Assembly (NCBI GenBank): GCA_015487985.1
Contig: WFOP01000041.1
Coordinates: 1 to 12,874, forward strand
Length of the DNA stretch: 12,874 bases
Direction of reading: 5' to 3'
DNA from: Hyphomicrobiales bacterium
GTDB lineage: Bacteria > Pseudomonadota > Alphaproteobacteria > Rhizobiales > Devosiaceae
Shown here: piece by piece, positions 1 through 12,874 of the stretch
Numbering within the stretch: position 1 is the stretch's first letter
Layout of the letters: each line of letters starts with the position of its first letter
The notes under the pieces: generated by a model
Databases searched by the model: none
The model's input: the letters and a program-made list of their open reading frames with translations, nothing else
Told to the model about the DNA's origin: nothing
Position numbers and translations under genes: made by a program

Positions 1-93
1 GATATTTTCGGGCGTAACAATTTTACCGTTATCGACAAGGTGGAACGCTTACCCGAAAAGCTGCCGCGCCTGTTTATGAGCCTGACCAAGTAG
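1..93 (+). CDS. C-terminal fragment of a VWA-domain (NorD-like) protein
   Basis: The first 30 codons are open from base 1 and end at TAG (91-93), so this is the tail of a gene that begins outside the window. The visible peptide starts DIFGRNNFTVID and continues with a LPEKLPRLF segment shortly before the stop. A phenylalanine-glycine-arginine stretch followed by 'LP..LP.L(Y/F)..LT' is the ending I associate with NorD/CoxE-like von Willebrand factor A proteins, which act as MoxR-partnered chaperones (NorD serves nitric oxide reductase maturation). The fragment carries no catalytic or metal-binding motif, so the family call rests on resemblance of the tail only. It is separated from the sugar cluster by about 400 bases and is probably functionally unrelated to it. 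Confidence 0.45.
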   Translation, partial: DIFGRNNFTVIDKVERLPEKLPRLFMSLTK

Positions 94-493
94 TGCAAGG
101 CATCGGGTATTTGCCATGCCTGCCTCAAATGGGCGTTATTGCCGGTTCATGGGGCCAGCAAATTATAAATTCGACGAAAGCGGCGCAAGGTGCCGGAGTT
201 CCTTTGGCCATCGGTTCGGCTGCCAAATTGAATGGCTGGTTGAGGACAAATAACGGTTGGCCAACGGGTAAAAACAATGGAATCAGGAACTGGCAAAAGT
301 GGTCCACGAGCAAAATACACGTTTTGTACGGGCGATAATCCGCCGCTGTCATGCCACTGATTTGCTCACATTTGTCCATGCTTTCAGATGCCTTGGCAAA
401 AATCCGTCATTCAAGCCCATCTGCTCTTTTCAAGTTCACATATTTGCTTTAGTTAACGCTGAAATACAGTGAGAAAACCTGCGTTCTTTGCGT
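94..493. other. Non-coding gap between upstream gene and sugar cluster
   Basis: About 400 bases with no convincing gene. Short open frames exist on both strands (+ 93-338; - 125-379), but their peptides lack recognisable domains and overlap each other. No hairpin followed by a T run is seen after the upstream stop. A GGCAT/ATGCC pair (99-103 and 116-120) has a 12-base loop and no T tract. A promoter for the sugar cluster should lie here if the cluster is not read through from upstream. The AT-richer stretch at about 428-470 is the likeliest place, but I see no -35/-10 pair good enough to call. Confidence 0.5.
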
Positions 494-1516
494 ATGTTTC
501 CAAAAGCAAAAGCCTTGAACAATATGAACGATCTTCCTCAAATTTCAGTTGCAGTTATCGGGTGTGGCCACTGGGGTAAAAACCTGGTGCGTAATTTCAG
601 TGAGCTTGGAGCGCTAAAAGCAGTTTCTGACCCGGACCCTGCAATACAAAATGCGATGCGGGAAACGTATAACATTCCAGCGCGCGAAATTGGTGATATT
701 TTTGGGGATGCCACAATTGATGCCGTGGTTATTGCCGCCCCCGCTGAGATGCACCACCAGGTGGCGCTTGAGGCTCTGGAGGCCGGCAAACATGTGTTCG
801 TGGAAAAGCCTGTCACCCTGACCATGGAGCATGCACGCGAATTGTGTGATGTGGCGGAGCGGACAAAAAAAACATTGATGGTGGGGCATTTGCTTCAATA
901 TCACCCCGCGTTTCTCAAATTAAAACAAATGGTTCGGGCCGGGGAACTTGGCAAAATCCGTTACATTTATTCGCGGCGTTTAAGTATTGGCAAATTGCGC
1001 GTGCATGAAAATGTTCTGTGGAGTTTTGCCCCCCATGATATTTCAATGATTCTTGCGCTTGCCGGACAGGCTCCCGATCAGGTGGTGGGATTTTCAGGGA
1101 ATTTCCTGCAACCGTCAATTAGCGATTTTGCCAGCGTGCAGATGTCATTTGAAAATGGCATCAAGGCCCATGTGGAAGTGTCCTGGCTCAATCCTACCAA
1201 GGAGCAACGTCTGGTTATTGTGGGTGAAAAAGGCTCGGTCATATTTGATGATCAGGCAGACTGGCCGGAGAAACTTGTGATGTATCGCCATCGCGCAGAA
1301 ATTGTGGATGGCGCACCGGTTCTGGAAAAAGCTGACGCGACACCTATAGATGTCGCGCCGGGCGAGCCGCTTCGTAACGAGTGCACGCATTTCCTGAAAT
1401 TCTGCCAAACCGGGGAAACTCCCTATACCGATGGACGTGAAGCCATGGCGGTTCTCAAGGTTTTGCAGGACGGGGACGCAGGGGAGAACGTTTGGACAGG
1501 TGTATCGGTTCAGTGA
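494..1516 (+). CDS. wbpB: Gfo/Idh/MocA sugar-nucleotide 3-dehydrogenase (WbpB/WlbA-like)
   Basis: Predicted cytoplasmic NAD-dependent oxidoreductase, 340 residues from ATG 494. An N-terminal Rossmann fold shows the dinucleotide loop GCGHWG at residues 23-28. The Gfo/Idh signature EKP is at 104-106 (VFVEKPVTL), and the active-site 'W..APHDIS' motif has His181 and Asp182. By family knowledge, WbpB oxidises C3 of UDP-N-acetylglucosaminuronic acid to the 3-keto sugar, which WbpE then aminates. That role is supported here by the adjoining WbpD-, WbpE- and WbpA-like genes. It is somewhat longer than the roughly 316 residues usual for WbpB. The start is uncertain: neither ATG 494 nor the in-frame ATG 524 has a clear Shine-Dalgarno, and 524 would put the Rossmann strand at the more usual distance from Met1. 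A run of eight A lies at 865-872. It overlaps the next gene. Confidence 0.85.
1481..1486 (+). promoter_or_regulatory. Shine-Dalgarno supporting a TTG start
   Basis: GGGGAG lies five bases before TTG 1492, inside the end of the preceding gene. It argues for the TTG start of the acetyltransferase over the downstream GTG at 1513, which overlaps the preceding stop as GTGA but has only a distant purine stretch (GGACAGG, about 12 bases away). Confidence 0.45.
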
Positions 1517-2097
1517 GTGCAGGTTCAAACAATTATATCCACGAAAGCACTTATATAGACGAGGGGTGCGAGATTGGTGAGGGCACCAGGATCTGGCATT
1601 TTTGCCACGTTATTTCGGGCACAAAAATCGGCAAAAACTGCTCCCTTGGTCAAAATGTCATGGCCGGGCCCGATGTTTCAATCGGTGATAATTGCAAAAT
1701 CCAGAATAATGTTTCGCTGTATAATGGTGTAACTCTGGAGGATAATGTTTTTTGTGGTCCCTCATGTGTTTTTACCAATGTGCTCACACCGCGCGCCGGC
1801 ATCGAGCGCAAGGATGAGTTCGCCCGCACACTGGTGAAAAAGGGAGCTACGATCGGGGCCAATGCCACCATTGTTTGTGGCAATGATCTGGGGCGCTACT
1901 GCACGATTGGGGCCGGGGCCGTCGTGACAGAAAATGTACCTGATTTTGCGCTGATGGTGGGGGTGCCCGCCCGCCGCATCGGTTGGGTCAGCAAATCAGG
2001 GGATATACTTGACGATATGCTTGTTTGCCCACGCACCGGCGAGCGGTATCAGGAAACACCAACCGGGCTGAAACCAATTGAGAAAGCTGGAACATGA
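1492..2097 (+). CDS. wbpD: UDP-3-amino sugar N-acetyltransferase, left-handed beta-helix (WbpD-like)
   Basis: 201-residue hexapeptide-repeat acetyltransferase. Repeats of the I/V-G-x-x pattern run through most of the protein ([24 protein letters not shown], then [15 protein letters not shown]). The ending [16 protein letters not shown] and the middle [17 protein letters not shown] are close to what I know of WbpD/WlbB, which acetylates the 3-amino group of UDP-GlcNAc(3N)A from acetyl-CoA to give UDP-2,3-diacetamido-2,3-dideoxyglucuronate. Length fits (WbpD is about 190 residues). The TTG start at 1492 is chosen for its GGGGAG Shine-Dalgarno; GTG 1513 is the alternative. The gene overlaps its upstream neighbour by up to 25 bases and the next by four (ATGA), indicating translational coupling. 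A conserved catalytic His is expected near residue 130 in the family, but I did not place it with certainty here. Confidence 0.9.
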
Positions 2098-3218
2098 ACA
2101 ATATTCAATTTATTGATTTGCAGGCACAGCGGGCCTATTTGGGCACAAAAATTGATGATGCCATGGCGCGCGTGTTGGAACACGGTCGCTTCATCATGGG
2201 GCCGGAAATAAAAACACTTGAGGCAAATCTTTGTGCATTTGGCAAGGTCGAGCGCACGGTTTCCTGCTCCAACGGCACCGACGCCATTTCCCTGCCATTG
2301 ATGGCCTGGGGCATCGGGCCGGGGGACGCGGTTTTTGTGCCCAGCTTTACCTTTGCCGCCACGGCGGAAGTTGTTGCTCTTACCGGTGCAACGCCGGTTT
2401 TTGTCGATATTCTGCCCGATACTTTCAACATGGATCCCGCCCATTTGGAATTGGCCATTGCTGATGTTAATCGCGAGGGGAAATTTACGCCCAAAGTAAT
2501 AATAGCTGTGGATCTTTTCGGGCAAATTGCGGATTATCCTGCCCTTAAAAATATAGCAGATGCCAACGGATTAAAGCTCATCTCAGACGCGGCACAGGGC
2601 TATGGCTCCTCCCTTGATGGCAAACAGGCCGGGCATTGGGCCGATGTGGTCACGACAAGTTTCTTCCCGGCCAAACCTTTGGGCTGTTATGGTGATGGGG
2701 GTGCTGTTCTCACCAATGACGCGCAACTGGCCGACATCATGGAAAGCCTGCGCGTACACGGCAAAGGCAGCGACAAGTATGACAATGTGCGCATTGGTCT
2801 GAATGCGCGGCTGGATACCCTGCAGGCGGCAATTCTTATTGAAAAGCTCAATATATTTGGCGAAGAAATTGAAAAGCGCAACGTTATTGCTGCGCGTTAT
2901 GCCCGCGAACTTGGGGATTACGTGAAGGTGCCGACGGTTCTTGAGGGAGCAATTTCAACCTGGGCACAATATACCATCACCGCAACAGACCGGGAGCAAA
3001 AGCAGGCCGCTCTCAAAGAGGCGGGCATTCCCACGGCGGTTTATTATTCCAAACCCCTGCATCAACAAACCGCCTATATGAATTACCCTCAAGGGGGAAA
3101 CGGCCTGCCTGTTTCAGATCGCCTGGCCACACAGGTGTTTTCGCTGCCGATGCACCCCTATATGGATGAAGAAACGCAAACCTATATCATTGAAAACGTA
3201 AAACGAATTTTTGGCTAA
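2094..3218 (+). CDS. wbpE: PLP-dependent UDP-3-keto-sugar aminotransferase (WbpE-like, DegT/DnrJ/EryC1)
   Basis: 374-residue fold-type I aminotransferase. The PLP-anchoring lysine is Lys194 in [15 protein letters not shown], the diagnostic WbpE/WlbC form of the motif. Asp165 in ISDAAQGYG should bind the pyridine nitrogen, and SNGTDAIS (59-66) forms part of the phosphate-binding site. By family knowledge it transfers the amino group of glutamate to C3 of the 3-keto-UDP-GlcNAcA made by WbpB, yielding the substrate of the WbpD acetyltransferase just upstream. In P. aeruginosa WbpB and WbpE work as a coupled pair because 2-oxoglutarate from WbpE reoxidises the WbpB cofactor; adjacency here fits that. 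The start ATG overlaps the preceding stop (ATGA). Confidence 0.92.
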
Positions 3219-3234
3219 CAGGCAAAGCAACATC

Positions 3235-4593
3235 ATGGAAAACCAAACAGTGTCTAATGAAACCATCCGTCAGTTTGGCGAAAAACTCGAACAACGTAAA
3301 ACAACTATTGCCATCATTGGGTTGGGCTATGTTGGGTTGCCGCTTATTCTGGGGTTTAACAATGTGGGGTTCAATGTAGTTGGCTTTGATATCAATCAGG
3401 AACTGGTTGACGAACTTAACAGCGGCAAAAGCCGGATTGCCCATATTGGTTCTGAAAAAGTTCAGGCAATGGTCGATTCCGGTCGTTTTTCCGCGACAAC
3501 GGATTTTTCCAAAATTGTCGATGCCGACGCTATTCTGATTTGTGTGCCAACGCCGCTAAATGCCTATCGTGAGCCGGACCTTTCCTATATCAGGGCAACG
3601 GCTAAAAATATCGCCCCCCATATTAAAAAGGGGCAGATTGTTATACTGGAATCCACCACTTATCCGGGAACAACCCGCGAAGTTTTGTTGCCAATTCTGG
3701 CTGAGGGAAGCGGCCTTGCCGGGGACAGGGATTTCTTCGTTGCGTTTTCGCCGGAACGCGAAGACCCCGCAAATCCTGATTTTGACACGACAACGATTCC
3801 CAAAGTCGTGGGGGCCGCCACCCCCGAGGGGGAAGAAAATGCAGCGGCTCTTTATGAAACCCTGATCAATAAGGTGGTCCGCGTTTCAAGTCCTGATACG
3901 GCGGAAGCGGTTAAGCTGACCGAGAATATTTTCCGAGCAGTCAATATCGCCTTGGTCAATGAGCTTAAACTGATTTATGATGACATGGGGATTGATGTCT
4001 GGGAAGTTATCGACGCCGCCGCCACCAAACCTTTTGGCTTCATGCCGTTTTATCCCGGTCCGGGACTGGGGGGACATTGTATTCCCATCGATCCGTTTTA
4101 CCTGACATGGAAAGCGCGTGAATTTGGCCGCCACACCCGCTTTATCGAACTGGCGGGCGAAATCAATGCCGATATGCCCGAGCATGTGATTGGCAAGCTT
4201 TCAGTGGCATTGAGCAAGCACCAGAAGAAGGCCTTGAACGGCTCTAGAGTTCTGATCGTGGGGATTGCCTACAAAAAAAATGTGGACGATATGCGCGAAA
4301 GTCCCTCGCTGGTGTTGATGGAACTGTTACAGGAACACGGGGCGGAAGTGGACTATTTTGACCCCTATATTCCCGTTTTTCCACCAACCCGTGAGCACGC
4401 AGAATGGGCCGGCATGAAGTCAATCGAATTTTCGCCTGAAACATTGGCGGGGTATGATGCCGCAATAATTGCCACAGAACATTCAAATATCGAATGGCAA
4501 ACTCTGGTGGACAATCTTGATCTGATCGTTGATACGCGCAATGCTCTAAAAGATATTGTTCCGGGGGGAGACGGAATCGTCATCAAGGCGTAG
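3235..4593 (+). CDS. wbpA: UDP-N-acetylglucosamine 6-dehydrogenase (WbpA-like)
   Basis: 452-residue UDP-sugar dehydrogenase from ATG 3235, which leaves a 16-base gap after the aminotransferase; a TTG at 3211 would overlap it and is less likely. The N-terminal NAD domain has IGLGYVGLP (residues 28-36). The middle domain has Lys227 in EAVKLTEN. The catalytic cysteine is Cys282 in GPGLGGHCIPIDP, which forms the thioester intermediate in this family. The C-terminal UDP-binding domain follows, including GIAYKKNVDDMRESPS. The enzyme oxidises C6 of a UDP-HexNAc to the carboxylate with two NAD+. The KPFGFMPFYPGPGLGGHC form and the neighbouring wbpB-D-E set point to UDP-GlcNAc rather than UDP-Glc or UDP-GalNAc as substrate. 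It should catalyse the first step of the pathway although it is the last gene of the block. A run of eight A lies at 4273-4280. Confidence 0.9.
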   Translation: MENQTVSNETIRQFGEKLEQRKTTIAIIGLGYVGLPLILGFNNVGFNVVGFDINQELVDELNSGKSRIAHIGSEKVQAMVDSGRFSATTDFSKIVDADAILICVPTPLNAYREPDLSYIRATAKNIAPHIKKGQIVILESTTYPGTTREVLLPILAEGSGLAGDRDFFVAFSPEREDPANPDFDTTTIPKVVGAATPEGEENAAALYETLINKVVRVSSPDTAEAVKLTENIFRAVNIALVNELKLIYDDMGIDVWEVIDAAATKPFGFMPFYPGPGLGGHCIPIDPFYLTWKAREFGRHTRFIELAGEINADMPEHVIGKLSVALSKHQKKALNGSRVLIVGIAYKKNVDDMRESPSLVLMELLQEHGAEVDYFDPYIPVFPPTREHAEWAGMKSIEFSPETLAGYDAAIIATEHSNIEWQTLVDNLDLIVDTRNALKDIVPGGDGIVIKA

Positions 4594-4693
4594 GTGCGTT
4601 TTATAATCTTTGCATTGGCGTGCTGCTTGACGGATTAGCTGAATTACAGGGCAAACGAAGAATACCTTTGAGGCGTTCTTCTGGCCTTTGGAG
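4594..4693 (+). promoter_or_regulatory. 100-base gap with a weak promoter-like element
   Basis: This is the longest gap within the + strand gene series. It contains a perfect TATAAT at 4602-4607 but no matching -35 at normal spacing, and a TTGACG at 4627-4632 with no -10 at 16-18 bases. No terminator hairpin is seen. It could house a secondary promoter for the membrane glycosyltransferases, but the evidence is weak. Confidence 0.2.
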
Positions 4694-6526
4694 ATGGGAC
4701 ACCTGTTGCAAAACTTATGGAACCGGCTGGCGCCAAAAACAGAGAGTTATCTGACGGGTTTGCTTGCATTAGCATCGCCGCTGGCCCTGATTGTCATTGG
4801 CTTTTTTTTCATCAGGCATTTTAATCGGGCTTTTGACCTGACGGATGAGAGCTTTTACATTCTAAACGCTCAGGACCCGTTCAGTTTGTCATTGCGACTC
4901 TTTGATTTCGGGTACTATTTGCAGCCCTTGTGGAATCTGGTGTCCCAGGACATTTACTATTTCCGTCTGTTGGGACTGATAGTTCTAGGGGTGAGCGCTG
5001 CCATTCTGGCCTGTTCTTTGATCAGGCTTCTTGATGTGCTTGAAATTCAATTGGAAAAACTGACAAAATTGTCGCTGGTGGCGGCAATGGTTGTGGGGGG
5101 CTGGATGTATTACAGCCCCTGGCTGTTGTCTCCGGGGTATAACTGGATGGCACTTGTCGCTATCGCCCTGAGTGTCGCCAGCTTGTCCTCCTATTCCGCC
5201 ACGGCCATATCCAACCCCTCAAAACCGGCATGGACGCCCTTGATCGGGTTGGGGATTTTTGGGGCACTTACATTTTTTGCCAAACCGCCATCTGCGGTAT
5301 TTCTGGGCCTTGTTGCCGTGATCTGGATCATGTTTTTCCCTTCGCCCCACAGGGTGGGGCAAAAAATTCAGCACATTATGATTGCGCTGTTTTTTGCCCT
5401 CGTGATGCTGTTGATAAATTTTGTTTTTGTTACCGAGGGGATTGAAACAGCGATTGCCGAATATACGCTGGCATATGAAATTTTTAACAATATCAAGGGT
5501 TACCAGTCGAGTTCGTTTTTTATTCAATACCAGTATATTGCGCGCAACATCTTCAATATGATCCGGGACGATAAAGTCTTTCTTGTTCTGGCAGTTCTGT
5601 CCCTCGTCATGAACTTGATCGGGCGCAAGCAATTCTGGTTCCGCTTTGCACTTTTTATTTTTGCGGCCAACGCGATTGTGACGCTGATAATGACCGGGGC
5701 ACCGGTTGCCCAGAGATATGGCGATTTCCTGCTGACCATGACGGCCCAATACCTGATTTTGGCTTTGATTTTAAGCGAGCATAAAAACCGGAAAACAGGT
5801 CTGCTGGTTTTTTCGATACTGGTGACATTCACCTTCGCATTTCATTTTGGCACCGGGAGTGCAAATGCGTTTCACTTTGCAATCGGATTCTTGTTTTTTG
5901 CCGGCGCCATCGTCGTAAGCAGCGCTGTATTTGCCCCCACCCCAAGCGTAAACTATGCAGTTCGGATAACTTCGGTATTGGTCGTTGTCGCTTCTGTTAT
6001 CGGGATTTCCGCCGGCGTTCGAGAGCCCTACCGGCAAAAGGCGAGCATTTGGGAACTTACACAGCCCATCGAGATAATTCAGGGCACAACACCTCTGCTG
6101 GTCAGGCCTGAACAAAAAGAATATATGCAAACTTTGAGAACCGGTGCATTTGCCAATGGTTGGCTAGCAGGTGAAAGCCTGTTGGACATGACAGGAATTC
6201 GCCCCGGCATTACATTGTTGCTTGGGGGGCATCCACCGGCGGTCAAATGGCTTCCGCTCCAGGCAAATGTGCCCACCCGGACTTTGGCTTCGGTGCTGAA
6301 TGCACTCCCACCTGACGAATTGGCCAACTCATGGATATTATATGCGCCCGATGCTGCGGAAAACTCGCGTGTATCGAGTGAAGTTCTGGATTTGATTGGC
6401 TTGAGCTTCCCAATCAACTTTCGTAAAGTCGCTCACTTTGGCGGCCATGAGCTCTGGCGCCCGTGTGTCCATGCAGACAGCACCTTGCCCGAGGTGGAAA
6501 ATTGCTCGGTGAATGAAAATGATTAA
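4694..6526 (+). CDS. Multi-pass membrane protein, probable GT-C glycosyltransferase (ArnT/PMT-like)
   Basis: 610 residues from ATG 4694, with about 11-12 hydrophobic segments (roughly 20-40, 92-112, 127-147, 150-170, 183-212, 226-247, 295-310, 317-335, 345-360, 368-386, 393-413, 423-441). A soluble tail of about 165 residues (442-610) is probably periplasmic. The first outer loop holds LTDESFYIL with Asp51-Glu52, the position and 'DE..Y' pattern of the catalytic acid of ArnT/PMT-family GT-C enzymes, which take a sugar from a polyprenyl-phosphate donor. SPGYN (146-150) is a further notable loop motif. No closer family is recognised, so acceptor and sugar are unknown. The start is uncertain: the TTTGGAG before ATG 4694 has no spacing, while it would sit about 12 bases before TTG 4706. 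The gene overlaps the next one by 14 bases. An eight-T run lies at 4802-4809. Confidence 0.65.
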   Translation: MGHLLQNLWNRLAPKTESYLTGLLALASPLALIVIGFFFIRHFNRAFDLTDESFYILNAQDPFSLSLRLFDFGYYLQPLWNLVSQDIYYFRLLGLIVLGVSAAILACSLIRLLDVLEIQLEKLTKLSLVAAMVVGGWMYYSPWLLSPGYNWMALVAIALSVASLSSYSATAISNPSKPAWTPLIGLGIFGALTFFAKPPSAVFLGLVAVIWIMFFPSPHRVGQKIQHIMIALFFALVMLLINFVFVTEGIETAIAEYTLAYEIFNNIKGYQSSSFFIQYQYIARNIFNMIRDDKVFLVLAVLSLVMNLIGRKQFWFRFALFIFAANAIVTLIMTGAPVAQRYGDFLLTMTAQYLILALILSEHKNRKTGLLVFSILVTFTFAFHFGTGSANAFHFAIGFLFFAGAIVVSSAVFAPTPSVNYAVRITSVLVVVASVIGISAGVREPYRQKASIWELTQPIEIIQGTTPLLVRPEQKEYMQTLRTGAFANGWLAGESLLDMTGIRPGITLLLGGHPPAVKWLPLQANVPTRTLASVLNALPPDELANSWILYAPDAAENSRVSSEVLDLIGLSFPINFRKVAHFGGHELWRPCVHADSTLPEVENCSVNEND

Positions 6527-8090
6527 TGAAAGAAACTGGAGATACAAAGATAATTTAATTGTTGCCGGTTTGTTTTTTCTCGCATTGGCATTCTGGGTGA
6601 TTGCCCGTGCATCCAGCCCCAAAATCGACATTTGGGATGCTCTGGAATATCTTAATGCCGGTTACAGTTACATTTTGCACGGAACCTCCATGCCCGGCAT
6701 GATCCGTATTGGTGTGTTTGAAGAATTGGGGGCGTTTCCAGTTAATGTGGTTGAGTATCCCAATACTCTTTTTTCGGTTTTGGTCGGTGCGCTTTCAATA
6801 TTCTTCTTTGAATACCCCACCCAGATTCCCGCCTTTGTTCTTGCTGCCGTTTTTTCCGCGATTGGTGTTGCCAGTTTGTATGTTCTGGCCAGAAAGTATT
6901 TGTCGATAAATTCCAGTTTGCTCTTTGTGCTGGCCGCAACAGTATCGCCCCTGCTGTGGCATTCACTTGCCAGACCGCTGACGGACCCTGTGGCATGGGG
7001 CCTGTTGTTTTTTTCAGCCGCATATGCAGTGTCAAATAATCGCAAAACAGTGGTCGTTGCCTTTCTTCTGACGGCGCTCATACTTGTTCGGTTTCCGATG
7101 TTTGTCGTTATTCCATTTTTTCCTCTGCTGATGATGAAAACCCGTTCATTGCGCTCTTTGGCCGTGCAATTTGCCACGCTTGTTATCTGGATTGCGCTGT
7201 TTTATCTGGCTTATGGCCTGATATTCAATGCGGTTTTTCTTCCCAATCAGGACACCCGGAGTCTGGACAATGCGGCATCATTCTATACATCTTTTGCGGC
7301 AAATTCCCTTGGCAGGTTGTCCATTGAAAATATTTTATGGCAAGTCGGTCATGTGTTTTCTCTTATAATAAAATTCAGTATTGGCGGCCCGTTGGCACTG
7401 TATCTGATCGCCGGTATCTGGGGGTTGGTCAGCATTTGGGAGAAAAAAAACAGCCGTGTTTTTGTGACACTGATATTTTTGTTTCTCGTCGGTTTGATTA
7501 TAATTGCGGTGCCGTCTGCCTATTTGGCATACAGAACATGGCTGGGGATTGATCCCAGATATTTCATCTATGCCACACCGTTTTTTGCCCTTGCCGCATG
7601 GCTGGCTTTTGATCAAATTCGCAGCGCGCGCCCCAAACTTGCAGGCACACTTGAAATTGGTTCGTGCATATTGGCGATTTTTGCAATTCCATTTGCAATG
7701 ACCTCTCCCCAGGGGGAACGATATTTTTCCAACCTGCCATCCCCGAAAAGCTTTGTGGCGGCTGTTACAGCAAGTGATTTGCAGGATGTTTATGACAACG
7801 CGCAAACATGGTTTGGCGCCGATCCGGTTATTGTGACGAATTTCAATTCCGCAGGGATAAATTCAAAATCCAGAACAGCAATTTATGTTCCTGAAATAAA
7901 AACATTTCAGGAAAGCCCGGTTGCCAGCCAAATAGATGGGATAGTCGTTACAAACCTGAACGGAACAGACTGGGATGTTGAGCGGGTCTGCACGGTGGAT
8001 GATACGTGTTTTGAGCGGGTTTACACATCTGAGAATGCACACTTTTTTGCATTTCGGCGCGACAGTCGCGCCAGTATTGAGCAAGAGTAG
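6513..8090 (+). CDS. Second multi-pass membrane protein, probable GT-C glycosyltransferase
   Basis: 525 residues with about ten or eleven hydrophobic segments (roughly 14-31, 85-99, 107-127, 133-150, 160-174, 178-203, 217-238, 277-305, 315-335, 350-366, 381-397) and a soluble C-terminal part of about 125 residues. The first outer loop has KIDIWDALEYLNAG with Asp39, Asp42 and Glu45, a GT-C-like acidic position. LARPLTDPVAW (152-162) and DPRYFIYATPFFAL (347-360) are patterns common in this superfamily. It has the same general architecture as the preceding gene but little evident sequence identity, so it is a separate enzyme rather than a recent duplicate. It starts inside the preceding gene (14-base overlap), implying co-translation. 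By context it transfers a lipid-linked sugar in the periplasm; acceptor unknown. An eight-A run lies at 7443-7450. Confidence 0.65.
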   Translation: MKMINERNWRYKDNLIVAGLFFLALAFWVIARASSPKIDIWDALEYLNAGYSYILHGTSMPGMIRIGVFEELGAFPVNVVEYPNTLFSVLVGALSIFFFEYPTQIPAFVLAAVFSAIGVASLYVLARKYLSINSSLLFVLAATVSPLLWHSLARPLTDPVAWGLLFFSAAYAVSNNRKTVVVAFLLTALILVRFPMFVVIPFFPLLMMKTRSLRSLAVQFATLVIWIALFYLAYGLIFNAVFLPNQDTRSLDNAASFYTSFAANSLGRLSIENILWQVGHVFSLIIKFSIGGPLALYLIAGIWGLVSIWEKKNSRVFVTLIFLFLVGLIIIAVPSAYLAYRTWLGIDPRYFIYATPFFALAAWLAFDQIRSARPKLAGTLEIGSCILAIFAIPFAMTSPQGERYFSNLPSPKSFVAAVTASDLQDVYDNAQTWFGADPVIVTNFNSAGINSKSRTAIYVPEIKTFQESPVASQIDGIVVTNLNGTDWDVERVCTVDDTCFERVYTSENAHFFAFRRDSRASIEQE

Positions 8091-8094
8091 GGGG
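8089..8094 (+). promoter_or_regulatory. Shine-Dalgarno supporting a TTG start
   Basis: AGGGGG overlaps the stop of the preceding gene (TAG 8088-8090) and lies eight bases before TTG 8103. No ATG or GTG lies near the right place before the first hexapeptide repeat, so this site decides the unusual start of the second acetyltransferase. Confidence 0.5.
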
Positions 8095-8102
8095 AAGCAG
8101 CT

Positions 8103-8606
8103 TTGAGCGCGGACAACCAGAATATTTCATCGACAGTTGAACTGGGAGAAGGGGTCGTTATTTTCAAACCATCCCTCGTCAATCTGTATGGTTGTTCAAT
8201 CGGAAGTTTTACCACCATTGGGCCTTTTGTTGAAATTCAGGCAGGGGTTAAAGTTGGCAAAAATTGCAAGATATCTTCACATTCATTCCTGTGTGAGGGC
8301 ATAACGCTGGAAGCGGGGGTTTTCATCGGACATGGGGTTATGTTTACCAACGACCGTCTCCCCCAGGCAGTCAATGCGGATGGCTCGCAAAAGGGTAAGG
8401 GGGATTGGAAACTTGAATATACCCATGTGGGGCGCAATGCGTCTCTTGGCTCGGGGTGCGTAATCCTGCCCGGCATTTCCATTGGTGAAGGGGCTATCGT
8501 TGGGGCAGGGGCTGTGGTTACAAAGGATGTCAAAGCGTTTGGGGTTGTTGCGGGAAATCCGGCAAAACTGATCAGCGTTTCAAAAGCAGGGCGGATCGAC
8601 AAATGA
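8103..8606 (+). CDS. Second hexapeptide-repeat acyltransferase (sugar N-acetyltransferase-like)
   Basis: 167-residue left-handed beta-helix protein with repeats from about residue 12 to 150 ([24 protein letters not shown], then [16 protein letters not shown]) and the closing [10 protein letters not shown] loop typical of acetyl-CoA-dependent sugar acyltransferases. The insertion beginning [15 protein letters not shown] is the form seen in the FdtC/QdtC/WbpD group that acylates 3-amino sugars. It differs clearly from the first acetyltransferase, which has [10 protein letters not shown] at that place, so a different substrate is likely. The natural candidate is the amino sugar produced by the oxidoreductase/aminotransferase pair further downstream. 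TTG start supported by AGGGGG. ATGA overlap with the next gene. O-acetylation cannot be excluded from sequence alone. Confidence 0.8.
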
Positions 8607-8965
8607 CAGCCAACGGGTTTCTCTTTTTGCTGATTGCAGGACTGATGACTGCTGTGGGTAATTTGTTGTTACGTCATGGGGCAACGACATTGCCGCCATT
8701 TCAGTTCAACCTCGTATTTTTGACTCAGGTTTTACAAAATGCATATTTTGTCGGCGGGGTTTTTCTGTATGGCGCAGCCCTGCTGCCCTGGATGAATGTT
8801 ATCGCAAAGAATGATCTCTCGATTTCTTATCCCATGCTTGTCGGCCTGACATTTTTGCTGGTGACAGGGGGGGCATTTTACTTTTTCGACGAAGGTTTCA
8901 GCTTTCAGAAAATACTGGGAATTTTAATAATTGCGACCGGAATTCTGCTGGTCGCAAAATCATAA
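8603..8965 (+). CDS. Small four-helix membrane protein, ArnE/ArnF-like (SMR/EamA superfamily)
   Basis: 120 residues with four hydrophobic segments (about 4-22, 36-64, 74-92 and 101-118), the size and layout of SMR-type proteins. [18 protein letters not shown] (third helix) and the fourth helix [14 protein letters not shown] match the EamA/SMR pattern. The membrane glutamate essential for proton-coupled drug export in EmrE (Glu14, helix 1) has no counterpart: helix 1 reads [13 protein letters not shown]. This argues against a drug pump and for the ArnE/ArnF type, which is thought to help flip undecaprenyl-phosphate-aminoarabinose. Its position among GT-C and ArnC-like genes supports a role in moving a polyprenyl-phosphate sugar across the inner membrane. 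It starts with an ATGA overlap. Confidence 0.75.
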
Positions 8966-9047
8966 TTCAAAGGGCCGGACAGCGTCCTGAAAAACAATAT
9001 ACATCGACAGCGTGTCGAGAGATAGTACAAGGAGTTTAGTAACAATT
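8966..9047 (+). promoter_or_regulatory. Intergenic segment with two copies of GACAGCGT in small palindromes
   Basis: GACAGCGT occurs at 8978-8985 and 9006-9013, 28 bases apart. The first copy is the core of GGAC-AGC-GTCC (8977-8987). The second is the core of TCGACA-GCG-TGTCGA (9004-9018). Between them is a weak -10-like TATACA (8998-9003) without a clear -35. Neither hairpin has a T run, so they are not terminators. They could be a paired operator or a small leader structure, or chance. Confidence 0.25.
9029..9034 (+). promoter_or_regulatory. Shine-Dalgarno of the second oxidoreductase
   Basis: AAGGAG is the strongest ribosome-binding match in the area, 13 bases before ATG 9048. The spacing is long, but the upstream GTG 9012 lies before this site, so ATG 9048 is the better start. 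Confidence 0.45.
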
Positions 9048-10067
9048 ATGCCAACTAGCACAGTATCAATTGGCGTCGTCGGGTATGGTTATTGGGGCCC
9101 CAATGTGTGCCGGAATTTCATGACGGCGCAAAACGCAAATCTTGTTTGTGTTGTGGACAAACTGGCGTCAAGACGAAAGGCGGCTGAGGCAAACTTGCCC
9201 GGAGTGCATGTCTCCGACAACTTTTCAGAACTGTTAAATGATAAAACAATTGATGCAATCGCGATTGTTACGCCGGTGGAAAGTCATTTTTCCCTGGCAA
9301 TGGCGTGTTTGAAGGCGGGCAAGCATGTCTGGGTTGAAAAACCTCTGGCAGCAACCAGTCAGGAGGCCGAGCGCCTTCTGGCTGAGGCGGACAGGCAGGG
9401 TAAACTAATCCATGTGGATCATACTTTTGTCTATACGGGGGCGGTGCGAAAGCTGAAAGAACTGATTGATCAGGATGCGCTGGGCAGGCTTTATTATTAT
9501 GATTCCATACGCGTGAACCTTGGCCTGTTTACCGATGATGTTGATGTGCTCTGGGATTTGGCCGTTCATGACATTTCCATTCTGAGTTATCTCATTTCCA
9601 CTCCCCCCACGGCAGTGTCGGCTCAAGGGGTGGCCCATTTTGAAGGGCGCCGGGCCAATACTGCCTTTATGACGCTTTATTACCCGGATAATTTTGTGGC
9701 CCACATCAATGCCAACTGGCTTTCCCCCATCAAGATTCGACAGACATTGTTGGCCGGTGAGAAGAAAATGGCAGTCTATAACGATCTGGACCCGGTGGAA
9801 AAAGTAAAGATTTTTGACAGCGGTGTGCAGATGTCAGGAGACAAGTCGGAAGTTTACAACACAAATGTTGATTACCGTGTTGGTGATATCTGGGTGCCAA
9901 AACTCTCAATCAGAGAGGCTTTGTCACTGGAGACCGAGCACTTTGTTGATTGCATAATAAACAACAAAAAAAGTGAAACCGATGGTCTGGCCGGCCTTGA
10001 TACGGTACGCATACTCGAAGCAACATCCAAATCCCTCGCCGCAAACGGGGTGCCACAGGAAATTTAA
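9048..10067 (+). CDS. Second Gfo/Idh/MocA sugar-nucleotide oxidoreductase
   Basis: 339 residues from ATG 9048 (a GTG at 9012 would add 12 that look unrelated to the fold). The Rossmann loop is GYGYWG at residues 12-17, the EKP motif is at 97-99 (VWVEKPLAAT), and VLWDLAVHDISIL carries His174 and Asp175. It therefore belongs to the same WbpB/WlbA/GnnA-like branch that oxidises C3 of nucleotide sugars. It is only distantly similar to the first oxidoreductase of the cluster. It sits three bases upstream of a DegT aminotransferase, the arrangement of GnnA-GnnB (UDP-GlcNAc to UDP-GlcNAc3N for lipid A) and of WbpB-WbpE. The exact substrate cannot be told: UDP-GlcNAc, UDP-GlcNAcA or another NDP-hexose are possible. 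Confidence 0.85.
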   Translation: MPTSTVSIGVVGYGYWGPNVCRNFMTAQNANLVCVVDKLASRRKAAEANLPGVHVSDNFSELLNDKTIDAIAIVTPVESHFSLAMACLKAGKHVWVEKPLAATSQEAERLLAEADRQGKLIHVDHTFVYTGAVRKLKELIDQDALGRLYYYDSIRVNLGLFTDDVDVLWDLAVHDISILSYLISTPPTAVSAQGVAHFEGRRANTAFMTLYYPDNFVAHINANWLSPIKIRQTLLAGEKKMAVYNDLDPVEKVKIFDSGVQMSGDKSEVYNTNVDYRVGDIWVPKLSIREALSLETEHFVDCIINNKKSETDGLAGLDTVRILEATSKSLAANGVPQEI

Positions 10068-10070
10068 GAT

Positions 10071-11180
10071 ATGACAGTTCCCTATCTCGATATGAAAGCG
10101 CAGTTCAATGAGTTGCGCGCTGAAATAATGCCGGAAATTCTAAGCGTTCTGGAAAACAGCCAGTTTATTCTCGGGCCGAAAGTTTCTGCATTCGAAACGG
10201 CGTTTGCCGCCTTTTGTGGCACGAATTATGCAGTCGGGGTGAATAGCGGAACCGCTGCCTTGCAGATGGCCCTGACGGCTGCCGATATTGGGCCGGGCGA
10301 CGAGGTTATTACCACCTCCATGACCTTTATGGCGACAATCGCCGCCATTCTTTACGTCGGTGCAACTCCTGTATTGGTTGACATTGCCCCCCATTCGTTC
10401 ACGATGGATCCTTCACTGATCGAGCAAAAAATCACGCCGCGCACGCGCGCCATCATTCCCGTTCACTTGTATGGGCAAATGGCGGATATGCAGGTGATCA
10501 GCCAAATCGGGCAAAAGCATAATCTCCTGATAATTGAAGATGCCGCTCAGGCCCATGGCGCGCGCTGGCAGGGAAAAGAAGCCGGCTCCTGGGGCGCAAT
10601 GGGATGCTTCAGCTTCTATCCGGGCAAAAATCTGGGGGCGTTTGGGGAGGCCGGTGCCGTAGTGACCAGCGACAAAAACTATCTGGAAAGAATGCAGTGC
10701 CATCGGGATTGGGGGCAAAAGGGGAAAGGCAATCATGTTCTTGCCGGGTTTAATGCGCGCATGGATGGTGTACAGGGAGCGGTTTTGGGCGTAAAATTGC
10801 GGCACCTGGAACGCTGGACAAATCGTCGTCGTCAAATCGCTGCCCTTTATAATGAGCTTTTGAAGGATTGTGCCTCAATCCGGTTGCCCGCCGAGCATCC
10901 CGACGCCGTGCATGTTTATCATGTATATTCCATTCAGCATGAAAACCGGGATGCCTTGCGCGCGGAGCTGGCCAACCGTGATATTGCAACCGGCATTCAC
11001 TATCCGGTTCCGGTTCATAAAATGCCCTGCTATAAAGGTGAAAATTTTGCCCGTACGTCACTCCCTGATACAGAGAAATTATCAGCCACACAAATGTCAT
11101 TGCCGATCTGCCCCATGATGAGCGATGATCAGGTGGTGGAAGTAAGCCAGGCAATCATTGAAATTTCAGGCTCAGATTGA
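10071..11180 (+). CDS. Second PLP-dependent sugar aminotransferase (DegT/DnrJ/EryC1)
   Basis: 369-residue fold-type I aminotransferase. PLP lysine is Lys186 in SFYPGKNLGAFGEAG, pyridine-binding Asp157 is in IEDAAQAHGA, and VNSGTAAL (57-64) is part of the phosphate-binding loop. The GKNLGAFGEAG form is the general one of 3-keto and 4-keto sugar aminotransferases (FdtB, QdtB, GnnB and relatives). It differs from the [12 protein letters not shown] form of the first aminotransferase, so the two are not recent duplicates. It starts three bases after the second oxidoreductase, which should supply its keto substrate. Its product, a 3-amino sugar nucleotide, is a candidate substrate for the second acetyltransferase or the formyltransferase. 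Its 3' end overlaps the convergent formyltransferase by nine bases. Confidence 0.88.
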   Translation: MTVPYLDMKAQFNELRAEIMPEILSVLENSQFILGPKVSAFETAFAAFCGTNYAVGVNSGTAALQMALTAADIGPGDEVITTSMTFMATIAAILYVGATPVLVDIAPHSFTMDPSLIEQKITPRTRAIIPVHLYGQMADMQVISQIGQKHNLLIIEDAAQAHGARWQGKEAGSWGAMGCFSFYPGKNLGAFGEAGAVVTSDKNYLERMQCHRDWGQKGKGNHVLAGFNARMDGVQGAVLGVKLRHLERWTNRRRQIAALYNELLKDCASIRLPAEHPDAVHVYHVYSIQHENRDALRAELANRDIATGIHYPVPVHKMPCYKGENFARTSLPDTEKLSATQMSLPICPMMSDDQVVEVSQAIIEISGSD

Positions 11181-12143
11181 TTTGCCGGACAGGCGCAAAT
11201 GGATTGAATTGAAAATCTTGCGGGGTGAGGTGTGTTGCCTGTCCTGCGCCATCTGAACTTTGTCAACAATCAGAGCTGTGTTTTGGCCACATGCGATTGT
11301 GACTTCAGGGTGCCCGCGCATGAGAATTTGCCCCGGGGTGCCCATATAAGGATGCTCAAAAACCCGCGAACTGAGCAGAATGACTTTTTGTTCCCCCACC
11401 ATCGTAAATGCACCGGGGTAAGGCGGTGCCTGGGCGCGGATGAAATTGTGTATTTGTGTGGCGGTTTGTTGCCAGTTGACCATGCCATCATTAGGGTTGC
11501 GAGGGCCGCAATAGGTTGCCTGGGCTTCATCCTGAATCTCAAATTTGATGGCGCCGCTCAGCAGTTGTTGCCAAACCGCCGGCAGTTCTGCCACACATTT
11601 GTTTTCCAGCTTTTGTAATATCTGGGCGATTGTTTCGTGCGGCCCCACTGAAACCGGAAATCTGGCTGCAATAACGCCATCGTCCATGCCCTGGCTGAAC
11701 CGGAATAAACTGATTCCCACCCTGGATTCACCTGCCATAATCGCCCACACAAGGGGCGCGCTGCCCCTGTATTTTGGCAACAGGCTGTTGTGCATGCCAT
11801 AAATTCCATGTGGGACCATTTCCAGTGTGGAATTATCCAGCAACCAGTACCAGCCGCAAGCAAAGGCAATATCGGGTTTGCATCGCGCCATTTCCTGCCT
11901 GGTTTCTTTTGCGTCCCCAACAACAACAAATTCTATGTTTTTTTTAGCGCAATAGTCGCTGAAATCCTTGGCAATGCTTCGTTCGTCGTGCCGGTCATTA
12001 CCATGTAGAACTGTCCAGTATATATCAGGCGCCGCATCCACAATACTTTGCAGCACACGCAATCCCAGAGCTTTGCTGCCCAAAAATACGGCGTTTTTTA
12101 TTTTGTTTGTCTGGGCCATGTTGGACAAGTTACGCACATCCAT
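11172..12143 (-). CDS. Sugar N-formyltransferase (methionyl-tRNA formyltransferase superfamily)
   Basis: 323 residues. The N-terminal formyl_trans_N domain has the early strand NAVFLGSKALG (residues 17-27) and the signature MHNSLLPKYRGSAP (117-130) with catalytic His118. Asp154 in GMDDGVIA aligns with the catalytic Asp of ArnA. The Asn that precedes the catalytic His by two positions in FMT and ArnA is Gly116 here. A C-terminal FMT_C-like segment follows (GMVNWQQTATQIHNFIRAQ..PYPGAF, about 220-246). Enzymes of this type transfer a formyl group from N10-formyl-tetrahydrofolate to an amine. In a polysaccharide cluster, and because housekeeping fmt normally sits beside def, the acceptor is more likely an amino sugar nucleotide than Met-tRNA. 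The start is uncertain: ATG 12119 (MAQTNK) gives a more usual length, and neither start has a Shine-Dalgarno. It is transcribed against the rest of the cluster. Confidence 0.8.
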   Translation of the reverse strand: MDVRNLSNMAQTNKIKNAVFLGSKALGLRVLQSIVDAAPDIYWTVLHGNDRHDERSIAKDFSDYCAKKNIEFVVVGDAKETRQEMARCKPDIAFACGWYWLLDNSTLEMVPHGIYGMHNSLLPKYRGSAPLVWAIMAGESRVGISLFRFSQGMDDGVIAARFPVSVGPHETIAQILQKLENKCVAELPAVWQQLLSGAIKFEIQDEAQATYCGPRNPNDGMVNWQQTATQIHNFIRAQAPPYPGAFTMVGEQKVILLSSRVFEHPYMGTPGQILMRGHPEVTIACGQNTALIVDKVQMAQDRQHTSPRKIFNSIHLRLSGKSI

Positions 12144-12565
12144 GAATTATTCAACACTAATCACAAATTGGATCAACAAGCGATTACCCAACATGGGGGG
12201 AAGGCCAATTCGGGCAATTTATTTTGACAGTTTCGGGCAGGCTTGCCCTATCCCTCGAGATAGGAGCCTTGCTACATATGGGGGCGTATGCAGATTTGCA
12301 GCCATCGGATTGGCTTTAATAATTTTGAGAAAATCGCCGGTTTTTAAGGCTAAAATGACAAATTTGCGCATGAACTTCAAGGATTGTAATCCCAGAAACG
12401 AGTTGCATGTTCAAAAGCAATATTGTAGTCAGCTTTGGCATTGATTTTGGATTTGCCGTCTATGAATTGGCAAATCTGAAGGGAGGATTTGTCGCGGATA
12501 TTCGGGATTTTCATCTGACCAATTATGCCCAACTTCCGCCTGAACAGGTCAATTGAACAGCCAGA
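12144..12565. other. Divergent intergenic region, no clear complete gene
   Basis: About 420 bases between the - strand formyltransferase and the + strand GT2 gene. It should contain promoters for both. A weak - strand pair is GATCAA (12171-12176, reads TTGATC) and ATTATT (12146-12151, reads AATAAT), 19 bases apart; if real, it favours the formyltransferase start at 12119. No JUMPstart/ops-like element was recognised. The region also holds a 49-codon open frame (listed separately) and an upstream open stretch on the + strand from 12142 to 12444 with protein-like segments, possibly remnants of a decayed gene. Confidence 0.4.
12407..12556 (+). pseudogene. 49-codon open frame, possible remnant of a larger gene
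   Basis: ATG 12407 to TGA 12554-12556. The peptide begins MFKSNIVVSFGIDFGFAVYE, then has LKGGFVADIRDFH and ends PPEQVN. It has the composition of folded protein and ends nine bases before the first GT2 start. The NIVVSFGI piece resembles the opening strand of FkbM-like methyltransferases (SIVYSFGIG), and the other + frame upstream contains RAIYFDSFGQACPIPRDRS followed by a YGG, also loosely reminiscent. If so, the gene is frameshifted and lacks most of its methyltransferase domain. It has only a poor Shine-Dalgarno. It could equally be an unrelated small protein or chance; sequencing error near the contig end is also possible. Confidence 0.3.
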
Positions 12566-12853
12566 ATGAGTGACTGCGATATGCCAAATTCTCCGTTACT
12601 TTCTGTGATCACACCAGCCTATGAGGAAGAAGACAACCTTCATGAAATGCATGAACGGTTGTGCCGGGTGCTGGAGGGGGCCAATTTAAGTTTCGAGTGG
12701 ATAATTGTCGATGATTGTTCGGGGGATAAAACCTATGCTGTCGCCCGGGAGATTGCCGCGGGCGATCCTCGGGTGAAAATACTTCGCCTTGCAAGAAATT
12801 TTGGCTCCCATGCAGCAATCCTGTGCGGTCTTTCCAAATGCCGGGGCCACAAT
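12566..12853 (+). CDS. GT2 glycosyltransferase, ArnC/GtrB/DPM1-like, truncated by contig end
   Basis: The first 96 residues of a GT-A fold glycosyltransferase, running off the contig. LLSVITPAYEEEDNL (11-25) is the nucleotide-binding first strand, IIVDDCSGDKT (46-56) carries the first acidic pair Asp49-Asp50, and LRLARNFGSHAAILCGLS (73-90) is the diagnostic segment of polyprenyl-phosphate sugar transferases (ArnC, GtrB, DPM1). Such enzymes transfer a sugar from a nucleotide donor to polyprenyl phosphate at the cytoplasmic face, making the donor used by GT-C enzymes after flipping. The usual C-terminal pair of membrane helices would lie beyond the contig. An in-frame ATG at 12581 is an alternative start. 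The last seven codons that could be read (12854-12874) are adapter and are excluded. Confidence 0.85.
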
Positions 12854-12874
12854 CTGTCTCTTATACACATCTCC
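12854..12874 (+). other. Sequencing adapter (Tn5/Nextera mosaic end) at contig terminus
   Basis: CTGTCTCTTATACACATCT (12854-12872) is identical to the 19-base Tn5 mosaic end used in Nextera libraries. The following CC matches the start of one of the two Nextera transposon adapters. It is untrimmed library adapter, not genomic sequence and not a transposon insertion. Translated on the + strand it adds the artefactual LSLIHIS to the GT2 protein; on the - strand it begins a false frame reading MYKRQ. Confidence 0.97.

Follow-up and report, generated by a model that had tools for sequence, protein, structure and literature searches.

A candidate three-component glycosylation module with a putative formylated amino-sugar pathway in a Hyphomicrobiales genome

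The stretch of DNA analyzed here (the window, 12,874 nucleotides), joined to a second contig, may encode a module for three-component extracytoplasmic glycosylation together with a dedicated pathway for its sugar, a tentative reading that we hold at close to an even chance and that draws on families known by sequence or fold only. The product would be a 4-formamido sugar, probably with a 3-acetamido group as well; we infer its substrates, product, carrier and acceptor. The system works like Arn, yet it is not an Arn pathway. Its machinery is similar to known kinds, and the sugar-making set is a combination new to us.

Gene layout across two contigs

The window comprises a complete contig (C41), in which the genome sequence stops at position 12853; the bases beyond start with the 19-base transposase adapter motif. 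An exact 48-base overlap with contig C290 yields a joined stretch of 18.6 kb. On C290 the rest of the GT2 gene is followed by an SDR gene with a dehydratase-type motif and then by an ArnB-like DegT gene (DegT3); this contig further carries a GT4 gene and an open frame that matched no family. The sequence-only reading of the window had expected GT2 and further genes to continue past position 12853, as was found. The oxidoreductase partner that seems absent from the window is a contig-end effect, because C290 adds the SDR and a third DegT. The genes named in that reading are all present: two polytopic proteins, an acetyltransferase, an SMR protein, a Gfo/Idh oxidoreductase, a DegT, a formyltransferase (FT) and the start of GT2. 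The features of the window are:

488–4593, + strand: wbp-like set (WbpB/WlbA-, WbpD/WlbB-, WbpE- and WbpA-like), UDP-GlcNAc(3NAc)A context, separate from the module
4694–6526, + strand: GT-C1, polytopic glycosyltransferase of 610 aa, RxFDxxDExxY motif after TM1, GT-C fold (predicted)
6513–8090, + strand: GT-C2, polytopic, 525 aa, putative second GT-C, D-x-W-D-x3-Y after TM1
8103–8606, + strand: Hex2, hexapeptide acyltransferase (top match among solved structures 7s43, 73.7 bits), proposed N-acetyltransferase
8603–8965, + strand: SMR-type four-helix protein, ArnE/ArnF-like, proposed Und-P sugar flippase (PF00893, 24.9 bits)
9012–10067, + strand: Gfo2, Gfo/Idh/MocA oxidoreductase, proposed sugar 3-dehydrogenase (later start near 9048 possible)
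10071–11180, + strand: DegT2, proposed 3-aminotransferase (matches 7b0d, 2oga, QdtB, WbpE)
11172–12143, - strand: FT, stand-alone ArnA-N-like sugar N-formyltransferase (ArnA 134 bits; HNSLLP motif)
12566–12853, + strand: GT2, polyprenyl-phosphate sugar transferase, first 96 of 333 aa, remainder on C290
12854–12874, no strand: adapter, non-genomic, 21 bases; the C290 overlap ends at 12853

Between 4694 and 11180 the genes overlap or lie 3–46 bases apart, a spacing as in an operon. The sole WbpA-like gene of the window (3211–4593) is grouped with the first, wbp-like trio and not with the second. Lipid A, one of the targets suggested earlier, is unsupported; the setting is a polysaccharide-type locus.

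Membrane proteins and lipid-phosphate transferase

The fold of GT-C1 had been set beforehand as a test, with a non-GT-C fold as the refuting outcome; its predicted structure gave the GT-C fold in rows 1–45 of the 50 listed. According to this model GT-C1 is a GT-C fold glycosyltransferase and would supply the transferase component of a three-component system. The structure model of GT-C2 was too poor for a fold search (pLDDT 37.8), and hhalign gave no match between GT-C2 and the GT-C1 family. Unlike in known three-component systems, neither protein has a Pfam family match at E 0.1. Relatives of GT-C1 occur in the actinobacterial FT locus L043 (E 1e-8, partial) and in L065, from Marmoricola sp. 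URHB0036 (6e-14). Outside the FT loci, one relative (G259) has an adjoining GT2 and no FT within its 20 kb, a second (G236) lies on a 5.6-kb contig, and a third (G601) has a weak SDR-type match only.

The SMR protein scores 24.9 bits against PF00893, barely over the cut-off of 23.7. Its top profile is ArnF (39.5 bits, cut-off 99), and ArnE gives 30.2 bits (cut-off 92), both below. No acidic residue was found in the 15 columns checked of TM1, and the same holds for the 15 relatives of the alignment, in agreement with the proposed lack of the EmrE glutamate. Its predicted activity is that of the small flippase of three-component systems. For GT2, the C290 part (253 aa) matches GtrB sll0501 (140 bits), PgfS (139 bits) and ArnC (99 bits), and this 253-aa portion alone, when scanned against the ArnC profile NF007986, reached 111.9 bits (cut-off 529). 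Two hydrophobic stretches lie near the C terminus. Judged by these matches, GT2 is of the ArnC/GtrB/PgfS kind and corresponds to the GtrB/ArnC/Dpm-like component of three-component systems.

Among 80 loci with the FT family, 15 contain an ArnC/GtrB-like GT2 and eight an SMR protein; such a GT2 accompanies the SMR protein in all eight (Fisher 2e-7, from lineages that are not independent). Seven of the eight carry two SMR genes, compared with one here. The neighbors of SMR and GT2 in the scanned loci are therefore not unrelated, and this recurrence, with the GT-C1 fold and the kind of GT2, upholds the Arn/Gtr-like lipid-linked logic put forward earlier. GT2 presence showed no association with SDR (p 1.0) and a weak one with Hex (p 0.08). 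In eight Bacillota loci, L050 among them, a radical SAM protein is present and an SDR absent.

Sugar-making enzymes and the site of formylation

Gfo2 scores 149.9 bits against the UDP-GlcNAc 3-dehydrogenase profile NF040723 (cut-off 450), and DegT3 scores 312 bits against the ArnB profile NF008658 without reaching the cut-off of 631. The best NCBIfam profiles of the C290 SDR are LegB (188 bits) and RmlB (179 bits), both below cut-off, with ArnA at 60; among solved structures, its top relatives bear the names epimerase or epimerase/dehydratase (174 bits), which speaks against the main reading, and the best RmlB is at about 127 bits. Of 30 SDRs encoded no more than 1.8 kb from an FT, 25 have the Glu of this SDR. 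The S-E motif in the SDR and a UXS1 match (118 bits) would also fit a closer copy of the Ara4N pathway, in which UDP-GlcNAc(3NAc)A from the set upstream (488–4593) undergoes oxidative decarboxylation by the SDR, and DegT3 and FT then give a 2,3-diacetamido-4-formamido pentose; 2,3,4-triacetamido-L-arabinose is known in Psychrobacter, according to the available text of PMC8040287. This pentose route is very unlikely in our view: the profile scores of the SDR speak against it, a second Gfo/DegT/Hex set would be superfluous, and a WbpA-like gene is absent from the examined stretches of L043 and L045 and present in 1/15 GT2 loci compared with 13/65 others, a difference that is not significant (p 0.45).

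FT is an unfused protein of 323 aa (ArnA profile NF005998, 164 bits, cut-off 777), consistent with the absence of an ArnA decarboxylase domain noted before. The missing ArnD-like deformylase was likewise confirmed for the joined 18.6 kb: no PF01522 match was found on C41 or C290. Because this stretch is without an ArnD-like protein and the two PF01522 matches of the genome (assembly 83% complete) lie on other contigs (C77 and C308), it is plausible that the formyl group is kept in the product.

The N-formylated 3-amino sugar of the sequence-only reading is revised here as to the probable site of the formyl group. As DegT3-clade enzymes flank FT in all three of the other loci concerned (L043, L045, L026), the 4-amino group made by SDR and DegT3 is the more likely acceptor, rather than the 3-amino group made by Gfo2 and DegT2. 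It is distinctly unlikely that FT formylates the latter while SDR and DegT3 make another sugar. In the window FT, on the opposite strand, is adjoined by DegT2 and not DegT3, with Gfo2 next in line, and sugar 3-N-formyltransferases are known among solved structures (WlaRD and the TDP-3-aminoquinovose enzyme). Against this, FT matches these at 25–32 bits and ArnA at 134, the DegT2-type enzymes of L043, L045, L026 and L042 do not flank FT, and a hexapeptide acyltransferase is already there for the 3-amine.

L043 gave the top blastp match for SDR (among 59 loci with a match), DegT2 (63) and DegT3 (63). In trees, SDR groups with L043 (support 100/99), Gfo2 with L045 and L043 (97/96), DegT2 with L043 (100/94) and DegT3 with L043, L026 and L045 (100/99). 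At the sequence level, shared ancestry of this part of the gene set with L043/L045 is thereby shown. In L045, Gfo-Hex-DegT-SDR-DegT-FT are collinear with short gaps; the SDRs of L045 and L065, however, look epimerase-like. Further points weigh against the main reading. L043 ranks only 25th for FT and 29th for Hex2. The genome of L043 gave no GT2 match, no SMR was found in L043 or L065, and the 12 kb examined of L045 contain neither. L023, whose GT2 is the closest to that of the window (44%), is without the sugar genes.

An ordinary polysaccharide locus, whose three amino-sugar sets serve different repeat-unit residues while GT2, SMR and GT-C add, for example, glucose, would leave no single module. 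The wbp set and GT4 within the same 18.6 kb fit this, as do L103, with GT-C1 and GT2 and without FT, and L020 and L021, the two loci nearest in FT, with no other marker gene; classical three-component systems carry glucose, as far as the available text of PMC11127046 states. We consider it unlikely, given the common ancestry of Gfo2, DegT2, SDR and DegT3 with L043/L045 and the mutual company of GT2 and SMR in FT loci.

Proposed pathway and known systems

In the preferred reading, a single module, Gfo2 would oxidize C3 of a UDP-HexNAc, DegT2 would aminate C3 and Hex2 would acetylate that amine. The C290 SDR would yield a 4-keto (probably 6-deoxy) sugar, which DegT3 would aminate at C4 and FT would formylate on that amine. 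GT2 would transfer the sugar onto undecaprenyl phosphate, the SMR protein would flip it outward, and GT-C1 (perhaps GT-C2) would attach it to a polysaccharide in the periplasm; the glycan of the surrounding locus is the most likely acceptor.

The order of 4-aminotransferase, N-formyltransferase, Und-P transferase, SMR flippase and GT-C is shared with the Ara4N system (ArnB, ArnA, ArnC, ArnD, ArnE/F, ArnT). Unlike ArnA, FT is not fused to a UDP-GlcA decarboxylase, the SDR is nearer to LegB/RmlB profiles than to ArnA, an extra Gfo/DegT/Hex set is present, no ArnD was found in the 18.6 kb, and the proteins of the joined stretch do not reach the NCBIfam cut-offs for ArnA, ArnB, ArnE and ArnF. GtrABC, GT136 pentofuranose (PMC11127046) and GtcA (PMC7389260) systems, as outlined in the available parts of these sources, likewise combine a polyprenyl-P sugar synthase, a flippase and a GT-C; a dedicated formylated amino-sugar pathway would set the module apart. 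The trio of 3-dehydrogenase, 3-aminotransferase and N-acetyltransferase resembles the Wbp/Wlb 3-acetamido pathway (PMC10622841, available part), yet no separate 6-dehydrogenase for the second trio is seen in the window, and this trio stands alongside SDR, 4-aminotransferase and FT. LegB/LegC and PglF/PglE-type synthesis of 4-amino-6-deoxy UDP-GlcNAc shares the dehydratase-type SDR motif and the 4-aminotransferase, whereas here formyl would replace acetyl and the carrier would be a lipid phosphate.

Rather unlikely is a wider proposal, a cross-phylum Arn-like machine for Und-P-linked 2,3-diacetamido-4-formamido-2,3,4,6-tetradeoxyhexose, acting through a new GT-C family (GT-C1) and, in Bacillota, using radical SAM/SPASM instead of SDR for the 4-keto intermediate.

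The analysis points to an orphan GT-C group without a Pfam model. If the main reading is true, a formylated and possibly triamino sugar would join glucose, galactose, pentofuranoses and Ara4N among the sugars transferred from lipid-phosphate donors. The combination of a formyltransferase with an SDR or radical SAM protein, paired DegT enzymes, GT2, SMR and GT-C could then serve as a signature to predict such surface glycans in distant bacteria.

Contig end and joined gene set

The window corresponds to C41, one of 402 contigs of a source genome that is 83% complete. Its genomic sequence stops at 12853; the final 21 bases are a transposase adapter that falsely extends the frame of GT2 (an ArnC/GtrB-like polyprenyl-phosphate sugar transferase). 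At this true end C41 and contig C290 have exactly 48 bases in common, and translation over the overlap gives a GT2 of 333 aa. Beyond GT2, C290 encodes in the same orientation an SDR, a third, ArnB-like DegT aminotransferase (DegT3) and a GT4, as well as an open frame that matches neither Pfam nor NCBIfam.

Features of the window
1-93: end of a gene truncated by the contig start (final 30 codons plus stop codon)
93 up to 488: no assigned gene
488-4593: complete upstream wbp-like set (WbpB-, WbpD-, WbpE-, WbpA-like)
8103-8606, 9012-10067, 10071-11180: second trio, Hex2 (hexapeptide enzyme), Gfo2, DegT2
11172-12143 (-): FT, stand-alone ArnA-N-like sugar N-formyltransferase
12144-12565: 422 bases without a recognisable gene; the 49-aa frame at 12407-12556 matches no Pfam family
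12566 onwards (+): GT2
12854-12874: adapter

The wbp-like set, which the second Gfo/Hex/DegT trio accompanies, was assigned to UDP-GlcNAc(3NAc)A, a pathway with the steps given in PMC10622841.

Relatives of FT and the amine it probably formylates

An FT alignment was scanned against GTDB species genomes, yielding 144 confirmed relatives, and the gene content of the best 80 loci was determined by six-frame profile annotation with set thresholds. Among these 80, SDR was present in 55, DegT in 62 (two DegTs in 34), Gfo in 27, a hexapeptide enzyme in 35, ArnC/GtrB-like GT2 in 15 and a four-helix ArnE/ArnF-like (SMR) protein in eight. All eight SMR loci are also GT2 loci (Fisher 2e-7, 80 FT loci), with lineages that are not independent, since seven are Bacillota and one (L026) is a beta-proteobacterium. 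Two DegTs occur in 11/15 GT2 loci vs 23/65 other FT loci (p 0.01), Gfo in 9/15 vs 18/65 (p 0.03) and Hex in 10/15 vs 25/65 (p 0.08), whereas SDR was not associated with GT2 (10/15 vs 45/65, p 1.0). Eight of the 15 GT2 loci (L026, L037, L038, L046, L048, L050, L051, L065) encode a large polytopic protein in which, by eye, TM1 is followed by an acidic motif of DD/DE or similar type; GtrII matched two of eight such proteins scanned (L034, L046).

RHDID-motif proteins of 239-260 aa, possibly deacetylase-like partners, lie in the FT/GT2 neighbourhood of four loci (L044:12223-13005, L050:6068-6805, L051:9410-10129, L052:10930-11667) and have no Pfam match. L048 encodes a WbmS-like polysaccharide deacetylase between its GT2 and SMR genes (11954-12673; PF22537, 177.6 bits).

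In the 103-row DegT tree, DegT3 groups with enzymes of L043, L026 and L045 (100/99), each adjoining FT, and DegT2 groups with L043 (100/94), a wider grouping adding L045, L026 and L042. The L043 SDR is sister to the window SDR (100/99), and L045 and L043 group with Gfo2 (97/96). The best blastp locus is L043 for SDR, DegT2 and DegT3, and L045 for Gfo2 and Hex2; the L045 gene order is collinear (Gfo-Hex-DegT-SDR-DegT-FT). On the contrary side, FT similarity ranks L043 25th and L045 27th, the loci nearest in FT (L020, L021) show no marker gene besides it, and L023, which has the GT2 most similar to that of the window, is a locus without the sugar genes. From these sequence comparisons we conclude that Gfo2, DegT2, SDR and DegT3 form a set with a common history, and that FT most likely acts behind SDR and DegT3.

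SDR chemistry and a possible radical SAM counterpart

The window SDR carries the motif SSEVYG, including the Glu characteristic of dehydratases and decarboxylases. Its NCBIfam scores (LegB 188, RmlB 179, GalE 146, ArnA 60) each lie below the cut-off. Among 30 SDRs near FT, the Glu is present in 25 and absent in three, and two SDRs were unmatched. Two observations speak against a dehydratase: the window SDR's top-scoring relatives of solved structure carry the names epimerase or epimerase/dehydratase (174 bits), and the SDRs of L065 and L045 look epimerase-like.

Eight FT loci, all Bacillota (L044, L049, L050, L052, L053, L055, L084, L095), encode a radical SAM-motif protein of 309-327 aa, with PF04055 and PF13186 in all three scanned. 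An SDR scoring at least 250 bits was found in none of these loci (Fisher 4e-5, 80 loci; 0.0014, 15 Bacillota loci), and with a looser motif SDR was absent in 10/10 loci. The simplest reading is that the radical SAM protein would replace the C4-oxidising enzyme in these Bacillota loci; BtrN-type dehydrogenation is a precedent.

GT-C1 relatives and comparison with known systems

Genes of the type of GT-C1, the polytopic protein predicted to have the GT-C fold, occur in six genomes (G000, G503, G504, G259, G236, G601). FT lies nearby in three of the six, its presence in L043 (G504) and L065 (G503) being by construction, as both were found via FT. An ArnC/GtrB-like GT2 lies inside the GT-C1 cluster in three (G000, G503, G259) and on a separate contig in two; none was found in the genome of G504, whose GT-C1 match is limited to the N-terminal third of the profile. 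The distant relatives in L104 (G236), L109 (G601) and L103 (G259) are an orphan GT-C group.

The sequence-only reading had described an Arn/Gtr-like module. This idea stands in the sense of 'works like'; Arn membership does not, because no window or C290 counterpart reaches the ArnA, ArnB, ArnE or ArnF cut-off (for ArnC, only part of GT2 was compared) and the cluster yielded no ArnD. GT2, SMR and GT-C1 have the sequence features of a three-component glycosylation system, as defined in PMC11127046. We infer the identity of the module's sugar; a triamino precedent, given in PMC8040287, is 2,3,4-triacetamido-L-arabinose of Psychrobacter.
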